A stretch of 64,000 nt of DNA. Source: an uncultured bacterium. Lineage in GTDB: Bacteria > Verrucomicrobiota > Lentisphaeria > Victivallales > UBA1829. Each line of letters opens with the position of its first letter. Position 1 is the first letter of the stretch. The stretch covers positions 1-64,000 of the forward strand of contig CASFTV010000003.1 of NCBI GenBank assembly GCA_949297765.1, written 5' to 3'. A model generated the notes under the pieces. That model saw nothing but the letters and a program-made list of their open reading frames with translations, did not search any database and had not been told where the DNA came from. Positions 1 through 64,000 of this stretch are shown here, one piece after another. The position numbers and the translations under genes were made by a program.

Positions 1-163
1 ATGGTTTCATGGATGCTCCTTGTTTTTTTTTGCTGAAATATAAGTTGCATCCAGAACCATCATCTTTCAACTTTTTCTTTTCCTATGGGATGGCTGTGTT
101 TTGGAAAAGCAAATTTTTCTGTTTTACGATCTGGAAATTCCCTGTCTGAACTCCCCCGCCCCC

Positions 164-790
164 TTAGTATAGTTGCGTATGCAAACCCGGATGGGCCAGA
201 GGAGTGAGACGCGTGAAGAACCACTGTTCCTTGCCGGCATGAACGAATCGCTGCAGATTCAGAAACGAAATCCCGTTCGCAGCAAGATACTCATCGGGAA
301 TGCCGCCCGCGGCTCTGGAATTTTCCTGAAGCGGAGGACTGTAACGCCGGAGCAGATCAATGACATGAATCCAGTTGTGGCGGATCAGGAAAAAGACCGC
401 CTGGAAGAATGCGCAGTTCCACGAATCATTCTCCTCATAATGATTGTAGAAGAGAAAACAGGGGTGCTCATCCGATTGAAGTTTTGCAAGAAAGGCCGGA
501 AGTTCCGAATACTCAGAATCCAGTTCAAGAAACTCGGTATAGGAGGCAAAATCCTCATGATTGGAGATGTCATGACCGGGGTAGTCATTGTGCATTTTAC
601 GGTAGGGATCGTGCGCGATGACGGAACCGCGCGGCGAACGCTTCCCGCAGGGAAGAAAAGTTCCGGTTTCAATGCCGAGATCGGCAAAATAGGCGTTGAG
701 AACTGTTTTATCGCCGTCAAATCTGTGAATCTGGAAGCCGCATATTTCAGCGGTCATAACCTGGCGACGAGACTTTCCATAAATGTTCAT
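164..790 (-). CDS. Hypothetical protein, 208 aa
   Basis: I do not recognise this family. The protein is soluble, rich in aromatic residues and has no signal peptide or membrane segment. The start ATG at 790 is preceded by GGAG about ten bases upstream, a good ribosome binding site, which supports it over the overlapping frames. Codon use (GGA, CGG and GCG rich on the minus strand) matches the other genes here. It lies downstream of a zinc-ribbon gene on the same strand, separated by two hairpins, so it may have its own promoter. No function can be assigned. Confidence 0.6.
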   Translation of the reverse strand: MNIYGKSRRQVMTAEICGFQIHRFDGDKTVLNAYFADLGIETGTFLPCGKRSPRGSVIAHDPYRKMHNDYPGHDISNHEDFASYTEFLELDSEYSELPAFLAKLQSDEHPCFLFYNHYEENDSWNCAFFQAVFFLIRHNWIHVIDLLRRYSPPLQENSRAAGGIPDEYLAANGISFLNLQRFVHAGKEQWFFTRLTPLAHPGLHTQLY

Positions 791-838
791 ATTGCTCTAT
801 CTCCAATAAGAAAAAATATCAGAAAAAGCTGCCTTATG

Positions 839-890
839 GGGGAAAGGCCCCCGAAGAAACCTTTCCCCGTTCTCCATGGATCACCATGGA
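839..890 (-). terminator. Two hairpins downstream of the zinc-ribbon gene
   Basis: Directly after the stop codon of the zinc-ribbon gene, the minus strand can form a 7-bp hairpin (arms 873-879 and 884-890, 4-base loop). A 9-bp hairpin follows (arms 839-847 and 860-868, 12-base loop). The T-rich stretch on the minus strand begins only about 13 bases beyond the second stem, so this is not a textbook intrinsic terminator. Termination or mRNA 3'-end protection is the likeliest role. Confidence 0.35.
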
Positions 891-1082
891 TTAAAAGGGC
901 AATTCAATGTACTTTCCTTTTCCGCATCCCAGGCAGGTATAATTATTGCCTGCCTGTTGTCCCGACCGTATGCCGTACGTTCCAGGACAGCTTGGGTTTG
1001 CTGCATTGCAGCGGACTTCGCCACATGCGGGACAGCGAAAGAGGTGCGCGTTTGTTTTGCCACATGCCGGACAGGTTGCCAT
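891..1082 (-). CDS. Small zinc-ribbon protein, 63 aa
   Basis: The short soluble protein carries two close CPAC motifs at the N-terminus, a further cysteine pair near the middle, and CLGC near the C-terminus, which together suit one or two structural zinc sites of the rubredoxin/zinc-ribbon kind. A longer in-frame start at 1130 exists, but the ATG at 1082 follows a GGAAAG ribosome binding site and begins immediately at the conserved cysteines, so I chose it. Such proteins often mediate protein or nucleic-acid contacts. No specific role can be named. Confidence 0.6.
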   Translation of the reverse strand: MATCPACGKTNAHLFRCPACGEVRCNAANPSCPGTYGIRSGQQAGNNYTCLGCGKGKYIELPF

Positions 1083-1236
1083 AATGACTTTCCTTTCTGT
1101 TGTTTTTTTGTTTTGATGCAGAATCCACATGATTCTACACTCATTGCCGTATAAATAGCAGCGGCGAAGAAGAAGTTAATGGAAAATACAAAAAAACTGA
1201 AAATTTTTCCGTTTTCTGTGGGTGCTTCCGGGATTA

Positions 1237-2295
1237 TCAGGACTTCAGGAGCTTCTCATTTCCACGAAAAATCTCCTCCTTCTTTATTTCAAGTCCTTCC
1301 GGGAGTCGGACGGATTCCAGAGAAGGGCAGTTGCTGAATGCGCTGTCTCCTATTTCCTCGATACTGCCCGGCAGTAAGATGGAGGTCAGCGAGGTACAGC
1401 CTTCAAACGCGGAAGGCCCGATTCGAGTGACGCTCCCGGGGATATCCATGCTGGTCAGGGAACTGCAGCCACTGAAGGCAGACTCTTCAATGGATTCCAG
1501 ATTCCGGGGAAGTTTCACGCTCTTCAGACCGGCACAATTGGAGAACACTCCTGGATCGATCGACGTGACGCTGTCCGGAATCACCACGCTCTCCAGACCG
1601 GACTCCTCAAAGGCTGCCATACCGATTTCGGTGGTCCCGTCTGGAATCTCCAGCATTTTCAAAGAAGAGCATTCAGAAAACGCACCCGGGCCGATGGAGG
1701 CAAGAGTGCTGGGAAACTTGAGGCTTTCCAGATCGACGCACTGGCTGAATGCTTCATTGTCGATCGTCGTAAGCCCTTCCGGGAGTTGGGCGCGAAAGAG
1801 AGAGGTGCAGCACTTGAATGCGGCCTCCTCAATGGTTGTGAGACGGCAGTCCGGCGGAAAGACGAGTTTCATCAGATACTCGCAGTTGAAAAACAGGTAG
1901 GAACTGATCGTTTCGAGATTTCTGGGAAAGGTGACCTTTTTCAATGTGGTACAGCCGCTGAATGCTTCGCCGCCGATCATCGTAACGTTGTCGGGAATCA
2001 CGATTTCGCGCAAATTACGGCAGCCGCGGAATGCCTCCTCTCCGATGGTCGTGAGACTCTTCGGAAGAGAGATCTTGTACAGGTTTGCGCAATCGGCGAA
2101 TGCGGCAGCCGCAATGGTTGTGATGCAATCGGGAAGGAAGGTTTCCTGCTCGTCGCTGTCCGCCGGGAAATACTCCAGCACAGTGTCGTCTTCTGAAAAG
2201 CGGATTCCGGGAACACGGCTTTCCAGAAACCGCAGCTGCATGAACTGATCGGGAGTGATCCTCGGTGCCCGGGAATTTTTCTGCTTCTTTGCCAT
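1237..2295 (-). CDS. BspA-type leucine-rich repeat protein (LRR_5), 352 aa
   Basis: From about residue 55 the protein is built of roughly eleven 23-residue repeats of the pattern 'I..AF..C..L..I.LP..L..I', the hallmark of BspA/Treponema-type LRR_5 domains. These fold into a curved solenoid used for protein-protein contacts. The N-terminal 50 residues are charged (many Lys and Asp) and contain no signal peptide, lipobox or sorting motif, so a cytoplasmic location or a non-Sec route is implied. The start at 2295 has AGAAGGAG nine bases upstream. In many gut bacteria such proteins are surface adhesins, but that role is not supported here because no export signal is visible. Confidence 0.85.
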   Translation of the reverse strand: MAKKQKNSRAPRITPDQFMQLRFLESRVPGIRFSEDDTVLEYFPADSDEQETFLPDCITTIAAAAFADCANLYKISLPKSLTTIGEEAFRGCRNLREIVIPDNVTMIGGEAFSGCTTLKKVTFPRNLETISSYLFFNCEYLMKLVFPPDCRLTTIEEAAFKCCTSLFRAQLPEGLTTIDNEAFSQCVDLESLKFPSTLASIGPGAFSECSSLKMLEIPDGTTEIGMAAFEESGLESVVIPDSVTSIDPGVFSNCAGLKSVKLPRNLESIEESAFSGCSSLTSMDIPGSVTRIGPSAFEGCTSLTSILLPGSIEEIGDSAFSNCPSLESVRLPEGLEIKKEEIFRGNEKLLKS

Positions 2296-2377
2296 CTTTC
2301 ATTTCTCCTTCTGTTGGGTTATCATTTAAGAACCGGGAATGATTCCCGTTCCGACAATGCCTCTTCTGAAAAACATG

Positions 2378-2695
2378 TTACGAAAGTCTCTTTATGAAAT
2401 CAAGATGCTGCTCCAGAAACTCGACGATTTCCGCTCCGGAGACATCGGTCAGGGGGACGACGGCCTGAATCCCGTTGCAGTCGAGATCCCATCCGGAGAA
2501 CTCCTCCCGCACGTCCGGGGGAAATTCGGTTTCGCTGGAGAAATCGCCGAAGAAACAGAATGCGTCGAATCGATCTTCTTCGTCATCCTGCCTGTGGATC
2601 TCCAGCTCCGCAGACGGAGAGAGGTCGCAGGCCCACTTTTCCTGATCCGCGACGACAATCAGCGACATTCCTTCCAGATCCGTAATCCAATCCAT
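2378..2695 (-). CDS. Small acidic hypothetical protein, 105 aa
   Basis: This is a soluble, very acidic protein (many Asp and Glu) with no recognised motif. The start has AAGGAG nine bases upstream. It sits 82 bases before the LRR gene on the same strand and may be cotranscribed with it. Its acidity and small size resemble immunity or inhibitor-type small proteins of accessory regions, but nothing in the sequence proves this. Confidence 0.55.
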   Translation of the reverse strand: MDWITDLEGMSLIVVADQEKWACDLSPSAELEIHRQDDEEDRFDAFCFFGDFSSETEFPPDVREEFSGWDLDCNGIQAVVPLTDVSGAEIVEFLEQHLDFIKRLS

Positions 2696-2835
2696 TTCAG
2701 CACTCCTTTTCCCTTATTTTCTTCATAAATAGCAAAAATCCCGAAAAAGTTAACAGCTTTCAATCAAAGTTTACAAAAAAACAATTTTTGCTATTTTCCA
2801 GAAGTACACAAACAACCAGAGGAGGAATATCGATC

Positions 2836-3582
2836 ATGTTCTGTGAAATTTTCTTTCGAGCAACTCCCGGCGGAAACTATCTGATCGCCGGCGGCAAACG
2901 ATTGATTATCACTGGCGGCAATACGCCAGTGGAGGAGTTGAAGCAGATTGCCGCCGGCTATTCGGAGGTGACGGCTCTACTGACCCACGAACACCGGAAC
3001 CAGGCGTCGACGCTGACGGCATTCTGCCGGGAGAGCGGGATTCCGCTCTACATGCCTGCGGCGTGCCGCTGTATTCTGGTACGGCGGGGAATGCTGCCGA
3101 AAGGAACGGTCTCTTTCGATCTGACTCCGTTTTCGATCGCGGGGCTGGAACTGCGTCCTTTCCCGGTCTACCATGATTCCGCTTTCTGCTGCGGCTTCTT
3201 TCTGACCGGTGTCGACGGCGGCATTGGAATGGTGCCGAACGGAAAATTTCTGGCGGATCAGTTCATTACAGAATGGCGGAACTGCTCCACGATCATTGTG
3301 AAGTGCGAATATGAAGAGGAGAAACTTGCCGTGCTCTTTCCCGGCGAGGAATGGCTGCTGCAGCGCAAGCTGGCCGCCACCTGCGGAGCGCGGTATCTGA
3401 GGGAACATTTGCCGGAGCTTCTCGGAGAGCGGTTCCGGCGCATGATTGTCACCGGCACGGAACCTCGCTTCTTTCCGGATTCCCCGCTCCGTTATTTCAT
3501 GAAGGGCAATGAACTTCGCTGGGATGTCCAGGAGCGGGGCGCTGCCGGAGAGTGGTTCCCGCTCGGCCGCGCCAGTCTCTGA
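2836..3582 (+). CDS. Metallo-beta-lactamase-fold protein with degraded metal site, 248 aa
   Basis: The first 100 residues resemble the YycJ/WalJ branch of the metallo-beta-lactamase superfamily: a beta-strand core followed by 'ALLTHEH', where active members read THxHxDH. Here the motif continues R-N-Q, so the Asp-His pair of the second metal site is missing. A later 'VYHDSAF' segment corresponds to the region where active enzymes keep a metal-binding histidine. The start at 2836 is set by a strong AGAGGAGG site eleven bases upstream; a longer frame from 2788 lacks one. It may be a catalytically weakened paralogue or a regulatory protein. It stands alone between minus-strand genes. Confidence 0.65.
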   Translation: MFCEIFFRATPGGNYLIAGGKRLIITGGNTPVEELKQIAAGYSEVTALLTHEHRNQASTLTAFCRESGIPLYMPAACRCILVRRGMLPKGTVSFDLTPFSIAGLELRPFPVYHDSAFCCGFFLTGVDGGIGMVPNGKFLADQFITEWRNCSTIIVKCEYEEEKLAVLFPGEEWLLQRKLAATCGARYLREHLPELLGERFRRMIVTGTEPRFFPDSPLRYFMKGNELRWDVQERGAAGEWFPLGRASL

Positions 3583-3652
3583 AGAAAGGATCACGGTCAG
3601 AGGTTTCCCCGGCCGTGATCCCGGACCAGCATATTCCGGAGAGGACGGGCGA

Positions 3653-4723
3653 TTATTCCCAGTAAAGCAGAGAATTTTGTGACTTGAAGAAATTCTCTCT
3701 TCCTTTCCTGGTGATAATGGTATTTTCAAATTTTTCCCGCAGCTGGTGCGGCACATTGTCATCCAGGAGAAAATAAACCTTTTTCTTTGTCGCATTCAGT
3801 TCCGCGTCGGGATTTTTTCCATTTTTCTGAAGCTCTTTCGACAACAATTCGAAATCTTTGGATTTAAGTTCCTTTTCCGCTTCCGCCAGAGAGTCGAATT
3901 TGATGCTCCACCTGTCCGACTTACGTTCCTCGGGTGGAAAATCGGGAAACCCGGGCAGACTTTTGAGCTCCCCTACGGGCCCAAGGACTTTCACAATATG
4001 GAAAATCCCGACAACTCTCTGATGGTAAAGGGCAAATATGTAATAATTTTTCCAATCTCTGTCCTTCTTCCCGACATGCCACAATGCGCTGACACAATCT
4101 TTGAGCCGTCTTTGTATTTCTGCATCGTCAATCTTGTCGGAGCCCTTAGGTGGCTCCAGACATTTCGGATAGAACTGATTGGCTTTGAGAAAGAGAATTT
4201 TCTCCTTGACGCTTTCATCAAGCTCGCTGACAGGAATTGCACACTCTTTCAAAAATTCATCAAGAGTTCTCGCTTTTGTTTTACAGTCAGCAGGATTGGC
4301 TTTTTCTAATTTGGAGGCATGGCCGTTCACCAAATTTGTCAGGGGATTCGTTTTTCCGCTTGTAAACTCCAGGAGGTTGATGAGAGCCGATTCACAGGCG
4401 AGAGCCTCGGCTTCCGTCAAACCCCATTTGACAATGACCCAGTTGGCGGTTTGATTCCCGACGGAGTTGAGAATCTCCTTGAGTTTCTTATTGAGCTGAT
4501 CAATTTTGTATTTTTTTTCACTTTCGGTCAACGTGTCATCCGCTTCGATGGACTCTTTTGCCATAAGTGCACAGGTCTCGTGATTGAGGATCCGTTCTCC
4601 GCGTCCTTTCCCGATATAAAACGGTACATTGCCGGAGCAGAGCGCATACACATAAAAATTGTCCTTCCGATTTCCCCCTCCGGCCAGCGTTTGAAAAATT
4701 CGTTCTTTTTCCTGAGCATTCAT
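3653..4723 (-). CDS. GIY-YIG domain protein (LEM-3-like), 356 aa
   Basis: Residues about 20-125 form a GIY-YIG nuclease domain: 'YVYAL' and 'PFYIGKG' give the two tyrosine motifs, an Arg-rich turn follows (GRGERIL), and the catalytic glutamate fits 'ACESALI' near residue 115. The layout matches the LEM-3-like subgroup seen in many bacterial hypothetical proteins. The C-terminal 200 residues form a second, unrecognised alpha/beta domain containing 'YYIFALYHQRVVGIF'. The start is placed at 4723, which has AAGGAG upstream; an in-frame start at 4774 has none. A single-strand or structure-specific DNA endonuclease is likely, perhaps linked to defence or mobile elements given the accessory setting. 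Confidence 0.75.
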   Translation of the reverse strand: MNAQEKERIFQTLAGGGNRKDNFYVYALCSGNVPFYIGKGRGERILNHETCALMAKESIEADDTLTESEKKYKIDQLNKKLKEILNSVGNQTANWVIVKWGLTEAEALACESALINLLEFTSGKTNPLTNLVNGHASKLEKANPADCKTKARTLDEFLKECAIPVSELDESVKEKILFLKANQFYPKCLEPPKGSDKIDDAEIQRRLKDCVSALWHVGKKDRDWKNYYIFALYHQRVVGIFHIVKVLGPVGELKSLPGFPDFPPEERKSDRWSIKFDSLAEAEKELKSKDFELLSKELQKNGKNPDAELNATKKKVYFLLDDNVPHQLREKFENTIITRKGRENFFKSQNSLLYWE

Positions 4724-4868
4724 TGTATGATCTCCTTCGATATTTTCTTTCCCCCCTCGGGGGTCGATGCACATTCTGGTACCAGTGAAGAATAATATAA
4801 TATTGCTGACAGCAGATTCGAACTAGGAAAAACACTTTTATGGCTGTTTTATTCCGGTAAACCAGTTT

Positions 4869-5378
4869 TCATTTTTCTGCGTTATCAGCGGCCTTACCGC
4901 CGCGCCTCTGAAACAGAATACTGCCGCTCCCGCGGAAATCTTTCTCAAACGCAGGAACGGCACAAAAGCTTTTTCCGGTCTTGGGATTGACATAAAGGCA
5001 ATGGGAATAATACATACACTGCCTCCGAATCTCCTGACGTGCGTAAAAATACAAATAGTTCCGTTCGTCTTTCTCCGATTCCGGTTTGTATTTCCGTGCG
5101 GCATAGAACATGCCGTAGAGTGCGGCTTTCCGGTACTGGGCCGGAGAAAAACCGGTTGCCAGAAATGTTTCCCTGTCGGCGGCGGAAGCTTCCAGGACTC
5201 TTATGATTCCAGCATAATGCCTGCGGATCAGTGCATGAACCATTTCCCTGCTGTTGCGTTCTCTTTTCTCTCTCGCTTTTTTCTTCATAAAAGCGGCACG
5301 AAGTTCATCCCAGTGCTTGCAGAGCGGATGTTTGAATTCCTGATCGTTTTTGTGTTCGGCAGTGTCGTTTTCGTGCAT
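4869..5378 (-). CDS. Possible one-domain sigma-70 region 2-like protein, 169 aa
   Basis: Residues about 84-131 run KAALYGMFYAARKYKPE, then YFYARQEIRRQ, then an aromatic/Ser stretch. This follows the order and spacing of sigma-70 region 2 ('GLLRAVEKFDPE...FSTYAxWWIRQEIRR'). There is no region 4, and the N-terminal 60 residues are lysine/arginine rich. Start context is good: AAGGAAAA six bases before ATG. It could be a truncated sigma factor, an RNA-polymerase-binding regulator of phage origin, or chance resemblance. The motif match is by eye only. Confidence 0.45.
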   Translation of the reverse strand: MHENDTAEHKNDQEFKHPLCKHWDELRAAFMKKKAREKRERNSREMVHALIRRHYAGIIRVLEASAADRETFLATGFSPAQYRKAALYGMFYAARKYKPESEKDERNYLYFYARQEIRRQCMYYSHCLYVNPKTGKSFCAVPAFEKDFRGSGSILFQRRGGKAADNAEK

Positions 5379-5403
5379 ATTTTTCCTTATTGTTATGAAT
5401 TGG

Positions 5404-5416
5404 GTAAAACGTTTAC
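5404..5416. promoter_or_regulatory. Palindrome GTAAA-N3-TTTAC upstream of the sigma-like gene
   Basis: A 13-base element with perfect 5-base arms (GTAAA / TTTAC) around ACG lies 26 bases upstream of the start codon of the minus-strand gene at 5378. Its AAACGTTT-like core resembles LacI/GalR-family operators. The position would suit a repressor blocking transcription or early elongation. No matching regulator lies beside it. Confidence 0.25.
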
Positions 5417-5489
5417 CTGTTTACTCCGAACTCCGGACGTCTCCGGATTTTACCATGACTTTTCAGCTGTGGCAAACCAGCAGCTTTTT

Positions 5490-5517
5490 CCGGTCTCACT
5501 CATACGAGACCGGTTTT
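5490..5517 (+). terminator. Strong hairpin followed by TTTT
   Basis: An 8-bp GC-rich stem (CCGGTCTC / GAGACCGG, loop of 8) is followed by TTTTC on the plus strand. It lies in the 303-base gap between two minus-strand genes, so a plus-strand terminator would have no obvious upstream gene. It may stop antisense transcription or be a remnant. Otherwise this gap shows nothing recognisable except the palindrome at 5404-5416. Confidence 0.3.
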
Positions 5518-5681
5518 CAGAATGAATTCAGCCTAATGTTCTCAATTCATGCTGCATCCCGCAGTGCAGTTTTCTTTTCTTTCGGATAGCTCCCTTGCAA
5601 AATCTCTTTCCATTCTTTCCTGCTTCCTTCTGTGAGTTGGTATGTAAGAAATGGACGAAGAATGAGCCGCGCATTGCCGAT

Positions 5682-6005
5682 TCACTCCTCTATTACAATT
5701 GTGGTACAGGGAATTTTGTGTTCGTCACCCATCGGCCGATTGAGGCCAAACCAGTAACGATGCATCGCCAGAATAAACTCCGGGATGAGCGGATACCCTG
5801 CGGCATCGCCGATTACACTGTCAACTCCACAGTATGGACACAATGCGGTATTCCCCTGTGCGTCGCAGCACCAGTCGGTAATTTCGCACGCGGGAAAGGT
5901 GTTGTTGCAGAAAAAACAGGCGCATTGCCGGCTTGTCTTCAAAATCTCTTGATTCTGGAAACAGGTGCGGTGGGCCTGTTTCAAATACTGTACTGTAAAC
6001 ACCAT
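5682..6005 (-). CDS. Conserved zinc-ribbon-like cytoplasmic protein, 107 aa
   Basis: The protein has 'CACFFC' near residue 30 and 'CPYCGVDSVIGD' about 25 residues later, followed by a conserved 'GYPLIPEFILAMHRYWF' segment. This is a small conserved bacterial family usually annotated only as 'cytoplasmic protein'; the two CxxC pairs should bind zinc. The start is uncertain: ATG at 6005 has AAGGA 13 bases upstream and gives an N-terminus of family-like length, while ATG at 6038 or GTG at 6044 are possible but lack a ribosome binding site. Function is unknown. Confidence 0.7.
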   Translation of the reverse strand: MVFTVQYLKQAHRTCFQNQEILKTSRQCACFFCNNTFPACEITDWCCDAQGNTALCPYCGVDSVIGDAAGYPLIPEFILAMHRYWFGLNRPMGDEHKIPCTTIVIEE

Positions 6006-6131
6006 AAAAGGTCTTTTTTCCTTGCTGGAATCATGCATCTGCACGGTTTTATGTTACACTTTCCATGCATAAAATAACAAAAAGAAATGAAAAGTTAAGA
6101 CCGAAATACACAACCTCTCCTTCTATGCGCC

Positions 6132-6457
6132 TGGCCCCAAAAACTGGACTACATGACTTGGTGCAAAAGCCCGTTCAATTAACTTGGAAAGGGAGAGCAT
6201 TTTTATGAAAAAGTCGTATGACTCCAAATTCAAAAGCCGTGTGACGCAGGAAGCGTTGTGTGGGGAATTGACCGTTGCTGAGCTTGCAGGGAAATATCAG
6301 ATTTATCCGAATCAGGTTCAACTGCGGACTCATTTGGCACTCCAATATTAGACGCCGGATGAAGTCTATTCCGGAACTTGTAATCAGTAAACAATGGAAT
6401 ATAGTAAACCAAGGGGCTTTACACCAATCTTTTCATAAAAGTTGTCAACCTAGGGGA
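6132..6457 (+). mobile_element. Internally deleted IS3-family element (relic)
   Basis: The left end begins TGGCCCCAAAAACTGGAC, typical of IS3-family termini, about 70 bases before a transposase orfA start. The right end (around 6441-6457, TTGTCAACCTAGGGG) has the G-rich character of the opposite end, but the inverted repeat is imperfect. Only about 325 bases remain where a full element has 1.2-1.5 kb. The coding relic joins the first part of orfA directly to the last residues of orfB. The right boundary is approximate. Confidence 0.65.
6205..6390 (+). pseudogene. IS3 transposase relic: orfA N-terminus joined to orfB C-terminus
   Basis: ATG at 6205 opens a typical IS3/IS150 orfA start (MKKSYDSKFKSRV, then a helix-turn-helix with 'LTVAELAGKYQIYPNQVQ'). 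After about 40 residues the sequence switches to 'THLALQY', a TAG stop at 6349, then 'TPDEVYSG' in the same frame. The joined 'LALQY-TPDEVY' is the usual extreme C-terminus of the orfB integrase. The end of orfA and nearly all of orfB, including the DDE catalytic residues, have therefore been lost by one internal deletion, and a stop codon has appeared later. Confidence 0.75.
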
Positions 6458-6504
6458 GAAGCGCATCAAGGTCAACCGCAGTTTTATGACAAAAAATAAA
6501 AATA

Positions 6505-6999
6505 CTACACCCTTTTGCTATTTTCTTTGGTCTGCTGAATTGTATATCCATATCCACAGTTAGAACAAGAATACGTTACATTATAAATATTTTCTTGGAC
6601 ATCCACGACATAATCAGGGTTTATTTGTACACGTCTCCAGCGACCTTCATGTATCAATTCCTCATTTGTAACGTGAATCCCATTGTTTTTATTGCAACGT
6701 GGACAGACATTTTTGACCTGAACTTTGTCGCAGCCCCCTCCTAGATCGGCGGCAAAACCAACAAATAAATGAGCCAAAAAGTAGCATACGACACCAACTC
6801 CAACGGCAATAGCACAATAGCTCCATTGGGTTTGAAATGCAAATATAATAGCAGCAATTCCTGATATCAGAAGCATAATCCAAAACAATCCGCATAAAAT
6901 AAAACAAACAAATTTCAATAATACAAAAGGAATGGAAGCAACATTGCGGAAGAATGCTTCAAAAAAAACCGATTTTTCTCTCCATTTGATTTCTCCCAT
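6505..6999 (-). CDS. Membrane protein with C-terminal zinc ribbon, 164 aa
   Basis: Two hydrophobic segments (about residues 22-52 and 58-82) should span the membrane. They are followed by a cytoplasmic-type domain with 'CPRCNKNNG' near residue 118 and 'CSNCGYGY' near residue 149, forming a four-cysteine zinc ribbon. No strong ribosome binding site precedes the ATG at 6999. The gene is AT-rich compared with its surroundings and lies between two insertion-sequence relics, which suggests horizontal acquisition. Function is unknown. Confidence 0.6.
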   Translation of the reverse strand: MGEIKWREKSVFFEAFFRNVASIPFVLLKFVCFILCGLFWIMLLISGIAAIIFAFQTQWSYCAIAVGVGVVCYFLAHLFVGFAADLGGGCDKVQVKNVCPRCNKNNGIHVTNEELIHEGRWRRVQINPDYVVDVQENIYNVTYSCSNCGYGYTIQQTKENSKRV

Positions 7000-7135
7000 T
7001 TATGATTTGATTTTCTTCTTGTCGGATGCAGAACAACCCCATCCTAACATTTTTTATATATTATATCACTCTACATCTGTTATGCAATGACAACTCAGAA
7101 AAAATTTTGATCTTTTCTAGATTCTGTTCATACTA

Positions 7136-7162
7136 TTGACTTTTCTGTATTGATGCTATATT
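7136..7162 (+). promoter_or_regulatory. Possible promoter of the IS5-type relic
   Basis: TTGACT and TATATT are separated by 15 bases and end seven bases before the transposase ATG at 7169. The spacing is shorter than ideal, so this may be a weak or outward-reading element promoter. Confidence 0.3.
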
Positions 7163-7168
7163 GTCTGC

Positions 7169-7698
7169 ATGAAAATTACGCAAGAACAATACGAGAAAAT
7201 CAAAAAATATTTGCCGCGTCAACACGGGAATGTGAGCATGAGCAATCTCCAGCTGGTAAATGCGATCTTGTATGTTATGGAAAACGGCTGTAAATGGAGG
7301 GCTTTGCCGAAAAGTTACGGGAATTGGCATACCGTTTATATTCGAATGAATCACTGGAGCAACAATGGAGTTCTTCAACGTCTTTTTGAAGGGTTGCAAC
7401 GGGAAAATATTATTAAAGTCAAGCAGGAAGCGGTGAATCTTGACAGCACAAGCATTAAAGTACATCCTCATGGAATTGGCGCATAAAAATGGAGAACAAA
7501 AAATTGCTCATTCCCGAGGTCCTACAACAAAAATTCATATGGACACCGCATCTGACCGTGCGGCTGTTTCATTCTCACCCTCAAGCGGAAATGCGAGCAA
7601 TGGACCCGAAGAACGAAAATTATTAAACCTTACTCCTTTTCTCAGGATTCATTTTATTTGCCATGATCATAGATGCAAATAGCGTGAACAGACTCTAA
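7169..7698 (+). pseudogene. IS5-family transposase relic, frameshifted and internally deleted
   Basis: The first frame (7169-7486) encodes an IS5/IS427-group N-terminus with 'NGCKWRALPKSYGNWHTVY' and ends soon after 'LDSTSIKVHPHGIGA'. The match continues in a second frame with 'KNGEQKIAHSRG', 'TTKIHMDTASDRAAVSFS' and 'GNASNGPEERKLLNL'. It then jumps, in a third frame at 7636-7698, to 'LFSGFILFAMIIDA', the family's usual C-terminus. About 100 middle residues are missing, including the later catalytic positions. The first switch may be the programmed -1 frameshift known in this group; the second is a deletion scar. No clear inverted repeats were found. Confidence 0.75.
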
Positions 7699-7888
7699 AA
7701 AAAACGAAAAGAAAAACAGTATATTGACCTGTCTCAATAAGACTGTCCACTGTACCGTCAACATATCATCCCGTTCCAAGCATCCAGATATCTTTAAAAA
7801 TCATCTTTTTTTCGTTTCCATACTGTAAAAAAAGAAAATCCGATGTATCTTATCTGGATAAGTGATGTTTCCCCGAAAGGTCTTCAAT

Positions 7889-9799
7889 ATGAGCGATCCG
7901 ATCAAACATGAATGCGGAATTGCAATGATCCGCCTTCTGAAGCCCCTGCGCTTCTATCAGGAAAAATATGGAACCGCCCTCTACGGACTCAACAAACTCT
8001 GTCTCCTGATGGAAAAACAGCACAACCGCGGACAGGACGGCGCGGGAATGGCAAACATCAAATTCGATATCCCCCCCGGGAATAAATATATCTCCATCCA
8101 GAAGTCAAATTCAACAACACCAATCAAGGATATCTTCCACGAGGTCTCCGCGGAAATCGCCCGGACAGCAGAACAGCCCGGGGCAAAACCAGAAAACCCC
8201 GACTGGCTCAAGGCAAACGCCCGCTTTACCGGAGAACTCTTCCTGGGACATCTGCGCTACGGAACCTACGGAGGAAACGGGATCGAAGCATGCCACCCCT
8301 TCCTCCGCGAAAGCAACTGGATGACCCGTACCCTGATCGTCGCAGGAAATTTCAATCTCACCAACACGGAAGAACTGTTTCAGCGTCTCGTCAATATCGG
8401 ACAGCATCCGAAAGACCGCTCGGATACCGTCACAATTCTCGAAAAAATCGGCCATTTCCTCGACCGTGTCACTCTCCGGATGGAAGAGGAATGCGACCGC
8501 AAGGGCATGAACCGGAGAGAAGCGGAAGCATTCATCGCGGAACATCTCGACGTCATGGAAATCCTCCGCAGCGCCTGCCGGCACTGGGATGGAGGATATG
8601 TGATCGCCGGACTCATCGGACACGGCGATGCTTTCGTTCTCCGCGACCCGGCCGGAATCCGGCCCGCATTCTATTATACGGATGACGAAGTGGCGGTCGT
8701 CACCTCCGAACGCCCGGTCATTCAGACGGCCTTCAATATTCAGGACGAATCCAGAATCCGGGAACTGCCGCCGGGAAACGCAATCGTCATCAAGCGAGGC
8801 GGACAGATCTCCGTGGAACCATACACGACACCGCTGGAAAAACCGAAACGCTGCTCCTTTGAACGCATCTATTTCTCGCGCGGAACGGATGCCGATATCT
8901 ACCAGGAGCGCAAACGGCTCGGGAAGCATCTTGCGCCGGACATTCTGCGGGCCATCGACGAGGATATCGAAAACACGGTCTTTTCCTTCATTCCGAATAC
9001 GGCGGAACTCTGTTTCTTCGGGCTGATGGAGGCGCTGAGAGAACACTGCGTCGCCGTCATTACGAAAAAACTGCTGGAACTCAAGGATCACGATTTCAAC
9101 TCGGTGAATCTGAAAGCGCTGCTGGCATACTGTCCGCGATTTGAAAAGGTTGCGGTCAAAGACGCGAAACTGCGCACATTCATCACGGCGGATGCGAGCC
9201 GGGAGGATCTCGTGACACATGTATATGACATTACCTACGGCACCATCCGCAGAGGAAGCGATACACTGGTCATCATTGACGACTCCATTGTCCGCGGGAC
9301 AACGATGCGGGAAAGCATTCTCAAAATTCTCGACCGTCTCGGGCCGAAGCGGATCCTTCTGGTCTCCTCCGCGCCGCAGATCCGGTATCCGGACTGCTAC
9401 GGAATCGACATGGCAAAGCTCGGAGACTTCGTGGCGTTCCGCGCCGCAATCGAACTGCTGAAGGAGACCAACCGGCGTCATCTCATTGAGGAAGTGTACC
9501 GGAAAGCGAAGGAGTCGCTCGCCTGCGGAACGGAAAATGTTCCGAACTTTGTTCAGGAAATCTACGCGCCGTTCCGGACGGAAGAGCTTTCCGCAAAGAT
9601 CGCGGAACTGCTCTCTCCGGTCGGAATCCGGGCGGAGGTTTCGGTCATTTTCCAGACCATCGAAGGACTTCACGAAGCCTGTCCGGACCACACGGGCGAC
9701 TGGTATTTCACAGGGAATTATCCGACTCCCGGCGGAGCGAACGTCTGCAACCGGGCATTCGTCAACTATATTGAAGGGCGCAACGAGCGAGCCTATTGA
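7889..9799 (+). CDS. Long-form amidophosphoribosyltransferase-like protein, 636 aa
   Basis: The N-terminus MSDPIKHECGIAMIRLLKPL carries the class II glutamine amidotransferase cysteine (Cys9), followed by 'RGQDGAGMANI' and 'GHLRYGTYG'. The C-terminal half has a phosphoribosyltransferase PRPP loop, 'LVIIDDSIVRGTTMRESI', around residue 470. At 636 residues it is longer than classical PurF (about 460-500) and closely follows the longer variant common in Bacteroides. It probably makes phosphoribosylamine for purine synthesis, or a related amide-transfer product. The start at 7889 has AAAGG nine bases upstream; the longer frame from 7862 adds residues before the cysteine motif. No other pur gene is adjacent. 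Confidence 0.85.
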   Translation: MSDPIKHECGIAMIRLLKPLRFYQEKYGTALYGLNKLCLLMEKQHNRGQDGAGMANIKFDIPPGNKYISIQKSNSTTPIKDIFHEVSAEIARTAEQPGAKPENPDWLKANARFTGELFLGHLRYGTYGGNGIEACHPFLRESNWMTRTLIVAGNFNLTNTEELFQRLVNIGQHPKDRSDTVTILEKIGHFLDRVTLRMEEECDRKGMNRREAEAFIAEHLDVMEILRSACRHWDGGYVIAGLIGHGDAFVLRDPAGIRPAFYYTDDEVAVVTSERPVIQTAFNIQDESRIRELPPGNAIVIKRGGQISVEPYTTPLEKPKRCSFERIYFSRGTDADIYQERKRLGKHLAPDILRAIDEDIENTVFSFIPNTAELCFFGLMEALREHCVAVITKKLLELKDHDFNSVNLKALLAYCPRFEKVAVKDAKLRTFITADASREDLVTHVYDITYGTIRRGSDTLVIIDDSIVRGTTMRESILKILDRLGPKRILLVSSAPQIRYPDCYGIDMAKLGDFVAFRAAIELLKETNRRHLIEEVYRKAKESLACGTENVPNFVQEIYAPFRTEELSAKIAELLSPVGIRAEVSVIFQTIEGLHEACPDHTGDWYFTGNYPTPGGANVCNRAFVNYIEGRNERAY

Positions 9800-9830
9800 A
9801 CGCCGTCACAAACAAAGGAGACCGTTTTTC

Positions 9831-10451
9831 ATGCTGCAACTTCTGGCCGCGACAAGCAACAAACACAAGATCGGGGAATTCAAAGCCATGCTGGCGGATC
9901 TGAACTCCCGTGTCAATATCGTAACCCCGGACACCATTCCGAATTTTCCGGCACTGATCGAGGACGGTAAATCCTTTGAGGAAAACGCGGAACGGAAGGC
10001 GGAACAGGCGTCCGCATATGCCGACATGGCGGCATTCGCCGACGACTCCGGACTGGAAGTGGAGGCTCTCGACGGCGCCCCCGGCATCTATTCCGCCCGC
10101 TATGCGGGAGAAGGAGCCTCCGACGCGGAACGGATCGCCAAACTGCTTGAAGCCATGAAAGGACAGACAAACCGCAAAGCCCGTTTTGTCTGCGTCATTG
10201 CGATCGCCTACCGGGGCGACGACGTGGCGCTGTTCCGCGGCGAAGTTCATGGAACCATCGCGGAAGCTCCGCGGGGAACAAACGGTTTCGGCTACGATCC
10301 GGTCTTCATCCCGGAGGGCTACAACCAGACCTTCGGAGAACTTCCCGGCGATGTCAAGGATGCCATCAGCCACCGGGCGAACGCAATCGCCAAAGCGGTG
10401 AAATTCATCCGGGCAGAACTGGACAGCATGGACGATTTTGAATTCGTATGA
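9831..10451 (+). CDS. rdgB: XTP/dITP pyrophosphatase (RdgB/HAM1), 206 aa
   Basis: The N-terminal 'LLAATSNKHKIGEFKAML' matches the substrate loop T/SxNxxK of the HAM1 family. 'DDSGLEVEALDGAPGIYSAR' near residues 65-85 contains the catalytic aspartates, and 'GFGYDPVFIP' and 'SHRANAIAK' complete the signature. The enzyme removes non-canonical purine triphosphates (XTP, dITP) from the nucleotide pool. Length is normal. The start at 9831 has AAGGAG at a good distance; a longer overlapping frame from 9486 belongs to the purF-like gene. Its position after a purine-synthesis-type gene suggests cotranscription. The stop overlaps the next start (ATGA). Confidence 0.95.
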   Translation: MLQLLAATSNKHKIGEFKAMLADLNSRVNIVTPDTIPNFPALIEDGKSFEENAERKAEQASAYADMAAFADDSGLEVEALDGAPGIYSARYAGEGASDAERIAKLLEAMKGQTNRKARFVCVIAIAYRGDDVALFRGEVHGTIAEAPRGTNGFGYDPVFIPEGYNQTFGELPGDVKDAISHRANAIAKAVKFIRAELDSMDDFEFV

Positions 10452-11356
10452 AACGATTGTTCCTGACACTGGTTCTTCTGTGTTTCATGCTGCCCGTATT
10501 CCCGGCGGAACAGCGGCTCTCGCTCGACCGGCCGTCGAAGGCCGGAGATTTTTTCCAGGCGGAGATCAGTCTGACCGCCCAGCGGGAATACCGGTTTGTC
10601 TTTCCGGGACCGGACCGGCCGGTGAAAAAACAGGAGTCGCTGGTGACAACGATTTTTGCGGACCTGAAGGTTCTGGAGGTCAATGCGGAAGGCAGTCCGG
10701 TGCGTCTGGAAGTGCGGATCAGCAGTGCGGGCGGCTTTCTGAACGGACGACGCATCGACAGTTCCCTTCTGAAAGGGAAAACCATTCTCGCCGATCTGCA
10801 AACAGCGCCGGCCCGTTTCACGGAACACCCCTCCGGGAAAGCTGTTTCCGCGGAGGGGACAGCGCTTCTCGGAGCGATCTTCCGCCCGCCGGACGGAGAC
10901 ACGCTGAAAAATACGCTTGGGAATTCGGTTCCGCTGCGTCCGGGCTACAAATGGAAAATTTCAGCGAGGCCGGTTCTGAATTCGCTCCGTGCGCGGAGTC
11001 TTTCGCTGAATCCGGATGCGGTTACGGCGGAGGCCCGGATTGCGGAACGGGAAAAATACCGGGGATTCGACGTCTGCCGGGTGGAGATGGATCTTGCCTC
11101 CGAGGGGATTTCGACGCTGGATTTCCGTCTTCGCGCGACGCTGTGGATTCCAGTGGATCCGTCCGTGAACGTGATCCGGCTCCTCCGGAACGGGGTGGAA
11201 GTGGTGGACACGGTGTTTCCGAACGAGAATCCTCTGGCGGCCGGCTCGTCGGTCCGAGTCATCACGAAGGAGAACCTGGAAGCGGTGCTGATTCCCGCGA
11301 AGGAAAAGAAGGAACTTCCGAAAAAGCGTTCGTGGTCGGATTTTATTCTCCGGTAA
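10448..11356 (+). CDS. Secreted hypothetical protein, 302 aa
   Basis: The N-terminus MKRLFLTLVLLCFMLPVFPA is a typical Sec signal peptide with cleavage near 'FPA-EQ'. The mature protein is rich in beta-strand patterns and charged turns, and no catalytic motif or known domain is evident. It overlaps rdgB by four bases (ATGA), so the two are translationally coupled. A periplasmic location is likely. Function is unknown. Confidence 0.7.
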   Translation: MKRLFLTLVLLCFMLPVFPAEQRLSLDRPSKAGDFFQAEISLTAQREYRFVFPGPDRPVKKQESLVTTIFADLKVLEVNAEGSPVRLEVRISSAGGFLNGRRIDSSLLKGKTILADLQTAPARFTEHPSGKAVSAEGTALLGAIFRPPDGDTLKNTLGNSVPLRPGYKWKISARPVLNSLRARSLSLNPDAVTAEARIAEREKYRGFDVCRVEMDLASEGISTLDFRLRATLWIPVDPSVNVIRLLRNGVEVVDTVFPNENPLAAGSSVRVITKENLEAVLIPAKEKKELPKKRSWSDFILR

Positions 11357-11463
11357 ACGGCGGAATGAGTTGCAAAAAAGCAAAAGAGTGTTATATTACT
11401 GTTTTATACGAAAAATAAAGAGAAAAAATTTATAATATTTCAGGACTGGAACCCAGAAATCGT

Positions 11464-11491
11464 TTGTAAAATGGAAAAGGTCCTGTATATT
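11464..11491 (+). promoter_or_regulatory. Putative promoter of the rpsP operon
   Basis: TTGTAA (11464-11469) and TATATT (11486-11491) are 16 bases apart, about 120 bases before rpsP. A second -10-like TATTAT overlaps two bases later. The segment between the secreted-protein gene and rpsP holds nothing else I can identify. Confidence 0.5.
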
Positions 11492-11611
11492 ATAAGTCTT
11501 TTATTGCCGCCTGTGACGACAGGATGCAGCGGACACACGGCGGAAACCGGGAATGCCGGTGTAGGCATTTCTGAAAAACTGGACCAAAGCAGGAGATGAA
11601 GGAAGTCCACT

Positions 11612-11923
11612 ATGGTAAAGATCAGACTGAAAAAGACAGGCGCCAAGAACTGGATCAGTTTCCGAATCGCGGTTTGCGACATCCGTTCCGCGCGGGACGG
11701 CTACATGGTTGAAGAACTCGGCTACTATGATCCGAAGCACAGCGATGAGAAAATCAACGTCGAGCGCGCAGATTACTGGATTGCCAACGGCGCGCAGATG
11801 AGCGAGACGGTCAAGGCGATTCTTGCCCGGGCAAAAGCCGGCAAATCCAAGACCAGAGGCGTTCCGGACGCAAAGCCGAGAAAGAAGAATTTCAAGAAGG
11901 GCGGCGACGAAGCAGCCTCCTGA
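11612..11923 (+). CDS. rpsP: 30S ribosomal protein S16
   Basis: The protein starts MVKIRLKKTGAKNWISFRI, the conserved S16 N-terminus, and keeps 'LGYYDPK' and 'INVERADYWIANGAQMSETV' in the usual places. The lysine-rich C-terminal tail (about residues 80-103) is a common variable extension. S16 is needed for 30S assembly. It heads an operon with khpA, trmD, rplS and rnhB. Confidence 0.96.
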   Translation: MVKIRLKKTGAKNWISFRIAVCDIRSARDGYMVEELGYYDPKHSDEKINVERADYWIANGAQMSETVKAILARAKAGKSKTRGVPDAKPRKKNFKKGGDEAAS

Positions 11924-11945
11924 ACAGCAAGAATGGAGTGTTGAC

Positions 11946-12296
11946 GTGTTTTTTGATGCGTTGAAGAAAATATTCGGCGGAAAATCCGAGGAGGAACGGC
12001 CCGCCGGCGGAAGTTCTTCCAGGAAATCCGCCGTTCCGGGGCATGTCGCGACGCTGAAGGACCTTGAGGGCTTTGTGGAATATGTGGTGAAAGCCCTCGT
12101 GGACGTTCCGGAAGAGGTCCGGGTGACGACGGAAAACGGCGAAAACGATACGCGGGTAATCCGGATTTACTGCCGCAAGGAAGATACCGGTAAAATCATC
12201 GGCAAGAAGGGCAAAACGATTATTGCGCTCCGCTCTCTTGTCGGAGGAGCTGCCGGGCGTCTTCAGGAACGAGTCACAGTCGAGGTGGTGGACTGA
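11946..12296 (+). CDS. khpA: KH-domain RNA-binding protein KhpA, 116 aa, GTG start
   Basis: The last 75 residues form a single KH domain with the RNA-binding GxxG loop '[18 protein letters not shown]'. Family members bind many RNAs, often with KhpB, and sit between rpsP and rimM/trmD, as here. The first 40 residues are an extra Ser/Gly-rich leader ([17 protein letters not shown]), longer than in most KhpA proteins. I chose the GTG at 11946 because GGAG lies eight bases upstream and it begins 22 bases after rpsP; an in-frame extension to 11823 would overlap rpsP without reason. Confidence 0.85.
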
Positions 12297-13003
12297 GTCT
12301 CCGGTTCGACATTGTCACGCTTTTCCCGTCGATTTTTTTCGGGCCTCTGGGCGAAAGCATCGTCGGCAGGGCGAGGGAAAAGGGGATCGTGCAGATCAAC
12401 ACCGTCGATCTGCGCGATTTCACGCATGACAACCACAGGACGGTGGATGATAAGCCCTACGGGGGAGGAGCCGGAATGCTGATGAAGCCGGAACCCCTGT
12501 TCGAGGCGGTGGAATCTTTGAAAACTGAAAAGGCAAAAGTGTTGCTTACGTCGCCGTCGGGCGAGCCGTTCACACAGAAAATGGCGCACGAGCTGGCGAA
12601 AGAGGAACATCTGATTGTCATTTGCGGACACTATGAGGGAGTTGACGAACGGGTTCGTCAGGTTCTGGTTGACCGGGATATTTCGATCGGTGATTATGTC
12701 CTGACCAGCGGAAATCTTCCGGCCATGGTGATTGTCGATGCCGTAACCCGTCTTCTGCCGGGCGCGCTGGGTTCCCCGGAATCCGAAGTCGACGAATCGT
12801 TTGAAGACGGACTTCTTGAGTATCCGCAATACACGAGACCCGCGGAATACAGAGGGTGGAATGTCCCGGAAATCCTGCTCTCCGGCGATCACGCAAAGAT
12901 CGCGGAATGGAGGCGCAGCGAGGCACGGAAACGGACCGCCGCCGTACGACCGGATCTCCTGAATTTGAAACAATTAAACTCCCCGGAGGATGAAAAAAAA
13001 TGA
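12293..13003 (+). CDS. trmD: tRNA (guanine-N1)-methyltransferase TrmD, apparent CTG start
   Basis: TrmD methylates G37 of tRNAs using S-adenosylmethionine. Conserved segments include '[19 protein letters not shown]' at the N-terminus, '[12 protein letters not shown]', '[12 protein letters not shown]', '[11 protein letters not shown]' and 'LLPGALG' (knotted SAM site). The conserved N-terminus lies upstream of the first canonical in-frame start (GTG at 12389), which would remove about 32 conserved residues. No ATG, GTG or TTG lies near it in frame; the best candidate is CTG at 12293, overlapping the khpA stop (CTGA) with GAGGTGG just upstream. With that start the protein is 236 residues, normal for TrmD. 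Confidence 0.88.
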
Positions 13004-13440
13004 ACAAGATTATCAGTGCGATCGAAAAGAAGCAGTTGAAAGAAAACGTGACGGACTTCAAGATCGGCGACACCGTCAGGGTCTACACGAAGATCGTGGA
13101 AGGAACAACCGAGCGCATCCAGATGTTTTCCGGCATCGTGATCGCCAGAAACGGATCCGACATCCGTGAAACCTTCACGGTCCGCCGCGTCTCCTTCGGC
13201 TACGGAGTCGAGCGTGTCTTCCCCCTGCACTCCCCCCGTGTCGACCATATCGAAGTCGAGCGCAAGGGCCGCGTCCGCAGAGCAAAACTCTACTACCTGA
13301 GAGACAAAGTCGGAAAGGGCGCCAAAGTCAAAGAGCAGCTGCGCTTCACGGAAAAGACCGCAAAACAGCCCGCTCCTGCTGTTGCACCTGCCGCTCCTGC
13401 TGCGGAGGCTCCTGCCGCCGAAGCACCGGCAGCCGAATAA
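13000..13440 (+). CDS. rplS: 50S ribosomal protein L19 with Ala/Pro-rich tail, 146 aa
   Basis: The core (residues 1-115) carries the L19 features '[16 protein letters not shown]', '[12 protein letters not shown]', '[23 protein letters not shown]' and '[10 protein letters not shown]'-like motifs. L19 sits at the 30S-50S interface. A 30-residue C-terminal tail of Ala, Pro and Glu with near-repeats of 'AAEAP' is added; such tails occur in L19 of some PVC bacteria. The start overlaps the trmD stop by four bases (ATGA). Confidence 0.95.
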
Positions 13441-13471
13441 GAAATTTCTTTTCCCCGGAGGGAAAATTCCA

Positions 13472-14137
13472 ATGCACGGATATCTTTCCCTCTCGGATGA
13501 ACTCCTCGTTTTCGAATCTCAGTTCTGGAACGGGGAGTTTTCTTTTGTCGGGGGGATCGACGAGGCCGGACGCGGATGTCTGGCGGGACCGGTGGTGGCC
13601 GCCGCGGTGGTCTTCACGGATCACGCCAGAATCCCGGAAGGACTGAATGACTCCAAACAGCTTACGGAAAACCGGCGCGAAGAACTTCGCGAAATCCTGC
13701 TTTCCGAACCGGGCGTCCAATGGGGAATCGGAGAAGTTTCCGCCGAGGAGATCGACCGGACCGATATTCTCCGCGCGACCTGGAAAGCCATGGCGCTTGC
13801 GGCGGCGCAGATCATTCCTCCGGCGCAGTTTCTTCTGGTGGACGGCAATCCTGTTCACGGCCTTCCCCTCCCCTCGCAGAATCTGGTCAAAGGGGATGCG
13901 CGCTCGGCAACCATTGCAGCGGCAAGCATCCTTGCCAAGACGCACCGCGATCACCTCATGATCCGCGCGGCGGAGGAATATCCCTCTTATGGTTTCGAGA
14001 TTCACAAAGGCTACGGGACCGCACAGCATCTGGCCGCGCTGAAACAGCATGGCGTCACGCCGCTGCACCGGAAAACGTTTGCTCCGGTGCACGATCTTCT
14101 GTTCCCGCCGGAATTCACTCAGCAGGATCTGTTCTGA
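13472..14137 (+). CDS. rnhB: Ribonuclease HII
   Basis: The enzyme removes ribonucleotides from DNA and cleaves RNA in RNA-DNA hybrids. 'GGIDEAGRGCLAGPVVAAAV' holds the catalytic DE of RNase HII, 'NDSKQLT' and 'LLVDGN' follow, and 'KGDARSATIAAASILAK' gives the third and fourth acidic positions. At 221 residues the length is typical. ATG at 13472 follows CGGAGGG at suitable spacing; an earlier frame start at 13382 lies inside rplS. It ends the rpsP operon and converges on the GH5-like gene. Confidence 0.95.
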   Translation: MHGYLSLSDELLVFESQFWNGEFSFVGGIDEAGRGCLAGPVVAAAVVFTDHARIPEGLNDSKQLTENRREELREILLSEPGVQWGIGEVSAEEIDRTDILRATWKAMALAAAQIIPPAQFLLVDGNPVHGLPLPSQNLVKGDARSATIAAASILAKTHRDHLMIRAAEEYPSYGFEIHKGYGTAQHLAALKQHGVTPLHRKTFAPVHDLLFPPEFTQQDLF

Positions 14138-14153
14138 GTTCGCGGAACGCGAT

Positions 14154-15179
14154 TCAGCAGGAAAGGGAATCCTCTTCCCGACGGATCGAATCGAAGACCT
14201 CCTGTTCGGACGGGTCAAGCAGGGAACCATCCGGCTGGAACACATCGTGGAAGAAGGGATTGGGAATGCCTTTGGATTCATCCCATCCCCACGGATAGAT
14301 TGTCTGAGTTTTTCCCGAAACGAGTCCCCAGTTGACCGCGGAAACATGGTTTTCGCGCAGAATCGGCAGACACTCCCGGAAAGTGCTCCCGAGAGGACGC
14401 GCCATATATTCGGAGCAGAGAAGCGGACGACCGTCCGCGATATAACGGAGAAAATTGATCCGCTCCTTCAGCTCGCCCGGACAGCTGTAACAGTGGAAGG
14501 AAACGATGTCGGACTGTTCCAGCAGGAAGCGGTTGATCTCGTCGAACTGCGGCGAGAAATTCCATGCGCCCGCCGTAAGCGGCTGGGAAGGAGCCGCGTC
14601 CCTCGCCCAGGAAAAGACCGCCTTGAGAAGCGGAAGGGAGAGGCTTCCGCGCAGGCCTTTCAGCGTGACATGATCGCCGGAGCGACCGTTGCCCGGCTCG
14701 TTGTAGAGATCCCAGAGCAGGACGCGGTCATCGCCGGAGAAACGGACAAGGACCCCTTTGACGTAGCGTTCCAGAGCATCCCAGCGGGCGGGATTGTCCG
14801 CGATCCGGTATCCGGGAGACTGAATCCAGCCGGAGTTGTGGGAGAACGGTTTCGGGTCGGGCTGTTTTCCCAGCGCGAAATCCGGATTCCAGCAGTCGTC
14901 GAAAAAGACAAACATGGTTTTGATCCGGTGTTTCTCCGCGATGGCAAGATAGGATTCCACACGGTTCAGGAATCCTGCGGAATCCTGCTCCCAGAGAAGA
15001 TCGTGCAGGAAGACCCGCATCAGGCTCATCCCGATCGACGCCGCCCAGCCGAGTTCCCGGTCGATGACCGCGGGATCGAACGTCTCTTTCTGCCACATCT
15101 CAAGCTGGTTGATTGCCGTACTCGGAATAAAATTTGCGCCGAAGCGCCATGTGCCGTCGTAATCTGCGAGATTCTTCAT
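14154..15179 (-). CDS. GH5-like (clan GH-A) glycoside hydrolase, 341 aa
   Basis: This looks like a TIM-barrel hydrolase of the GH5 / '1,4-beta-xylanase' type. 'VLLWDLYNEPGNG' around residue 155 carries the acid/base glutamate (NEP motif), and 'PLLCSEYMARP' near residue 255 carries the probable nucleophile glutamate. 'FHCYSCPG' and 'NWGLVSGKTQTIYPW' complete the barrel. No signal peptide is present, so it should act in the cytoplasm on imported oligosaccharides. The start has GGAGGACGGAGA directly upstream. The substrate cannot be read from sequence. Confidence 0.8.
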   Translation of the reverse strand: MKNLADYDGTWRFGANFIPSTAINQLEMWQKETFDPAVIDRELGWAASIGMSLMRVFLHDLLWEQDSAGFLNRVESYLAIAEKHRIKTMFVFFDDCWNPDFALGKQPDPKPFSHNSGWIQSPGYRIADNPARWDALERYVKGVLVRFSGDDRVLLWDLYNEPGNGRSGDHVTLKGLRGSLSLPLLKAVFSWARDAAPSQPLTAGAWNFSPQFDEINRFLLEQSDIVSFHCYSCPGELKERINFLRYIADGRPLLCSEYMARPLGSTFRECLPILRENHVSAVNWGLVSGKTQTIYPWGWDESKGIPNPFFHDVFQPDGSLLDPSEQEVFDSIRREEDSLSC

Positions 15180-15289
15180 TCTCCGTCCTCCCGGTTTGGT
15201 AGATGGAGTACTATGCCATTCCTTCCGTTTTTTTCAAACTGGAAGGGATGTATTTTCCGCTCTGATTCATGAGGATTCGGCGCAGAACG

Positions 15290-16450
15290 TCAAATCACAT
15301 AGGTTTTCATGGGGGGGAATCCGTTGAACTCGACGGAACAGTAACTGCTGGTGTAGGCGCCGGTCGAGAGCCAGTAGAGACGGTCTCCGATGGAAAGATT
15401 CAGCGGCAGTTCATACTGGAAATTCTCGTACATGGTATCGACACTGTCACAGGTCGGCCCGGCGATAATCACTTTTTCCGACACGCCCTTCTTGGGGGTG
15501 TAGAGCGGATATTTGATGGATTCGTTCATGGTTTCCATCATTCCGTTGAACAGACCGGCGTCAGTGTAGACCCACCGTTCGAGCGCCGTGCGGGATTTGC
15601 GGGCGATCAGGACCACCTCCGTCACAAGCACTCCGGAATCGCCGACCAGAGAACGTCCGGGCTCGATGATGATCTCCGGAAGCGTCTCTCCGAAATCCTC
15701 GTGCAGATACCGCGTGATCTCCGCCGCATAGACCTCTGCCGGATTGTTTTTTTCCACATAGCGGGCGGGAAATCCGCCGCCCATATTGATCGCCTTCAGC
15801 GTGATTCCGGCATCGTTTTTCAGCGCGTCGTAGAGATTCTTGACCTTCGCAATCGCCGCCTGCCACGCGGGAATGTCACGCTGCTGCGAACCGACATGGA
15901 AGGAGATTCCGTACGGCTCCAGCCCGAGCTTCTGCGCCAGGATCAGAAGATCGTAGATCATATCCGCCTGACATCCGAATTTCCGGGAAAGCGGCCAGTC
16001 CGCCGTCAGCACTCCTTCCGTCAGGAGACGGATGAACACCTTCGAGCCGGGCGCGGCCTTGGCAATGTTGCGCAGATCGGCTTCACTGTCGGAAACATAG
16101 AGGCGGATTCCCGCCTCGTAAAACTCGCGGATATCCTCGCTCTTCTTGATGGTGTTGCCGTAGCTGATGCGGTCCGGAGAAACGCCGAGCCCGAGAACCC
16201 GCCGGAGTTCATAAACCGACGCCACATCAAAATTCGCCCCGAGTTCGTTCAGCATCCGGATCACTTCCGGAGCCGGATTCGCCTTGACCGCATAGAAGAT
16301 CCGGGCGTACGGCAGGGAATTCTTCAGCTGGATGAAATTCTTCCGGATCACATCCGAGAGAATGATCTGACACGGGGTTTCAAGATTTTCGGAAAAATCG
16401 AGGACTTTTTTCCATTCCTCCGGCGTGTAGAAATCGCAGTAATTGTTCAT
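15290..16450 (-). CDS. Ornithine/lysine decarboxylase, alanine-racemase-fold type
   Basis: This is a fold-type III PLP decarboxylase (eukaryotic-type ODC family). 'IFYAVKANPAPEV' holds the PLP lysine, 'FHVGSQQ' and 'NMGGGFPARY' bind the phosphate, 'IIEPGRSLVGDSG' follows, and 'GPTCDSVDTM' carries the catalytic cysteine shared by the dimer. It makes putrescine from ornithine or cadaverine from lysine. The ATG at 16450 (MNNYCDFY) is preferred; an in-frame ATG at 16462 has GGAG only one base away, too close. Upstream, 16451-16823 (about 370 bases) holds no gene I can identify and probably carries its promoter. Confidence 0.88.
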   Translation of the reverse strand: MNNYCDFYTPEEWKKVLDFSENLETPCQIILSDVIRKNFIQLKNSLPYARIFYAVKANPAPEVIRMLNELGANFDVASVYELRRVLGLGVSPDRISYGNTIKKSEDIREFYEAGIRLYVSDSEADLRNIAKAAPGSKVFIRLLTEGVLTADWPLSRKFGCQADMIYDLLILAQKLGLEPYGISFHVGSQQRDIPAWQAAIAKVKNLYDALKNDAGITLKAINMGGGFPARYVEKNNPAEVYAAEITRYLHEDFGETLPEIIIEPGRSLVGDSGVLVTEVVLIARKSRTALERWVYTDAGLFNGMMETMNESIKYPLYTPKKGVSEKVIIAGPTCDSVDTMYENFQYELPLNLSIGDRLYWLSTGAYTSSYCSVEFNGFPPMKTYVI

Positions 16451-16823
16451 TCGGGAAAACATGCTCCAAAATAATTGTTGTACGGAACCCCGGATGAGCG
16501 ATGCGGACGGCGGATTCGCCCGGCGGAAAAACCGCAGGGGAACGAACGGTATACCCGTCCCTTTCCCGGATACGGCAAACCCTCCGCTCCGCGACTCCGA
16601 TTCCCGCCCCGTCCATCCGATTTCAAATCACACGATCTGCAACGGGGTGTAACGTATCCCGGGGCAAAGCAAAAAGCAAATCTCTTTCCCGGCGGAAATC
16701 AAAAAAAAAATAAAATAAACATCGTTTTCCAGTTCCCGCAATCGGCGCAGGAGGAAACTCCGGACGGTCGGAGCTGGAACAGCGGAAAAACGGTCCGGGA
16801 TTTCCCGTTTTGCAGAGGCCGTG

Positions 16824-18110
16824 TCAGTATTTCAGGAAGGCGCAGTCCCGCGGCTGAAGATACAGTTCCAGGACCCCATCCGGGCCGACCGGGACTTCAA
16901 AACCGCCCCAGACATCCCGCAGAGGCGGAATCCGTTCAAACCCAAGCAGATCCGGTGTCAGTTTCACATGTCTCGGATCCTCGTTGAGGTTGAAGATGCC
17001 GAGCCATCCGTGGGCGGGATCGTTTTTCCGGGGAGCCTTCCGGACGTCGATATGGCGCATCAGGCTCACCCGTCTTCCGACGACTCCGTTCCGGTTGCAT
17101 TCGAGCATTCCCGGATGGGTGGCCAGAGCGATGTCGTCATCGGGAGTCTGCGGAAGATCACCGCCGAAGATCAGCGGAGAACAGCTCATGGCAAAGATCG
17201 TCATCATGACTTTTTTCCCGATCGGGGTCATACGGCTCTGACGTGCCGATCCATGTTCGGTCGGCAGGGATTCCGGCACGGTCACCTGAAGGGCGCCGAG
17301 CGGGAGCATGTCGAGATCCGCCCAGAGTTCCGGGCCGCTGAGTTCCTCGAATTCATACCATCGCTGAAGTTTGAGCAGATTGGTGGAATCGTAATCCCAT
17401 GCGTCGGCGGTCACGCGGATCATATTGCCGTAGGGGACGTACTGCTTCCAGCTGCCGCGCCAGATGTCCTGTGCGCCCGGGGAAAGGCTCAGGAGCACCG
17501 GACGGGGAACGGAATCAAGAGCTTTTCCGAACAGAGCGACGTGGTCGGGATGCTCCACGACGTCGTCGAGTTTGATGAAATCGACCGTGAGTTCTTCGGT
17601 CAGATATTCGGCGACGCTTTTATAATATTCGAAGGCCCCGGGACGGGATGCGTCGGTGGCGACCCAGTACTTGCACCAGGAACAGAAATTATCCGGATCG
17701 TAGATGTCGCGCGCCCGGAGAGAAGTTCCCTTGATCGGCGTATTGCGTTCAAGCGCGGGACGGGGCATTCCCCGCATGATGTGGAGTCCGAATTTGACGC
17801 CGTTCTCATGACAGCGGTCCGCCAGAGAACGCAGTCCGTGCGGGAAATTCACCGGTGAGGGAATAAAACGGCCGAAGGAGTCCAGATGCATCTTCCGGTT
17901 CTGACGGACTTTGCGGAGTTCCTCGTTCAGCTTCTGATCGCCGTCGGCATACCAGGCGGCATCGAGACAGAAGTATTCATATCCGGCCGGCTCCAGTTTG
18001 CGGAGGAACTGTTCCAGATTGGCGATTGCCTGCTCCTCGTTGATGGATCCCATGTAGCAGTCGAAACTGTTCCAGCCGGACGGCGGAACAGAAGTGGCGG
18101 GAATCAGCAT
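16824..18110 (-). CDS. GH27-type alpha-galactosidase-like hydrolase, 428 aa
   Basis: 'PPSGWNSFDCY' at the N-terminus, 'YFCLDAAWYADGD' and 'LRSLADRCHENGVKFGLHI' match clan GH-D (GH27/GH36). 'VDFIKLDDVVEH' supplies the probable nucleophile aspartate, and 'IRVTADAWDYDS' the second carboxylate region. A small beta-domain ends the protein (PVGPDGVLELYLQPRD). No signal peptide is seen, so action on imported galactosides is likely. The frame stays open for 350 codons upstream, but the ATG at 18110 has AAAGGAGAA upstream and begins where the family begins. It is divergent from an AraC-family gene 123 bases away, the likely local regulator. Confidence 0.85.
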   Translation of the reverse strand: MLIPATSVPPSGWNSFDCYMGSINEEQAIANLEQFLRKLEPAGYEYFCLDAAWYADGDQKLNEELRKVRQNRKMHLDSFGRFIPSPVNFPHGLRSLADRCHENGVKFGLHIMRGMPRPALERNTPIKGTSLRARDIYDPDNFCSWCKYWVATDASRPGAFEYYKSVAEYLTEELTVDFIKLDDVVEHPDHVALFGKALDSVPRPVLLSLSPGAQDIWRGSWKQYVPYGNMIRVTADAWDYDSTNLLKLQRWYEFEELSGPELWADLDMLPLGALQVTVPESLPTEHGSARQSRMTPIGKKVMMTIFAMSCSPLIFGGDLPQTPDDDIALATHPGMLECNRNGVVGRRVSLMRHIDVRKAPRKNDPAHGWLGIFNLNEDPRHVKLTPDLLGFERIPPLRDVWGGFEVPVGPDGVLELYLQPRDCAFLKY

Positions 18111-18233
18111 GATCGTTTTCTCCTTTCGGGCTGTGTGTTTTTCTTTGATATTATATCCTGCACTTCTTGCAATCGGCGGGAACGGAGCATAAATTATATA
18201 TGAAATAATAAAAAAAAGATATGAAAAACAATT

Positions 18234-19148
18234 ATGCGGCCGATTTTTGATCTTTCCGTTTTTCTGAATCAGAAGGTTTCGGTGGAACGCTCTGACGGGA
18301 ACGGGTATGTGGTCTATGCCTGCGGCAAGGACAAGTGGGAGGAGATCCACTGGAAACATTTCACCCGGAAACCGCTCCCCGTGCTTTACTGCACGTTCTG
18401 TTCGATTATGCTGTGGAACGAGTTCCGGTATATCCGGCGGATCCATCAGCCGTTTCTTTCGATCGAATATATTCTTGAGGGGGAACTGTGGATCCGGAGC
18501 GGGAAACGGGCGTTCGCGGCGGAACAGGGGGATCTGTGTCTGCTTCACCGGCACGGAAATTACGACTACTATTTCCGGCCGGGAACGCCGACCCGTCTGA
18601 TGACGTTTGTCCTGCACGGAAGTGCTCTGGACTCCCTGCTCCGGATTCTGAATCTTGACCGGACGGCGGTTTTTCCTCTGGCGGAGGCGGAGCGGCTTAC
18701 AGATCTGTTCGACCGTATGAAGCAACACATCCATGAAAAATTCCGGACGGCCAGGAGCGATGAGATCAACAGCGGGCTGAGTTTTGAGCTTCTTCAGTAT
18801 CTTTCGAATGCCCGGATCCCGGAAGTTGTTCCGGAGAAACTGGACCGCATCCGGGAATATCTGGAGGAATCCACCGGCGACGTGCTGGAAATGGAGGCTC
18901 TTGCGAAACGTTTTCAGCTTTCGCTTCCCACGCTCAACCGGGAGTTCCGTCGCCATTTCGGGATGACGCCCTACCACTACCGTCTGGAGCGGCGGATGAA
19001 AAAGGCGGAAGAACTGCTTCTTCAGACAGAACTTCCGATCAAGGAGATCGCGTTTCTTCTGGGATATGGGAAACCGCTTTATTTCTCTTCGGAGTTCACC
19101 CGTTTCCGCGGAATTTCCCCGCGGAAGTTCCGTGCAGCCGGACGCTGA
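18234..19148 (+). CDS. AraC-family transcriptional regulator, 304 aa
   Basis: The N-terminal 170 residues form a cupin-like sensor domain ('YILEGELWIRSGKRAF', 'GDLCLLHRHGNYDYY'). The last 100 residues hold two helix-turn-helix motifs: 'MEALAKRFQLSLPTLNREFRRHFGMTP' and 'IKEIAFLLGYGKPLYFSSEFTRFRGISPRKFR'. This is the standard sugar-responsive AraC layout. Divergent placement to the GH27 gene with a short AT-rich spacer (18111-18233, with TATAAT-like elements) suggests it controls that enzyme. The ATG at 18234 has only a weak ribosome binding site. Confidence 0.9.
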   Translation: MRPIFDLSVFLNQKVSVERSDGNGYVVYACGKDKWEEIHWKHFTRKPLPVLYCTFCSIMLWNEFRYIRRIHQPFLSIEYILEGELWIRSGKRAFAAEQGDLCLLHRHGNYDYYFRPGTPTRLMTFVLHGSALDSLLRILNLDRTAVFPLAEAERLTDLFDRMKQHIHEKFRTARSDEINSGLSFELLQYLSNARIPEVVPEKLDRIREYLEESTGDVLEMEALAKRFQLSLPTLNREFRRHFGMTPYHYRLERRMKKAEELLLQTELPIKEIAFLLGYGKPLYFSSEFTRFRGISPRKFRAAGR

Positions 19149-19289
19149 AGATTCCGGCGGAAGCATCTTTTCCCCGGATTGCCAAATTGTAATCGGGGAA
19201 ACGGTCCCCTTTTTGAACTCAAAAAGAAGAAAAATCAGCCAGAAAAGCGCGGAAATGTGTTTTTTTTGTGAAATCCTGTCCGAAGGGAC

Positions 19290-19318
19290 TTGATTTTTCC
19301 TTCAGAATGTAGTATATA
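19290..19318 (+). promoter_or_regulatory. Sigma-70-type promoter of the giant surface-protein gene
   Basis: TTGATT (19290-19295) and TATATA (19313-19318) are separated by 17 bases. Transcription would start about 210 bases before the ATG at 19538, giving a long 5' leader (about 19325-19537) in which I recognise no riboswitch. The rest of 19149-19537 holds nothing else identifiable. Confidence 0.55.
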
Positions 19319-19537
19319 TTTAGGGAGACGAGAAGAGGGTTTCCTTGTATACAAATCATACAGGAACTGGGAAACAGGATTTCAGGGAGTGTTTCAACTG
19401 CGCCCGGACAGGACAGAGATCCGAGGCGGAATAACGAAAAACGGCGGAGAAAGACCGGATCACCGGCAGACGCTTCCGCAACCGGATGACAAAATCAATC
19501 ATACAATAAAAATACCGTAATCACAGGAGACGGCAAG

Positions 19538-22500
19538 ATGGCGGACAAACAATATTTCCCGATAACAAGTACCTACGGAGGTAAGCTGACAACCGGCAAT
19601 ATCATTCTGCTGCCGGGCGGAGGACGGTTGAACGGTGCGGATATCACCATTAATGACGAAGATCTTGTCATTGCCGGCAATTATTCCGATGGGAAAGGGA
19701 ATATTTTTGTAGAGAAAACAATTGTCGAAACTACGATAAACAGCTCTTCCGCCTATATTGAGAACTCCATATCCTTTACAAATGGCGGAAGACTGAATCT
19801 TTCCGCGCAGACAGCAGACCGCACAACAGATCCGAATCAATCCGCCTACAGCGACAGCGCTATTGCAATTTCCAGTACATGGAATCACACGATTTCCACA
19901 GGCAATGAATACCCGTCCTCCGCGACATACGAAGCGGATATGTTCAAATCCACCGGCGGAACATTTTCGGTCATCTCCGACCTGTACGGAACAATCTCGC
20001 AGAACCAGTCAGTCAGTCTGACCGGACTGACCAACAAAGATGGGAACGCGGTGGACAACTCCACCGGGAATACGATCATCACGACCGCAATCCGCGCAAA
20101 CAGTCTTGAAGTTTACAACAATTTCAACGGCACACTCTCCGCGACGAACACAGGGACACTGATTCAAGGCCATGCCAACGCGAACGTCAACAATAATACG
20201 ATCCGGACTGCGGCAATCTGGACCGACAGCGGAGACGTAACCTTTGGCGGAGTCAACACCGGAATGATCAATTCAACGACAGAAAACGTAACGTTCAACG
20301 CGGACCCGGGAGCTCTTAAAGAGCCGAAAGACAGCGGCGCCGCCTCCGCCACGGGGAATGAAATTCTGACGTACGGAATTCTGGCCGGAGCGGATGGAAA
20401 TGCCAGTATCATTTTCCAGAAAGGATTTGACGCCACGGTCAATGCGACCTTGAACAATGTGAATCTTTCATCGATGGCGAAGGGAGAAAACAACAAGGCC
20501 GCCGTCAGTGCGAATCTGGAAACGTATGGAATGTATGCCAGAGAACTGAACATTTCCGGGATCTTCTCCGGGAATATCAAAACGACGGTATCGAACCTGA
20601 CACTTGCCCTGAATCAGGCCAATGCCGATGCGACAAGCATGACCCACACGATTGCAGGACTGTATGTTACGGATAAGATTCATGCGAACTATCTTTCCGG
20701 AACGATCACCGTTGTCGCATCCCAGAATATCAGCAGCGGTCTTGATACATGGAATGGAAATATTTATGGTATTTACGCCGGGAATGACATCATTTCCTCC
20801 GGTGTTTTCGATACCTCCATCACCATCACTTCGAACAACAGAGTTCTCGCTTCCTATGAAACTGTTATTGGAATTAAAACGACCACGCTGACCGCGGAAT
20901 CCCTTGCGGCAGATATCACAATAACAAACAACATGGGTCTTTCCATCGGTGTTCAGGTTGACAACTGGCAAAATGATTTGACCACCGCCTTCAATGTGAT
21001 TGAATCGCCGTTTGATATCATTGGAGATATTATGGTCAATGCCGGGAACAGTGGTTACGGTATTATGATCAAGGATGCAGGAGATGTCAATCTCCGTATT
21101 TCCTCCAAGATTCAAGCACAGTATGCGGTTTATTCCGGATACTATACTTATACCGCCTCCCAGAAAGCGGTGCGCGGCTATAAATTAACCACCTGGAGTA
21201 CCGGAGATGACTCTCTGGAGATCGCCGCAGGAGCGGAAATCGACGGAATTATTGAACTCGGCGGCGGCACCAACAATCTCTATATTGACAGCAATGCCAG
21301 GATCAAAGATATCGGAGACACCAACGGAGCGCTTACCAATGTCTGGTTCCGTTTGAACCAGTACGGAGCCGTTCAGGAGACTTCCGGATTCAATTATACA
21401 CTTCTTGGTTCACAGGACGTCATTCTCGGCGGAAGTTTTTCTCTTGACAGCACGACCATTTATGTTGACCTGAACGATGCGGGACTCGGCGAATACAAGC
21501 TGTTCCAGAGTGAGGATTTTGCCTTAGGAAAGCACGTTATTACGCTTGCTTATCAGGGAACGACCTACAATATCACGGCAGGAGAAACGGGAGTCGTTGT
21601 CGGGGATATCACAGTGGACTGCACGGTGGACAGCTCAAACATTGTCTCCATCAATGTAACGAACCGGGCGGAAGGGTCTTACTCGAATCGTCTTGCGAAC
21701 ACGGTCTATCTGGATCTGGCAGAGAACGGAACGGGAACTTTCACGCTCTCGAATGAAGTAGACCGCGGGAACCGCGCCGACGATTATCAGAGCGGCTATG
21801 CGCTTGTCCTCACCTATGATATTTACGATCAGGCTACGGGTGACCTGATTCAGACGGGTGCGACCAAAACGATTACAGTTACAGGGATCAACGGAGGCTC
21901 CATTGATCTCGGACTGGCAAGCGGACAGATTGTCAGGAATGTCCTGTCGGAACTGACGCTGAACAACGACCGGATCAATACGCTGACCGTTTCCGGAACC
22001 GAGAATCCGGATGACAACAGCTGCACAATCAGCTGGAACACCGCCCTTACCGAGGGAATGACCTTGAATTCCGGTTATATTTACGAACTGGAATACAGCG
22101 TGAACAAAGATGGGTCAGCGGGATATGGGAATTCCACCGTCGTCAATCTGAACTATCTTGCGACATCCTACACGATCACCGGAATTGAAAAAGGCGATTC
22201 GGTCAAAGTCCGCATCCGCCTGAAAGACAACTCCAGCGCCACAAATTACACAGCGAGCGAGTGGTCCGATACACTGGAACTGATCAATGCCGGAAGCTCA
22301 GACACCGCCCAGCAGGTCACCGGCCTGATCACGAGCCGTCCGTCCTACGAAAATACCGCAATCTGGATTCTGGAGTGGGACGACATGCGTTCCGCCTATG
22401 AGTCCGGACTCCAGTATTATGAAGTTCAGTTCTTCATCATCAACAATGACACAACCACGCTGACAGAAGATGAAATCAACGCCATCTGGAGTTCCGACGA

Positions 22501-25500
22501 TCACGGCGGAATGACTGTCTATACCCGCCGGGTGACAGCAAACAACTTCTATCTTTCCGGTCTGAGCCAGACCGGACAAGGGGTCTACTGGCGCGTGAAG
22601 GCGGTTGCCAACGACGGAGCCGGAGAAGACGCGTCCTCGGAAGTCTGGAGCGAAAACTATCACTTCAGCCCGGTCGGCGGCAATGTGACACCGCCCTCCG
22701 CGTCGACCGATGCGCCGAACATCACCATCAACAGCGAATACCAGTACATTACCGGCTCGCCGGCAAATTCCATTACGGTGAATTGGAAAGGTTCTCTGGC
22801 AACCGCCGAGAACGGCAGCGGAATCGCCTTCTACATTCTCTATTACAAAGAGCAAGGAGAAAGCACCTACAAGACGATCCGTCTGGCCTACAATGCAGAC
22901 AACGAATACAGCACCGTGATCAGCGGACTGTCGAAAATCAACCAGAACGTCAGCTACTATATCACGGCCCGTGACAATTCGGGCAATGAGTCGGGAGCGC
23001 TGAAGAGCGGTACATTCCAGGGAGATGTCTGGGCGCCGGAAGGAGCCGCTCTGGCTCAGGTTATCCCGGATGATCCCAACGACATGTATGTCACAAACGG
23101 AACAGGCGGACTGGATTTCGTCGTCACTTTGCAGGTTACCTGCGGAACGGATAATGAACACAACGGAATTGCTCCTTCCGGGAACTATCTCTACACCCTG
23201 CAGTACAGCAAGGAATCCTCCGGCGGAACGACGCAGTGGATCACGATCGACACGCGATATCAGAGCCAGCTCGGCGACAAGACCTCTTATACGGTCACAG
23301 CACCGGGAATCGACATCCGTGACCTTCCTGTCGGGACAGACAACAAATGCCCGACCTACTGGCAGCTGATCGTGACCGACGAGGCAGGAAACAAGGAAAC
23401 GATCTCCCTCGGTCCCATTTACGCGACCATGCCGGGCGATGTGAAATTCGACGCCAGCGTCTCCCTGACCGCGGACATTGTTGCACCCGATCAGCAGCAT
23501 TTCACAGTCAACTTCTCCTGGGGGAACGCATCTTCCACAGTCTATGCGCTGGATTATTATGCTCTCAGCATCAGCACCGACGGGACGAACTGGACGGAAG
23601 TCTATACAATAGACCACGATGCGGGAACCAGCCAGTACACCTTCTCCATGAACGAGACCGAGCTGAAGGGCAGTACAACCTATTACTGGAAAGTGGAAGC
23701 GTTCGATACGGAAGGATTCTCTGCAACAGTCGACGGTCCGTCTTTTACGACGCCGACCTACGTCCCGCCGCCGGAGGAATTCGAGTTCGGCGACGAAACA
23801 ATTTCCGTTACATATGCAAACGGCGACTGGAATCTGCTGAACGTCACGATCAGCTGGGATACGACCTCCGGAGTTGCCTCCGGCTACGTTCTCCAGAGAG
23901 CGGTGATCGGCAGCGATGACTGGTCGACCTTCCTGACCGGAACGGAGACCTCTTTCAACTTCACGGTTTCCGCGACGGATGCGAACTATCAGTACCGCAT
24001 TGCGGCGCAGGACGGGAACTATGATGACCAGCTGGTCTTCTCCGATACCATCTACACCCCCGCGGCGGACAGTCACGCGCCGCAGTTCAGCTCGACCACA
24101 ACCAGTCTGACCCAGGATGGCTCGACAGTCAATCTGACCTGGTCGGAAGCGCTGGATACACTCTACTCCACGCAGGAAGCGGTTTCCGGATTCAAGGAAT
24201 ACATCCTGTATTTCAGCAACAGCCCGGATATGAGCAACCGGATTGCGATCTATGCGGGTTCGTCGACCAGCTACTCCCTGACCCGAGAAACGATGATTGC
24301 AAACGGAATCGACGACGGAACCTATTACTGGTCGGTCAGCGCAGTCGACAATGTGGGCAACGAGTCGGCGCTGATGACCGGAAACGGAAGTTTCTTTGTC
24401 AAGTTCTCTCCGCCAGATGGAGAATTCACCAATCTCACCAGTACGCTGAGCGTGACCTATGAATATGTGGATGATCCGGAGGTCAGCGGAGGCTCCCAGG
24501 TTCGTCAGCCGCTGTCGATCACGACGACCTTCCAGTTCGACGAGGATTCCTTCGGAGAAGGCGAAGTTTCGTATTACGAAATCCAGTTTGCCTCTTCGGC
24601 AGACTTCAATTCCGCCTATATTCTTTATTCGGACACCTTCACGGGAACTTCCTACACCCTGAGCACGGAAAACAATGGCATTGCCTATATTGCCATCATG
24701 GCGCAGGGCAGCAACGGCTATTATTCGACGATTAATCAGATCCCGAATATCTACTGGAGAGTCCGCGCCGTCGATGCCTATGGCAATGCGACCAGCTACT
24801 CGACGACCCAGACCTTCAAGCTGTTCGACAACGTCACCCAGGATGGAACAGGAACTCTGGACCGTCCGCTGAACGATTATTATGGGCCGACGACCCCGAC
24901 TCTGACAAAGGTGGAAGAGGTTGCTGGATCCAATGGATCGCAGATCAGCATCACCTGGGATCCCTCCTATGATGCCTTCGGAATCAAAACCTACATTCTC
25001 ACGGTTTCGAATGGCGTTGACTCTGTGGACCTCAATCTTTATGAGTTGTACGGGCCGATGATTTACAATACCGGAGAAGTGGTAGTCGGCATCAACTCTC
25101 TGCCTGCGGACATCGGAACATATACGTTCACGCTTAAGGCAATGGACGGCTCGGGAAAAGTCAGCGGAGCCAGCAATTCTCTGACCTATACGAACAACAA
25201 TGCGGATCCGTCGTGGAACGACTATCCTGGCAGAGGGACCTCATCGCTTTCGCCCTACATTCTCACGTCTACAACGACGGAGAACTACTCGACCTCCATC
25301 TCAAGTACGATCGGGACCGAGTCGGCGAATGTGGAACACTGGTTCTACTGCGACGGGATCACCGGAAACGGTTCCACAAATCTGACAATCACCGGAAACA
25401 TCAATAATCTCAAGCTGACCATCTGGTCACAAGCCGATGGAAAACTGAAAAGCCTGAAATCTGTCACGGTGAAAGCCGGAGGCGGAGGAATTTACAATTA

Positions 25501-26017
25501 CCTGCTGCCGGCTGGTGTTTACTACGTTTCAGTGGAAGCAACGGATAAAACAAAATTCACGAAATCCACCAACTATTCACTGACTTTCACGTCCGACTAT
25601 TTCCCCGCGGAAAATGCAACGCAGGCCAATCCGATCAACCTCGCCATGACCGCCACAGACAACGTCCTGACCGCAACGGTGGACGATTTCACCGGATACG
25701 GCGATCCCTCGGATTACTACACCTTCACCACCACTCAGGCCGGTGCGCTCAACACCACCACTCAGGCCGGTGCGCTCAACATCTCCATCACGACAAGCGC
25801 AAGAGTCAACGTCTACGTCTATGATGCAAACATGAAGAGAATCACAAACAGGACTCTCTCAACGGCGGGCACCTACGAGAATATCTTCTCCAAAGATGCG
25901 CTCTGCCCCGCTGGACAGGTTTACATCGTCGTCGAATCCGGCGACAAAGGTAGAGGAACCTACAACGCATTCTACACAATGACCGTGACCGACACTACAA
26001 CGCATTCTACACAATGA
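19538..26017 (+). CDS. Giant fibronectin-III/PPC surface protein, main part, 2159 aa
   Basis: Residues 1 to about 700 are Asn/Thr/Ser-rich beta-strand sequence of autotransporter-passenger character without a recognised domain. From about 720 to 1,840 come roughly nine to ten fibronectin type III modules, each ending in lines like 'WRVKAVANDG', 'YWSVSAVDNVGNES' or 'WRVRAVDAYGNATS'. From about 1,890 onwards come PPC (pre-peptidase C-terminal)-like beta-sandwiches with 'GYGDPSDYYTF' and 'VESGDKG'. The N-terminus MADKQYFPIT is not a Sec signal, so another export route or an unannotated upstream start is needed. The frame ends after 'MTVTD' because of a 35-bp tandem duplication; the next CDS is its continuation. 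AGGAG lies about nine bases before the start. Confidence 0.85.
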   Translation: MADKQYFPITSTYGGKLTTGNIILLPGGGRLNGADITINDEDLVIAGNYSDGKGNIFVEKTIVETTINSSSAYIENSISFTNGGRLNLSAQTADRTTDPNQSAYSDSAIAISSTWNHTISTGNEYPSSATYEADMFKSTGGTFSVISDLYGTISQNQSVSLTGLTNKDGNAVDNSTGNTIITTAIRANSLEVYNNFNGTLSATNTGTLIQGHANANVNNNTIRTAAIWTDSGDVTFGGVNTGMINSTTENVTFNADPGALKEPKDSGAASATGNEILTYGILAGADGNASIIFQKGFDATVNATLNNVNLSSMAKGENNKAAVSANLETYGMYARELNISGIFSGNIKTTVSNLTLALNQANADATSMTHTIAGLYVTDKIHANYLSGTITVVASQNISSGLDTWNGNIYGIYAGNDIISSGVFDTSITITSNNRVLASYETVIGIKTTTLTAESLAADITITNNMGLSIGVQVDNWQNDLTTAFNVIESPFDIIGDIMVNAGNSGYGIMIKDAGDVNLRISSKIQAQYAVYSGYYTYTASQKAVRGYKLTTWSTGDDSLEIAAGAEIDGIIELGGGTNNLYIDSNARIKDIGDTNGALTNVWFRLNQYGAVQETSGFNYTLLGSQDVILGGSFSLDSTTIYVDLNDAGLGEYKLFQSEDFALGKHVITLAYQGTTYNITAGETGVVVGDITVDCTVDSSNIVSINVTNRAEGSYSNRLANTVYLDLAENGTGTFTLSNEVDRGNRADDYQSGYALVLTYDIYDQATGDLIQTGATKTITVTGINGGSIDLGLASGQIVRNVLSELTLNNDRINTLTVSGTENPDDNSCTISWNTALTEGMTLNSGYIYELEYSVNKDGSAGYGNSTVVNLNYLATSYTITGIEKGDSVKVRIRLKDNSSATNYTASEWSDTLELINAGSSDTAQQVTGLITSRPSYENTAIWILEWDDMRSAYESGLQYYEVQFFIINNDTTTLTEDEINAIWSSDDHGGMTVYTRRVTANNFYLSGLSQTGQGVYWRVKAVANDGAGEDASSEVWSENYHFSPVGGNVTPPSASTDAPNITINSEYQYITGSPANSITVNWKGSLATAENGSGIAFYILYYKEQGESTYKTIRLAYNADNEYSTVISGLSKINQNVSYYITARDNSGNESGALKSGTFQGDVWAPEGAALAQVIPDDPNDMYVTNGTGGLDFVVTLQVTCGTDNEHNGIAPSGNYLYTLQYSKESSGGTTQWITIDTRYQSQLGDKTSYTVTAPGIDIRDLPVGTDNKCPTYWQLIVTDEAGNKETISLGPIYATMPGDVKFDASVSLTADIVAPDQQHFTVNFSWGNASSTVYALDYYALSISTDGTNWTEVYTIDHDAGTSQYTFSMNETELKGSTTYYWKVEAFDTEGFSATVDGPSFTTPTYVPPPEEFEFGDETISVTYANGDWNLLNVTISWDTTSGVASGYVLQRAVIGSDDWSTFLTGTETSFNFTVSATDANYQYRIAAQDGNYDDQLVFSDTIYTPAADSHAPQFSSTTTSLTQDGSTVNLTWSEALDTLYSTQEAVSGFKEYILYFSNSPDMSNRIAIYAGSSTSYSLTRETMIANGIDDGTYYWSVSAVDNVGNESALMTGNGSFFVKFSPPDGEFTNLTSTLSVTYEYVDDPEVSGGSQVRQPLSITTTFQFDEDSFGEGEVSYYEIQFASSADFNSAYILYSDTFTGTSYTLSTENNGIAYIAIMAQGSNGYYSTINQIPNIYWRVRAVDAYGNATSYSTTQTFKLFDNVTQDGTGTLDRPLNDYYGPTTPTLTKVEEVAGSNGSQISITWDPSYDAFGIKTYILTVSNGVDSVDLNLYELYGPMIYNTGEVVVGINSLPADIGTYTFTLKAMDGSGKVSGASNSLTYTNNNADPSWNDYPGRGTSSLSPYILTSTTTENYSTSISSTIGTESANVEHWFYCDGITGNGSTNLTITGNINNLKLTIWSQADGKLKSLKSVTVKAGGGGIYNYLLPAGVYYVSVEATDKTKFTKSTNYSLTFTSDYFPAENATQANPINLAMTATDNVLTATVDDFTGYGDPSDYYTFTTTQAGALNTTTQAGALNISITTSARVNVYVYDANMKRITNRTLSTAGTYENIFSKDALCPAGQVYIVVESGDKGRGTYNAFYTMTVTDTTTHSTQ
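25727..25780 (+). repeat. 27-bp tandem duplication, in frame
   Basis: Two exact 27-base copies (25727-25753 and 25754-25780) encode TTTQAGALN twice in the PPC-like region. Being a multiple of three, it lengthens the domain by nine residues without breaking the frame. Confidence 0.9.
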
Positions 26018-26029
26018 CCGTGACCGACA
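25960..26029 (+). repeat. 35-bp tandem duplication that breaks the reading frame
   Basis: Two exact 35-base copies lie at 25960-25994 and 25995-26029. Since 35 is not a multiple of three, the second copy shifts the frame and the first reading frame stops at 26017. Removing one copy would join 'NAFYTMTVTD' to 'NLFPTATPN' in one continuous frame. Confidence 0.92.
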
Positions 26030-26772
26030 ATCTCTTCCCGACGGCAACACCGAACAGCGCTCTGGACGGCTCCGCTCAGACAATTGTTCTTGATGCGGCC
26101 GGACAGGGATCCTTCTTCGGCGGATGGGTCGGATACGGTGACAGTCTTGACACCTACGCCTTCGTTTCTGGAGCAAACGGTGCGGTCGAACTCGGAATCA
26201 CGGAAGTGGAATCGAAGCTGAAAGTCACGCTGTACAATTCCGCAGGAAAGGCATTGTCGTCGAAGACCATCACGGGGTCTCCCACAGAGAAATACTCCAC
26301 GGCAAACGTCTTTGGTAAAGATATTCTGCTGGATGCGGGACAGACCTATTTCATCGCCGTCGAATCCGGCGACAAGGGAAAAGGGTATCAGAACTCGTCC
26401 TACAACATCCTTGTGAACGAGACCTATGCTCCGGAATCCCGCGGGAACAACGACATCTCCACGGCGATGCTGCTTTCCGCAGGAGCGACCCAGTCCGACT
26501 GGGTCGGATACGGCGAACCCGCCGACTTCTACAAGATCTCCCTGACGGATGGCGGATATGTTGACCTCAACTTCAATTACGACGGCAGAATCACGCTCAA
26601 GATGACAACCAGCGACTCCAAAACGGTTTCCTTGCAGAAGACCGATTTCGGATACTCCTCGAAACAGTGGCTCGCCGCAGGAGAGTATTTCGTGGAAATC
26701 CGGGCAACAAGTCCGACGAACGTCTCCTACTGGTCGAACAGTTACAATCTGGCCTACTCGTCAAGAGCGTAA
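26014..26772 (+). CDS. C-terminal part of the giant surface protein, separated by frameshift, 252 aa
   Basis: The sequence starts 'MTVTDNLFPTATPN' and contains two PPC-like modules ('GWVGYGDSLDTYAF', 'VESGDKGKGY', 'DWVGYGEPADFYKI', 'AAGEYFVEIRATS'), continuing the domain type that ends the preceding gene. It is therefore the detached C-terminus of that protein and not an independent gene. The ATG at 26014 lies in the second copy of the 35-bp repeat and has no convincing ribosome binding site, although restart by the overlapping stop (ATGA, 26014-26017) is possible. If not expressed, the surface protein lacks its last 250 residues, perhaps its anchoring or secretion end. Confidence 0.8.
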   Translation: MTVTDNLFPTATPNSALDGSAQTIVLDAAGQGSFFGGWVGYGDSLDTYAFVSGANGAVELGITEVESKLKVTLYNSAGKALSSKTITGSPTEKYSTANVFGKDILLDAGQTYFIAVESGDKGKGYQNSSYNILVNETYAPESRGNNDISTAMLLSAGATQSDWVGYGEPADFYKISLTDGGYVDLNFNYDGRITLKMTTSDSKTVSLQKTDFGYSSKQWLAAGEYFVEIRATSPTNVSYWSNSYNLAYSSRA

Positions 26773-26800
26773 CGCCGTCAGCCCCGAAAACTGGAACAGA

Positions 26801-26832
26801 GAGATAACGGAGCAATCCGTTATCTCTTTTTT
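26801..26832 (+). terminator. Rho-independent terminator after the surface-protein gene
   Basis: A perfect 11-bp stem (GAGATAACGGA / TCCGTTATCTC) with a GCAA tetraloop is followed by TTTTTT, 28 bases after the stop codon. This is a textbook intrinsic terminator. Confidence 0.93.
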
Positions 26833-26874
26833 ATTTCCGGGAAACAGGGGGAAGACAGGGGGACGGAAAAACGG

Positions 26875-27834
26875 TCAGCTGTTCCGCAGCGAAGGATCAA
26901 GGACATCCCGGAGCGCGTCGCCGAGAATGTTCAGGGCCAGAACAAGGACAAACATGAACACCGTCGCCGAGCCGACCTCCCACCAGATGCCGCGCCAGAG
27001 ACGCTCCTGCCCGTCGGCAATCATCACGCCCCAGCTGGGTTCGAACTGAACGCCGAGTCCCAGATAGCTGACAATCACCTCCGTCATCACAGCGAACGCA
27101 AACTGCATCGTGAAATAGATAATGACCAGATGCATCAGATTCGGCAGGACATGACGGAAAATAATCGCCGCCGATCCAGCGCCGAGCGTTCGGGCCGCCT
27201 GAACATACTGCGCCTCCCGGATCCGCATGGCTTCCGCGCGCACGACCCGGCAGAGCGAGACCCATCCGGTCAGTCCGATGCCCAGATAAACGGCGAGCAT
27301 CCCGGGTTCCGTCCGGAGCAGAGCCGCAAACGCATTGAACACACTCTGCATCGACGGCAGCAGAAAACCCTTTGAAACCAGCAGGGCAAACGCCAGAATG
27401 AACAGCAGCGACGGCATGGAGGCAAATGTACTGTAAATCCAGACCACGATATCATCCACCGTTCCGCCGAAATATCCTGCGGCAACGCCGAGCGCCACGC
27501 CGAATACCGTCGCAATCAGCGAAGCGATCAGACCGACCTTCACCGCGGTTCTCGTCGCGAACAGAGCCCGCAGCAGCACATCGCGTCCGAGATAATCGGT
27601 ACCGAGCCAGTGCGCCGCGGAAGGAGGCTGGTTGCAGGCGCCGTCGTCCCGGATCTGATAAACCGGTTCCGCATTTTTCTGTCCGCAGTAGATCACATAG
27701 CCTTCCGCGAACACGGCGACCCCCAGATAGCAGAGCGTGACAATCAGAGACGCCAGGGCAAGTTTCCGCGCACAAAGACGTCTCAAAATGCCGTTTGCCG
27801 ACGAAGATCTGCTCTGCTCCGGCGAATCACTCAT
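26875..27834 (-). CDS. Peptide/nickel-type ABC transporter permease (DppC/OppC family), 319 aa
   Basis: One N-terminal membrane segment (about residues 25-45) is followed by a periplasmic stretch with 'HWLGTDYLGRDVLLRALFATR', the signature of DppC/OppC permeases. Five further membrane segments follow, with the EAA-type loop 'QAARTLGAGSAAIIFRHVLPNL'. It would form half of the channel that imports peptides or similar solutes. The partner permease, ATPases and binding protein are not in the window; the gene stands alone after mnmG, overlapping its stop (ATGAGTGA), so it may be an orphan component. Confidence 0.85.
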   Translation of the reverse strand: MSDSPEQSRSSSANGILRRLCARKLALASLIVTLCYLGVAVFAEGYVIYCGQKNAEPVYQIRDDGACNQPPSAAHWLGTDYLGRDVLLRALFATRTAVKVGLIASLIATVFGVALGVAAGYFGGTVDDIVVWIYSTFASMPSLLFILAFALLVSKGFLLPSMQSVFNAFAALLRTEPGMLAVYLGIGLTGWVSLCRVVRAEAMRIREAQYVQAARTLGAGSAAIIFRHVLPNLMHLVIIYFTMQFAFAVMTEVIVSYLGLGVQFEPSWGVMIADGQERLWRGIWWEVGSATVFMFVLVLALNILGDALRDVLDPSLRNS

Positions 27835-29695
27835 GCGTTTCCGCCTCCCTGCGCCGACGCATGATGTGAACCTGCAGCAATGCAATTTCCGACGGTGTCA
27901 CGCCGTCAATCCGTCCGGCCTGCGCCAGACTGGTCGGACGGGTGCGGAGAAGTTTCATCCGGGATTCATTGCGAAGCCCCTTGATCGACTCATAATCGAA
28001 ATCCTCCGGAATGCGCCATGCCTCCAGCGCATGGAGTTTCTCCACCGCCTGCTCTTCGCGTTTGAGATATCCCTCGTAGTGCGATCGAATCGCGAGCTGA
28101 CGCATCACGCGGCGGTGCAGAGGATTTGCACCGTCCATTCCGACTGCGGACAACTCAAACGGAGGCTGCTTCACATCGAACGCGCCTTTGCAGTCTTTGA
28201 AACGATCCCAGAGGGTTCGTCCGCCGGGAAGTTTCGCCGTCCGGCAGCGGGACTCTGTCTGTTCGCAGAGAGCGGCATATTCCTGAAACGCGCGGTATTT
28301 CTCTTCCGGCAGCAGACCGAGACGGTATCCTTTTTCGCAGAGCCGGAAATCCGCATTGTCCTGCCGCAGAGAAAGACGGTGTTCGGCACGGCTCGTGAAG
28401 AGGCGGTAGGGTTCGACGATCTCTTTCGTAACGAGATCGTCAATCATCACGCCGAGATAGGCTTCATCGCGCCCGATCTCGACCCCTTCCCGTCCGGCGG
28501 CGCGGCGTGCGGCATTGAGTCCGGCAAGAAGACCCTGTCCGGCAGCCTCCTCATATCCGCTGGTCCCGTTGATCTGGCCCGCGAGAAAAAGACCGGGATA
28601 TTTCTTCACCTCAAGAGTCCGGGACAGCTCTTCCGGATAGACAAAATCGTATTCAATCGCATACGCATAGCGGGCGATCTCGACATGTTCCAGTCCGGGG
28701 ACGGTGCGGAGCATCCGGATCTGAATCTCGGGAGGAAGACTGGTCGAAATACCGTTGATGTAATACTCGTCGGTATTCTCCCCCTCGGGTTCGATATAGA
28801 GCAGATGGCGCTCGTGATGGGCAAAGCGGACCACCTTGTCTTCAAAGGAAGGACAGTAGCGTGCGCCGATCCCCTCGATGATTCCGCGGTACATCGGCGC
28901 CTTGTCGAGATTTTCCCGGACGATCCGCGCGGTCTCCTGATTGGTGTAAACCAGGTGACAGGGCAGATCGCGCTGCGTCACCGACGGATGCACGGAATCC
29001 GACGGAAAGAAGGAGAAGCGCTCCTCCACATCATCGGAGGACTGAATTCCCATCTGCGAAAAGTCGATGGAGCGTCCGAGGATTCGGGGCGGCGTACCGG
29101 TTTTCAACCGTCCGATCCGGAGAGAAAGCTGCTCCCGGAGAGCCGCGGCAAGTTCAACGGAGGGAGGATCCCCCGCCCGGCCGCCCGGCATGTTCCGCAG
29201 ACCGTAGTGCATTTTTCCGTTGAGGAAGGTTCCGGTCGCCAGGACCACTGCGGAAGCGCGGATCTCCTCGCCGAGCTGTGTCACGATTCCGGCAACCGTT
29301 CCTCTGTCCATGAGGAAGGAGCACGCGGTTCCCTGGCGGATCTGCAGATTCTTCTGGAGTTCCGTTTCGCGCTTCATCGCCTTCTGGTAGCAGACTTTGT
29401 CGCACTGGGCGCGGGGAGACCAGACCGCCGGACCTTTCCCGAGGTTCAGGAGTCGGAACTGAAGGGCGGCCGCATCGGTAACGCGTCCCATCGCCCCTCC
29501 GAGCGCGTCGATTTCGCGGACTAGATGCCCTTTCGCGATTCCGCCCACCGCGGGATTGCAGCTCATCTGCGCAATATGGTCAAGATTGATGGCAAGCATC
29601 AGCGTGGACGCGCCCGCCCGCGCGGACGCCAGAGCGGCTTCGCACGCGGCATGACCGCCCCCCACGACAATGACATCAAAAGATTCAGCACACAC
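27827..29695 (-). CDS. mnmG: tRNA uridine-5-carboxymethylaminomethyl modification enzyme MnmG
   Basis: 'DVIVVGGGHAACEAALASAR' is the FAD-binding Rossmann start. 'MSCNPAVGGIAKGHLVREIDALGG', 'GRLKTGTPPRI' and 'PGLFLAGQINGTSGYEEAAGQG' are MnmG/GidA signatures, and the helical C-terminus ends with 'RPTSLAQAGRIDGVTPSEIALL'. With MnmE it installs the cmnm group at wobble U34 of tRNAs. At 622 residues the length is normal. The start is GTG at 29695. No mnmE is nearby. Confidence 0.96.
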   Translation of the reverse strand: MCAESFDVIVVGGGHAACEAALASARAGASTLMLAINLDHIAQMSCNPAVGGIAKGHLVREIDALGGAMGRVTDAAALQFRLLNLGKGPAVWSPRAQCDKVCYQKAMKRETELQKNLQIRQGTACSFLMDRGTVAGIVTQLGEEIRASAVVLATGTFLNGKMHYGLRNMPGGRAGDPPSVELAAALREQLSLRIGRLKTGTPPRILGRSIDFSQMGIQSSDDVEERFSFFPSDSVHPSVTQRDLPCHLVYTNQETARIVRENLDKAPMYRGIIEGIGARYCPSFEDKVVRFAHHERHLLYIEPEGENTDEYYINGISTSLPPEIQIRMLRTVPGLEHVEIARYAYAIEYDFVYPEELSRTLEVKKYPGLFLAGQINGTSGYEEAAGQGLLAGLNAARRAAGREGVEIGRDEAYLGVMIDDLVTKEIVEPYRLFTSRAEHRLSLRQDNADFRLCEKGYRLGLLPEEKYRAFQEYAALCEQTESRCRTAKLPGGRTLWDRFKDCKGAFDVKQPPFELSAVGMDGANPLHRRVMRQLAIRSHYEGYLKREEQAVEKLHALEAWRIPEDFDYESIKGLRNESRMKLLRTRPTSLAQAGRIDGVTPSEIALLQVHIMRRRREAETHE

Positions 29696-29910
29696 GGCAA
29701 AACTCTCCAGTTAAAATTGTAAGGCTGTAATATACACCCCCTTCCGGAGAAAAAAAAGAAAGAGTGTTGATTTTTTCGGAAATGACGGATAAATTACAGA
29801 AATCCGGATTCCGGCGGCCGTTCGGATAAACGACCTCTCGAATGCGGAAAAAATCTCCGGACGGGACCCCTGCTCCCTTCCGGAAACACAGCAAGGATCG
29901 GAGAGGATTC

Positions 29911-30534
29911 ATGGGACACTTTTTTAATCTGGCATTTCAGTTTTTCGTTGTTCTGACACCGTTTGCTCTTCTTTCCGCATTTCTTGTGATGACGCAGGAT
30001 CTTTCGGCGATGGAACGCCGGAAAGTCGCGCTGCGGACGGGAATTGCCGTGGTCATCATCTGTTTTGCCTGGTTTTATTTCGGGAATTTCATTTTCATGC
30101 TGTTCGGAGTGAAGATCGACGCATTCCGGATCGGAGGAGGAGTCATTCTGTTTCTCAACGCGCTTCTGATGGTCCGGGGCAACGGCAACGGGAACGGAAG
30201 CGCCAGAGTGATCGAAGGAAAGGAGACCTCGCAGGATTACGACGACATTGCGGTGGTCCCGCTGGCCATTCCGATCACGGTCGGCCCCGGTACGACGGCG
30301 GCGCTGATCGTGATGGGCAATGAAACGGCGGACTGGAAGCGGATGATCCTCAATCTGAGTTCCCTTCTTCTGGCGATTCTCGTCCTGACGACGATTCTGC
30401 TTCTGGGAACCCGCCTGGAACAGATGCTCTCCAAAAAGGGCATTACGATTGTCAGCAAAGTCTCCGGACTGTTTCTTTCGGCAATTGCGGCGCAGATGAT
30501 TTTTGAAGGGGTCAAGAACATTCTGATGAACTGA
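29911..30534 (+). CDS. MarC-family integral membrane protein, 207 aa
   Basis: Six hydrophobic segments are visible. The first, 'FQFFVVLTPFALLSAFLVMT', is the MarC-family equivalent of 'NPxxxxPxFLxLT', and 'VVPLAIPITVGPGTTAALIV' near residue 120 is the family's most conserved loop. A Gly/Asn-rich linker (GNGNGNGS) lies in the middle. The ATG at 29911 has GGAGAGG upstream; the longer frame from 29842 adds a charged leader. The function of MarC proteins is not established; transport is presumed. Confidence 0.88.
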   Translation: MGHFFNLAFQFFVVLTPFALLSAFLVMTQDLSAMERRKVALRTGIAVVIICFAWFYFGNFIFMLFGVKIDAFRIGGGVILFLNALLMVRGNGNGNGSARVIEGKETSQDYDDIAVVPLAIPITVGPGTTAALIVMGNETADWKRMILNLSSLLLAILVLTTILLLGTRLEQMLSKKGITIVSKVSGLFLSAIAAQMIFEGVKNILMN

Positions 30535-31146
30535 TCAGCGCAGATTCCTCAGACGTTCCCGGAACGTTTCGAGATCGGGGGCGTTCAAATACGGATTGAC
30601 CGCCTTCTGATGGCCGAGGGAATCGGCGGGAAGAGCTCCGTAGTCGTGTCCGGAATAGACGGTCAGGGAATCGGGAAGCGAGCGGAGGCGGAGCATGGAA
30701 CGGAACATCGGTTCCGGTCGGCAGAAACCGCACTCGCCGATGAAGAGGGTATCGCCGGTGAACAGGGCGGAATCGCAGGAGGTGCGGAAGCAGAGGGAAT
30801 CCGGCGTATGTCCCGGTGTTGCTATGACTTCAACAAAACCGCCGCCGATCGGAAGCCGGTCTGCGTCCCGGAGGAGGCGGTCGCAGGGGAACGCAGAGTT
30901 TTCCGAACCGCAGACCGGTGCGGGAAAGAAACGCTTCACCTCCTCCACGCCGGAAACATGATCCCGGTGGGAGTGGGTCAGCAGAATGTAACGCGCCGCC
31001 GGCCCGGGCAGAGAATCCAAACACCGGCGGATTTTTGATGTGTCCCCGCAGGGATCGACGATGAGTGCATCGTTCCCGCACAGAGCCAGATAAGAAAAGT
31101 TGCTGTCAAACCCGCCGACCGGAATTTGAAAAACCTTGAAATCCAT
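30535..31146 (-). CDS. MBL-fold hydrolase, glyoxalase-II-like, 203 aa
   Basis: 'ILLTHSHRDHVSGV' gives the THxHxDH metal motif. 'ATPGHTPDSLCF' supplies the next histidine, 'ALFTGDTLFIGECG' the bridging aspartate, and 'VYSGHDYG' the last histidine, so all metal ligands are present. The size matches single-domain hydroxyacylglutathione-hydrolase relatives, which hydrolyse thioesters or related substrates. The start at 31146 follows AGGAGGAGG closely. It converges on marC, whose stop is adjacent. Confidence 0.88.
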   Translation of the reverse strand: MDFKVFQIPVGGFDSNFSYLALCGNDALIVDPCGDTSKIRRCLDSLPGPAARYILLTHSHRDHVSGVEEVKRFFPAPVCGSENSAFPCDRLLRDADRLPIGGGFVEVIATPGHTPDSLCFRTSCDSALFTGDTLFIGECGFCRPEPMFRSMLRLRSLPDSLTVYSGHDYGALPADSLGHQKAVNPYLNAPDLETFRERLRNLR

Positions 31147-31244
31147 CCATCCTCCTCCTGATTCATTTTCCGGAAAAATAGTGGGGAAAGACGGGAAATC
31201 AACAAAAAAGCCGAAAAAACCCGGAAAATATTTCAAAAAATGAT

Positions 31245-31273
31245 TTGACAGAAGGGCTTATCACCTGTAAGTT
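31245..31273 (+). promoter_or_regulatory. Putative promoter of the coiled-coil membrane protein gene
   Basis: A consensus TTGACA lies at 31245-31250. With 17-base spacing the -10 would be TAAGTT (31268-31273), which is weak. The -35 quality and the position 60 bases before the start codon make it plausible. Confidence 0.4.
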
Positions 31274-31334
31274 TATGCGAGTTGAAAAGATTGAAAAGGA
31301 TCATATCATATAGCAACACTTTAAGGAGTAAAAG

Positions 31335-32591
31335 ATGGGAATTTTCAACAAGGTCGTCAACATTCTGGTGCTGGTGTTTGCCATTGCGGGAGTTGCATTC
31401 TCGTACCTCTTGTTCAACAAGAGGGAGCAGCTGGTGGCGGGATGGGAAGAAATGTCGAACAGCATCACACAGACCGCCAAAGCCCTTGAACAGAACTCCG
31501 GTCTGAAACTGTCGGCAAAACTGAACGCGGACGCTCTGGGGCACAAAAATCCCGAGAATGCCGATCTCAGCGGCCTGAAAAGAAGTCTCCCGGAACTTTC
31601 GAAAGCCGCGCAGCAGGTGACCGCCCAGCGCAACTCCCTCGCGGAAGGACTGAACAAAACAGCGGCCATGCTTGAGGTCCGGAATATTCAGACCTCCGAA
31701 CTGCAGAATGTCGGCACCTACGCGGAAAAACAGAAGGTCCTCCTGGAAAACGCCCAGAAAGTCGCAGACCGGAACAATACGATCCTGAACAATTATGTGA
31801 ATTCCGCCAATAAAGTGATCAGCACCAGTCTTCAGGCCCTGAAGTCCAATCCGGGCGCGGTGTCGACCAGCTTCAATCGCGCGATCGACGATCTGAAGAA
31901 CCGGAAATCCGCCTACGAACGGGCTCTTTCGGATATTGCCAGAGCGGTCGGGACCTCCGCACCGAACTATCGCGGCAACTATCAGGACGGTATCAAAAAA
32001 CTGGTTGAAGCCGCGAACAAAATGAAAAATGATCTGAACAAGACACGCAACGAACTCAATCAGGAACGCGCCAAGACCCGCAATCTGACCAATCAGGTCA
32101 AGAGCCGGGACAACACCATCAAGAGCCGGGACAACACCATCAAGAAACTGCAGGCGGAAATCACGCGTCTCCGTCTGATTATCAACCCGGACGGCGGCCC
32201 GGTTGAGCCGGATGAGATGGCTCTCTATTCGAGAATCGAAGGACGGGTGGAAACCGTGGACAAACGCTGGGGCTTTGTCGTAATCAATCTCGGCGAGAAA
32301 ATGCCGGTCATTGAGAAATTCAAGAAGGGCGACCGTACAAGATATATGCTTCTTGCTCCCGGATTCCCGCTGACCGTGGCCCGCAATCTGACTTCGGACA
32401 AACCGGAATTCGTGGCGAAGATCGTCGTCACGCAGGTCGGAGACAACTACGCGATTGCAAATATCGACAAGAACACGGCGCAGTCCGCAGTCATGCCCGG
32501 TGACAGCGTCTACTTCACCAAAGAGGATATCACCGCTCTGCTGAAGCTCAAAGACGAACTCATCAAAAAAGCAGCCGCAAAGAAGAAATAA
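31335..32591 (+). CDS. Membrane-anchored coiled-coil protein, 418 aa
   Basis: One N-terminal membrane segment (residues 8-27) is followed by long coiled-coil regions (about 70-125 and 225-285, rich in Lys, Glu, Asn and Gln). A C-terminal beta-rich domain follows (about 300-390, with 'RVETVDKRWGFVVINLG' and 'GDSVYFTKEDI'), ending in a Lys/Ala tail. The coiled coil contains an exact 21-base tandem repeat. The fold plan, a membrane anchor with periplasmic coil and beta domain, resembles envelope-spanning structural proteins. The next small gene encodes another membrane peptide, suggesting a unit. I do not recognise the family. Confidence 0.75.
   Translation: MGIFNKVVNILVLVFAIAGVAFSYLLFNKREQLVAGWEEMSNSITQTAKALEQNSGLKLSAKLNADALGHKNPENADLSGLKRSLPELSKAAQQVTAQRNSLAEGLNKTAAMLEVRNIQTSELQNVGTYAEKQKVLLENAQKVADRNNTILNNYVNSANKVISTSLQALKSNPGAVSTSFNRAIDDLKNRKSAYERALSDIARAVGTSAPNYRGNYQDGIKKLVEAANKMKNDLNKTRNELNQERAKTRNLTNQVKSRDNTIKSRDNTIKKLQAEITRLRLIINPDGGPVEPDEMALYSRIEGRVETVDKRWGFVVINLGEKMPVIEKFKKGDRTRYMLLAPGFPLTVARNLTSDKPEFVAKIVVTQVGDNYAIANIDKNTAQSAVMPGDSVYFTKEDITALLKLKDELIKKAAAKKK
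32100..32141 (+). repeat. 21-bp tandem duplication in the coiled coil
   Basis: Two exact 21-base copies (32100-32120, 32121-32141) encode KSRDNTI twice. The seven-residue unit equals one heptad, so the coiled-coil phase is kept. Confidence 0.9.
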
Positions 32592-32605
32592 GGAGGGGAT
32601 CCGCG

Positions 32606-32719
32606 ATGTATTCATCCTGGGTATTCACGATCACATCCGCACTTTCGCTGGCGCTGATTATTACCGCCATCGTCTTTCAGGTCATGGAAATGCATGCGTA
32701 TGGAATGCTTCCGTTCTGA
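32606..32719 (+). CDS. Small single-pass membrane protein, 37 aa
   Basis: ATG at 32606 is preceded by AGGAGGGG at good spacing, 14 bases after the coiled-coil gene. The 37-residue product is a single membrane helix (TSALSLALIITAIVFQVM) with short tails. Strong translation signals and tight linkage support a real gene, probably a partner of the coiled-coil membrane protein. Confidence 0.6.
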   Translation: MYSSWVFTITSALSLALIITAIVFQVMEMHAYGMLPF

Positions 32720-32726
32720 ACATCGG

Positions 32727-32921
32727 ATGAGCAGAGACAACAGGGAGTCTGCCGTGCACGGCAGACTCCTTTTCTTTCCTCTGGCGGTGCTTTTTCTGAT
32801 TCTGCTCTGCGGATGCGAATTTTTCTCCACGGAACAGGAGCGGCGCGGAGTGAATCCGAAGCCGTTCAACTCCCAGCCTTCCTGGGAGACAAATCCCTAT
32901 CCTTACGATCTCCGAAACTGA
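32727..32921 (+). CDS. Small lipoprotein, about 64 aa
   Basis: A hydrophobic stretch 'LLFFPLAVLFLILLCGC' ends in a lipobox (L-L-C-G-C), followed by 35 polar residues with several prolines. This fits a small secreted lipoprotein. The start is unsure: ATG at 32727 lacks a ribosome binding site, and GTG at 32754 lies inside a terminator hairpin. It ends one base before the LacI-family gene begins, so the two are probably cotranscribed. Confidence 0.6.
   Translation: MSRDNRESAVHGRLLFFPLAVLFLILLCGCEFFSTEQERRGVNPKPFNSQPSWETNPYPYDLRN
32744..32779 (+). terminator. Intrinsic terminator lying inside the lipoprotein gene
   Basis: A perfect 11-bp stem (GGAGTCTGCCG / CGGCAGACTCC) with a TGCA loop is followed by TTTTCTTT. 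It lies 25 bases after the stop of the 37-residue membrane gene and overlaps the 5' end of the lipoprotein frame. It should end the 31335-32719 transcript. Confidence 0.85.
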
Positions 32922-32922
32922 T

Positions 32923-33951
32923 ATGGAAAAGCCGCTCAACATCCGCCGGATCGCGGTTCTGGCGGGATGTTCGCCTTCGACCGTATCGCGGGTGCTGTCC
33001 GGACGCAGCACGTCGATCCGGATCAGCGAGACAACAAGAAAGAGAATCCTGGAAGTCTGCCGGGAACGGGACTATCATCCGAGCATTCATGCGGGCCGTT
33101 TTTTCTCCCGGCGCTCGGGCGTGATCGGTTTTCTGGTGGCGGCGGAATCCATGCTGGATGACGACAATCTTTCAAAGTCGTTTTTCGGGGTCTGCCGGGA
33201 GCTGTTCCGCCACAATTACCGGACTCTTCCGCTGCTCTGCGACCGCCGGTTTGTCGAATCGAAGGATTATCTGAATATTTTCAAAAGAAACGAGATCGAC
33301 GGCCTGATCATCTGGGGAGCGGGCGACCATCCGGCCTTTCTGGAAGAGCTTGCAGAATCGGGATATCCGTTTCTTCTTCTGACGAACCGGGTCAACGGTC
33401 ATCCCGCGGTTTATTCCGCACAGAAGGAAGCGGTTCGGATTCTGACACGGCGATGCAGAGATCTCGGAGCAAAACGCATTGCGGCGATCATGTCGCGCAA
33501 CGGAGACAGCTACCGGGCGCGCCTTGCTGGATTTCTGGAGGGCGCGGAAGGATGCCGTCCACGGATCTTCTACGGGGGAGAGCTGACCATTGCCGACGCC
33601 CTCCACCTTGCCGACAAAGTTCTGGATTCCTCCCCGGACGCCGTGATCTGCGCCAATGATGAGACCGCGGTTGCCGTGGAAACCCGATGTCTGGAACGGG
33701 GCATCCGCATTCCGCAGGATCTTCTTCTGGCCGGCGGCGACAACATCAAACTTGCGCAGCACTGTCCGGTTCCGCTGACCACCTTCGACCAGAAAGCGGC
33801 AGAATGCGCCGCTGCATGCGTGGAAATTCTGGTTTCCCATCTGAACAAGGGGACGGAACTTGTTTCCCGGGAGATCCCGACAGAACTGATCTGGCGAGAC
33901 ACCCTTCCCGGCGATCCCCCGGAGGCGGCGGGGAAACACCATTCTCAGTGA
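32923..33951 (+). CDS. LacI-family transcriptional regulator, 342 aa
   Basis: 'NIRRIAVLAGCSPSTVSRVLSG' (residues 6-27) is the helix-turn-helix with the family hinge beyond it. The remainder is a periplasmic-binding-protein-like effector domain ('VIGFLVAAESM', 'DGLIIWGAG', 'PDAVICANDETAVAVE', 'LLLAGGDNI'). It should repress sugar-utilisation genes in response to a small ligand. No sugar gene is directly adjacent apart from GH36 3 kb away on the other strand. Its 3' end overlaps trmL by seven bases, tail to tail. Confidence 0.92.
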   Translation: MEKPLNIRRIAVLAGCSPSTVSRVLSGRSTSIRISETTRKRILEVCRERDYHPSIHAGRFFSRRSGVIGFLVAAESMLDDDNLSKSFFGVCRELFRHNYRTLPLLCDRRFVESKDYLNIFKRNEIDGLIIWGAGDHPAFLEELAESGYPFLLLTNRVNGHPAVYSAQKEAVRILTRRCRDLGAKRIAAIMSRNGDSYRARLAGFLEGAEGCRPRIFYGGELTIADALHLADKVLDSSPDAVICANDETAVAVETRCLERGIRIPQDLLLAGGDNIKLAQHCPVPLTTFDQKAAECAAACVEILVSHLNKGTELVSREIPTELIWRDTLPGDPPEAAGKHHSQ

Positions 33952-34412
33952 CCGATTCTTCTCCGGAGCCCCTCGTATACGGCTACGGCAACCGAATTGG
34001 CAAGGTTCAAGCTGCGGTTGAAATTTCCCGGCATCGGAATTGTATAGAAGCGGTCCGCGTAGCGGTCGTGATATTCCTGCGGAAGACCGTGCCCTTCACT
34101 GCCGAACACAAGGAATGCGCCCGGTTCCATCGGACAGTCCCAGTAGATTTTTTTTGCTTTGGTCGAGAAAAAATAGAGCGGAGCATCGGCGGCCTCCTCC
34201 AGCAGAGAATCCCAGTCCGGATGACGCCGGAAATCGACATGTCTCCAGTAATCCATCCCGGCGCGGCGGAGATATTTATCCTCCAGAGAGAAGGAGATCG
34301 GATCCACCAGATGCAGACGGCATTCGGTACAGCAGCAGATGCGGCCGATGTTTCCCGTATTCTGGGGAATCTCGGGGGCGACCAGCACCACATGGTAAAG
34401 CGGCGGATTCAT
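33945..34412 (-). CDS. trmL: tRNA (cytidine/uridine-34-2'-O)-methyltransferase TrmL
   Basis: 'VLVAPEIPQNTGNIGRIC' is the N-terminal SPOUT motif of TrmL. 'RRAGMDYW' and 'LVFGSEGHGLPQE' (SAM knot) and 'RSLNLANSVAVAVYE' complete the trefoil-knot signature. It 2'-O-methylates wobble position 34 of leucine tRNAs. At 155 residues it has normal length. The start at 34412 has GGGGAGG upstream; the frame could extend to 34517 but that overlaps crcB. Confidence 0.93.
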   Translation of the reverse strand: MNPPLYHVVLVAPEIPQNTGNIGRICCCTECRLHLVDPISFSLEDKYLRRAGMDYWRHVDFRRHPDWDSLLEEAADAPLYFFSTKAKKIYWDCPMEPGAFLVFGSEGHGLPQEYHDRYADRFYTIPMPGNFNRSLNLANSVAVAVYEGLRRRIGH

Positions 34413-34426
34413 CGGCTCCCCCTCCC

Positions 34427-34807
34427 CTAAAGGATCCGTCCGACGGCGATTCCGGCAAACGCCGCCAGCAGTCCGGAACAATTCTGACCGAGCAAATTCA
34501 GAGCGGCCTTCCCCCATGCTCCGGCAAGAGCCAGATTCACAGTTTCAAGCATCAGCGTGGAGAAGGTGGTGAACGCTCCGAGGAATCCGATCATCAGAAC
34601 TGGCGCCCACAGCTCCAGACTTTGAAAGCGGGTCCGAAGCAGAGCAAAAAGCAATCCCGCAAGAAACGCTCCGACAACATTCACGGCAAAGGTCCCGAAC
34701 GGGAAAAACGCGGCGCATCCCGCCGCCAGACGGAGACAGAGAAAACGGAAGAGCGTTCCCGCCGCACCGGCAAGCAGAAGAAAAAAAAGCAGTTTCAGCG
34801 GATGCAT
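34427..34807 (-). CDS. crcB: Fluoride channel CrcB/Fluc, 126 aa
   Basis: Four membrane segments and the conserved 'GTLFRFL', 'PFGTFAVNVVGAFLAG' and 'IGFLGAFTTFSTL' motifs identify a CrcB/Fluc fluoride exporter. It works as a dual-topology dimer and lowers cytoplasmic fluoride. The gene lies seven bases after GH36 and before trmL on the same strand; no fluoride riboswitch can sit in so short a spacer, so it is not controlled by one locally. Confidence 0.92.
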   Translation of the reverse strand: MHPLKLLFFLLLAGAAGTLFRFLCLRLAAGCAAFFPFGTFAVNVVGAFLAGLLFALLRTRFQSLELWAPVLMIGFLGAFTTFSTLMLETVNLALAGAWGKAALNLLGQNCSGLLAAFAGIAVGRIL

Positions 34808-34814
34808 GGCGGTC

Positions 34815-37010
34815 TCATCCGGCCTTCAGGTGATAGAGGACGCTTACGGCGCTGCCGCGCAGATCATCGCTGACGTTGATTCCCGCGTTCATCAGAGTGG
34901 ATCCGTGCATGGCAAAAGAGGAGTTTTCCATGCGGTAGATCCGCTGCGGATCGAGTCCGGGAATCCGGAGGCGGCAGACGGGCGCCTGAGAACAGGGGGA
35001 ATCGTTTTTCCGGACAGCCGTCACAAGGACCTCTTTCCGGTCGGCGGAGACCCAGCACCAGGCGGCGACATCGCTCTGTCCGAATGCCTCGGTGATGCGG
35101 TGGAAGGTTCCTTCGCGGATCAGGTCGTTGAATTGATGATAGCGGCGGATCTGTTCGCGGATCTGCTCCTGTTCCGCGGTTCCGAGCGAGGTGATGTCGA
35201 GTTCATAACCGAACGTTCCGGCGAGCGCGACGTCGCCGCGGAAGCGGAAGGAGACCGTGCGGCCGGTCTGATGATTCGGACAGACCGAAACATGCGCTCC
35301 CATTGTGGAGGAGGGATAGAACAGAGAAGTCCCGAGCTGAATGGAAATCCGTTCGATCGCGTCGGTGTCGTCGCTGCACCAGATCTGAGGGACATAGTAG
35401 AGCATGCCTGCGTCGAATCGTCCGCCGCCGCCGGAACAGCCTTCGATCAGGAGATTCGGAAACTCGTTCAGCAGCCGTTCATGAAGTTCGTAGACACCGA
35501 GGACATACCGGTGCGCCGTCTCCCCCTGTTGTTCCGGCGGAAGAAGGGCGGAATGGATCTCCGTCAGATTGCGGTTCATATCCCACTTGATATATTCGAT
35601 GTTGGCGGAACGGAGAAGCCCGGCAATGGTCTCGAAAAGATAATCGACCACCTCTTTCCGGGACATATCGAGGACCATCTGGGAACGTCCGAGGGAGCGC
35701 CGCATTCCGGGAACGGAAAGGACCCAGTCGGGATGCTTCCGGTAGAGTTCGCTCTCTTCCGAGATCATCTCCGGCTCAAACCAGAGGCCGAATTTCATGC
35801 CGAGGCGGTTGATCTTTTTGACGAGTTTCCCGAGATCGCCGAGTTTTCCGGTGTTGACGAACCAGTCGCCGAGAGACGTGCGGTCGTCATTTCTCTTTCC
35901 GAACCATCCGTCGTCGAGCACGAGCATTTCTATTCCGAGAGAGGAGGCGCATTTGGCAAGCGCATAAATTTTTTTATCGTCGAAATCGAAATAGGTAGCT
36001 TCCCAGTTATTGACCAGGACCGGACGGCGGACATGTTTCCACGGACTGCGGATCACATGATTCATCAGAAACGCATGGTACTGCGCGGAAAGCGCGCCGA
36101 GGCCGTTTCCGGAAAAGACCAGCAGAGTTTCCGGCGAATCGAATTCCTCTCCTTTTGCGAGGTTCCATGCGAACGTTTCCTCGTTGATTCCGATCATTGC
36201 ACGGACGGATTCATATTCATCCGCCTCCACTTCGACGGTATAGCTTCCGCTGTACAGCAGCAGCATTCCGAACGCCTCCCCGGATCGTTCCGATGCGGAG
36301 CGGTCCGCGAAGACGACGCCGGGATTGTATTGGTGTCCCGTGGATCCGCGTGCGCTGCGGAACCCCTGCATGCCGGGATGCAGAGCAATCCGCGCCGCCT
36401 GCCGTTCCCGCGCCCATTTTCCCTGCAGATAGATCATATCGCGGTCCATCGAATCGAAATCGAGCTGCGCGCTCATGAGTTTTTCGATCCGGACAGGATT
36501 CGCGGTCCGGTTGACGACCTTTACGGAACGCGCGATGACGTCGGAATCGTCAAACACGGAATAGCGCAGCACGATCCGGACGCCGGAGAAGGAATCCTCC
36601 ATGACGATTTCGAGTGTTTCACATGTCTTCGCCGGAGCAAAGGAAGCAGGCAGTCCGGGAAGCGGCTCCTTGCCTTTCCGGATCGTATGGGATTTGTAAA
36701 CGGTGGAGGTGACGGGGGTTCCGTTCTCCTTGCGGAGACGAAACGCCGTATTGCGGAAATCGCCGCTTCCGAACGCGGAGTACTCCAGTGCGGCGATGTT
36801 GAGAGAGTCATTGGACGTCAGTCCTTCGGGATAGGGAGAGAAGGCCCGGTCGCGGCGGAGGGCGAATGAAGTGAGATCATCTCCGGCGGCGATGGAGGCG
36901 CCGTAGTAGAGGTGGCGCAGCTCCCCGGAAGGACCGATCATCATGGCATATGTGGAATTTTCCGTATCAAGGCGGAAGGTTCTGGTTTTCTTTGAGAATG
37001 AAATCTGCAT
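34815..37010 (-). CDS. GH36 alpha-galactosidase, 731 aa
   Basis: The protein has the full GH36 plan: an N-terminal beta-sandwich (1-320), a TIM barrel (about 320-620) and a small C-terminal domain. 'VLVNNWEATYFDF', 'EMLVLDDGWFG', 'MKFGLWFEPEMISEESELY', 'YIKWDMNRN' (nucleophile Asp), 'IEGCSGGGGRFDAGMLY' and 'WCSDDTDAIER' (acid/base Asp) are all present. It hydrolyses alpha-galactosides such as raffinose or melibiose. No signal peptide is seen, so it is cytoplasmic. ATG at 37010 is preferred over the GTG at 37019 because AGGG lies about nine bases upstream. Confidence 0.95.
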   Translation of the reverse strand: MQISFSKKTRTFRLDTENSTYAMMIGPSGELRHLYYGASIAAGDDLTSFALRRDRAFSPYPEGLTSNDSLNIAALEYSAFGSGDFRNTAFRLRKENGTPVTSTVYKSHTIRKGKEPLPGLPASFAPAKTCETLEIVMEDSFSGVRIVLRYSVFDDSDVIARSVKVVNRTANPVRIEKLMSAQLDFDSMDRDMIYLQGKWARERQAARIALHPGMQGFRSARGSTGHQYNPGVVFADRSASERSGEAFGMLLLYSGSYTVEVEADEYESVRAMIGINEETFAWNLAKGEEFDSPETLLVFSGNGLGALSAQYHAFLMNHVIRSPWKHVRRPVLVNNWEATYFDFDDKKIYALAKCASSLGIEMLVLDDGWFGKRNDDRTSLGDWFVNTGKLGDLGKLVKKINRLGMKFGLWFEPEMISEESELYRKHPDWVLSVPGMRRSLGRSQMVLDMSRKEVVDYLFETIAGLLRSANIEYIKWDMNRNLTEIHSALLPPEQQGETAHRYVLGVYELHERLLNEFPNLLIEGCSGGGGRFDAGMLYYVPQIWCSDDTDAIERISIQLGTSLFYPSSTMGAHVSVCPNHQTGRTVSFRFRGDVALAGTFGYELDITSLGTAEQEQIREQIRRYHQFNDLIREGTFHRITEAFGQSDVAAWCWVSADRKEVLVTAVRKNDSPCSQAPVCRLRIPGLDPQRIYRMENSSFAMHGSTLMNAGINVSDDLRGSAVSVLYHLKAG

Positions 37011-37187
37011 CGTCGGCACCCTGTTGTTTTCCGAAACATTCTATTTTCCTGACCGTCCGGGTACTATACACTCTTCCGGGGGGAAAATCAACGGGAAAGC
37101 GGAAAAGTTGCAGGGAAAGTTTTTTACATCTTTTTTGAAACACAAGGAGGGAATCTTCATCGGGGATTGCTCTTTTTTTTTCTTTTT

Positions 37188-37216
37188 TTGACTTGAAAAG
37201 AGCGTTTTTTTACAGT
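37188..37216 (+). promoter_or_regulatory. Promoter of the ECF sigma factor gene
   Basis: TTGACT (37188-37193) and TACAGT (37211-37216) are separated by 17 bases after a long T-rich tract. Transcription would start around 37223, about 120 bases before the sigma gene. Confidence 0.55.
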
Positions 37217-37341
37217 ATGTTATCCGCAATAGGAAAGACAGGGGGACCGGATGAGGACGGCACCCCGCGAATCCCGTCGGGAAAAGAAAATCCAGAAGAA
37301 ACATCCGGAAGACGGGAACTTTTTTGACGGAGGAATGTCTT

Positions 37342-37965
37342 ATGCCAGTAGCAGCAGACAGGAATGATGAAATCATCAGCGAAACCGCGCAGCTGATTCA
37401 GACCTTCAAGGCGGGGGACAAGATGGCATTTGACCGTCTGGTCACCTTGTATGCGCCGAAGCTCTACCGGACGGCATACGGCCTGCTGAGTTCGAAACAG
37501 GATGCGGAGGAAGTTGTTCAGGATGCGTTTGTCCGGGCGTTTCGGGCTCTGGACAATTTTCGCGGGGATTCCAGCTTTGAAACTTGGATGCAGCGGATTG
37601 TCATCAATCTGTCCCGCAACAAGTTCCATTGGAACCGCCGGCGCGGCGAAGGTCTGATGACAAGTATTTCGGAAACGGTTGATGAAACCGGGGAAACAAA
37701 GGAGATCGCTCTTCCCGATGAGCGGCTGCGGCCGGATACAAAGCTGGAAAACGCCGAGATGGAACACCATGTTCTCAAGGGGTTGCAGGCTTTGCCGGAA
37801 TCGCTGCGGGAAACGATGATCCTGCGGCACGTCAATGACATGCCGTATGAAAAAATTGCGGAGCAGTTGGAATGCAAAGTCGGAACGGTAAAATCGCGTC
37901 TTGCGCGCGGAAGAGAGCTGCTGAAGACCTATCTTCTGAATCTCGACCGCTCCGCGCGGCCCTGA
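37342..37965 (+). CDS. ECF (RpoE-like) sigma factor, 207 aa
   Basis: Region 2 is seen as 'FDRLVTLYAPKLYRTAYGLLSSKQDAEEVVQDAFVRAFRALDNFRG' and 'TWMQRIVINLSRNKF', and region 4 as 'LPESLRETMILRHVNDMPYEKIAEQLECKVGTVKSRLARGRELLK'. The two are joined by a short acidic linker. Region 3 is absent, as in all group 4 sigma factors. The ATG at 37342 has GGAGG seven bases upstream; the frame begins at a TTG 18 bases earlier. The following gene encodes its probable anti-sigma factor. Confidence 0.94.
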   Translation: MPVAADRNDEIISETAQLIQTFKAGDKMAFDRLVTLYAPKLYRTAYGLLSSKQDAEEVVQDAFVRAFRALDNFRGDSSFETWMQRIVINLSRNKFHWNRRRGEGLMTSISETVDETGETKEIALPDERLRPDTKLENAEMEHHVLKGLQALPESLRETMILRHVNDMPYEKIAEQLECKVGTVKSRLARGRELLKTYLLNLDRSARP

Positions 37966-38020
37966 TTCCCGGTCCGACGGAGTCCCGCTTGTGAAACAAA
38001 CAGTTGCAAGGAGCGAAATT

Positions 38021-38872
38021 ATGGAATCCCCCCTTCCGGAAAAAGAAAAATGTCCGTCCTTTGAAACGCTTTCCGCCGTCTTCGACCGGGAATGCTCGGA
38101 AGAGACGGTCCTGCATCATGTCCGGAAATGCGAATGCTGTCAGAAACACCTCAGCGATCTGGAAGAGCTGGAACGGATCCTGAAACTTGCCCTCGAACAC
38201 GAAACGCCTGCGGATATCTCCGAACGGATTCTTGCAGGAGTCCACAGCAGAGAAAAGGCGTTCAACCGGAAATTCACCGTCCGTCCCCGGATTCTGGTTC
38301 TTGCCCGGGTGGCGGCGCTGGTCGCCGTTCTCGGACTGGTCGGCTATGTCATCTGGGATGATGTCTCCTCCTCGGGAAAACCGGTCTCCCTGACCCCGCG
38401 GATTGCCCGGACCGCCAGTGTCCCCTCGGAACTCGGTATGCCGAAAACCGCCGATCTCCGCAATTCCGGAGTGATCGACGCGGCCGATCTGAGCACCGTC
38501 AGTTTTTCCAATACACCGGAACCGGCCGTGTATCCGACTGGGGCTCCGGCGGAAGAATTGTCCGTTCCGATTCCCGGAAAGGTCGCCCAGGTCTGGAGCG
38601 TTCCCGCAAAATCAACCGGCTTCCGGAAGGAGATTCAGGCTCTTATCCAAACACTCGGAATCGCCCAGGCCGCCGTGCAGACCAGTCAGACGGAGAAAGG
38701 GTTCTCCGTCCATTTCAGAGGGACCAAACTGCAGGCGGTTCAATTTGTCAAAGTTTGCAAATCGCTCGGGTATTCCCTGCTGTCACCCGTCCAGCCGCAG
38801 CCGGAACAGAACCGGTTTGCCGGAAAAGCGGATGACGCCATTGAGTACAGTGCCGAATTCATCCGCCGCTGA
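38021..38872 (+). CDS. Putative zinc-finger anti-sigma factor, 283 aa
   Basis: An N-terminal 'LHHVRKCECCQKHL' gives the HxxxCxxC zinc-finger pattern of ECF anti-sigma factors, around residue 35. One membrane segment follows (about 96-115, 'ILVLARVAALVAVLGLVGYVIW'), then a long extracytoplasmic domain of about 165 residues. That domain ends with a compact alpha/beta part ('GFSVHFRGTKLQAVQFVKVCKSLGY') that may be the stress sensor. It lies 56 bases after the ECF sigma gene and starts with AAGGAG eight bases upstream, so the pair is cotranscribed. Confidence 0.82.
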   Translation: MESPLPEKEKCPSFETLSAVFDRECSEETVLHHVRKCECCQKHLSDLEELERILKLALEHETPADISERILAGVHSREKAFNRKFTVRPRILVLARVAALVAVLGLVGYVIWDDVSSSGKPVSLTPRIARTASVPSELGMPKTADLRNSGVIDAADLSTVSFSNTPEPAVYPTGAPAEELSVPIPGKVAQVWSVPAKSTGFRKEIQALIQTLGIAQAAVQTSQTEKGFSVHFRGTKLQAVQFVKVCKSLGYSLLSPVQPQPEQNRFAGKADDAIEYSAEFIRR

Positions 38873-38955
38873 TCGCAGGAAATTTTCTTCCCGGAATGAA
38901 CCGAGGGTATCCGCTTCCGGCGGAGACGGGGAAGAGAACGCGGAACCGGAGGATC

Positions 38956-40362
38956 TCAGAGAAAGAAGTCTTCGAGATATTTTCCGCTGTCGGAGTGTTT
39001 GCGGAGCTTTTCGAGGGTTTTGAGTTCGAGCTGCCGAACCCGCTCCCGGGTGACGTTGAAGATTGCGCTGACCTCGGTGAGCGTCTTGCACGGGCCTCCG
39101 TCGAGTCCGTATCGCATGGTGATGACCTGTTTTTCCCGTTCGGAGAGCTGGTTGATGGCTTCCGAAAGACGTTCCTTCATCATTTTTCTGGCAAGGGATT
39201 TCATCGGATCATCCGATTCCTTGTCGCTGAGGAAGTTTTCGATGGTGAAATCGGGGTCGTCTGAAGACTGCGGCGCCTGAAGTGAAATGCACTGCAGAGA
39301 CATCTTCTTGATTGCGCTGATGCGTTCCTTCGGCATTTCCATGATCTGCGCGAGTTCTTCAATGGTCGGCTCATTTCCGTTGAGCTGAATGAAATTTTTT
39401 TCCGCGATATTCATTTTCCGGATGGTGGCGAGCATGTGGATCGGCAGCCGGATTACGCGGGACTGGGCGGAAAGCGCACGGGCAACCGCCTGACGCACCC
39501 ACCAGGAGGCATAGGTGCAGAAGCGGTGTCCGAGCTTGTAGTCGAACTTCTCCAGCGCTTTCATGAGACCGAGATTTCCCTCCTGGATCAGATCACCGAA
39601 CGGCAGTCCCTTGTGCTGATAATGCTTGGCGATATTGATCACCAGACGCAGATTGGTTTCAAGCATCCGGACTTTCCAACGGTCGATTTCTCTCCGCAGT
39701 TCGCTCATTTTCCGGTTATGCCGAATGATTTCCTCCACGTCCATCAGCATGATGCGTTCGAAATCGGATACGGAAAGACGGCCCGCGTTGTAGTTTTCCA
39801 GATAACGGTTTGCCACATCGCTCCACTCAAGGAGTTTTTCAAGCACGGCGGGATGGGTGTCGAGAACCGCGAATCCTTTTTCCCGGAGGCGGGCGAATTC
39901 CGCGCGCGGCAGGACACCATACGCGGCCCGCAGCTCCGCAACAACTTCTGAAATTCTGGCCGACCACTCCCTTCTGCGGACCGGATCGTCGGGCAGCGGC
40001 GCATTGTCGCGGGAAGAGGGCGGAAAGATATCCGCAAGATCCTCTTCGGGGTTGGCAAGCAGTTTCACATGTTCGTCGTAAACAAACGCGAACTGATAGA
40101 TGGACTGCCGGAGCTGACAGACATTGCGGTCAATCTGTTCCCAGAGATCAAATTCTTCCTGAGGATTGAGCTGCGGCATCTCCCCCATTTCACGGAAATA
40201 GCTTCGGAGGGCGTCCTGTTCCTCCTCCTGGGAGGCGTGTTTCTTATCGAGGACGACCTTTTCAGCATCTTCCGGGATGCGATCGAAACACTCGCGCATG
40301 GAGCGGGCTTCCCGCTGAGGCGGGGGCATGACCGGAACATCATTTTTCTCTGCTGCTGACAT
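38956..40362 (-). CDS. RpoD/RpoS-type sigma-70 factor, 468 aa
   Basis: Region 1.2 is 'YFREMGEMPQLNPQEEFDLW'. Region 2 holds 'NLRLVINIAKHYQHKGLPF', 'QEGNLGLMKALEKFDYKLG' and 'TYASWWVRQAVARAL'. Regions 3 and 4 follow, with 'REKQVITMRYGLDGG' and the DNA-binding 'LTEVSAIFNVTRERVRQLE'. Between 1.2 and 2 lies an insert of about 150 residues, as in primary sigma factors, but region 1.1 is missing. Whether it is the housekeeping factor or a group 2 factor cannot be decided here. Start at 40362 (MSAAEKN) is chosen with GGAG about eleven bases upstream. Confidence 0.92.
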   Translation of the reverse strand: MSAAEKNDVPVMPPPQREARSMRECFDRIPEDAEKVVLDKKHASQEEEQDALRSYFREMGEMPQLNPQEEFDLWEQIDRNVCQLRQSIYQFAFVYDEHVKLLANPEEDLADIFPPSSRDNAPLPDDPVRRREWSARISEVVAELRAAYGVLPRAEFARLREKGFAVLDTHPAVLEKLLEWSDVANRYLENYNAGRLSVSDFERIMLMDVEEIIRHNRKMSELRREIDRWKVRMLETNLRLVINIAKHYQHKGLPFGDLIQEGNLGLMKALEKFDYKLGHRFCTYASWWVRQAVARALSAQSRVIRLPIHMLATIRKMNIAEKNFIQLNGNEPTIEELAQIMEMPKERISAIKKMSLQCISLQAPQSSDDPDFTIENFLSDKESDDPMKSLARKMMKERLSEAINQLSEREKQVITMRYGLDGGPCKTLTEVSAIFNVTRERVRQLELKTLEKLRKHSDSGKYLEDFFL

Positions 40363-40463
40363 GGGGGATTTCTCCGCGATCGTTTTTAAGGTACTGCCTT
40401 TCCTGCGTTTTTTCAAGCGCATTCAGAAAATACAGACCGGCATTTTTGCAAAAAGTTCCTATT

Positions 40464-41774
40464 TTACACCTCGGGTTCCGGCAGTTCGGCGACGGGCCGG
40501 TTGGCGTCGGATTTCTCCGCGGAAGCCCAGATTTTCTGGATTCTGAGATAGACGGGGTCGGCAGTATCAAGTCCCTCGTCCGGAGCGGCATTCTGAAACA
40601 CCTTCATGACAAAGACCGGCGTGATCCGTTCAGGGGGCAGAGCCACCTGATATCCTTCATAACGGTCCTCGTAAATCACTTTGGAAAGGACATCCGCCTG
40701 CGTGAGTTCATAAAGCAGGAGGCGGGTTGTCCGCACGGGAATCTGGAGTTTCTCGGAAAGAGCGGTATCCGTGCAGGGCGGACGCTCCGCATTGAAATTG
40801 AGCGCACATTCCCGGACCAGTTTCAGTGCATAGACCAGCTTCCGCAGGTTGCCGACCGATCCATCGCCGGGCGTTCCCTCGTATGTGCTGACGTTCTGAC
40901 AGGAGAATGCCACCTCGGCGCCGAACAGAATGAATGTCCAGCTCATCTGGAGCCAGATCAGGAACAGCGGAAGCGCAGCGAAACTTCCGTAGATGGCGTT
41001 GTATTTCGCCACATTGAACTGCGCTGCGATATACAGAGTCTGAATGATGTAGTAAAGCGCACCGCCGAAAAATCCGCCGATCAGGGCCGGAAGAATTTTA
41101 ACCTTGGTGTTCGGGATGAAAATATAGATGAACGTGAACACCAGCCAGGTCGCGACAAACGGAAGAGCATGCGATGTGAGGAACAGCAGATGATTCATTG
41201 TCGCGGAAAGCCCCGGGATCGCGTTCACCATGCCGCTCAGACGCATTGTGGCATACACGGTCGCTCCGGTGGAGACAATGATAATCAGCGGGCAGAGCAT
41301 CACGATGGAGAGATAATCGCTGACTTTCCGGATGATGGTCCGGCCGGTCTTGATCCCCCAGATGTCGTTCAGGGAATTTTCGATCTGCATCATCAGGCGG
41401 ATCGTGATGAACAGCAGCGCAATGGCGCCGATTCCGGCGATGAGTCCACCCCGGGTCTCCTCCAGCAGATTGGAGGCAAAGGTGATGATCTTTTCCGCGA
41501 CGGCTTCCTGCCCCGCGAGCGAACGCCGAAGCCAGGTTTCAAGCCGGGAATACAGACCGAAACCCTTGGCGATGGCAAACGCCAGCGCCGCAACGGGAAT
41601 CAGAGCCAGAAGCGTATAGTATGTCAGCGCGGAAGCCCGGAGCATGCACTGGTTTTTCAGGAAAAACCGGACGGAAAGAATCGCCACGCGAAGAACGGAG
41701 ATCAGCGAACGGGTCATCCACGGATAATCCGCCAGGCGAAGAGTCCAGATTCGTGTTTTGAAAAACGTCAGCAT
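40464..41774 (-). CDS. YihY/BrkB-type inner membrane protein with C-terminal winged-helix, 436 aa
   Basis: Six membrane segments with 'CMLRASALTYYTLLALIPVAALAFAIA' near the start and 'IPNTKVKILPALIGGFFGGALYYIIQ' later are typical of the YihY (formerly 'RNase BN') family. 'LPLFLIWLQMSWTFILFGAEVAF' ends the membrane part. A soluble tail of about 120 residues carries a winged-helix-like 'DTALSEKLQIPVRTTRLLLYELTQADVL'. The ATG at 41774 has AAGGG at good spacing; ATG at 41780 is possible. Function of the family is unknown. Confidence 0.88.
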   Translation of the reverse strand: MLTFFKTRIWTLRLADYPWMTRSLISVLRVAILSVRFFLKNQCMLRASALTYYTLLALIPVAALAFAIAKGFGLYSRLETWLRRSLAGQEAVAEKIITFASNLLEETRGGLIAGIGAIALLFITIRLMMQIENSLNDIWGIKTGRTIIRKVSDYLSIVMLCPLIIIVSTGATVYATMRLSGMVNAIPGLSATMNHLLFLTSHALPFVATWLVFTFIYIFIPNTKVKILPALIGGFFGGALYYIIQTLYIAAQFNVAKYNAIYGSFAALPLFLIWLQMSWTFILFGAEVAFSCQNVSTYEGTPGDGSVGNLRKLVYALKLVRECALNFNAERPPCTDTALSEKLQIPVRTTRLLLYELTQADVLSKVIYEDRYEGYQVALPPERITPVFVMKVFQNAAPDEGLDTADPVYLRIQKIWASAEKSDANRPVAELPEPEV

Positions 41775-41860
41775 AGGCATCCCTTCCAGATTCAGGTTCG
41801 GAGTTCGCCCGCAAAAACAGAACTCCCCGGAACGGGTTCCGCTCTCTGCCGGCATGCGGT

Positions 41861-41888
41861 AATATAGCATTTCAATGCCGATTTACAA
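41861..41888 (-). promoter_or_regulatory. Promoter of the YihY-type gene
   Basis: On the minus strand TTGTAA (41888-41883) and TATATT (41866-41861) are 16 bases apart, about 85 bases upstream of the ATG at 41774. It is divergent from the ABC-exporter promoter 20 bases away. Confidence 0.5.
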
Positions 41889-41907
41889 AAATATTTCCTT
41901 CCCGGGG

Positions 41908-41935
41908 TTGATTTTACAGGAAAAGATTGTATCTT
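41908..41935 (+). promoter_or_regulatory. Promoter of the ABC exporter gene
   Basis: TTGATT (41908-41913) and TATCTT (41930-41935) are 16 bases apart. The predicted start is about 30 bases before the ATG at 41975. Confidence 0.5.
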
Positions 41936-41974
41936 CCCCGGAAAAAGCGGGGAAGTTCCCCGAAGGAGCGTTGC

Positions 41975-43744
41975 ATGTACAAGCTGCTCTGGTCCAGATA
42001 CCGGGACCGCAAGGCGCTGGAGACCTACTGGGGATTCTACGCCGCCTACAAATGGAAACTGCTGTTTGTTCTGGTGATGTTTCTGATCAAAGCCAGTCCG
42101 GCCTATATCATTCCGGTGCTTGCGGCGGACATCATCAATCTGCTTTCCGGTGATCCGCCGGGCGGGTTTCCGGAAATTCTCAAACTTCTGATTTTCGGAG
42201 CGGTGGTGATCCTGCAGAATATTCCGACGCATATCATTTATGCGCGGACCTTCAGCAGTGTCAGCCGGGCGGTGGAACGCAATCTCCGGGCGGCGCTCTG
42301 CACACGACTCCAGCACCTTTCGATGCACTATCACACGTCGAACAAGATGGGAGTGCTCCAGACCAAAGTGCTCCGCGACGTGGAAAATGTGGAAACGCTC
42401 ACCCGCATGCTGATGGACAATCTGCCGAATATCACCATGACGATGGCGGTGGCAATTACCGTAACGGCGGTCCGGGCACCGCTTTTTATTGTTTTTTATC
42501 TGATCCTCATTCCGATTGCCGTGGTGCTGTTCCTTCTGATCCGCCGGAGCATGGTGCAGTGGAACCGCGACTTCCGGATCAGTGTGGAGGAGATGTCCGG
42601 GTATGTCGGGGAGATGCTGCGGCTGATTCCGCTGACCAGAGCCCATCACCTGGAGGAACGGGAGCTCTCCCGGGCGGGAGAACGATTCGAAAAAATCCGG
42701 GAGACTGGGTTTCGTCTGGACAGTCTCAATGCGGTGTTCAACTCCGTGAACTGGTCGGTCATCATGGTCTTCAATCTGATTACGCTCTGCTGCGCCGCCT
42801 GGCTCTACCTGAAAGGGATTTTCAAGATCGGCATCGGCGATGTGACGCTTCTGGCGGGCTATTTCAACATCATCTCCGGCGCGGTGATGCAGCTTCTGAA
42901 TGTGCTTCCCGCGATGACGAAGGGCCTGGAATCGGTCCGCTCCATCGGCGAGGTGCTGGAATGTCCCGACATTGAGCAGAACGAGCAGAAACGGGAGGTG
43001 ACTTCGGTCCGTGGAAATTTTGAATTCCGCGACGTCTCCTTCCGCTATGACCCGGAAGGCAGCGATGCGCTCCGCCACTTTTCCCTGACGGTCCGGGCAG
43101 GCGAAACCATCGCGCTGGTCGGTTCGTCCGGCGCAGGAAAATCGACGGTTGCCCAGCTGGTCATCGGCTTCATCCGTCCGACAGAGGGAGTCCTCCTGCT
43201 CGACGGAGAGGATATGAACCATCTGGATCTGCGGACCTACCGCCGCTTCATTTCAGTTGTCACGCAGGAGACAATCCTCTTCGACGGCACCATCCGGGAC
43301 AACATCGCCTATGGAATCCCGGATGCGCGGGACGAGGATATTTTCCGGGCGGTCCAGGCGGCGAATCTGACGCAGCTGATCCGGGAGCTTCCGGAAGGGC
43401 TTTCCACCTCTGTCCGGGAGAACGGATCGCGTCTATCCGGAGGCCAGCGTCAGCGGATCGCCATTGCCCGGGCGCTTCTGCGCGATCCCCGGATCCTGAT
43501 CCTCGACGAAGCGACCAGCGCGCTGGATGTCGATGCCGAATCCGAAATCAAAAATGCACTGGATCACCTGAGAAAGGGACGGACCTCCTTCGTCATAGCC
43601 CACCGCCTCTCCACCGTGCAGAATGCCGACCGCATTGTCGTGATGGGAGAAGGACGCATCCTGGAAACGGGAACTCATGCCGAACTGCTCGCCCGGAACG
43701 GACGGTATGCGGAAATGCACCGCAAGGCGGCCATGCTGAACTGA
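41975..43744 (+). CDS. ABC exporter, fused membrane and ATPase domains (MsbA-like), 589 aa
   Basis: Residues 1-320 form a six-helix membrane domain. The ATPase domain shows Walker A 'VGSSGAGKST', Q-loop 'VTQETILF', signature 'LSGGQRQRIAIARALL', Walker B 'ILILDEATSALD' and the switch 'IAHRLSTVQ'. This half-transporter should work as a homodimer exporting lipid or drug-like substrates. It ends 16 bases before the convergent end of the aryl-polyene-like cluster, so a link with that pathway is possible but not shown; it is on the opposite strand with its own promoter. Start has AAGGAG upstream. Confidence 0.93.
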   Translation: MYKLLWSRYRDRKALETYWGFYAAYKWKLLFVLVMFLIKASPAYIIPVLAADIINLLSGDPPGGFPEILKLLIFGAVVILQNIPTHIIYARTFSSVSRAVERNLRAALCTRLQHLSMHYHTSNKMGVLQTKVLRDVENVETLTRMLMDNLPNITMTMAVAITVTAVRAPLFIVFYLILIPIAVVLFLLIRRSMVQWNRDFRISVEEMSGYVGEMLRLIPLTRAHHLEERELSRAGERFEKIRETGFRLDSLNAVFNSVNWSVIMVFNLITLCCAAWLYLKGIFKIGIGDVTLLAGYFNIISGAVMQLLNVLPAMTKGLESVRSIGEVLECPDIEQNEQKREVTSVRGNFEFRDVSFRYDPEGSDALRHFSLTVRAGETIALVGSSGAGKSTVAQLVIGFIRPTEGVLLLDGEDMNHLDLRTYRRFISVVTQETILFDGTIRDNIAYGIPDARDEDIFRAVQAANLTQLIRELPEGLSTSVRENGSRLSGGQRQRIAIARALLRDPRILILDEATSALDVDAESEIKNALDHLRKGRTSFVIAHRLSTVQNADRIVVMGEGRILETGTHAELLARNGRYAEMHRKAAMLN

Positions 43745-43760
43745 AGGCTCCGGACGAGGA

Positions 43761-44123
43761 TCAGCCGGCGGAAGAAATGGAGCGTCCTCCCTTGATTTTT
43801 GCGATTTTCCGGTCGCCGCAGAGAATCTCCATCTGGACCATTTCGCCGCTCCAGGAAAGGAGGAGGCGCAGGCGGTCGCCCGGAGCAACCGGAGAAAAGA
43901 ACTTGGTGCGGGAGAGCGTCTTCAGCGGAAACGGAGTTCCGGAAGCCAGCTCCATGAAAAGCTCCATGATCTGAATCTGGCAGACTCCGGGCAGAGTCGG
44001 CTCTCCGGGGAAATGCCCCTGGAATCCGGGGAAATCGGGGGGCAGAACGATCTCTCCTTCGGCGCAGCCCTCGCCCGTCGAGAGGAGTTTCAAATGATTC
44101 CGAATTGCATCACAAACTTTCAT
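43761..44123 (-). CDS. ApeI/FabZ-like hotdog dehydratase subunit, 120 aa
   Basis: The protein is a single hotdog domain of the 3-hydroxyacyl-ACP dehydratase type, with 'GFQGHFPGEPTLPGVCQI' placing the catalytic histidine at residue 37. In FabZ the glutamate of the active site follows the PGV segment ('PGVLQIE'); here that position is Gln51. Catalysis may therefore need an acidic residue from a partner hotdog, for which the ApeP-like domain of the radical SAM fusion is a candidate. It is the last gene of the minus-strand cluster, and its ATG overlaps the stop of the MMPL gene (ATGA). The frame extends upstream to 44297, but AAGGAAG before 44123 fixes the start. Confidence 0.8.
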   Translation of the reverse strand: MKVCDAIRNHLKLLSTGEGCAEGEIVLPPDFPGFQGHFPGEPTLPGVCQIQIMELFMELASGTPFPLKTLSRTKFFSPVAPGDRLRLLLSWSGEMVQMEILCGDRKIAKIKGGRSISSAG

Positions 44124-47047
44124 TTGTCCATCTTCCTTTCGATCGCCCGGAGAATCAGGCGATATCCGTATTTCCGGTTGTCCAGAACGACCTTCGAGGG
44201 GATTCCGTTCCGGTAGGCGTAGTATCGGACCCGGGCGGCCGCCGATCCGTTCCGGAAAACGGTTTTCTCCCGCAGGACCGAATGGCGAAAAATCCATCTG
44301 GCGGAAGGCGACTCGCAGACCACTCGATCCGCCCCTCCCCTTTTCACGCTTCCCGGGTCCGGCTCGTTGTGCAGGTGAACTGCGGCGATATCATCGAGAA
44401 TCGCCCGGGCGATCTCGGGTTCTCGTCCGTTCCATCGTTCGGAGGGAAAGAGTTCCCGGGAGTCGAGAGAGTGTTCCGTCCCGGAAACGTCGAAGATCTT
44501 CATTCCGGCGGGAGAAAGAGCAACCGCACCGATGGTTCCTTTGTCCCGGTCGACCCGGATCACGCCGAGTGCGGAAATCCGGAAGAACGGAAATTCCATC
44601 ACAATCGACGCCTCCTGCGTGAAGACCGACGGAGCAGAAACGGGGATTTTTTCCGGCATTTCGTATTCAAACGGATCCGACGCGCACGAGCAGAGAAGCA
44701 TTCCCCCCGCCACTCCGCAGAGAAGCGGAAGAAGAGCGCGGCGCCCTCCCCCGGTGATCCGTTTCCATGCGGGCAGGACAAACACGCCGGTGATCCATGC
44801 GGCGGCGATTCCGACAATCAGCGTGATTCCGGCATCCCGAAGCATCGGATGGCGGGTGAAAATCACCGTGGCGCCCCCCGCGGCGGAGGTCACGGCGGAG
44901 AGCGTTACGGCGTTGAACACGCCGCTGTCGAGCGTTCCCCGCTTCTTCAGCTCATGCAGGACAAAAATTCCGTAATCGACCGAAAGTCCGCAAAGAACGA
45001 TGGATGCAATCAGGACCGAAAGATTGACATTTTTCCCCGTCACGGCAAAGAACGCCCCGGTCACCGTCAGGCTCGTCAGCACCGGAAGAAGCGCAAGCAG
45101 GGCATCCCGGAACGAGCGGAAATAAACGATCGTCAGCAGGACCACTCCTGCCAGAGCGAGCATGCCGAGCGGTAGAATTCCGCTCATCACATCGGAGGAC
45201 ATCCGTTCCGCAAGGCCGTTCCGCGAAAGAATCATCGCCTCGGGACTCAGCGAACGGACCTTCGAACAATTCTCCGGAGTATCGGGAAAGAAGACGGCCG
45301 CCGTGACACTTCCGTTTTTTTCCTCCAGAAGACGGCGGAAAATCGGAGCAAAGACATCCGGCAGCTTCTCCGGAGGATTCTCCAGTCCGCGGTTGATTTC
45401 GTCAAAGAACGGCTGGAAGAAGCGGTCGCCGAGCGGGGATCGGGCAAGGCGCTGCCGCATCTGTTCAAGGCCGCCCTCCGCACGCAGACGCCGCCACTGG
45501 GCAAGATGTTCCGCCCGTTTCTCCGCGGACGGCCAGAGATCGAACGCGGAAAACAGCGGCATATTCGCCTTGCTCCGGAGAATGGCGGCAAGAGTCTCCG
45601 CGGACCGCTCCAGTTCCGGTCGGGATTCCGACTGAAGCAGCAGAACCGCAGGCTGGCGTCCGGAGAGAAAGCGGGCGTTCTGAAACGCCTCCTCTTCGGC
45701 GAATTCCTGCGGAGAGACATCGAACTGGCGCACATCCGGATTCACATTCAGGAACGGCAGGGCAAGCAGGCACAGGACCAGCGCCGCACACCAGCATCCG
45801 AGAACGATCCGCGGCGCACGTTCCGGGATCCGGGACACATGAAAACGGTGTTCCATCCGGCGGCCGCCCGCCAGAAACGCGGGAAGGAAAAGAAGAGTCA
45901 ACAGAAGACTCAGCAGAAGACTTCCGCCGGCGAACAGCCCGAACTGACGGCATCCCTCCGTCCGCGAAAACAGAAACAGCGCAAATCCCGTCACCGAGGT
46001 CAGCGCGCCGAGAGAGAGGGCAGGAAGCAGATGCTTCAGCCGCAGAAAACGTCCTTTCCCGGTCATGGCCGCATACACATGGATTCCGTAATCCACGGCA
46101 AGGCTGACCACGATTCCCCCCATTCCTGCGATGAACAGCAGCGTTTCCCGGAACAGCAGCGTCATGGCGGCAAGGACAAGAGTCGATGCCAGAACCGGAA
46201 TCAGCGGAATCAGGAAACTGCGCAGGTCACAGCGGTAGAAAACCAGAAACAGAAGAGCAAACAGCAGAGTCGATGTCAGACAGACAATTTTCACATCCTC
46301 CTTCAGCACGCTCTCGTTGCAGACCGCGCGCCGGTGGGCGCTGACGATGCTGCAGACCGCACCTCCGGGAATCTCTCCCAGAACCGAACGGATGGAATCC
46401 AGCAGCTGAGCCGACGAAGCGGGATCCGCCGCGGAAACCGGGGTTTTGAGCAGCATCATCGCCGCCGTCTCGTCTTCGGAAACCAGCCAGGGATACTTGA
46501 GACTGACCGACATTCCGGAAAGAGACCGGAACTCCTCCAGTTTCCGGAAGATCGACGCGATTCCGCCGAACGGATCCAGACGCAGCAGTTCACTTCTTCC
46601 GATTCCGGCGGGCGTCATGAGCCGGCGGTAAACGTTCTGTGCCGCTTTTTCCGGATCGGTCTGCGGCACGGGAACGATCTGGGGAAGAGCGCGCGCCGTC
46701 TCCCGCATGGATTCCGGGAAATCTCCCGCCGTGATTCTGAAATCGACCGACTCCACCAGAGGCAGGGCGCGGAGTCTTTCCGCAAGCGCGTCCATATATT
46801 CGCCCAGTCCGGAATCCGCGAAAGATCGTCCGTCGGGGAGACGGAACACGAGCGCGACCTGGTTGAACATTCCGCTCCGGACGACCGTGCGGAACGTCTT
46901 TGCGGAAACGGAGCCGTCCGGCAGCATCCGGGAGATGTCCGAGGAGAAGTGTCCGGCTGCGATGGCCGCCGCACTCAGCAGGACCAGTCCGCCCAGAATC
47001 AGCCGGACCGCCACCGCATGACGGGCGGAACGCAGAATCAGATGCAT
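44120..47047 (-). CDS. MMPL/RND-type exporter fused to a DUF3261-like lipoprotein domain, about 975 aa
   Basis: The first 770 residues form an RND/MMPL exporter of the APE type: an N-terminal helix, a large periplasmic loop and two six-helix blocks with 'SLAVDYGIHVYAAMTGKGR' and 'CGLSVDYGIFVLHELKKRG'. The remaining 200 residues begin 'LLPLLCGVAGGMLLCSCASD', a lipoprotein-like signal with a lipobox inside the chain, and continue into a beta-rich DUF3261-like domain. In APE clusters the DUF3261 lipoprotein is normally a separate gene. Starts at 47080 and 47047 are both possible; neither has a good ribosome binding site, and I chose 47047 because it just clears lolA. It should move the lipid product across the inner membrane. 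Confidence 0.85.
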   Translation of the reverse strand: MHLILRSARHAVAVRLILGGLVLLSAAAIAAGHFSSDISRMLPDGSVSAKTFRTVVRSGMFNQVALVFRLPDGRSFADSGLGEYMDALAERLRALPLVESVDFRITAGDFPESMRETARALPQIVPVPQTDPEKAAQNVYRRLMTPAGIGRSELLRLDPFGGIASIFRKLEEFRSLSGMSVSLKYPWLVSEDETAAMMLLKTPVSAADPASSAQLLDSIRSVLGEIPGGAVCSIVSAHRRAVCNESVLKEDVKIVCLTSTLLFALLFLVFYRCDLRSFLIPLIPVLASTLVLAAMTLLFRETLLFIAGMGGIVVSLAVDYGIHVYAAMTGKGRFLRLKHLLPALSLGALTSVTGFALFLFSRTEGCRQFGLFAGGSLLLSLLLTLLFLPAFLAGGRRMEHRFHVSRIPERAPRIVLGCWCAALVLCLLALPFLNVNPDVRQFDVSPQEFAEEEAFQNARFLSGRQPAVLLLQSESRPELERSAETLAAILRSKANMPLFSAFDLWPSAEKRAEHLAQWRRLRAEGGLEQMRQRLARSPLGDRFFQPFFDEINRGLENPPEKLPDVFAPIFRRLLEEKNGSVTAAVFFPDTPENCSKVRSLSPEAMILSRNGLAERMSSDVMSGILPLGMLALAGVVLLTIVYFRSFRDALLALLPVLTSLTVTGAFFAVTGKNVNLSVLIASIVLCGLSVDYGIFVLHELKKRGTLDSGVFNAVTLSAVTSAAGGATVIFTRHPMLRDAGITLIVGIAAAWITGVFVLPAWKRITGGGRRALLPLLCGVAGGMLLCSCASDPFEYEMPEKIPVSAPSVFTQEASIVMEFPFFRISALGVIRVDRDKGTIGAVALSPAGMKIFDVSGTEHSLDSRELFPSERWNGREPEIARAILDDIAAVHLHNEPDPGSVKRGGADRVVCESPSARWIFRHSVLREKTVFRNGSAAARVRYYAYRNGIPSKVVLDNRKYGYRLILRAIERKMDK

Positions 47048-47058
47048 CAGACACGCTG

Positions 47059-47691
47059 TTATTTTGCTCCGGCACGCCATGAGGATGAGGGGATTTCCTG
47101 ATTCAAACGAAGGTTGAAAAACCGGATTCCGGTCACATCTCCGCTGTGTTCGGTGATCCGGACGCGGGTGATATGGGAGTAATCCGGAGCGGTTTCGAAT
47201 TCCAGTTCCCGGATCAGAGCGGATGCGGGGTTCTCTTTCCGCGGCGTCAGGCGCAGATGGTGATCGCCGAGGGGGGTGATGTCGAACTGGCCCGCCATCG
47301 CATCGAAATTTCCCGAAAAATAGGAGGCCATCGACGATGCAAGGATTTTCAATGCGGGATGCTTGGAAACATCAAGTTTCAGGACCGATCCCGATTCTCC
47401 GTCCCATTGGGTGAGACGGTCGCCGTCGATGATGCAGACATAGCGGATCGGATCGTTGACGCGCCATGCCATCCGTCCGCCCTTGTCGAGCGCCAGTTCG
47501 CCCCGGATCGTCAGCGAGTGGCGAATGGAGACAATCGTTTTCACCTGCTCGAAATCGGCGGAAAGAGTCCGGACCTTTCCCATTCCGGCGCGGATGTTCG
47601 CGAGAATTTCACCGGAATCCGCCCCATGCAGCGCGGCAAGGAGCGCAAAGAACAGAAACACGGTCACACCTGCGGATCGTCCGGCACGCAT
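47059..47691 (-). CDS. LolA-like outer-membrane lipid/lipoprotein carrier, 210 aa
   Basis: An N-terminal signal peptide ('VTVFLFFALLAALHGADS') is followed by a LolA-type half-barrel: 'VRTLSADFEQVKTIVSIRHSLTIRGELALDKGGRMAWRV' and 'YVCIIDGDRLTQWD' fit the family. In aryl-polyene clusters a LolA paralogue accompanies the MMPL exporter and probably carries the lipid-linked product through the periplasm. It overlaps the radical SAM gene by 28 bases, so translation is coupled. This is probably a dedicated paralogue and not the housekeeping LolA. Confidence 0.85.
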   Translation of the reverse strand: MRAGRSAGVTVFLFFALLAALHGADSGEILANIRAGMGKVRTLSADFEQVKTIVSIRHSLTIRGELALDKGGRMAWRVNDPIRYVCIIDGDRLTQWDGESGSVLKLDVSKHPALKILASSMASYFSGNFDAMAGQFDITPLGDHHLRLTPRKENPASALIRELEFETAPDYSHITRVRITEHSGDVTGIRFFNLRLNQEIPSSSWRAGAK

Positions 47692-49118
47692 AGTTTCAAC
47701 TCGCCTTCAGCCCGGAGCGCGTCATCGGCTCCTTTGATTTGAAATTCGATCATATACCACGGGGGAAATTCCGACACGGTCCGGCAGGAGGCGATCACCT
47801 GTTCGCCCGCCCGGATCGGCATCCGGCATTCGAACCGGTTGATTTCCGCCAGCATGCCTTTCCGGATCGTCCCGGGGAAGAGAAATCCGTTGAGTGCGGC
47901 AACGGCCTGTGCGGCCAGTTCCGGAATGGCGGCGTTGTCGAGAACGCCTTCCGCATTGAGAAAGATGTTGTCCGGCTTGATCTCTGCCAGCACGTCGCCC
48001 CCGGCGTCTGTAACGCGCAGCAGGCTGGTCACCATCGCCACCGGCTTCCGGTGCGGGATGAGTTCATCCGCAGAAACGGGAAGAGAAATGATCTGCGCCT
48101 GTTTCGAAGCATTTTTCCAGCAGGTCGGATCGGCGGCGAGATAATCGCCGGTCATCTGCCATGCGGTGCCGCGGCAGCCGTAGCAGTGGTCGATGTTTTC
48201 GCAGGAGCGGCACGGTTCTTTGATGTACTGGCGGTAATTGCGGAGACGGTGGAGAATCCGGCTTTCCGCGAGGATTTCCCGGAGCGGTCTTTCGCGGATC
48301 GAGCCGATTTTCTCATCCAGCCCCACACACGGGATCACATCGCCGTGGCTGTTCACGACGCAGGAATAGCGATGGCGGAAACACTTCTGCCCGACCAGCG
48401 GCGGCTGGGGAATCCATTCCCGTCCGAATTCGCGGTCGATGCGCACAATCTCCCGGAAGACCGCCTCCACGCGGACGGGATCCGGCAGCAGCGACTGATG
48501 TTCCAGCAGGCGGCCCTGCGGCGTAATGCACTCAAAATAGGGTTCGATTCCCCGGTCCCGCAGCCAGCGCCAGATCTCGGGAGCCTCGTCAATGTTGATG
48601 GAGGAAAGAACCGTCGCCGCGCAGAGCATTTTTTCTTTCCCGGCGTATCCCGCCTCGCGGAGCATCCGGAGAGCCTCCAGAGCGGTTTTCAGGGACCCGG
48701 TCCGTCCTGTAAGCCGGTCGTGGACGTCCGGTTTGAACGTGTTGAGCTTGACGACGACACGGCAGTTCCGGGCAAGAAAGAAATTCGCATGCGCCGGCGT
48801 CATCAGCGCTCCGTTGGTGAAGATTTCCGCCCCCATGCCCAGCGAAGCGATGAAGTCGATCATCCCGTGCAGTTCCGGATAGACCAGCGGTTCTCCGCCG
48901 AGAATGACGATTTTGCGTGCGCCGAGCTCCCGCGCCTGGGAGATCGCCCCGCGGATCTCCTCCGCGCTCATTTCCGACGAATAATCCATGTTCCCGTCCA
49001 CCGCGTAGCAGTAGGGACAGCGGTAGTTGCAGCGGCGGGTGAATTCGATCTCCATGGAAAGGAGATGTCCCGGTTTCACCGCCTGAATTTCCTCGTCGGA
49101 ATAATCGAACAGATTCAT
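47664..49118 (-). CDS. Radical SAM/SPASM enzyme fused to an ApeP-like hotdog domain, 484 aa
   Basis: 'EFTRRCNYRCPYCYAVDG' supplies the CxxxCxxC cluster motif (Cys30, 34, 37) of radical SAM enzymes, and 'IVILGGEPLVYPEL' the GGEP motif. 'KCFRHRYSCVV', 'VIPCVGLDEK' and 'CRSCENIDHCYGC' give a SPASM/twitch domain for further Fe-S clusters (about 240-335). From residue 353 a second domain begins 'LIPHRKPVAMVTSLL' and continues to 'PELAAQAVAALNG'. This is the pattern of ApeP-type hotdog 'dehydratases', with the glutamate at residue 400 kept but no GHFPG histidine. The gene sits between the AMP ligase and LolA genes. The SPASM part may modify the polyene or its starter; the substrate is unknown. Confidence 0.82.
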   Translation of the reverse strand: MNLFDYSDEEIQAVKPGHLLSMEIEFTRRCNYRCPYCYAVDGNMDYSSEMSAEEIRGAISQARELGARKIVILGGEPLVYPELHGMIDFIASLGMGAEIFTNGALMTPAHANFFLARNCRVVVKLNTFKPDVHDRLTGRTGSLKTALEALRMLREAGYAGKEKMLCAATVLSSINIDEAPEIWRWLRDRGIEPYFECITPQGRLLEHQSLLPDPVRVEAVFREIVRIDREFGREWIPQPPLVGQKCFRHRYSCVVNSHGDVIPCVGLDEKIGSIRERPLREILAESRILHRLRNYRQYIKEPCRSCENIDHCYGCRGTAWQMTGDYLAADPTCWKNASKQAQIISLPVSADELIPHRKPVAMVTSLLRVTDAGGDVLAEIKPDNIFLNAEGVLDNAAIPELAAQAVAALNGFLFPGTIRKGMLAEINRFECRMPIRAGEQVIASCRTVSEFPPWYMIEFQIKGADDALRAEGELKLCVPDDPQV

Positions 49119-49124
49119 AACACC

Positions 49125-50426
49125 TCACATCCGGCAGTGATGTTTCCGCAGGTCCAGAAAACGGACCGGCTTCCGCGACACGGAGAAAATCTGCCGGCGC
49201 GCCTCCTCCAGCGAAACCTCGCGGACCGGAATGTTCAGACGGCATTTGGCTTTCAGCCGGGCCGCCAGAGCCTCCGTTGAACTGCCCGGTTCCCGGAGAG
49301 CGACAATAACCTCGACGTGATCGGAAAGGTCCTCCCCCGTCGCGACAACGTAATATTCCGCCACCTCCGGCGAAATGTCGAGAACCGAATTCAGCACGCG
49401 CGGATAGAGCGTTGTTCCGCGGCATTTCAGCATCTGCGCCCGGCGGCCGAGAATCGGTCCGAGCCGCGGAGAGAACCGTCCGCAGGCGCACGGCTCATGG
49501 GTCAGGAAACTGATATCGCCCGTCTGGAAGCGGATCAGCGGCATTCCGGTGATCCGCAGCGGCGTCACAACCACCTCTCCGATCTCTCCGTCGGGCAGCG
49601 GATTGCCTTTCTCGTCGAGGATCTCGACAATGGCAAGATCGGGAATCAGATGGCCGCCGCAGGTGGCGGTGCATTCGCAGAAACTGGAGACGATCTCCGA
49701 CGACGCATAAGTCGAATGCACCGGAACGCCCCACACGTCGGCGAGCTGCGCGCCGAGTCCGGAAAGTTTGAGCTGCTCGTCCCGGACCGGTTCTCCGATG
49801 CAGATCAGCCGCCGCACGCTGGACAGATCGGCGTTCCTCGCCCGCGCCTCCAGTCCGAGATGGCGCAGGAAGGACGGCACGCCGACCACGGCGGTCGGAC
49901 GCAGATTCCGCATCACCTGCAGATGACTTTCAATGCTGTTGAGTCCGTTCCGGATCGCGGCCGCGCCGAGGGCGCGCACTCCGAGATAATATGCCATTCC
50001 CGCGACAAAGCAGCGGTCGAGCGTGCAGGTCAGCAGGACGCGGTCCTCCCGGGTGAGCCCGGCGGCGTGAAAACAGCGCAGCTCGTTGTATGCGAGACGC
50101 TTCATATCGTTTCCGGTATAGGCGATCCGGCACGGTTCCCCGGTGGTTCCGGAGGAGAAAACCACATCCTCCACATCGCTCCAGGGAGCCGCCAGGAAAG
50201 CCTCCGGATCGGCAGCGAGATGATCCTTGGAAGTTGTCGGCAGTTCTCCGAGACGGTTCAGCGGAAAATGTTCCACCTCAATTTCCTTCAGCGTCTTCCG
50301 GTACCACGGAGAGTGTTTCCTGCAGTACGCCAGATGCTCCCGCAGATACCGCTCCTGAATGGAGTGCAGAGCGGAGAGCGGCAGGAAATCGTCGGACGGC
50401 TCAAACTTGAAAGAATCCATGCTCAT
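49125..50426 (-). CDS. PaaK-type AMP-dependent acyl/aryl ligase, 433 aa
   Basis: 'DVVFSSGTTGEPCRIAYTG' is the adenylate P-loop. 'VVGVPSFLRHLG', 'RRLICIGEPV', 'HSTYASSEI' and 'GMPLIRFQTGDISFL' follow the phenylacetate-CoA ligase family, and 'CACGRFSPRLGPILGR' lies before the C-terminal domain. It should activate a carboxylic acid as an adenylate and pass it to CoA or to the neighbouring ACP. In this cluster it is the best candidate for loading the starter unit. The ATG at 50426 overlaps the stop of the acyltransferase gene (ATGA). Confidence 0.88.
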   Translation of the reverse strand: MSMDSFKFEPSDDFLPLSALHSIQERYLREHLAYCRKHSPWYRKTLKEIEVEHFPLNRLGELPTTSKDHLAADPEAFLAAPWSDVEDVVFSSGTTGEPCRIAYTGNDMKRLAYNELRCFHAAGLTREDRVLLTCTLDRCFVAGMAYYLGVRALGAAAIRNGLNSIESHLQVMRNLRPTAVVGVPSFLRHLGLEARARNADLSSVRRLICIGEPVRDEQLKLSGLGAQLADVWGVPVHSTYASSEIVSSFCECTATCGGHLIPDLAIVEILDEKGNPLPDGEIGEVVVTPLRITGMPLIRFQTGDISFLTHEPCACGRFSPRLGPILGRRAQMLKCRGTTLYPRVLNSVLDISPEVAEYYVVATGEDLSDHVEVIVALREPGSSTEALAARLKAKCRLNIPVREVSLEEARRQIFSVSRKPVRFLDLRKHHCRM

Positions 50427-51163
50427 ACCCCTTCCACATCCATCTTCAGACTCTGTTCATAGATGATGCTCCGCACCATGTTTTTCAGCTGGAACGGCGG
50501 AGTCTCCCGGACGATTTTCTGTTCAATGCGCGGCAGTTTGCAGATGCGGATCCGCGCCGGATGCATCCGGAAATCACGGCTGGGAGCGTTTTCATTTCCG
50601 GAGATCACCACAGGGACCAGTTTGCAGTCCAGATCTTTGGCGATCCGGAAAAAGGTTCCGTGGAACTGTCCCATGACGGGGCTTCCGGAGCGGGTGCCTT
50701 CGGGAAAGACCATCACGGGGACATTGCGGGCGATGAGTTCCGCAGTCCGCTCTTTTGCCTCCTCATACGAGAGAGCGGTGATGTCGAGATATCCTCCGGC
50801 ACGGGCGAAAACGCCGAAAAAGGGAAGACGCATCGGCCAGCGGTTCACCACCTGGGCGGGCGGACGCAGAGTTGTCGCCGCCACCAGAAACGGATCCGAG
50901 GAAGAGCGGTGGTTGAAAATATAAATACCGCCGTCCGTCGGCTCTCCGGAAAGGTTGCGGTAGCGGATGCGGAGATACGGGAAACAGCCGATCCGGATGA
51001 TCGTCTTTCCATACCACAGGATAAAAAAGCGGACCGCCTCCTGCATCCGGGCGCGGCTGAAACAGTTCAACAACAGGGAAAACAGAAAAAAGGGCAGCGC
51101 GACGACGCAGTAAAGAACCGTCACCAGCAGACATTGCGCATAGACGGGCAGTGAAATATCCAT
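50423..51163 (-). CDS. PlsC-family 1-acylglycerol-phosphate-type acyltransferase, 246 aa
   Basis: An N-terminal membrane helix ('LLVTVLYCVVALPFFLFSLLL') is followed by 'IFNHRSSSDPFL' (HX4D catalytic motif) and 'VMVFPEGTRSG' (motif III). These are diagnostic of glycerolipid acyltransferases. In aryl-polyene clusters, acyltransferases of this type are thought to attach the polyene to a lipid anchor. The start at 51163 has AGGAGTGAG directly upstream, one base after the ACP gene; a longer frame to 51235 overlaps the ACP. Confidence 0.9.
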   Translation of the reverse strand: MDISLPVYAQCLLVTVLYCVVALPFFLFSLLLNCFSRARMQEAVRFFILWYGKTIIRIGCFPYLRIRYRNLSGEPTDGGIYIFNHRSSSDPFLVAATTLRPPAQVVNRWPMRLPFFGVFARAGGYLDITALSYEEAKERTAELIARNVPVMVFPEGTRSGSPVMGQFHGTFFRIAKDLDCKLVPVVISGNENAPSRDFRMHPARIRICKLPRIEQKIVRETPPFQLKNMVRSIIYEQSLKMDVEGV

Positions 51164-51164
51164 C

Positions 51165-51446
51165 TCACTCCTGTTTTGCCGGAGCTTCTCCTTCGCGAAG
51201 CCGGGCTTCCATCTTTTCGAAGAAGTTGTAGACATCGCCGAGCGTCACGATTTTGCGGATCTCTTCATTCTGCCGGAGGGAGACTCCGAATTTGCGCTGG
51301 AGTCCGATCATCAGATCCACCATGTCGAGACTGTCGAGACCGAGATCCTTGAAGATCTCCTTTTCCGGACTCAGCTCTTCCGGCGGGACTTCGAGCATCT
51401 CGGTAAACGTATTGTTGACGGCCGCAATAATCTCTTCTCGTGTCAT
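51165..51446 (-). CDS. Acyl carrier protein, 93 aa
   Basis: 'DLGLDSLDMVDLMIGLQRKFG' carries the phosphopantetheine serine (Ser39) in the DSL motif, and the small acidic four-helix outline fits ACPs of type II systems. The C-terminus is extended by a Glu/Ala-rich tail. It lies between the ketosynthase and acyltransferase genes and is the only carrier protein in the cluster, whereas APE clusters generally have two. A phosphopantetheinyl transferase gene is not in the window. Confidence 0.93.
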   Translation of the reverse strand: MTREEIIAAVNNTFTEMLEVPPEELSPEKEIFKDLGLDSLDMVDLMIGLQRKFGVSLRQNEEIRKIVTLGDVYNFFEKMEARLREGEAPAKQE

Positions 51447-51486
51447 GCTTCATCCTTTCCCAAAAACTTTCCCAGAGACCCGAAAT

Positions 51487-52716
51487 CTATTCACAATACC
51501 GGGAGCAGAGTAATGTAGCATTGATTCCGCCAAAAGCAAAAGAATTTTTCAGGAAAAAGTCAAATTCGTGCGGACGGATTTCCCGGACCAGATCCATGCC
51601 CGAGCACTCCTCCGCGGGATGCTCCAGATTCAGAGTCGGCAGCAGTTCCGAGCGCGCCATCATCTCCAGCGACGCGATCAGTTCGATTCCGCCCGACGCG
51701 CCCAGCGTATGACCGAGATGTCCCTTCAGGCTGCTGACGGGAACACTTTCACCGAAGAACATCCGGAGAGCGGCGGCTTCCTCGCGGTCTCCCTGAATCG
51801 TCGATGTGGCGTGCGCGTTCACATAGCCGATGCGGGACGGCTCCAGTTCCGCATCCCGGCAGACCAGTTCCAGACAGCGGAGAATGGCGGAGGAGTCCGA
51901 CTGACTCAGACTTGCTCCGGACGCACAGGTTGCATATCCGCGAATCTCTCCGAGGATGACGGCCTTCCGTTTCCTCGCGTGTTCCAGGCTTTCCAGCACC
52001 ACGATTCCGGCTCCTTCGCCGGTGATGAGTCCGCGCCGGTCCGCATCGAACGGACGCGAGGCCTTCTCCGGAGCGGAACGGTCGAATCCTCCGGATGCCT
52101 CGATCAATTCAAAGGAAAACGGCACTTCCGGCGCCAGTTCGTCCGCGCCTCCGCAAAGGACCACATCCTGAGTTCCCGCGGCGATCAGGTCCCGTCCGAG
52201 TCCGATCGCCTGCAGCGCCGATGCGCACGCGGCGGAGGGCGACAGCACGCATCCCCGGATGCCGAACATGTTCGCCACATTGAACGCCGCCGTATGAGCC
52301 ACGCTTTTGAAAAACTGCATTGCCGACATCTCGTCCCGCCGTCCCCCCAGCAGCAGATGGTAGGCCTCCGAAATGCTGGCGGACCCGCCGATCGTCGATC
52401 CGATCACGCATCCGCACCGTCCCCCCGTCAGCAGCTCTCCGGGAATCCGGGCCTGCTCCACGGCGGAGCGGGCGGCAAGCGCGGAAAACAGGCCGAGCCG
52501 TCCCATGGAGCGCCGCTGTGAGCGGGGAATCGTCTTTTCCATTTCCGCCGTCAGGTTCACCGGAGCGGCGATCGGAGGGGGTTCCGTCCCGCTCCACTCC
52601 TCCATGATCCGCACACCCGATTCTCCGGCGCGCAGCCGTCTGTACAGCTCCCCCGGAGAAGATCCGAGCGAGCTGATCACGCCGACACCTGTCACAACAA
52701 CCCGTTTTCCATTCAT
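51487..52716 (-). CDS. FabF-type beta-ketoacyl-ACP synthase, 409 aa
   Basis: Thiolase-fold condensing enzyme: 'SAACASALQAIGLG' holds the catalytic cysteine (Cys164), 'VNAHATSTIQGDREEA' the first histidine and 'KGHLGHTLGASGGIEL' the second, giving a full Cys-His-His triad. It extends the chain by two carbons per round using malonyl-ACP. No second ketosynthase or chain-length factor is present in the cluster. The gene ends two bases before the FAD oxidoreductase gene's stop region begins, and the intergenic gap to the ACP is 40 bases, the largest break in this part. Confidence 0.94.
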   Translation of the reverse strand: MNGKRVVVTGVGVISSLGSSPGELYRRLRAGESGVRIMEEWSGTEPPPIAAPVNLTAEMEKTIPRSQRRSMGRLGLFSALAARSAVEQARIPGELLTGGRCGCVIGSTIGGSASISEAYHLLLGGRRDEMSAMQFFKSVAHTAAFNVANMFGIRGCVLSPSAACASALQAIGLGRDLIAAGTQDVVLCGGADELAPEVPFSFELIEASGGFDRSAPEKASRPFDADRRGLITGEGAGIVVLESLEHARKRKAVILGEIRGYATCASGASLSQSDSSAILRCLELVCRDAELEPSRIGYVNAHATSTIQGDREEAAALRMFFGESVPVSSLKGHLGHTLGASGGIELIASLEMMARSELLPTLNLEHPAEECSGMDLVREIRPHEFDFFLKNSFAFGGINATLLCSRYCE

Positions 52717-52718
52717 GA

Positions 52719-54206
52719 TTATCGGTTCTCCAGCACCCGGTGAATCATCCGCATGTAAAGATCTTCTCCGACGATCTTCCGCCAGACGAGGAATGCGGAG
52801 AGCATCGCCCCCATCGCACCGGGCAGCAGCGCATTCTGACCGGCCACATAGAAATTGCGGATGGGCAGTTTTCCGAAGACATTGTTCTGTCCGAGTTTCT
52901 GCCGGATCCCGTATGCGGATCCGAACGGGGAAAGATAGTCGCGATAGGTGAGCATGGACGCGGCGTCAAGAATCCGCAGTTTTCCCCGGAAATCGGGATA
53001 GATGCGGTAGATTTTCTCCTCCAGATCCGCCGACTTTCTCCGTTTATACGCATAATAGGCCGGCGGCCGGCGGCCCGTCCGCGAGGCTTCCCATTCGGCA
53101 GTTTCCGCCCGGAAGACATTCTGGAATGCCGTGACCGTGTTGTAACGGTTTCCGTCGAGACCGCGTTCCCGGGTGAGCATAATCCCGGTGGCCGTGGCAT
53201 CCGGATGGGCGGGCGACATGATCCGGTCCACCTTCGAGGTCGAGAAATGGGAGGTAAGTTCCTCCCGGAACGCCTCCGACTCCCGTTCAAGCACGGCGAA
53301 GATCGTAAAGAAGCCGGCGCCGTCCTCGAATTCGCGGACACGGTCGGCAAAAATCCCGTTCCGGAACCGTTCGGGGAGAAGACGGAGGATCTCCAGCGGA
53401 TGCATTGTCATCACACAGTCCTGGAATTCCACCGTACTTCCGTCTGTGAGCCGCATCCGATGGCAGCGCAGATGGTCCACGTCGAGACACTCGGCAAGGG
53501 TGCAGTTCGTCCGGATTTCAATGCCGAGTTCCTCCGCCCGCGTCCGGAACGCCGAGACAAACGCTCCACCGCTTCCGTCCACCCGGACCAGATCGTCCAT
53601 CAGCCCGAAACTGACCCGGCAGTGGTTCGCCAGAGAGATCTCCCCGCACGGTGTGCCATGACAGGTTGTGAATCCCGCCAGAATGCTGCGGACCTCATCC
53701 GGCACATTCAGGGAATCCAGATAGTCCTTCAGCAGAATGGAATCCTCTTTCTGGTACGGCAGACCGCTGAATCCGGCGTCCTCCAGATTGAAAAGGCGCG
53801 TATCGTAAAAGATCCGTTTCTGATCCTCGAAATAGCGGCGGATTCCCTCTTTCCGGTCGGGATATCGCTCCTCCAGCACACGGCGGATGTTGTCGCCGCC
53901 GTGGGGGAAATCGAACAGGAGGTCCTTGTCCGCCAGATAGATTTTCGTGGGAATGGAGTAACAGGAGAGCGGGGGATGGAACTCCAGCATCTTCAGCATG
54001 TCGCCCATGCTTCCGTCGAGCCGGGTGGTGAAATGGAATCCGGTGTCGAACGGGATGCCTTCCCGGTGAAAGCGCTGCATGCTCCCGCCGATCACGGAAC
54101 TTTTCTCCAGCAGGAGAATCCGGAATCCGCCGGAGGCCAGCAGAATGCTGATCGTCATTCCGGTGATGCCGCTCCCGAGGACGACAAAATCATATTTCCT
54201 ATTCAA
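52719..54206 (-). CDS. CrtI/phytoene-dehydrogenase-like FAD oxidoreductase, 495 aa, TTG start
   Basis: 'DFVVLGSGITGMTISILLASGG' is the FAD Rossmann GxGxxG motif. 'VIGGSMQRFHREGIPFDTGFHF' resembles carotenoid desaturase/isomerase and retinol-saturase relatives, and the C-terminal 'IRNFYVAGQNALLPGAMGAMLSAF' is the second FAD-contact segment of that family. In this cluster it could desaturate, saturate or isomerise the polyene chain. The frame is open far upstream, but the TTG at 54206 lies just before the conserved Rossmann motif and has GGGAGAG upstream. The preceding fabG stop is 15 bases away. Confidence 0.85.
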   Translation of the reverse strand: MNRKYDFVVLGSGITGMTISILLASGGFRILLLEKSSVIGGSMQRFHREGIPFDTGFHFTTRLDGSMGDMLKMLEFHPPLSCYSIPTKIYLADKDLLFDFPHGGDNIRRVLEERYPDRKEGIRRYFEDQKRIFYDTRLFNLEDAGFSGLPYQKEDSILLKDYLDSLNVPDEVRSILAGFTTCHGTPCGEISLANHCRVSFGLMDDLVRVDGSGGAFVSAFRTRAEELGIEIRTNCTLAECLDVDHLRCHRMRLTDGSTVEFQDCVMTMHPLEILRLLPERFRNGIFADRVREFEDGAGFFTIFAVLERESEAFREELTSHFSTSKVDRIMSPAHPDATATGIMLTRERGLDGNRYNTVTAFQNVFRAETAEWEASRTGRRPPAYYAYKRRKSADLEEKIYRIYPDFRGKLRILDAASMLTYRDYLSPFGSAYGIRQKLGQNNVFGKLPIRNFYVAGQNALLPGAMGAMLSAFLVWRKIVGEDLYMRMIHRVLENR

Positions 54207-54220
54207 AAGCACTCTCCCGG

Positions 54221-54949
54221 TCAGATCACAAGTCCGCCGTTGACGGCGAGGACCTGTCCATGAATATATCGGCTGTCGGGACCGCAGAGGAAGCTGACCG
54301 CTCCGGCGACCTCGTCCGGGAGCCCCGCCCGGTTCAGCGGAATCAGCGGCAGGATTTTCTCTTTCGGCAGATCGGCGGTCATCGGAGTTTCGATGAATCC
54401 GGGCGCGACGGCGTTCACCAGAATTCCTTTTCTCCCGACCTCCCGGGCGAGCGCCTTGACGGCGCCGATCAGAGCGGCTTTGGACGCGGAGTAATTCACC
54501 TGTCCCGCCTGTCCCGCCTGTCCGGAAGCGCTGCTGATCACGACGATCCGGCCGTTCCGGCTGGCAAACATTCCCATCAGAAGCGGCTGCACCGTATTGT
54601 AGAATCCGTCCAGATTGGTCCGGATCACGGAATCCCACTCCTGCTCCGACATGAACACGAACAAATTGTCTCTTGCGATTCCGGCATTGTAGACGAGGAC
54701 CTCCGGAGCGGAGTCGCCGAAACATCCGAGCAGGGCATCCGAAGCGGCTTTGCGGTCTGCGACGTCGAACGCCAGAGTGCGGCAGGAACGTCCGAGCGCC
54801 TCCGCGGACTTCCGCAGCTTCTCCAGCCGGGAAACGTCATGACTGCAGGTGAGGACGAGGTCGAATCCGTCCGCAGCGAGGCGTTCCGCGACAGCGCATC
54901 CGATTCCGCCGGCGGCGCCGATCACCAAAGCGGTTTTCCGGGAATTCAT
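54221..54949 (-). CDS. FabG-type 3-oxoacyl-ACP reductase, 242 aa
   Basis: Short-chain dehydrogenase with 'VIGAAGGIGCAVAERLA' (NADPH loop), 'LVYNAGIARD' (NAG motif), serine in 'VISSAS' and the catalytic 'YSASK'. It would reduce the beta-keto intermediate after each condensation. A 9-base unit is repeated in tandem around 54499-54516, giving GQAGQAGQ next to the catalytic loop, where most family members have a shorter GQxGQ. Its start overlaps the end of the lipoprotein gene by four bases. Confidence 0.93.
   Translation of the reverse strand: MNSRKTALVIGAAGGIGCAVAERLAADGFDLVLTCSHDVSRLEKLRKSAEALGRSCRTLAFDVADRKAASDALLGCFGDSAPEVLVYNAGIARDNLFVFMSEQEWDSVIRTNLDGFYNTVQPLLMGMFASRNGRIVVISSASGQAGQAGQVNYSASKAALIGAVKALAREVGRKGILVNAVAPGFIETPMTADLPKEKILPLIPLNRAGLPDEVAGAVSFLCGPDSRYIHGQVLAVNGGLVI
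54499..54516 (-). repeat. 9-bp tandem repeat in fabG
   Basis: Two exact 9-base units followed by a partial third encode GQA-GQA-G near the SDR catalytic loop. In frame. Confidence 0.75.
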
Positions 54950-55479
54950 TTTCCCTCGACCGCGCGGACCATGTCAGGATAATTGGAGAGCCGGGTCCTG
55001 GAATGAGTGCTCCGCCCGACAAACAGCAAGGCTCCGGCCGTCAGCCCCGGCAGGAATCCCCGGATCTCGACCCGGCCCGACGAGCATTTGGAAGCCGCGC
55101 TCCAGAGAACATCGCGTTTCCCGTTGTTGCGGATGAATTTCATGTTGACCGTTGTATCGCGGCGGCGGCCGTCCCTCCAGCTGTAGGAGTACTCCACGAT
55201 AAAATCCGCCCGGCCCCGCGACGAGGCCTCGCTGAATCCGAGATGTTTCAGTCCGTTGATCAGAGCGGTTCTGCAATCGGCATTGAATTCATTTTTATGA
55301 GTGGCGACAATCCAGAAGGTCTTTCCATACTGATTTCTGTCCGCCACCGCATCGCTGCGAACCGTAACAATTCTGGCTTTCGGAAGAGAGTCCGCATCCG
55401 CCGGGGATTCTCCGTTCCGGCAGGCGGGCAGAAGGGCGAGAAGTGAAGCGATGCAGAAAATCCACAGAGCGTTTCTCAT
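54946..55479 (-). CDS. Lipoprotein at the head of the aryl-polyene-like cluster, 177 aa
   Basis: 'LWIFCIASLLALLPAC' is a lipoprotein signal with a lipobox cysteine at residue 19. The mature part, with 'KTFWIVATHKNEFNADCRTALINGLKHLGF' and 'ADFIVEYSYSWRDGRRRDTTVNMKFI', has the feel of DUF4136-type lipoproteins, but the match is by eye. AGGAG ten bases before ATG at 55479 fixes the start; the frame extends to 55503. It overlaps fabG (ATGA), so it is part of the operon and could receive or anchor the product at the outer membrane. Confidence 0.7.
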   Translation of the reverse strand: MRNALWIFCIASLLALLPACRNGESPADADSLPKARIVTVRSDAVADRNQYGKTFWIVATHKNEFNADCRTALINGLKHLGFSEASSRGRADFIVEYSYSWRDGRRRDTTVNMKFIRNNGKRDVLWSAASKCSSGRVEIRGFLPGLTAGALLFVGRSTHSRTRLSNYPDMVRAVEGK

Positions 55480-55684
55480 GACAAATATTCTCCTGTTCTT
55501 CATTTTATTTTTTCAAACGGGGCGGGATCTTTCGGCATAATGTATCATCAACAGCAAACAGCGTCAAGTTGAAAATCCGCTTTTCCCCAAGAAAAAAAAT
55601 TCACAGGCGAGGTTGATTCATCCGTCCCTTCATGATATATTACTGCTGTTTTTTTCACTTTTCATTACAGAGGAACAGAGCCCT

Positions 55685-58600
55685 ATGACGATCGCCGAAC
55701 TTGCGGGGAATCCGCCGGAAAGCAGCCGTCCGGTCCCTTTCTGGAGCTGGAATGACAAACTGGAAGCGGAGGAACTTTCCCGCCAGATCCGTCTGATGCA
55801 TGAGGCGGGACTGGGCGGATTCTTCATGCACGCCCGCGGCGGACTTCTGACGGACTATCTCGGAGAAGAGTGGTTCTCGCTGACAAAAACCGCCATCCGC
55901 ACCGCGGCGGAATGCTCCATGAATCCCTGGGCATACGACGAAAACGGATGGCCCAGCGGATTCGGAAACGGACGGGTCAACGGACTGGGCGAACGGTTCC
56001 AGCAGAAATATCTGCGCTGGAAAAAGATCGTTCCGGCGGAACTGCCCGGGGCGGAACGGGTCATCGCATTTTATTCCGCGGACGGCCGCAGACTCTCCCG
56101 GGAGGAGGCGGAAAAGCAGACGGAAATCCTCCTGTTTTATTACGAAGTCAATCCCTACTATGTCGACACCCTCGACCGCGACGTCACGGAGACATTTCTG
56201 GAAACCGTGCATCAGGCCTACTGCGACGCCCTCACCGAAGAAGAACGGAAGGTGATGAAGGGCTTTTTCACCGATGAACCGCAGATTTCCCGCAACGGCA
56301 TCCCGTGGTCGTTTCTCTATGAGAAAGAGTACCGCGCCGCTTACGGGGAGGAACTGCTTGACGTGCTGCCCCGCCTGTTCCTCCCGCTCGACGGACGGGA
56401 ACGGACGCGCTGGCGTTTCTGGCGTCTCACGACCCGTCTTTTCCTGAACAACTTCATGAAGCCGATCTACGACTGGTGCAGCGCGCACGGCTGGATGCTG
56501 ACCGGTCATCAGGTCTGTGAAGATCATTACGGCTCCCAGCTGACCTGCAACGGAGCGGTCATGCCGCACTATCAGTATTACCACATTCCGGGGATGGATG
56601 CGCTCGGCCGCCATACGGTTTCTCTTGCGACCACGCTCCAGCTGGCCAGCGCCGCCGCGCAGACGGGGAAGAAACAGATTCTCTCCGAAACATTCGCGCT
56701 CTGCGGATGGGCGGTGGACTTTGCCGATCTCAAATGGCTCTATCAGTGGCAGACCGTGCACGGGATCAATCTGCTCTGCCAGCATCTGGAAGGGTACTCC
56801 CTGCGCGGGATCCGGAAGAGGGATTATCCGGCGTCGCTGTTTATTCATCAGCCGTGGTGGAAGGGGATCCGTCCGTTCAACGACGCATTCTCCCGGATCG
56901 GGGTTCTGCTCTCCGAAGGGGAGATCCGGACCGAGGTTCTGCTGCTTCACGGAATCACAACCGCCCACATTCTGTACGATACGACGGAGGAGGCGCAGAA
57001 ACATCTGATGCAATATTCGGATCACTTTGAATCGCTCAGCCGGCTTCTGGAAGGCGCCCATCTCAACCACCACTACGGCGACGAGACGCTGATGGAACAG
57101 TACGGCTCCGTCGCAGAAGGGATCCTGAACGTGGGGCATCAGAGTTACCGTCTGGTGCTGCTGCCGAAGCTGATGAATCTTTCTTCGGGACAGGCGGAAC
57201 TGCTGACGGAGTTTCTCCATCAGGGCGGAACGGTTCTCGGCGTGCGCAACGATCTGGATCCGCATTTTTACATTGACGGGGAAGCGGCCGACAGCCATCC
57301 GCTTCTGCGAGAGATCCTCTGGTTCCCGACCGGCGAGGAGATGGTGCAGGAGGCGATGCGCCGTTCCGAACCGCTCCCGGCGGTCTTGAAAGTGACCGCG
57401 CCGGAGGCGGTCCGCGATCTTTCCCGGCAGCAGACCGCCGTTCATGTGACCCGCCGTTTCTACCATGATTTTGACGGCCGTAGCGCCCGTCTCTGCTACT
57501 ATGTGAACACGAACCGCTTCGATGCGTGCGAGGCCGATCTTTATCCGGGGGGGAACGGCGTGGAGATGTTCGATCCGGAAACGGGAAAACTGCGTCCGGT
57601 GTTTTTTGAGAAGACGGCGGCGGGAATCCGCGTTCCGCACCGGTTCGAGCCGGCGGGAGCGCTTCTGCTTCTTGTCCGGGAGGAGGAGACGCCGTCCGCG
57701 CCGGAACAGTCCGCGCCTCCGCGGCTTCTCCGGCTCCGAAACGAATTCCGGATCGCGGACTGCACGGAAAATCTGCTGGTTCTCGATTTCTGCGGATATG
57801 AGGTGGACGGGGAAAAGATCTCCGACCGGGAGTATGTTCTTTCGATTCAGGATGCGCTTCTGAAACGGGAACGCGACGCGGATGTGGTTCTGACCTTCCG
57901 TTTCACCGCCGGACCGACCTGCCGGATCGGCGAAGCGATGGAACTTCTTCTGGAGCATCCGGAACGCTATGCCATCGAACTGAATGGAACGCGGATTTCG
58001 AACAAGCCGGAAGGATTCTTCGCGGACAAGGCATTCGAACGGATTGCGATCGGTCATGCGGTGGTCGCGGGAGAAAACATTCTCCGTCTGCGGACACACT
58101 TTCACCAGAAGCCGGAGACCTATGCGGGAATCGCGGCGGCCCGCCGCTTTGAATCGGAGAAAAACAAACTTTCCTTCGATTCGGAAATTGAGGCGGTCTA
58201 CCTCTGCGGAGCGTTCGGAGTCTCCGTCGGCGGGGAGATCCGGGAACTCGACCGCAATGCGCTGCGGTGCGGGGAACCGTTTTCTCTGGAGGCGCTTCCG
58301 GAACGGACGGACATCCGCCGGATTGAGCGTTCCGGATTTCCATTCTTCGCGGGAAGCATGACGCTGACGCAGAACTTCGATCTTCCGGAGGGAGAACCCC
58401 CGGTCCGGAGCCGGATCGAATTCCGGAAGTTGTTCGCCCACATGGCCGAGATCCGTGTAAACGGAGAGGCGATCGGGACTCTGACCCGTCCGGATTACGT
58501 TCTCGAGATTCCGGAGACCGTGCTGCACGCGGGAGAAAACACGCTTCAGATTACGCTGACAAACTCTCTGCGGAACATGCTCGGTCCGTTTCATAAAGAG

Positions 58601-58738
58601 GAAGGGGAATCCTTCGGGGTCGGGCCGGGTTCCTTCTACAAGGATCCCGGGGTTTTCTGTCCGAACGGCGCGGCGGACTGGAACGGGGACTACTGCATTC
58701 TCCGGTTCGGGGCGGAAATGGGGGAGACCCCCGTATGA
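55685..58738 (+). CDS. GH106-like glycoside hydrolase, 1017 aa
   Basis: 'PVPFWSWNDKLEAEELSRQI' and 'LGGFFMHARGGLLTDYLGEEW', then 'NPWAYDENGWPSGFGNG', match the N-terminal barrel of GH106-related alpha-L-rhamnosidase-like proteins. 'GFFTDEPQIS' and 'ILSETFALCGWAVDF' lie where the catalytic acids are expected. The C-terminal 400 residues form beta-sandwich domains. No signal peptide is seen, so it would be cytoplasmic. The start at 55685 is chosen at the conserved N-terminus; its ribosome binding site (GAGGAA) is rather distant, and an in-frame start at 55613 is possible. Substrate is unproven. Confidence 0.82.
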   Translation: MTIAELAGNPPESSRPVPFWSWNDKLEAEELSRQIRLMHEAGLGGFFMHARGGLLTDYLGEEWFSLTKTAIRTAAECSMNPWAYDENGWPSGFGNGRVNGLGERFQQKYLRWKKIVPAELPGAERVIAFYSADGRRLSREEAEKQTEILLFYYEVNPYYVDTLDRDVTETFLETVHQAYCDALTEEERKVMKGFFTDEPQISRNGIPWSFLYEKEYRAAYGEELLDVLPRLFLPLDGRERTRWRFWRLTTRLFLNNFMKPIYDWCSAHGWMLTGHQVCEDHYGSQLTCNGAVMPHYQYYHIPGMDALGRHTVSLATTLQLASAAAQTGKKQILSETFALCGWAVDFADLKWLYQWQTVHGINLLCQHLEGYSLRGIRKRDYPASLFIHQPWWKGIRPFNDAFSRIGVLLSEGEIRTEVLLLHGITTAHILYDTTEEAQKHLMQYSDHFESLSRLLEGAHLNHHYGDETLMEQYGSVAEGILNVGHQSYRLVLLPKLMNLSSGQAELLTEFLHQGGTVLGVRNDLDPHFYIDGEAADSHPLLREILWFPTGEEMVQEAMRRSEPLPAVLKVTAPEAVRDLSRQQTAVHVTRRFYHDFDGRSARLCYYVNTNRFDACEADLYPGGNGVEMFDPETGKLRPVFFEKTAAGIRVPHRFEPAGALLLLVREEETPSAPEQSAPPRLLRLRNEFRIADCTENLLVLDFCGYEVDGEKISDREYVLSIQDALLKRERDADVVLTFRFTAGPTCRIGEAMELLLEHPERYAIELNGTRISNKPEGFFADKAFERIAIGHAVVAGENILRLRTHFHQKPETYAGIAAARRFESEKNKLSFDSEIEAVYLCGAFGVSVGGEIRELDRNALRCGEPFSLEALPERTDIRRIERSGFPFFAGSMTLTQNFDLPEGEPPVRSRIEFRKLFAHMAEIRVNGEAIGTLTRPDYVLEIPETVLHAGENTLQITLTNSLRNMLGPFHKEEGESFGVGPGSFYKDPGVFCPNGAADWNGDYCILRFGAEMGETPV

Positions 58739-60429
58739 GCGGACCGGAACAGCAACACATCCGGGAAACGTTGTTTTCCTGGAAAATGTATCCGTTCTGG
58801 ATTTTTCTTACAGCGCTGGTCCTGAGTCTGTCAATTGCGGTCTGCACGCAGATTCCGGTGACGGACATGAACCGGTACTGCCCGATGGCCCATGCGTTCA
58901 GCATCGGCGACTGGGGAAATGCGTTTCATCCGCGGGTTTCGCCGCTGGTTCCGGTACTGGGAGGGGTTCTTGAGTTTCTGACAGGGCTGGACTCGTTTTC
59001 CGCCCTGAAACTTCTCTCTTCTCTGGCGTTTGCGCTGACCGTTTTTCCGCTGTACGGGATTTTCCGCCGGTTTCTGGAGGAAATCCCGGCGCGGATCGGG
59101 ATTCTGATGGCGGCGTTTGCGTCGATGTCTCTGCGCTACGCCTCGACGGGACTGCGCGATTCGACAAAAGGACTGCTTTACATTGTATGCGTCTATCTTC
59201 TGGTGCGCATTTTCGAAGAGAAGCGGACGATATGGAATTATCTTTATTTCGGCGTGGCGACCGGACTTCTGGCGCTGACCCGGACGGAATGTTTCGCGTA
59301 TACGGGACTGTTCCTCGCGACGGTATTTGCGGTGGAACTCTTCCGCGGAAAAGCGGTGCTGCCGTGGAGGACTCTTCTTGCCGTTCTGGCGGCACTGGCA
59401 GTCATGCTTCCATGGCTCTGCTACATGAACAGAACAATTGGCTATCCGGTTCCGCAGGTTCGTTATGCGGACTGCCTGAAGACCGTCCTCCGGAAACTCT
59501 CTCTTCCGGCGGCTCCCGCGGAAAACAAAACCGTTCGGCGGAACACCGGAAAGACCGGAAAAGCCGTTTCCCCCCGGCCGGTGAAATCTGCGAAAGTCCG
59601 GACGGCCGGACCGGAAATCTTTCTGAACGCCCTCCGGAAAAACATGGAGCAGACGGAAGCAAAGGAAGCGGAAGATCGTTCGGCTAACGTATTGATCCGA
59701 TTTTTCAACGGACTTGTCAAAGGATTCTATCCGCCGTTCGCCATTCTTGCTCTTGCGGGAATATTTCTGCGGATCCGGGAACGGAAATGGGGGATGGCGG
59801 AAAGCGTGGTCTGCGTATCGCTGCTTGTCCACATGCTTCTGCTTGTTCTCCAGATCCGGATAGCGGATCATGCATTTTACATTTCCCGCCGCTATCTTCT
59901 TCCGGTGACGCCGCTGGAATTCGGCTGGAGTGCATACGGGGCATGTGCGATCTACCAGGCGCTGCACGCCCGGCTGGAACTGGTTCGCCGCCCATCGTTT
60001 CCGATAGTGCTGTTCGCGGTTGCCCTTCTGCTGCTTTATCTTCACGGGGCGAGCCGGATTCTCAAGACCTACACCTCGACGACAAAATCGCTGGAACGGA
60101 AGACTCTGCTGGAATTTTCCGAAGAAATCCGGAAGGATTACAAAGGGCCTGCCCGGTTCCGCCGGACCGGTTTCGATCCGGGAAATTACCTGACCAATCT
60201 GCGCCCGACGGTGTTCAGCAGCTGGGAACAGCTCGGCATTCTCTGCGGAGGACAGAGTCTCTACCCCGGAGATCCCGACTGGCAGGCGGGGAGAATCCAG
60301 CCGGATTACATTCTTTTCGAGGAGAAGGAAATCTCTGCGGAAATTCTGAGTGCGGCGGGTTACGAGAAGGTCCTCACCCGTCAAATTGATGGAACCGTTT
60401 TTCAGCTTTACCGAAGCAAAGGAAATTGA
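58735..60429 (+). CDS. GT39/ArnT-like integral membrane glycosyltransferase, 564 aa
   Basis: About ten membrane segments. The first periplasmic loop holds 'TDMNRYCPMAHAFSIGDWG' and 'HPRVSPLVPVLGGVLEFLTG', the place where GT-C transferases carry their acidic catalytic residue. 'RDSTKGLLYIVCVYLLVR' and 'GLLALTRTECFAYTGLFLA' follow the PMT/ArnT plan. A Lys/Arg-rich cytoplasmic insert lies around residues 255-310. It would transfer a sugar from a polyprenyl-phosphate donor to lipid or protein. The start overlaps the hydrolase stop (ATGA), so the two are coupled although their roles seem opposite. Confidence 0.8.
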   Translation: MSGPEQQHIRETLFSWKMYPFWIFLTALVLSLSIAVCTQIPVTDMNRYCPMAHAFSIGDWGNAFHPRVSPLVPVLGGVLEFLTGLDSFSALKLLSSLAFALTVFPLYGIFRRFLEEIPARIGILMAAFASMSLRYASTGLRDSTKGLLYIVCVYLLVRIFEEKRTIWNYLYFGVATGLLALTRTECFAYTGLFLATVFAVELFRGKAVLPWRTLLAVLAALAVMLPWLCYMNRTIGYPVPQVRYADCLKTVLRKLSLPAAPAENKTVRRNTGKTGKAVSPRPVKSAKVRTAGPEIFLNALRKNMEQTEAKEAEDRSANVLIRFFNGLVKGFYPPFAILALAGIFLRIRERKWGMAESVVCVSLLVHMLLLVLQIRIADHAFYISRRYLLPVTPLEFGWSAYGACAIYQALHARLELVRRPSFPIVLFAVALLLLYLHGASRILKTYTSTTKSLERKTLLEFSEEIRKDYKGPARFRRTGFDPGNYLTNLRPTVFSSWEQLGILCGGQSLYPGDPDWQAGRIQPDYILFEEKEISAEILSAAGYEKVLTRQIDGTVFQLYRSKGN

Positions 60430-60449
60430 ATAAAATCTCGGGGAAAAAC

Positions 60450-60478
60450 TTGAATATGCGGGAATGTGGAGTTATAAT
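60450..60478 (+). promoter_or_regulatory. Promoter of lpxC
   Basis: TTGAAT (60450-60455), a 17-base spacer and a perfect TATAAT (60473-60478) lie 57 bases before the lpxC start. This is the best sigma-70 promoter in the window. Confidence 0.75.
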
Positions 60479-60534
60479 TTCCGCATCGGAAGAGCAACAG
60501 AAACCATGAGAAAGGCAGGACGCCGCATAAAATT

Positions 60535-61398
60535 ATGGAGTATCAGAATACAGTAAAAAAAGAGGTGCTGGTATCGGGGATCACCCTTCACACCGGGGTG
60601 CGGGCGAATCTCCGGATTCTTCCTGCGCCGGAAAACACCGGAATTGTGTTCCGCCGGATCGACATGCCGGGCAGCCCGGAGGTTCAGGCGGTGGCGGGCA
60701 ATGTGATCGACGTCCGCCGCGCGACAACAATCGCATCCCGGACAACGGGCTGTTTTGTGGTGACCGTGGAACATATCATGGCGTCACTCCACGCGGCACA
60801 GGTGGACAATGCGATTGTGGAAATGGACGGACCCGAACCGCCGATCGCGGACGGATCCGCAAAAGCCTACTTTTTCGGGATTCAGGAAGCCGGACTGGAA
60901 CAGCTGTCGGCTCCGGCGAAATACTGGACGGCAAGCGCGCCGATCCGGATTGACGCGGGCGAAAGCCATCTTCTTCTGGAACCGGCGGATCGATTTGAGG
61001 TGATCTGCCGGGTGGAATACGGAGCTACGCCGCTCGACCGGCAGGAGTTTTCCTGTGTTGTCACCCCGGAGACCTTCGGGAAAGAACTTTCCGATTCGAG
61101 GACCTTCTGCATTTTCCGGGAATTGACCCAGCTGATCAGCGCGGGTCTGGTGAAGGGGGGAAGCCTGGACAACGCGGTCATCATGCACGACGGAGCAATC
61201 ATCTCCAAGGAAGGGATGCGTCATCCGGAGGAATTTGCCCGTCACAAGATGATGGATCTGGTCGGGGATCTTTATCTGACCGGGATGCGCGTGCATGCGA
61301 AAGTCACGGCGGAAAAAGCCGGCCATCCGACCCATGTGAAACTCGCAGGGGAGATGCTGGCCCAATTTTCAGCGAACAATCAACCTAAAGAATCATGA
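60535..61398 (+). CDS. lpxC: UDP-3-O-acyl-N-acetylglucosamine deacetylase LpxC
   Basis: First committed enzyme of lipid A synthesis, a zinc deacetylase. 'SGITLHTGVRANLRILPA' is the N-terminal family motif. 'VTVEHIMASLHAAQVDNAIVEMDG' contains the first zinc histidine, 'SRTFCIFRE' the substrate loop, and 'HKMMDLVGDLYLTG' the second histidine and the aspartate. 'KAGHPTHVKLA' matches the family's final histidine motif. At 287 residues it is a stand-alone LpxC, unlike the LpxC-FabZ fusions of Bacteroidetes. It shows that the organism makes lipopolysaccharide. Confidence 0.96.
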   Translation: MEYQNTVKKEVLVSGITLHTGVRANLRILPAPENTGIVFRRIDMPGSPEVQAVAGNVIDVRRATTIASRTTGCFVVTVEHIMASLHAAQVDNAIVEMDGPEPPIADGSAKAYFFGIQEAGLEQLSAPAKYWTASAPIRIDAGESHLLLEPADRFEVICRVEYGATPLDRQEFSCVVTPETFGKELSDSRTFCIFRELTQLISAGLVKGGSLDNAVIMHDGAIISKEGMRHPEEFARHKMMDLVGDLYLTGMRVHAKVTAEKAGHPTHVKLAGEMLAQFSANNQPKES

Positions 61399-61417
61399 GG
61401 AAAGAGAGGATATCCGG

Positions 61418-62329
61418 ATGTCTGAAATTCTGACTCACAATCAAATTCTGAATCTTCTTCCGTATACGGACAGAATGGTTCTGCTCGACCGTGTCTGTCT
61501 GGACGACCCGAAAAAAGCGGTCGGTCTGAAAAGCGTCACGATGAACGAATGGTATTTCCCGGGCCATTTTCCGCATCATCCGATTGTTCCCGGAGTCATT
61601 CAGGTGGAATCCATGTTCCAGCTGGCGGAGCTTGCCGTGTGGAAGCGTCTGGACCCGAAGCGGGAGGGGGATCTTTACATCAAGGAACTGAACAAGGTCA
61701 AATTCCGTCGGCCGAACAACCCGGGAGACCGCATTCTTCTGTCCGCGGAAATCACCGGAGAGACCTCGGATTCCGCCACGGTGACGGCGACCGCCACCAA
61801 CAACTCCGGAGTTACCTGCCAGGCTCAGATGACCCTTTCGGTCCGTCCCAGAATTCAGCCGGAGATGCCCGAATTCAACGAGTTTGACAAATGCGATTCC
61901 TGTCCGATGGATGTGGAGAAAATCGCCTCCCTCATTCCCCATCGCTACCCGTTCCTGTTTGTCGATTATGTGGCGAAGATTGATGGACCGCATGTCACCG
62001 CGGTCAAGAATGTGTCGGCGGAAGAACCGGCGTTCCGGCGGTATGCGGACGGCTATTCCGTGCTGACCGGCACCGTCCAGCCGGAAATCCTGGCGCAGGC
62101 GGGGGCGATCATCATGCTCTCCAACGAATCCAACCGCGGGAAACTCGCCTATTTCATGGCAATCGACCACGCGGAGTTTTACAGACCGGTACTTCCCGGC
62201 GATCAGATGGTCCTCGAAGTGGAGATTCCGGAAACAAAATCCCGTTTCGGAAAAGGAGAAGGACGCATCAAGATCGGCGGAAAGGATGTGGCGTACATCA
62301 ATATGATGTTCGCTCTTGTGGATCCCTGA
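61418..62329 (+). CDS. fabZ: Tandem FabZ-like double hotdog dehydratase, 303 aa
   Basis: Two hotdog domains in one chain. Domain 1 (1-145) has 'YFPGHFPHHPIVPGVIQVESM' with the catalytic pair His50 and Glu64. Domain 2 (about 160-303) starts 'IASLIPHRYPFLFVDYV' like FabZ, but the GHFPG motif is replaced by 'YADGYSVLTGTVQPEILAQ', keeping the glutamate and losing the histidine. The protein probably folds as a pseudo-dimer with one standard active site. It lies 19 bases after lpxC, linking fatty acid and lipid A synthesis. Confidence 0.9.
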   Translation: MSEILTHNQILNLLPYTDRMVLLDRVCLDDPKKAVGLKSVTMNEWYFPGHFPHHPIVPGVIQVESMFQLAELAVWKRLDPKREGDLYIKELNKVKFRRPNNPGDRILLSAEITGETSDSATVTATATNNSGVTCQAQMTLSVRPRIQPEMPEFNEFDKCDSCPMDVEKIASLIPHRYPFLFVDYVAKIDGPHVTAVKNVSAEEPAFRRYADGYSVLTGTVQPEILAQAGAIIMLSNESNRGKLAYFMAIDHAEFYRPVLPGDQMVLEVEIPETKSRFGKGEGRIKIGGKDVAYINMMFALVDP

Positions 62330-62362
62330 TTTTCGAAATCAAACAACAGCCGGGGCGAAAGC

Positions 62363-64000
62363 ATGAAAAAGAAAGAGTCTGTTCTGTTGCCGGAGAAGGG
62401 AAGTCTTCAAGCTCTTCTCGAAGGACGCATGACCGATCCGCATTCCATTCTCGGAATGCACGAGGGGGAGGAGGGCGTGATCATCCGCGTCTTTGATCCG
62501 GAAGCGGAAGCGGTTTCCGTCCGCTTCGGGAAAAACAGCCGGACCATTCAGGCTCTGACAAAAATTCATCCGGACGGGCTTTTTGCCGCGGCGTTTCCGG
62601 AAAAGAAATTTTTCCCGTATCTGGTGGAGAAACAGTTTCCGAATGGATCGGTGTTCTGTTCGCGGGATCCTTATTCCTTCCTTCCAACAATCGGAGAGAT
62701 GGATCTGTATCTGTTCAACAGCGGAGAACATCACAAGGTCTATGAGGCGATGGGCGCGCATGCGATGGACGTCGACGAAGCGGCGGGAGTCCGCTTCACG
62801 GTATGGGCGCCGAACGCGGAACGGGTCTCCGTGGTGGGGAACTTCAACTGCTGGGACGGACGGCGGACCCCGATGCGCCTGATGGGCAATTCCGGAGTCT
62901 GGGAGCTGTTTGTACCCGGACTCGGTCCCGGCGAGGTGTACAAGTACGAGATCCGGACCCGGAGCGGAGCGGTATTCACGAAACTGGATCCGTATGCATG
63001 GCGGACAGAACTGCGGCCGGCAACCGCGGGAATCGTGGCGGATCCGGAACCGTTCGCGTGGACGGACGCCGAATGGATCAGAAAACGGGAAAAGACCGAT
63101 ATCCAGCGTTCGCCGATGAACATTTATGAAGTCCACCTCGGCTCGTGGCAGGGACCGGGAACGACCCCGATGAAGGGGCGGGACGATTTCAACAATTACC
63201 GTCAGCTTGCCCATGCGCTCGGAGACTACGTTCTCAAGATGGGGTACACGCATGTGGAGCTTCTCCCGATCTGCGAACATCCGCTGGACCAGTCGTGGGG
63301 ATATCAGGTGACGGGATTCTATGCACCGACCGCCCGGTTCGGAGCACCGGAGGATTTCGCCTATTTTGTGAATCACATGCACGAACTTGGAATCGGCGTG
63401 ATTCTCGACTGGGTTCCGGCTCATTTTCCGAAGGACGCCTTTTCGCTCGGCCGGTTCGACGGTACGGCACTCTACGAACACGAAGATCCGCGCCAGGGAG
63501 AGCAGAAGGACTGGGGAACATATATTTTCAATTTCGGGCGCGACGAAGTGCGCGGATTCCTGATCGGCAGTGCGCTCTACTGGCTCGACCGCTTCCATGT
63601 GGACGGTCTGCGGGTGGATGCGGTTGCGTCAATGCTCTATCTGGACTATTCGCGGGAACAGGGGCAGTGGATTCCGAACAAATACGGCGGCAACGAGAAC
63701 CTGGAAGCGATCGCATTTCTGAAACGGCTGAATGAGCTTGCCCACGAACTGCATCCCGGCATTGCGATGATTGCGGAAGAATCCACGGCGTGGCCGGGAG
63801 TCTCGAAGCCGACCTATCTGGGCGGACTCGGGTTCACCTTCAAATGGAATATGGGATGGATGCACGACACGCTCGAATACATGGAACTGGACCCGATCTA
63901 CCGGAGCTACAATCACGGGAAGCTGACGTTCTCGCTGCTCTATGCGTTCTCGGAGAATTTCATTCTTCCGCTGAGTCATGACGAAGTGGTCCACGGGAAG
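62363..64000 (+). CDS. glgB: 1,4-alpha-glucan branching enzyme GlgB, 5' part (546 codons in the window)
   Basis: The N-terminal module '[16 protein letters not shown]' and the CBM48 domain ('[25 protein letters not shown]') precede the GH13 barrel. '[20 protein letters not shown]', '[15 protein letters not shown]' (nucleophile Asp), '[11 protein letters not shown]' (acid/base Glu) and '[10 protein letters not shown]' are GlgB signatures, and the last is cut by the window end. It adds alpha-1,6 branches to glycogen. The start codon at 62363 follows fabZ by 33 bases with no strong ribosome binding site. The gene is incomplete here only because the window ends. Confidence 0.95.

Follow-up and report, generated by a model that had tools for sequence, protein, structure and literature searches.

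A radical SAM/SPASM enzyme fused to an ApeP-type hotdog domain in putative polyene gene clusters of anaerobic bacteria

The ApeI:P dehydratase of aryl polyene biosynthesis (PDB 6qsr; PMC8041823) is a heterodimer of two hotdog types that share one active site, with the Glu on the ApeP side and the His on the ApeI side. The same two hotdog types are found at the locus described here, and the aryl polyene clusters (PMC8041823) share with it a ketosynthase (KS), an acyl carrier protein (ACP), a ligase, LolA, and an MMPL exporter. ApeI and ApeP are separate chains in the known complex, whereas here a radical SAM/SPASM enzyme carries ApeP as its C-terminal domain; in Acinetobacter baumannii, it is ApeI that is fused, to ApeH (PMC8041823). 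Unlike the aryl polyene clusters of ApeI:P, the clusters with the fusion also encode a CrtI-like FAD protein and, in most cases, radical SAM enzymes that bind cobalamin.

The closest unfused relatives of the radical half are the kuste3343-type enzymes (Rattray 2009, PMC2649909; Javidpour 2016, PMC4790861), which have seven SPASM cysteines and the same ligase and B12 radical SAM neighbors but are 368 to 376 residues long and lack the hotdog. The ladderane-candidate clusters of anammox bacteria also differ in having a stand-alone FabZ and no ApeI, LolA, or thioesterase. Non-anammox clusters annotated as "ladderane" by antiSMASH in Desulfobacterota, Omnitrophota, Verrucomicrobiota, and Planctomycetota (PMC9902471), phyla in which fusions occur as well, contain the same gene types, but the fusion is not described in that paper. 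PqqE, SkfB, SuiB, AhbD, and NirJ share the SPASM radical SAM fold and the cysteine pattern, but the fusion scores far below every NCBIfam equivalog cutoff (the best being AhbD, at 120 of 500 bits) and has no peptide or heme context. Our literature search, in which subscription journals were thinly covered, found no description of a protein joining radical SAM and hotdog domains. What appears to be new here is the fusion architecture, the clusters themselves having been noticed before.

The fusion lies in a 64,000-nucleotide stretch (here called the window) of a contig from an uncultured bacterium of the Victivallales. It is encoded at positions 47664 to 49118, as originally predicted, on the minus strand, which the prediction had left unsaid, and comprises 484 residues with an ATG start and no internal stops. 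The radical SAM core occupies residues 24 to 164 (48627 to 49049, minus strand; Pfam PF04055, E value of 1.2e-24). All three cysteines of its CxxxCxxC motif (C30, C34, and C37) are present in 81 of 81 aligned proteins, and G74, G75, E76, and P77 of the GGEP SAM-site motif are invariant in the alignment of fusions. The SPASM domain follows at residues 241 to 334 (48117 to 48398, minus strand; PF13186, E value of 9.9e-10 at 246 to 307), with cysteines 246, 264, 303, 306, 312, 315, and 333, again all conserved in 81/81 aligned proteins.

The hotdog, at residues 346 to 480 (47679 to 48083, minus strand), is more divergent. The C-terminal 140 residues alone gave no significant Pfam match, with FabZ as the best NCBIfam hit (E = 0.075), and the window's own sequence is too divergent to match the Pfam ApeP-like family PF22817. 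That family is matched by 20 of 31 hotdog homologues (E ≤ 0.1; best E value, 4.7e-7), and a profile built from the 31 homologues had ApeP of the ApeI:P heterocomplex (6qsr_B) as its top PDB hit (E value of 1.6e-18), with many FabZ chains next. An AlphaFold2 model of the whole protein (pLDDT, 91.4; pTM, 0.87) places a hotdog at about residues 363 to 477, arranged as strand-strand-helix (397 to 413)-four strands. Foldseek matched the N-terminal part of the model to PqqE, SkfB, SuiB, and anSME and the C-terminal part to FabZ and ApeP 6qsr_B (rmsd, 2.1). By profile and model, the C-terminal domain is thus a hotdog fold nearest ApeP, and the central claim of the original prediction, that a radical SAM/SPASM enzyme and an ApeP-type hotdog share a single frame, is borne out by the open reading frame, Pfam, the hotdog profile, and the separate structural matches of the two parts.

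An artefact of assembly or gene calling, or a chimera, can be ruled out because the full-length fusion recurs in independent genomes of many phyla. It is found in about 28 of 388 genomes of the window's phylum, at 40 to 66% identity, and scanning GTDB genomes with a profile as guide yielded 233 related loci; a single-sequence query of the genome contigs had found none, and it was the alignment query that recovered them. The best 80 of the 233 loci were retained, and nearly all of these span both halves. By their record titles, these 80 belong to Lentisphaerota, Kiritimatiellota, Verrucomicrobiota, Omnitrophota, Nitrospirota, Desulfobacterota/Geobacteraceae, Brocadiaceae, and Deferribacteres, among others; most are from metagenome bins, and lone odd assignments (e.g., Bacteroidales or Pseudomonadota) should be read with caution. 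Victivallis vadensis and Oligosphaera ethanolica are cultured carriers. The expectation that the architecture had not been described is in line with the literature searched, but it is not rare; it is widespread among anaerobic phyla.

All neighboring genes assigned to the cluster are on the minus strand. Upstream of the fusion in the direction of transcription lie a FabG-like SDR ketoreductase (54221 to 54949; assigned from sequence and conserved cluster position), a CrtI/phytoene-desaturase-like FAD protein (52719 to 54212, start inferred), a beta-ketoacyl synthase (51487 to 52716; PF00109/PF02801), an acyl carrier protein (51165 to 51446; PF00550, E value of 6e-10), an LPLAT-type acyltransferase (50423 to 51163, start inferred; PF01553, E value of 1.7e-17), and an AMP-forming acyl/aryl ligase nearest to FlxY in NCBIfam (49125 to 50426). 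Downstream are a LolA-like periplasmic carrier nearest to LolA2_flexi (47059 to 47691), an MMPL-family exporter that ends in a DUF3261 domain (44120 to 47080; Pfam), and a 120-residue ApeI-like hotdog, the proposed dehydratase partner (43761 to 44123; PF22818, E value of 5e-8). DUF3261 and the exporter are separate genes in other phyla. The remaining usual genes, encoding a thioesterase (TE), a second KS, a KS-like protein, a B12 radical SAM enzyme, and a glycosyltransferase, are on another contig of the same genome, where this second half of the cluster occupies L161:7073-11642. The overall order, SDR-FAD-KS-ACP-AT-FlxY-fusion-LolA-MMPL-ApeI-TE-KS2-KSx-B12 rSAM-GT2, is nearly invariant across Lentisphaerota, Nitrospirota, Omnitrophota, Desulfobacterota and relatives, and Planctomycetota. 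The aryl polyene/flexirubin gene set of KS, ACP, ligase, dehydratase pair, LolA, MMPL exporter, and ketoreductase is present. Membership in the flexirubin clusters proper was rejected, as the ligase reaches 391 of the 520 bits needed for FlxY and the LolA-like protein 70.7 of the 125 bits needed for LolA2_flexi, both below the NCBIfam cutoffs.

The two hotdogs of the cluster are complementary in their catalytic residues. The fused domain carries an ELAAQ motif (47907 to 47921, minus strand) with Glu400, which corresponds to the catalytic Glu of FabZ/ApeP, and Gln404. Both residues are kept in 80/80 fusions that reach this point, the remaining row being a cut contig, and the aligned fusions do not conserve a His where FabZ has one. 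The ApeI-like partners have the catalytic FabZ His in 51/51 cases, whereas just 7/51 have a Glu where FabZ has one; the model of the 120-residue partner had ApeI 6qsr_A as its top Foldseek match (rmsd, 1.6). When the fused clusters were searched with the hotdog profile, no further ApeP-like protein came up. Since Glu and His are split between the fusion and its partner and the fused hotdog is the sole ApeP-like domain of the cluster, it most plausibly represents the ApeP subunit and is probably a working half of the dehydratase and not merely a dock. The predicted dehydratase role of ApeI and the fused ApeP domain is well supported by alignments and models, although the seven Glu-bearing partners could be complete homodimers, which counts against a composite site. 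Elsewhere in the window, at 61418 to 62329 and directly after an LpxC-like gene, is a 303-residue protein with two FabZ-like repeats carrying GHF and LIPHR motifs.

Taken together with the cluster context, the sequences and models lead us to consider it probable that the fusion serves a type II FAS/PKS-like polyene cluster of anaerobes as a bifunctional enzyme, combining the ApeP half of a heterodimeric dehydratase with a tethered radical tailoring activity. The fused hotdog would supply Glu400 and the separate ApeI-like protein the His of one composite active site, and the pair would dehydrate 3-hydroxyacyl-ACP to give the conjugated double bonds of a polyene. The fusion would hold the radical SAM/SPASM enzyme at the dehydratase, where it could modify the same ACP-bound chain, or a starter loaded by the ligase, in an oxygen-independent radical step. 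We infer heterodimer formation, dehydratase activity, the substrate, and the radical reaction.

The original prediction, which is supported in part, had suggested that the hotdog could dock the radical enzyme on an ACP-bound chain, with radical chemistry on a carrier-linked polyene. Its premise of a carrier-bound substrate is likely to be correct, because a planctomycete relative (L183:9405-10799, plus strand) carries the same radical SAM/SPASM enzyme with a C-terminal acyl carrier protein (PP-binding, 8.4e-10) in place of the hotdog. A catalytically idle hotdog whose sole task is to bring ACP-bound chains to the radical enzyme, which would be close to that proposal, would also fit the lack of a conserved His at the FabZ position, as it would the ACP fused instead in L183. 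We nevertheless regard docking alone as improbable, as Glu400 and Gln404, the former catalytic, are invariant, as 44 of the 51 ApeI partners lack the Glu, and as the hotdog persists where the radical core or the entire radical enzyme is gone, so that docking of that enzyme cannot be its sole use.

The nearest unfused relatives of the radical half come from Planctomycetota. Three of them (L181, L182, and L186), of 368 to 376 residues, are 40 to 44% identical to it over about 335 residues, and their genes adjoin a PaaK/FlxY-like ligase and a B12 radical SAM gene. The gene order at L186 corresponds to that of kuste3335 to kuste3351 of Kuenenia as tabulated in PMC4790861, which suggests that L186 is Kuenenia; its 368-residue relative, which has no hotdog, is at the kuste3343 position, between the ligase (3344) and the B12 radical SAM gene (3342). 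The anammox FabZ of L182 has both His and Glu, and no ApeP would therefore be needed there. In the tree, all fused forms are on one side of a branch from the unfused ones (UFBoot, 89; SH-aLRT, 82), as they are in 91% of the bootstrap trees, and a single origin of the fusion is favored from these sequences. The clusters of Kuenenia, Desulfotalea, and Geobacter are syntenic, and Desulfotalea psychrophila, despite its syntenic cluster, has no ladderanes (PMC2649909); likewise, no ladderane product is reported for the lineages that bear the fusion. We put forward only tentatively the wider view that a widespread, undescribed protein, both radical enzyme and dehydratase subunit, builds oxygen-independent radical tailoring into an anaerobic polyene elongation complex and that its unfused anammox relatives act equivalently on carrier-bound chains toward ladderanes, though not in the ring-forming step.

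Another reading is that the radical half and the FlxY-like ligase next to it jointly make or activate a starter, and that the fusion merely ensures co-location. The radical domain may act on the free starter acid because the ligase is the adjoining gene, which counts against our preferred explanation; the two genes adjoin in the unfused anammox clusters as well, and in a genus with the hotdog only, the ligase is outside the cluster, with a copy elsewhere in the genome. However, the ligase is still in place in clusters whose fusion has lost its radical motif (L043, L044, L239, and L240), and the fusions to ApeP and to ACP point to carrier-bound substrates. We therefore find this reading possible but rather unlikely, and prefer a radical step at the dehydratase.

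Natural variants dissect the fusion. In five radical-dead fusions (L043:7022-8284, L044:7299-8591, L185:6778-8289, L239:9300-10670, and L240:8564-9832), the CxxxCxxC loop is deleted, while the seven SPASM cysteines, Glu400, and Gln404 are kept. In L043, L044, and L185, identity to intact fusions is 18 to 32% in the core (48% among intact pairs), 36 to 52% in SPASM (62%), and 30 to 40% in the hotdog (37%). Intact and radical-dead forms occur side by side in two genera (G321 versus G701 and G702 in genus g7; G092 versus G016 in genus g11). The sequences suggest at least two independent losses, the exact number being uncertain due to long branches. Concurrent loss of the B12 radical SAM gene with the fused radical motif can be ruled out, as B12b is still present in L043 and L240 and is missing from several intact clusters.

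Within the window's family, a further reduction is seen in genus g4, where 13 genomes match the hotdog profile and about twelve species have only the hotdog. All nine loci examined encode a hotdog that has neither radical SAM nor SPASM attached, in 8/9 between the acyltransferase and LolA. These stand-alone ApeP hotdogs, of about 161 to 164 residues, take the fusion's place (L233, L234, L235, L236, L237, L238, L241, L242, L243, and L244); in two hotdog-only cases, an apparently long open reading frame results from an in-frame extension that is not homologous. A search of seven hotdog-only genomes turned up no close radical SAM relative. Loss of the ligase can be ruled out, as five of the seven have a copy elsewhere and a sixth a partial one.

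The intact SPASM cysteines in 5/5 radical-dead proteins might suggest that the reason for the fusion is a structural or electron-transfer role of SPASM shared with the dehydratase. We think this very improbable, as the hotdog-only relatives have no SPASM and the known ApeI:P functions without it. The radical-dead and hotdog-only relatives instead indicate that the radical and dehydratase roles are separable, and the most plausible view is that the cluster needs the hotdog as its dehydratase half but can do without the radical enzyme, which would tailor the same carrier-bound chain. Judging from the fusion, the radical step would probably work with the dehydratase, on ACP-bound chains, which bears on the enzymes behind ladderane lipid synthesis and on the products of similar clusters in many anaerobic phyla. 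As intact, radical-dead, and hotdog-only versions exist within one bacterial family, a comparison of lipids or pigments can reveal what the radical step contributes. The fused homologues are also an alternative source of material to kuste3342 and kuste3343, which were undetectable in Escherichia coli in an earlier test (PMC4790861). Finally, genome G701, whose cluster copy is radical-dead, has an intact stand-alone radical enzyme on another contig (L253:7290-8531); this may reflect a division of labor or contamination, the genome being rated about 6% contaminated.
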